The translations under genes were made by a program, and so were the position numbers. A stretch of 10,513 nt of DNA, taken from Bacteriovoracaceae bacterium (GTDB lineage: Bacteria; Bdellovibrionota; UBA1018). Below the pieces are notes generated by a model, which made no database searches, was not told the origin of the DNA, and saw nothing but the letters and a program-made list of their open reading frames with translations. Positions 1-10,513 of the stretch are shown piece after piece (within the stretch, counting starts at the first letter, position 1; each line of letters opens with the position of its first letter). The stretch is from positions 1-10,513 of the forward strand of contig JAHFAC010000038.1 of NCBI GenBank assembly GCA_023250755.1, given 5' to 3'.

Positions 1-2
1 TT

Positions 3-89
3 TCAGCCATGGCCTTTGCCAATTTCTATATTTCTTAAGTTGAAACTCGGTACACCAGCCCCATTGGAACTGGAAAAGCGGCAAAAAAG
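3..89 (+). pseudogene. Upstream in-frame remnant of the amine oxidase gene, interrupted by TAA at 36-38
   Basis: Frame 3 reads SAMAFANFYIS, then TAA (36-38), then VETRYTSPIGTGKAAKKM running straight into ATG 90. Both sides look like the family pattern in which a small-residue/aromatic helix is followed by a Pro-x-Gly loop and a helix leading to the FAD-contacting strand. Because both flanks are in the same frame, a single nonsense change is simpler than a frameshift. No ATG, GTG or TTG lies in this frame between 39 and 89. The alternatives are a real nonsense mutation (pseudogene), a sequencing or assembly error, or readthrough. Only 36 nt precede the stop, so the upstream gene cannot be judged here. 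Confidence 0.5.
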
Positions 90-971
90 ATGAGCGAAAT
101 ACTCGATGGACGATCCAATGTCACCCTTCTTACCGAAGCTCCAGTCGGAAGAATCTTAAATAGTAAAAACCCAAAGGGTGAAAATCAAGTTGAAGTGACC
201 TATTTACAACAAGATTCAAGCGGAAAACAAAGACCTCATCACGTCACCTCCCACTATCTGGTTTATTCCGCTCAGCTCAAAATAGCCCCAACGCTGATCC
301 AAGGATTTAAGGATGCGCCTGAAAAACGCACGCGTGACCAAGCGGCACTCATGTCTCAGATGGGTTATTCACATTATTCGGTTCATAACATCAAAGTGAA
401 GGGCCATCCCTATCGCCTTACTTACGATACATGGACGCGCGGTACTGATTACACAGAAGATGATTTTACAGATATTATCCTGGGTCGGTGGATGGAACTC
501 AAAGGTTATGATGGATTCAAAGACTTTACACAAGATCCGCAAGGTGATGGCATCATGACGATCTATCATCCTCTTTCCCAGAAATGGATTGGCAAAGGCT
601 ACACCGAAAAGCAAGCGGCTGAAATTGCCAACTCCGCGGCTAATCGAATGCTAGAACTCTATTCACCAATGCTCAAAGCATTGGATCCTGAGTCTGCAAA
701 AAATTCCGAGAAAACAGACCTTAAAATGCTCAAAATTAAGACGAGCCGTTGGCCCTTCTCAGTTCATATCGCAAAGCCGGGTCACTTCATCACTGATGCA
801 AAAATACTCCGTCAACCCTTCGGGAACATCTTCTTTGGAAATAATAATTTGGGTACACCAGCATTTGAAGAAGCCCTCTTTCGCGGCCATTGTGCCGCGA
901 ATAATATCCTGGCTCGAATGAGTCCGCAATTTAAGAACGAGCCTTGGAGCCGATGTCCGCTAGATAAGTGA
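90..971 (+). CDS. FAD-dependent amine oxidase-like protein, C-terminal part (5' disrupted)
   Basis: This 293-residue reading frame matches the C-terminal half of flavin-containing amine oxidases / NAD(P)-FAD oxidoreductases, which oxidise amines using bound FAD. The clearest signature is near the C-terminus (residues about 252-270, NNLGTPAFEEALFRGHCAA), the usual end of the FAD-binding domain, where the G-x-PAFEEAL-RG--AA helix packs on the flavin. Residues 10-22 (NVTLLTEAPVGRI) fit the 'v-l-t-a-V--I' strand after the substrate-domain crossover. The N-terminal dinucleotide-binding GxGxxG motif is not in the window. ATG 90 is probably not the native start: it has no good ribosome binding site, and the same frame upstream (39-89) reads as family-like sequence back to a TAA at 36-38. 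No signal peptide is visible. It converges on the minus-strand gene ending at 1008. The family is fairly sure, the substrate unknown. This may be the tail of a broken gene. Confidence 0.72.
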   Translation: MSEILDGRSNVTLLTEAPVGRILNSKNPKGENQVEVTYLQQDSSGKQRPHHVTSHYLVYSAQLKIAPTLIQGFKDAPEKRTRDQAALMSQMGYSHYSVHNIKVKGHPYRLTYDTWTRGTDYTEDDFTDIILGRWMELKGYDGFKDFTQDPQGDGIMTIYHPLSQKWIGKGYTEKQAAEIANSAANRMLELYSPMLKALDPESAKNSEKTDLKMLKIKTSRWPFSVHIAKPGHFITDAKILRQPFGNIFFGNNNLGTPAFEEALFRGHCAANNILARMSPQFKNEPWSRCPLDK

Positions 972-1007
972 GCATTTTTTAGCGGCAATCTCAACGCGTG
1001 AGCTGGT

Positions 1008-2846
1008 CTACTTTGGATCAATTTTTGGATCAAAGTCTTTCGGGATCGGTAACCGGTGATCCGCTACGACATAAAATACCACAGGCACCCGATCCACACC
1101 GGCTGGCCCAGTAAGAGAAACAGCCACCCATCCTGGATTCACCAATTCAGCTTTGTCGCTTTCTTTACGAAGATCTAAAATTTCAGCCAACTGTTCGTTC
1201 CCATAAGGTGCCTTCCAAACTTGATGCGCTAGTGGATTAGGATGCTCATAAAGATTGAGTGGAGTCACAACTGGTTTCTTTCCAATTTTGTTACTCGCGT
1301 AGCTATCCAAAGCCCCTGGCAAGTGGTATTCGTTTACAAATCGATCACCCACCGGAATATTTTGAAACCAACTGGTGCAATTATCATATCCACCTTTTTT
1401 ACAGTAATACTCCACTGATTGGACAAGCGATGGATTTGCCGGAACATTGGGCTGTTCTCCCAATAACCAAGGTCGCAAGGCCGCACCATTAGAAGAATAT
1501 CCACCGACATCGGCAGCACCTGCCAATCTAAAAAATTGGTCTGCTCGCTGGCCCTCAGTTGAGCTGAGGAGAATGTGAGGCATAATGGTTTCTGAACTGG
1601 GCAAACGCAAAGTCGCCGCCAGACGGCCATAAGCACCCGTCCTTCCGTTAAAAGCGACAAAGAGAGTCCCCTGCTGAGGGGTATGAACATGAACTAAATA
1701 ATCCTTGGACTTAAGCAATCGCAAATACTCACTCAAAGATTGCTGACTCAAAGCTACAACGAGCCGTTTAGGCCCTTGGCCCGAACTTCCACCCTTGCAC
1801 CCATTAGTTGCGTATTTCGGAAAAGATCGAACCACGGTCGCAGCACCAGTTGACTTGATATACTGGCCCAATAAACTTTCTGGCGTCGGCTTCAAAGGAT
1901 TACCGCCATGAAGTTTGAGCTGAACTTCTTCGAGAGTCATCTCACCCAAAGCCCTTCGTAAAATATGAAAATCAGCACCGCCCTCGAATAATGCCTTAAT
2001 TCTGGAAGAAATCGTCTCAGCTGGAACTTCACCCTCCAAGATTTCTAGAAATGCTGTTTCAAGTTTGCTTGATAGCGATTTATGAGTGCGATCTGATTTC
2101 ACAGCTTCAAGAACTTTTTCCAAGTTAAGAACAAAATCTGGCATCTCTACATCCGCCAGCAAGAAACCCACCGCCTCATCCGGCATAAAGACCTGAATTT
2201 TCGGATGCAATTTTTTTATTTGATCATATAAAGCCTGGGTTCTTTTATAACTCCCGAGAATGTCAGCGGGTAATATGCCGGCACCCGCTTCGTCTCCTCT
2301 TAAAAATTTCTGGGCTGCATTAGAAATTTCAGTACTCTCTGCCAATTCAACGAAACGAAGACTTCCCTTTTCAGCCTCTCCTAGCTCTTCCAGCGTTAAA
2401 TACCGTGTGATCAATTTTTTTAATATTTTTGACTGATCAGGATTCAATTTGAAATTTTCAAGATCCTCTGCATTTATGTTCCCTGATTGTCGAAGTTCTG
2501 ACTCAATTTTTGACACTTGTTCTTCAAGACGTACCTTCAACAAAAGCGTGTCTGGATCTTGTAAGGAAAGACGCCCAATCAATAAATCCATATCTACGCC
2601 GCTTGAGAGAGATCGTCCCATCAGAGCCTCAGATAATTTCTGTCCTTCTGTGCTCTTAAAAATGGCTCGACCCAGTGACGAATCTAAAATTCGGGTCAAC
2701 TCAGGGGTCCCTCCCCAGACGGGTAAGCTCAGAGTGGCCCAACTCAAAAAAACTCCAAAAAAAGCCATGCTGCACTCTCTTAAAAACAGCTGGCCAATTT
2801 TCTTACGATTAGATTTATTTCTCCTCACAACACTTCTTCCCTTCAT
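1008..2846 (-). CDS. Secreted paralogous protein A of unknown function
   Basis: I do not recognise a named family. From ATG 2846 the protein is 612 aa; a TTG at 2852 would add two residues (numbering here is from TTG), and a GTG at 2828 sits behind a better Shine-Dalgarno-like AAGGGA. A basic N-terminus (RRNKSNRKK) and a hydrophobic stretch (about 29-47) suggest export or a membrane anchor. Residues 50-82 hold a module shared with both sister proteins (LTRILDSSLGR ... LMGRSL). A helical middle (about 100-330) contains LRRALGEMTLEE and PESLLGQYI, also found in B. The C-terminal region (about 360-605) has VHTP, STEGQR, a C-x7-C pair (C484, C492) running into CTSW---IPVGD, NPGW, and RVPVVFYVVADHR. 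It starts 8 nt after the stop codon of B and is probably co-transcribed and coupled to it. Structure could make it a papain-like (NlpC/LRAT-type) enzyme or a binding protein; neither is shown. Confidence 0.8.
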   Translation of the reverse strand: MKGRSVVRRNKSNRKKIGQLFLRECSMAFFGVFLSWATLSLPVWGGTPELTRILDSSLGRAIFKSTEGQKLSEALMGRSLSSGVDMDLLIGRLSLQDPDTLLLKVRLEEQVSKIESELRQSGNINAEDLENFKLNPDQSKILKKLITRYLTLEELGEAEKGSLRFVELAESTEISNAAQKFLRGDEAGAGILPADILGSYKRTQALYDQIKKLHPKIQVFMPDEAVGFLLADVEMPDFVLNLEKVLEAVKSDRTHKSLSSKLETAFLEILEGEVPAETISSRIKALFEGGADFHILRRALGEMTLEEVQLKLHGGNPLKPTPESLLGQYIKSTGAATVVRSFPKYATNGCKGGSSGQGPKRLVVALSQQSLSEYLRLLKSKDYLVHVHTPQQGTLFVAFNGRTGAYGRLAATLRLPSSETIMPHILLSSTEGQRADQFFRLAGAADVGGYSSNGAALRPWLLGEQPNVPANPSLVQSVEYYCKKGGYDNCTSWFQNIPVGDRFVNEYHLPGALDSYASNKIGKKPVVTPLNLYEHPNPLAHQVWKAPYGNEQLAEILDLRKESDKAELVNPGWVAVSLTGPAGVDRVPVVFYVVADHRLPIPKDFDPKIDPK

Positions 2847-2854
2847 TTTCAATT

Positions 2855-4603
2855 TTAATAAGCATTCACGCTCAAGCCAAAATCAGGCGCAATCGGTGCT
2901 CGATGATCCTGAACAATAAGAAAAACAAAAGGCACGCGTTCCACCGGCGCAGCCCCTGTCATCGAAATTAAAACCCAGCCTGGATTGGCCAGCTCTGCAC
3001 CCAGATTTTGCTGAGAAAGCCCAATCACATCCGCGAACTGCTTATTACCGCTAAAAGGCTTCCAAACTCTCTTGAGCAAATCAGCATCAGGTCCTGTCGC
3101 GAGATAATCCCCTAGCATTTGCACTCGAGGTGCCGGGCTCCTAGGATCGGTATTTCCTGCATGCCGATCGATCACGCCTGGAAAACTATATTCTGATACG
3201 AGTGTATCCCCAATCGGCATATTACCGACCCAATGAGTGCAAGAACTATAAGCACCTGTCGCACAATAAGGCCGTGCAACTCCAGCTGGAACGGGCAAAG
3301 TCCAAGGCTGTTGTGCATATCCACCTAACTTGCTCCCGAGGTCAAAATACTGAGCTAAGCGCTGGCCCTCAGTTGACTTTAAAACCACCTGAGGCATGAG
3401 TGTCCCTAAGCTAGGAAACCTCATCTCAGCATTTAAATTTGCATAACTCCCATGTCTCCCCTTAAAAGCAACGTGAAGAGTCCCCTGTGACGGAGTGTGC
3501 ACCTGCATAAAAAGATTCTCTCCCGTCATGAACTCCAGGTACTTTTCAAACGACTCCTGGCTCAATGCTACGACCAAACGCTGGGGTCCTTGCGGATCAG
3601 TAGCAAGTGGTCCACGCGGGAAAGTCCGCACCACCGTAGCAGCCCCGGTCTCCGCAATGTAACGACCGAGCAAACTCTCCGGTGACGGCCTGAGCGGATC
3701 TCCGCCATAAATCAAGCGCTGCGTTTCTTCCAATGTCATATCGCCCATCGCTCGTCTTAACGTGGCGAGATCAGCCGTACCACTCAAAGCGTCAACCCGT
3801 GCCGCAATCGTATCTGCAGGCACTTTTCCTTGGAGCATCGCTCTGACTGCATTTTTGAATTTTTCACCCAATGTCGCTGCACTTGAATCGGCGGCAATGG
3901 CCTCCGTTACCCTGTAGAAATGATCGACAAAAGTGCGCATTTCTTGATCCGTTAAAAGCTCCAGCATCGCCTCTTTGGGAAGGAGAGAGTGTAGATCTGA
4001 GCCTACCGCAAGCAAGCGATCGACCGTCTGGAATGCGACAACAGCATCTAGATTCACTCGTTCACGAGACCATCTTTCGAGAATACCCATCAACTCAGCA
4101 ACATGGCTTTCAGTGCTTCCGCCCATTAAAAAAGCTTGTGCATTGGCACTCAAAGCTTGATTTTCAATTAAAGGACGAAAGCGAGTAAAAAATTCATCGC
4201 CTAATTCTTCATTAAAAACGGCTCGCAAATTTTCCAGCTTTTGGGACTCTGCCGCCCAGTTGATGGTGGTGCCAAACGCATTTTCTCCTGCACTTCGCTC
4301 AGCATAGCGCACTCCCACTCGATTGAGTCGCTCTTGGATCCGTTGGGCTGTACGCGCCATCCCTGGGCGCTCTAAAGTTGCGATCAACCTTGAAGTACTT
4401 TCGGTGGTTGGAACCTCTGCTCCAACCAAAGCCCTCACCAGCTCACTCCCGCGCCATCCCTCACCGAAAAACAAACGCCCTGCAGAGGATTCAAGAATCT
4501 GCCGAAGCGGTAACTCGGCTGCAAAAACAGGAGGAAGTGACAGCGCTAAACCCAACACCGCAGCAATAGTCAAAAGCCAGAACGAACGAATGAGTTTTTT
4601 CAT
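2855..4603 (-). CDS. Secreted paralogous protein B of unknown function
   Basis: This 582-residue protein is a close paralog of A along most of its length, with no family name that I recognise. A classic Sec signal peptide is visible: KK at 2-3, a hydrophobic core about 8-23, and likely cleavage after VFA (residue 28). The conserved N-terminal module follows directly (LRQILESSAGR-FF---RGSELVRALVG, residues 33-61). The middle is helical and Ala/Leu/Glu-rich. The A-like core includes LRRAMGDMTLEE (282-293), PESLLGRYI, GAATVVRTFP and RLVVALSQ. The C-terminal part has VHTPSQGTL, KSTEGQRLAQYF, C447-x7-C455 in CTHW---MPIGD, NPGW and RVPFVFLIVQDHRAPI. The start at 4603 is well supported by GGGGAGGA ten bases upstream. 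It is the first gene of a two-gene minus-strand unit, and A follows with almost no gap. It probably works in the periplasm or outside the cell. Confidence 0.85.
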   Translation of the reverse strand: MKKLIRSFWLLTIAAVLGLALSLPPVFAAELPLRQILESSAGRLFFGEGWRGSELVRALVGAEVPTTESTSRLIATLERPGMARTAQRIQERLNRVGVRYAERSAGENAFGTTINWAAESQKLENLRAVFNEELGDEFFTRFRPLIENQALSANAQAFLMGGSTESHVAELMGILERWSRERVNLDAVVAFQTVDRLLAVGSDLHSLLPKEAMLELLTDQEMRTFVDHFYRVTEAIAADSSAATLGEKFKNAVRAMLQGKVPADTIAARVDALSGTADLATLRRAMGDMTLEETQRLIYGGDPLRPSPESLLGRYIAETGAATVVRTFPRGPLATDPQGPQRLVVALSQESFEKYLEFMTGENLFMQVHTPSQGTLHVAFKGRHGSYANLNAEMRFPSLGTLMPQVVLKSTEGQRLAQYFDLGSKLGGYAQQPWTLPVPAGVARPYCATGAYSSCTHWVGNMPIGDTLVSEYSFPGVIDRHAGNTDPRSPAPRVQMLGDYLATGPDADLLKRVWKPFSGNKQFADVIGLSQQNLGAELANPGWVLISMTGAAPVERVPFVFLIVQDHRAPIAPDFGLSVNAY

Positions 4604-4613
4604 GAAATAAAAA

Positions 4614-4621
4614 TCCTCCCC
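4614..4621 (-). promoter_or_regulatory. Strong ribosome binding site of gene B
   Basis: On the minus strand GGGGAGGA lies 10 nt before ATG 4603, a near-ideal Shine-Dalgarno sequence. It fixes the start of gene B and contrasts with gene A, whose ATG/TTG start has no obvious site of its own and may depend on translation coming from B. Confidence 0.75.
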
Positions 4622-4733
4622 AGAAAAAGAGTTAACTTAGGTGCCTCCTAACAGAAATATTGCATTGAGTCAAATATGTAGACACGGTGCATAAATTGAG
4701 TTAGACAAAAAACTTCTCAGGGATAAAAACCAT

Positions 4734-4739
4734 AGGGGA
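4734..4739 (+). promoter_or_regulatory. Ribosome binding site of gene C
   Basis: AGGGGA sits 6 nt before ATG 4746. This supports that start, which also gives a proper signal peptide. Confidence 0.6.
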
Positions 4740-4745
4740 TTTTTC

Positions 4746-7355
4746 ATGAAACGTTTAAGATTCTCTTTTCCTAAGTCTATTTTCACGATTTTTTTCGCTA
4801 TTTCGTGGCTTTTTTCAGTCGCAGCATTGGGTGAAAACCTAAAATCAAGCAGCTCTAAAAATCAAACTCAAACTCTGGGACTTTCGGGTGAGACCTCAAT
4901 CACACTACGTGAATTACTCGAGTCCGTTGAGGGTCGATTTCTCCTGACCGAAACCGAAAGAGGAGCTGAAATCACGGAGCGAGTGCTCGGAAGAAGACTT
5001 GCAAACCCCACCGACTTCAATGCTTTTTTAGAAAAAATCAGCCAAAGCAGCTTAAAACCGCTGGCAAATCGTCTTGCCGAACGGATCGGGCGAATCAAAG
5101 AGCGGTATGAAGCTCAATTTCCCCGCCAAGATAAGGTGGATTTTCTCCTTGAAGATCAAAAAGCGGTTCTTCGCGGATTCGCAAGCAAAGAACTTAAAAT
5201 CGAAATCCTCGATACCTCTGCTCATTCTGCCGGCAATACGGTACGCGAAACTTTCATTCGAATGGTCGAATCCCGCCCAGGCACTCCCCCTACTCTTCGT
5301 TATCCCCTAGGCATCGATCCCATGATCCACCCGGATTGGAATCTCCAATTCGGCTTCGAATCTGAGTACACGCTCTCTGAAACTGAAAAACTCTTGGAAG
5401 TCTATGGACCTCGGCCCTCCTTTGGAATTGCACCTGAGCAGTGGCTCCATCAAATGAGCGGAGCCGAACGGGTCCAATGGGTCAAAGCGAATATCAGCCG
5501 ACTTTTTCCCGCTCAACGCGTCCAGGGCGGGTTGGTTAAATTAGCTAACGAGCCTGAGCTCGGTTTTTTGCCCGATTTTGTTATTCTCGACTCCACCCTG
5601 AATCTCGAAATTATTTTAAGCCCTGTTCAAACGCTTGAAGAATGGGTGCGCAACATTACGACCCTGAACAAGCGCTTTGGAACCGGATCCATGCAGGGCA
5701 CCGTGAGCTGTCCCTCGGATGCCTTTTTTGGCAGAGGCTTCGGAAAATCCGCACAGGAGGCCACCGAAGAAAATCTTGGTTTTTTTACTGTCGGAAGCGA
5801 AATGGATGCCTTAGAAAAATTAGAAGTTGGGGCCGCCCGCTATCAAGCGGATCCGACCCGAGCCGTTGCCAATACCTTTAAACACCCTTTTTTAGGGCCG
5901 CTCACCCGCGCTAAACAAGAAAGACTGCTCAACTTTCTCCAATCCAACGCGGTAGAAGAGCTCTTTGACCCGACCACTTTGAGATCTATCAGCGGAAGTG
6001 ATGCCTCTTTTAAATACATTGGCTCCACGGCCTACCGTCCTGACATCATAGGTCCCTCTCGCGTCATCATGGAGGTCAGGGACGCACATAATCATATGCC
6101 AACGCTCATGGATCGAATTCTTAGAAATGTATTTTACCTGCAGTATGGACGAGCGGGATTTCGCCAAACCTCCAGACTTCAAGCTTTTGATGCTGTCGCA
6201 GATTTTGAAAAACTCAGCCAAGAAATCCAGATTTTTTTGAAAGAACTTTTTCCTCAAGCAACGCTACCCAATGTTCAGTATAATGATGCCGAAACCACTG
6301 CTCTTCAAGTCTATCGAAATTTCGCTTATCCCTTACGAAACTGGAACGATCACATCGCTCTCTTCGGAGATTCTGGTTTGGCACAGAAGATTTCTGAAGC
6401 CCAGCGATCCTATTTGAACGCTCTGCAGTCCATTGAGGGGGATTTTCGGGCAACCCGAATTTCGCGTGAACAAGCCTCTCTGCGCGTTCAGGGAGCCCTC
6501 ACGCAATTCGCAGCCGATACAAAAGTATTGCAAGCCCTACGCTCCTGGCAGGCCAAACATCTTTTCAATGATCCGCGATGGGCCAGCTATGTAACACTCA
6601 TGATGAATGAAATGAGCCCACTCGCTGAGGCTTTTGCCAGCAGCAATTGGCAAGGCTCACTCAACTCCAAGGTGACACGACTCCTCTCTCGCTGGCCAAG
6701 AAACGTGGCTTGGGTCGATATGGGACAAAGACGGGCATTGATTGTATCCGGATCGGATCTTACTCCGGAGCAAATCACCCAACTTCGGCAGGATTACCTT
6801 GACGCTTTGTCAGAAGGGACCCTCTCCTTTTCCCTTGAGGGTGAAGAAAGAAATCTCGCTCTTCGTTTGGGAAACCGGCTCTTTCAAAAAACAACCCAAG
6901 CTCTTTCGCAATCAAACTATCCCGAAAAACCTTGGCCTCGAACTGAAACCGTGATCACCCTGAAACCAGAAGAAGAATTGAAACTGAGATTTTACGTAGA
7001 GGCGGGAAAAGCAGACCCTTTCATGGTATTCGGAAACGAAACCCCTCAAGGCTGTGTTTCAGGAAAAACCCGGGGCGATCTTCGCGATAATCGTCCCCTC
7101 CTTCCGATGGAAGGACATAACGGGACCACCTGGGTAACAACAGCCCCCATCGGCGCTAACTCGCACATCCCTCTCGCCGAACTGCTGGGCGCTGACATAG
7201 ACCAAGGCCTTCATGCAAACCCTGTTTTATGGTTCAAATACCTTCAGAGCGCTGCGCCATCGGATCGAATCCCGTTCATGGTCTATTGGACTCCCGAAAC
7301 ACTGCAAAATGCTCAGTTAAGCTTCTTGCATACTCATACTCATACTTATAAATGA
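4746..7355 (+). CDS. Secreted protein C with a glutamine-synthetase-fold / amidoligase-like central domain
   Basis: This 869-residue protein has a Sec-type signal peptide (KRLR at 2-5, hydrophobic core about 11-28, cleavage near VAALG). Residues 53-85 repeat the N-terminal module of A and B (LRELLESVEGRFLL---RGAEI--RVLGRRL). The central region (about 195-470) resembles carboxylate-amine ligases of the GCS2/amidoligase type. It shows a G-x-E-x-E strand (FGFESEY, E205 and E207), a second acidic strand with Ser-Pro (NLEIILSP, E288), and a late R--MEVRD segment (R439, E443, R445). In known members such residues bind Mg-ATP and substrate. A helical linker follows (about 475-720). The last part (about 735-850) matches the C-terminal module of A and B (LKPEEELKLRF, TTW---APIGA, RIPFMVYW), but the CT-W cysteine is replaced by Gly793. 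It ends in HTHTHTYK. The ligase assignment is from motifs only, and ATP is not expected outside the cytoplasm, so activity is doubtful. Confidence 0.82.
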   Translation: MKRLRFSFPKSIFTIFFAISWLFSVAALGENLKSSSSKNQTQTLGLSGETSITLRELLESVEGRFLLTETERGAEITERVLGRRLANPTDFNAFLEKISQSSLKPLANRLAERIGRIKERYEAQFPRQDKVDFLLEDQKAVLRGFASKELKIEILDTSAHSAGNTVRETFIRMVESRPGTPPTLRYPLGIDPMIHPDWNLQFGFESEYTLSETEKLLEVYGPRPSFGIAPEQWLHQMSGAERVQWVKANISRLFPAQRVQGGLVKLANEPELGFLPDFVILDSTLNLEIILSPVQTLEEWVRNITTLNKRFGTGSMQGTVSCPSDAFFGRGFGKSAQEATEENLGFFTVGSEMDALEKLEVGAARYQADPTRAVANTFKHPFLGPLTRAKQERLLNFLQSNAVEELFDPTTLRSISGSDASFKYIGSTAYRPDIIGPSRVIMEVRDAHNHMPTLMDRILRNVFYLQYGRAGFRQTSRLQAFDAVADFEKLSQEIQIFLKELFPQATLPNVQYNDAETTALQVYRNFAYPLRNWNDHIALFGDSGLAQKISEAQRSYLNALQSIEGDFRATRISREQASLRVQGALTQFAADTKVLQALRSWQAKHLFNDPRWASYVTLMMNEMSPLAEAFASSNWQGSLNSKVTRLLSRWPRNVAWVDMGQRRALIVSGSDLTPEQITQLRQDYLDALSEGTLSFSLEGEERNLALRLGNRLFQKTTQALSQSNYPEKPWPRTETVITLKPEEELKLRFYVEAGKADPFMVFGNETPQGCVSGKTRGDLRDNRPLLPMEGHNGTTWVTTAPIGANSHIPLAELLGADIDQGLHANPVLWFKYLQSAAPSDRIPFMVYWTPETLQNAQLSFLHTHTHTYK
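7329..7346 (+). repeat. Hexanucleotide tandem repeat (CATACT)x3 at the end of gene C
   Basis: Three perfect copies of CATACT encode the HTHTHT of the protein's C-terminus, nine codons before the stop. Because the unit is 6 bp, copy-number change would lengthen or shorten the His-Thr tail without shifting the frame. It is short and may be chance or a small metal-binding tail. Confidence 0.75.
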
Positions 7356-7402
7356 ACAGCTCAGTAGTTTTGTTCTGAGTAAACGTATGTTAACGAAGGC
7401 CG

Positions 7403-8359
7403 ATGCGTCCCTCTCGGCTTCGAGTAGCAGCAGTCCAATACCCTGTGAATGGGGGACTCCAATTTCAAGAATTCATGGACAAAATGGAGGACTTTGTTTT
7501 GTCTGCAGCTCGAGATGGAGCGGAGCTCGTGGTTTTTCCAGAACTCTTCACCGCTGATCTTTTTCCACCCGGAGATGTCCAAGCAGAAATCGCTGCGATT
7601 GATTATATAGTCCACGAAAGTACACCGCGATTCTTCGAGTCAGTTCAAAAATTAAGCACCAAATTAAAAATTGCAATTCTTGCCGGAACTATTCCGCGAC
7701 TGGCCGACGCCACTCATAAAAAAATTCGCAATACGGCTTTTTTTTCACTTCCTGACGGTAAAACTTATTTTCAAGACAAGATTTTTTTAACAACGTGTGA
7801 GAGTAAAGATTGGGGCTGGGAAGGCGGGGGGGTCAGCCTCGAATCCCCTGGGCATTCTCCTAGAGTCCCTCTGAATCTCCCACTGAATCTTATTGATACC
7901 CCTTGGGGCCCCATTGTCATTTCGATCTGCTATGATACAGAGATCCCCCTTCTTTCATCCCTTCTGGCATCTCAGTTAGCCGAAAATTTCCCCGAGATTT
8001 TTTTGATCCCCTCTTGTACAGGCAGTTCACATGGATTTTACCGAGTTCGTTGGACCGCACAAGCCAGAGCGGTCGAACACTATGCCTATGTCATTCACAC
8101 TGGCACCGTTGGTCCTGGGACCCAAACTCCCAATATGAACACCCAATTCGGCCAAGCCGCAATCATTACCCCAAGAGACGAGGGATTCGCAGGCCTTCTG
8201 GCCGAAGGCCCCCTCCAAAAATCTGCTATTGTTTATGCGGATCTCGATTTGGATTTTTTACGAAGTAAAAGACAAAAAGCCCAAGTTTATCCCGCACGGG
8301 ATCAAACCCGGCTCATTCAAAAAATAATTGAAAAACCTACCGGAGGAATCATCCCATGA
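7403..8359 (+). CDS. Cytoplasmic nitrilase-superfamily carbon-nitrogen hydrolase
   Basis: This 318-residue protein has the length and fold markers of a complete nitrilase-superfamily amidase, which hydrolyses amides (rarely nitriles) through a thioester on cysteine. The catalytic triad is intact: E47 in VVFPELFT, K126 in QDKIFLT, and C176 in ISICYDTEIP. The N-terminal strand RVAAVQYPV and the FPELFT signature look most like the branch found next to or fused with RimI-type acetyltransferases (Rim1-like), but no acetyltransferase domain is present here. There is no signal peptide, so it should act in the cytoplasm. ATG 7403 is preceded only by a weak AAGG. It follows gene C after 47 nt and overlaps the next gene by 4 nt (ATGA), so it is probably part of an operon with the secreted amidohydrolase. 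The substrate cannot be read from the sequence. Confidence 0.9.
   Translation: MRPSRLRVAAVQYPVNGGLQFQEFMDKMEDFVLSAARDGAELVVFPELFTADLFPPGDVQAEIAAIDYIVHESTPRFFESVQKLSTKLKIAILAGTIPRLADATHKKIRNTAFFSLPDGKTYFQDKIFLTTCESKDWGWEGGGVSLESPGHSPRVPLNLPLNLIDTPWGPIVISICYDTEIPLLSSLLASQLAENFPEIFLIPSCTGSSHGFYRVRWTAQARAVEHYAYVIHTGTVGPGTQTPNMNTQFGQAAIITPRDEGFAGLLAEGPLQKSAIVYADLDLDFLRSKRQKAQVYPARDQTRLIQKIIEKPTGGIIP
8342..8347 (+). promoter_or_regulatory. Ribosome binding site of the amidohydrolase gene
   Basis: GGAGGA lies 8 nt before ATG 8356, inside the end of the nitrilase gene. It confirms the overlapping ATGA start and suggests efficient translation in its own right. Confidence 0.75.
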
Positions 8360-10050
8360 AACTAAGATCAAAACTCACTCGAACAGGAATTATTCTCGCC
8401 CTCTTATTGATTGAAACCTCTCCACTGGCATCGCCGCAGAACTTTGAACTCGTCATCTCTCATGCCCGGCTCTTGACTTATAGCACTGAGAGTTTGCCCG
8501 AAATCGATGCAGTGGCGATCTCCAACGGAAAAATTACCGAAATTGGACGATCCGTCGATCTCGAGCAACGCTGCATAGAGGGATGCAAAATCATCCGCGC
8601 TGGACAGGCTTTTCTCATGCCAGGATTTCAGGATGCCCATGCTCACCAAGCCTCTGGTGGGGCGGGTTTCTTTCGAGTACATGTTTCTGGCTCGTCTGTT
8701 TCTTCGATTGTTTCAACAGTCAAACACTATGCCGAAAGCCACCCTGCCTCAGCATGGATTCAAGGACGAGGCTGGGATGCTGCTGGGTTTGGGACGAACT
8801 TCCCAAGCCGTCGCGACTTAGATCGCGCTGAAAGCAAAAGACCCATTGTGCTTTCAGACAGTGATGGACATCAACTCTGGACCAACTCAGCAGCGATCCT
8901 CGCCGCGGGGATTGATCGAAGCACGCGTGACCCAGAAGGTGGCACTATTTTGCGGGATGCGAACGGCGAGCCCAGCGGAATTTTTCTGGAAGCTGCCGCT
9001 GACTTGATCTATGCAAAAGTTCCAGAGCCCACTGACGAAGAAAGACGTAATTATATTTTGAAAGGCCAAGAAGTCGGCTTGAACGCGGGCATCACGGCAA
9101 CCCATGGAGGTCCCATTGGACTCAAAATGGCTCAAGCCTATCGTGGGCTCGAAGTGGAAGGAAAACTCCATCAAAGGATTTTTTTCTGGGCAGACTTGGA
9201 TGCGGATGACACTGAATTCCAAAAAATGCTCGAATTTGGGCGCTCACTCCCGAAGGATGGTCCCAACAGTGGCAAAGTTCAGCTTTCTGCCTTCAAGGGA
9301 TTTGTAGATGGTGTCATCAGCTCCTATACTGGAGCCCTGCTTGAACCTTATTCGGATGAGCCCACTCAAAACGGAAAACCCTCCTACACTCAAGAAAAAC
9401 TCAACGAACTCGTGATCAGAGCCAACCGCTCAGGATATCCCGTCGCCCTTCACTCCATCGGCGATCGTGCCGTTCGCATGGCTCTCAATGCTTATGAGTT
9501 TTCCAAAAAAACACTCAAACACTCTTTGATCAATCGAATTGAGCACATTGAAGCGCTCGATCCAGCAGATGCCCCTCGATTTGGCCAACTCCAAGTCGCA
9601 GCGTCCATGCAACCCGCTCATATGCACTTTGGTTCACCGGGATCTTCTTATTATCCTGGACGCCTCGGGCCTGAACGCATCAAACATGCTTTTGCCTGGA
9701 ATGAGCTGGATCGCAACGGTGCTCTTTTGCTTTTCGGTAGCGACTATCCTGTCGTATCACAAGACCCCATTGAGGGAATGTACTGCGCAATTCACCGCCT
9801 ATACTACAGCGGAGCCCCCTTTGAACCTGCTCAAAAAGTGGCGCCCGATACTGCTCTCCGGGCCTACCTCGAAAACCCACTCAAGGCCATCGGTTGGGGT
9901 GAGCGATTAGGCAAACTTCAAAAGGGTTACGAAGCTGACCTAGTCCTTTTGCGTGAAGATCCCAGAAAATCAGAGGCGACCTCGCTTTCGCAAAATCAGC
10001 CCAAGCTAGTCATCATCCAAGGCAAGATCGTTTTGAATCGGCTGGAGTGA
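8356..10050 (+). CDS. Secreted YtcJ-like metal-dependent amidohydrolase
   Basis: This 564-residue protein belongs to the amidohydrolase superfamily, Amidohydro_3/YtcJ-like branch, which includes N-substituted formamide deformylase NfdA. Such enzymes hydrolyse amide-like C-N bonds with one or two metal ions. Visible metal and catalytic residues are H95 and H97 (DAHAH, after MPGF), K314 (AFKGFVDGV, a possible carboxylated bridging lysine), H366 (ALHSIGDRA), H397 (RIEHIE) and D463 (FGSDYPV). The C-terminal KGYEADLVLL-DP strand closes the beta sandwich begun by residues 30-90. All expected motifs are present, so it should be active. An N-terminal Sec-type signal (RSKLTR, core about 11-20, likely cleavage near PLASP) points to the periplasm, which contrasts with the cytoplasmic nitrilase it is coupled to. 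The start is fixed by GGAGGA and the 4-nt overlap. The substrate is unknown. Confidence 0.92.
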   Translation: MKLRSKLTRTGIILALLLIETSPLASPQNFELVISHARLLTYSTESLPEIDAVAISNGKITEIGRSVDLEQRCIEGCKIIRAGQAFLMPGFQDAHAHQASGGAGFFRVHVSGSSVSSIVSTVKHYAESHPASAWIQGRGWDAAGFGTNFPSRRDLDRAESKRPIVLSDSDGHQLWTNSAAILAAGIDRSTRDPEGGTILRDANGEPSGIFLEAAADLIYAKVPEPTDEERRNYILKGQEVGLNAGITATHGGPIGLKMAQAYRGLEVEGKLHQRIFFWADLDADDTEFQKMLEFGRSLPKDGPNSGKVQLSAFKGFVDGVISSYTGALLEPYSDEPTQNGKPSYTQEKLNELVIRANRSGYPVALHSIGDRAVRMALNAYEFSKKTLKHSLINRIEHIEALDPADAPRFGQLQVAASMQPAHMHFGSPGSSYYPGRLGPERIKHAFAWNELDRNGALLLFGSDYPVVSQDPIEGMYCAIHRLYYSGAPFEPAQKVAPDTALRAYLENPLKAIGWGERLGKLQKGYEADLVLLREDPRKSEATSLSQNQPKLVIIQGKIVLNRLE

Positions 10051-10064
10051 GCGCCCAAAAAAAC

Positions 10065-10092
10065 TTGACTCGTCGTGTTGCGCGATGATAAC
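10065..10092 (+). promoter_or_regulatory. Possible sigma-70 promoter before the second nitrilase gene
   Basis: TTGACT (10065-10070, five of six consensus bases) and GATAAC (10087-10092, four of six) are separated by 16 bp in the 52-bp gap after the amidohydrolase gene. A start of transcription about 7 nt downstream would leave only a few bases before ATG 10103, so the message would be nearly leaderless. No Shine-Dalgarno sequence is visible there. It may equally be chance, with the gene read from upstream. Confidence 0.3.
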
Positions 10093-10102
10093 CGGCTGTC
10101 AT

Positions 10103-10513
10103 ATGAAAAAACAGCTGCAAGTTCTGAGTTTGGCTTTATTTCTCAACTTAGGGGGCGCGCTCTCTTATTCACCTGCTATTCAAGCAGCGGGAGTGGATCC
10201 CATTGACGAGGTGTTTGAACCCTCAGGAAGCTTTGATCCGCAGAAGTTTGGCAAAGTGGCTGTCGTCCAATGGGCCCCCATGGCTCCGACTCCGGTAGGA
10301 AAAGAAGTCACTGCTCAACAAGCCGAAATTTATAAACAACAAAATCGTGAAGAGCTCAGTGGTTATATTCGTGAAGCCGCCAAAAACGGCGCTAAATGGG
10401 TCATCACCCCTGAGTTTGCCATTGTTAACTATCCGGACTTTCCTGAGTTGCCTCCCGAAGAAGATGAATTCAGAAATCGCGCGGACATTAAACCCTACGT
10501 CGAGGCTGTGCCT
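10103..10513 (+). CDS. Secreted nitrilase-superfamily hydrolase, N-terminal part (runs off window)
   Basis: The first 137 residues of a longer gene are present and the frame is open to the window end. Residues 1-29 form a Sec signal peptide (KKQ, hydrophobic core about 7-20, likely cleavage after IQA). Residues 51-58 (KVAVVQWAP) and 89-106 (IREAAKNGAKWVITPEFA) are the first strand, helix and glutamate loop of a nitrilase-superfamily domain; E104 is the expected catalytic Glu. The later Lys and Cys lie beyond the window. The pattern of a helix, PE-x-x-I, then R--IKPYVEAVP is reminiscent of secreted vanin/biotinidase-type amidases, but this is a loose resemblance. An in-frame ATG at 10085 would add MITGCH; ATG 10103 puts the lysines right at the N-terminus and is preferred. 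It is a different type from the cytoplasmic nitrilase two genes upstream. Confidence 0.85.
   Translation, partial: MKKQLQVLSLALFLNLGGALSYSPAIQAAGVDPIDEVFEPSGSFDPQKFGKVAVVQWAPMAPTPVGKEVTAQQAEIYKQQNREELSGYIREAAKNGAKWVITPEFAIVNYPDFPELPPEEDEFRNRADIKPYVEAVP

Follow-up and report, generated by a model that had tools for sequence, protein, structure and literature searches.

Ligases with a glutamine synthetase (GS) fold depend on ATP and, for that reason, normally work in the cytosol. Iyer et al. (2009) reportedly described amidoligase systems that include ATP-grasp proteins, peptidases, and amidotransferases. The “GhExE” motif is described as an ATP-binding motif of the GS/carboxylate-amine ligase superfamily, and Dop is described as working with ADP and phosphate (PMC7947786). 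The actin cross-linking domain of MARTX and VgrG toxins is reported to be a GS-family ligase that acts in the cytosol of the target cell (PMC2908040), and a mycobacterial glutamine synthetase has been linked to a poly-L-glutamine layer of the cell wall (PMC3852478). Here, we describe a locus in which a predicted GS-fold domain sits behind an export-like start, flanked by N- and C-terminal modules that it shares with two neighboring proteins.

The locus lies in a stretch of 10,513 nucleotides, referred to as a whole as “the window,” from a Bacteriovoracaceae bacterium (Bdellovibrionota; UBA1018; assembly GCA_023250755.1, contig JAHFAC010000038.1). The ORF listing of the window contains three ORFs, A, B, and C, at the positions given in a preliminary description made from the sequence alone. 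A (positions 1008–2852, − strand) encodes 614 amino acids; its listed start codon is TTG, with an in-frame ATG 6 bases further in. B (2855–4603, − strand) encodes 582 amino acids and lies upstream of A on the same strand. Since only 2 bases (2853–2854) separate them, B and A look like a single transcription unit. C (4746–7355, + strand) encodes 869 amino acids and is divergent from B. The region between B and C (4604–4745) is indeed 142 bp long, as first described. Apart from the divergent gene order, nothing was found for its proposed role as a control region: sigma-70-like promoters gave 0 matches in 4500–4850 (the 142-bp region and its edges) against a mean of 0.6 in shuffled sequences, and an Rfam scan of the window returned nothing at the gathering score. 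Three genes follow C on the + strand: Nit1 (7403–8359; CN_hydrolase), a gene for an Amidohydro_3 family protein (8356–10050) that overlaps Nit1 by 4 bp, and the 5′ part of the CN_hydrolase-like Nit2 (10085–10513), which is cut by the end of the window. The Pfam match of the Nit2 fragment (20.6 bits) is below the cut-off of 23.2, with complete relatives scoring above it. Near the contig start, an ORF at 90–971 has an in-frame stop upstream and no usable Pfam match; we take its C-terminus to be reminiscent of flavin amine oxidases.

A and B are alike over most of their length (38% identity over 588 columns, E 2e-120), and both have N- and C-terminal modules in common with C. These similarities were already proposed in the preliminary description, and both of its motif strings are present. 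Profiles were built from 54 aligned C-type members (set A2) and 12 A/B members (set A3). The N-module spans residues 39–126 of A (2475–2738, − strand, by hmmsearch) and, from profile evidence, residues 26–104 of B (4292–4528, − strand) and 48–128 of C (4887–5129, + strand). It can be detected with single sequences: BLASTP aligns B with C at E 5e-7, and A with C at E 5e-5 in an alignment that begins in the N-module and continues past its end. Comparison of the C-type and A/B profiles of the N-module (hhalign; 18 and 7 rows) gives 99.1%, E 9.7e-19. The C-terminal module occupies residues 600–864 of C (6543–7337, + strand; profiles and model) and, together with a conserved upstream part, residues 271–613 of A (1014–2042, − strand; hmmsearch) and 256–582 of B (2858–3838, − strand). 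For this module, the window's own single sequences gave no significant alignment (best E 0.047 for B/C and 1.3 for A/C). Some other C-type proteins match the C-terminal module of B directly (E about 2–4e-5), and the two profiles (hhalign; 40 and 12 rows) align at 97.9%, E 5.6e-13, over 165 columns, meaning that the module is larger than the motifs by which it was first noticed. Six hhalign controls with mismatched modules gave 0.2–0.4% (E 0.13–0.28). AlphaFold models of C (pLDDT 89.3) and B (pLDDT 81.7), matched by eye on helix/strand order, agree with each other in both modules. The N-module has five helices in each model (residues 49–59, 61–68, 71–81, 92–98, and 101–124 of C; 33–38, 40–48, 50–60, 66–77, and 80–103 of B), and the C-terminal module has the same element order, E-E-H-E-E-E-E-E-H...H-E, in both.

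The preliminary description suggested that the middle supplies the activity, and it recognized no named family for these proteins. By model comparison, the middle of C is still the likely seat of the activity; the absence of a named family is not supported. By motif and model comparison, residues 182–599 (5289–6542, + strand) are predicted to have a glutamine synthetase fold and to belong to the GS/carboxylate-amine ligase superfamily. The GhExE motif reads GFESE in C (residues 203–207; 5352–5366, + strand) and is invariant in 54/54 aligned C-type members, the window's C included. D282, E288, R431, E443, and R445 are likewise invariant across the 54, in an order that is plausible for the ligase signature; presumably, they correspond to GS active-site residues. 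Even 10 diverged relatives keep the E-x-E and E-x-R. The position that we take to be that of the GS HxH reads MQGT or similar in the core C-type family. Model comparison with VIA-align places the middle of C in the GS fold at Z below 8, a range that, according to the tool, can reflect a common arrangement. Foldseek gave no significant match for the model of C (best E 0.04, to unrelated chains); chains of the actin cross-linking domain were listed at E 0.86–1.3, which is not significant. Pfam, NCBIfam, and PDB sequence searches returned no usable match. Amidoligase_2 (PF12224) was absent among the matches of the 54 C-type members scanned, and hhalign against it gave 0.5% for the core C-type set and 1.1% for the diverged set.

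The C-terminal module probably has thiol chemistry. Among the 40 C-type members that have the module, the Cys of HNCTSW (or a variant) is found in 39 and the His of GHLYTRxG in 37; two of the three that lack the His keep the Cys. The module in the window's C is degenerate, with Gly793 (7122–7124, + strand) aligned to the usual Cys position and the nearby conserved His missing. In A/B proteins, Cys455 and Thr456 (B numbering) are invariant in 12/12, with no single conserved His established. No other part of A and B is as well conserved as this module, which also contains an invariant Cys; it therefore probably does more than serve binding or export, and this aspect of the modular scheme in the preliminary description is not supported. 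In its Cys/His pattern, the module is similar to permuted papain-like domains, Lnb_N (DUF4105) among them. Both the C module and Lnb_N show weak links to X11, a family whose members are neighbors of C-type proteins or fused to them (L063, L073, L074, L076, L077, L088, L092, and L093): hhalign gave 50.5% (E 1.6e-4) for X11 with the C module and 43.5% (E 2.4e-4) with Lnb_N, compared with 0.1–0.3% for three unrelated controls and 0.2% for the A/B module. Residues 451–529 of L075, which lie before a diverged GS domain, match Lnb_N in part (26.4 bits; cut-off 22.2). This 978-amino-acid protein (7489–10425 of L075) has a further GHNTLRVG/NNCAQ motif pair nearer its N-terminus. A PDB structure search with the model of B gave no significant match, and the match list for the model of C was filled by the GS domain.

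A, B, and C are apparently exported, as judged by a crude signal-peptide/lipoprotein rule applied to N-termini. By this rule, 43 of the 55 C-type proteins considered (set A2 together with P0039) have export-like starts, versus 83 of 229 neighboring ORFs without a reference match; by eye, several of the 12 C-type misses look truncated or late-starting. Within the window, A, B, C, the Amidohydro_3 protein, and Nit2 have export-like starts, and Nit1 has none. An N-module profile built exclusively on sequences of the A, B, and C types also matches three other proteins: G010 (the L007 protein; E 7e-11), L161 (E 7.8e-9), and, weakly, L164 (E 4.8e-4). Once these are added to the profile, L179, an open frame of 906 codons, joins at 1.7e-7. 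All four have export-like starts before the N-module, by eye. In both L007 and L161, a CTP_transf_like domain scores above the cut-off, and the two look NadD-like by eye; L164 (432 amino acids) has no Pfam match, and its C-terminus looks, by eye only, like a PD-(D/E)xK nuclease. The N-module is found, then, with the GS-fold domain, the A/B module, the CTP_transf_like proteins, L164, and L179. This range of payloads is the strongest support for the original idea of a modular family. A further payload may exist in L173, where the protein at 1354–2961 has an HExxH-like motif behind an export-like start and matches the N-module very weakly (E 0.02).

C-type proteins came mostly from Bdellovibrio-type bacteria in these searches. 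A pattern scan of a species-genome collection found 14 C-type loci, 13 of them with Bdellovibrio-, Bacteriovorax-, or Oligoflexia-type titles and one titled only Proteobacteria. Across 368 genomes of the window's phylum, C-type proteins occur in 35 (E <= 1e-5; some weak or partial) and A/B proteins in 10, nine of which also have C (Fisher p 2e-9, with kinship among genomes ignored). Co-occurrence of A, B, and C is one-sided: A/B proteins are nearly always found with C, but 26 of the 35 C genomes have no A/B match, so C does not require A/B. The N-module is rarer, being found in 4 of the 368 genomes (E <= 0.001) and covering 18 of the 54 aligned C-type members; most C-type proteins lack it.

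We surveyed neighboring genes in 26 loci (19 plus 7 of a second set of 16; BLAST E 1e-5), to which the window does not belong. Nine loci were left out: eight with weaker C-type matches (L070–L077) and one A/B-only contig (L078). Many of the 26 are cut by contig ends, and more than once two of the genomes share a genus. A C-type protein was seen by BLAST in 25 of the 26; in L067, a profile search detected only the C-type C-terminal module (L057, from the same contig). Neighbors included S58 peptidases (10 loci), Nit2 (8), A/B, Nit1, and X11 (4 each), X10 (3), and BPL_N/GATase-like proteins (2), with Pfam checked on representatives only. X10 has an export-like start in two of three cases and is ATP-grasp-like, below curated cut-offs, in one of three. 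The window adds one each of A/B, Nit1, and Nit2 and has no S58 gene, although a different contig of its genome carries an S58 fragment. P0039 is a C-type protein fused to a nitrilase, and the nitrilase part is 45% identical to Nit1 of the window. L027/L095 encode the GS domain and the C-terminal module in two distinct ORFs that overlap, possibly due to an assembly frameshift. Two tandem C-type genes precede an S58 peptidase gene in L080 (7766–12442) and L081 (7733–12400), two genomes of one genus, and four tandem A/B-type genes directly precede a C-type gene in L096 (2979–8487). Amidoligase_2 itself occurs in 27 of 144 genomes of the phylum (25 over the cut-off); in L104 (1378–3630), it is accompanied by an R2K ATP-grasp match below the cut-off. 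The Amidoligase_2 ORFs of L104, L105, L106, L110, L111, L125, and L127 have export-like starts by eye.

Shared modules, the GhExE signature, gene linkage, and one nitrilase fusion are observed features of this family, and model comparison and the N-terminal heuristic support the GS fold of C and the export of A, B, and C. For the catalysis, the division of labor, the substrate, and the source of ATP, we infer the following, with somewhat better than even confidence: C, once exported, acts as a GS-fold amide ligase or as a Dop-like amidase and works with Cys-module A/B partners and trimming hydrolases. C would be exported, with its GS-fold middle and metal/ATP-binding signature as the enzyme domain, and would most likely act on a carboxylate beyond the cell's own cytoplasm, where it would make, or in a Dop-like manner break, an amide or isopeptide bond. 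A and B would be exported partners, and the helical N-module would be a docking or targeting module that holds the partners together or targets them. The C-terminal module of A/B is probably a thiol amidase, transamidase, or peptidase-like domain; because C's own C-terminal module lacks the Cys, A/B would supply that activity in trans. Neighboring nitrilase-type hydrolases may trim or deamidate the products. Several results count against this picture: the Foldseek and VIA-align outcomes for C, the lack of a usable Pfam, NCBIfam, or PDB sequence match and of profile similarity to Amidoligase_2, the negative direct comparisons with Lnb_N, the X11 link that stops short of the A/B module, the absence of a PDB match for the model of B, the His missing in 3 of 40 C-type members, and the lack of an export-like start in Nit1 of the window.

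We know of no ATP pool in the periplasm. The ATP question could be answered either by Dop-like use of ADP and phosphate or by action in the cytosol of another cell, and each answer leads to a narrower reading that we consider less probable. If the GS-fold domain uses bound ADP and phosphate to cleave an amide or isopeptide bond, no ATP pool is needed, and C could join the Cys module, the S58 peptidases, and the nitrilases in degrading amide-rich substances outside the cell, for example peptidoglycan. This version is credible but doubtful: X10, ATP-grasp-like in one of its three cases, lies beside C in 3 of the 26 loci, and the phylum has a protein, in L104, that combines Amidoligase_2 with a weak match to ATP-grasp, both of which point to ligation. 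Alternatively, the N-module may mark proteins delivered into prey, where the GS-fold enzyme, the NadD-like nucleotidyltransferase, and the nuclease-looking payload would meet ATP, NAD, and DNA in the prey cytosol. The N-module lies behind export-like starts on several unrelated payloads, two of which are nucleotide-dependent kinds of enzyme; nearly all named C-type loci (13/14) carry titles of the Bdellovibrio, Bacteriovorax, or Oligoflexia type; and the actin cross-linking domain sets a precedent as a translocated, distant GS-family ligase (PMC2908040). We nevertheless think this reading unlikely, given that no secretion-system or immunity gene was identified within the window and that the N-module is rare, both among genomes (4/368) and among aligned C-type members (18/54). 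Its occurrence on several payloads is also the basis for a related proposal, to which we give rather little weight: that the N-module defines a lineage-restricted exported family whose swapped payloads act inside another cell, the ligase using the victim's ATP.

A further possibility is that these are non-catalytic envelope proteins, with the GS fold kept as a scaffold and the shared ends assembling a surface structure. The degenerate C-terminal module of the window's C and the MQGT-like sequence at the presumed place of the GS HxH would fit such a role. However, none of the 54 divergent proteins departs from the acidic and arginine residues of the ligase signature, E-x-E and E-x-R persist in the 10 diverged ones, and the neighbors are enzymes, making a purely structural role improbable. 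An exported enzyme with A/B partners remains our preferred reading. GS-fold proteins with export-like starts, in these searches largely confined to Bdellovibrio-type bacteria, raise the question of whether they are ATP-sparing amidases or work in the cytosol of a different cell. Whichever holds, the answer would tell us something about predatory-type bacteria, and further payloads can be sought with the N-module.

Compared with known systems, C is like GS, gamma-glutamylcysteine ligases, and PafA/Dop in its GhExE strand, its later, presumably equivalent acidic and Arg motifs, and its predicted fold. It differs from the GS superfamily in its export-like start, its extra N- and C-terminal modules, and the lack of Pfam-level similarity, and the HxH that we take to be typical of GS is replaced in the C-type family. 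The locus resembles amidoligase systems in linking genes of amide-making and amide-breaking types, including as fusions, whereas C-type proteins are export-like and profile-unrelated to Amidoligase_2 (0.5%), and their partners are S58 peptidases, nitrilases, and the A/B module. With the actin cross-linking domain, our reading of C has in common that a GS-family ligase works outside the cell that makes it; the target, delivery, and domain set differ, and the Foldseek match is not significant. The mycobacterial glutamine synthetase offers a parallel, by description, in combining a GS enzyme with amide-rich wall material, but it is an ordinary GS and, to our knowledge, has no N- or C-terminal modules like those of C. 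Lnb_N/DUF4105 periplasmic domains (PF13387) are like the C-terminal module in having a GH...R-G strand and a later NC motif, and differ from it in direct profile comparison (hhalign against an Lnb_N profile of 18 sequences: 0.8% for the C module, 0.2% for the A/B module). Amidoligase systems and a translocated GS-family ligase were already known; what is new here is the unusual apparent location of a predicted GS-fold protein and its unassigned modular architecture.
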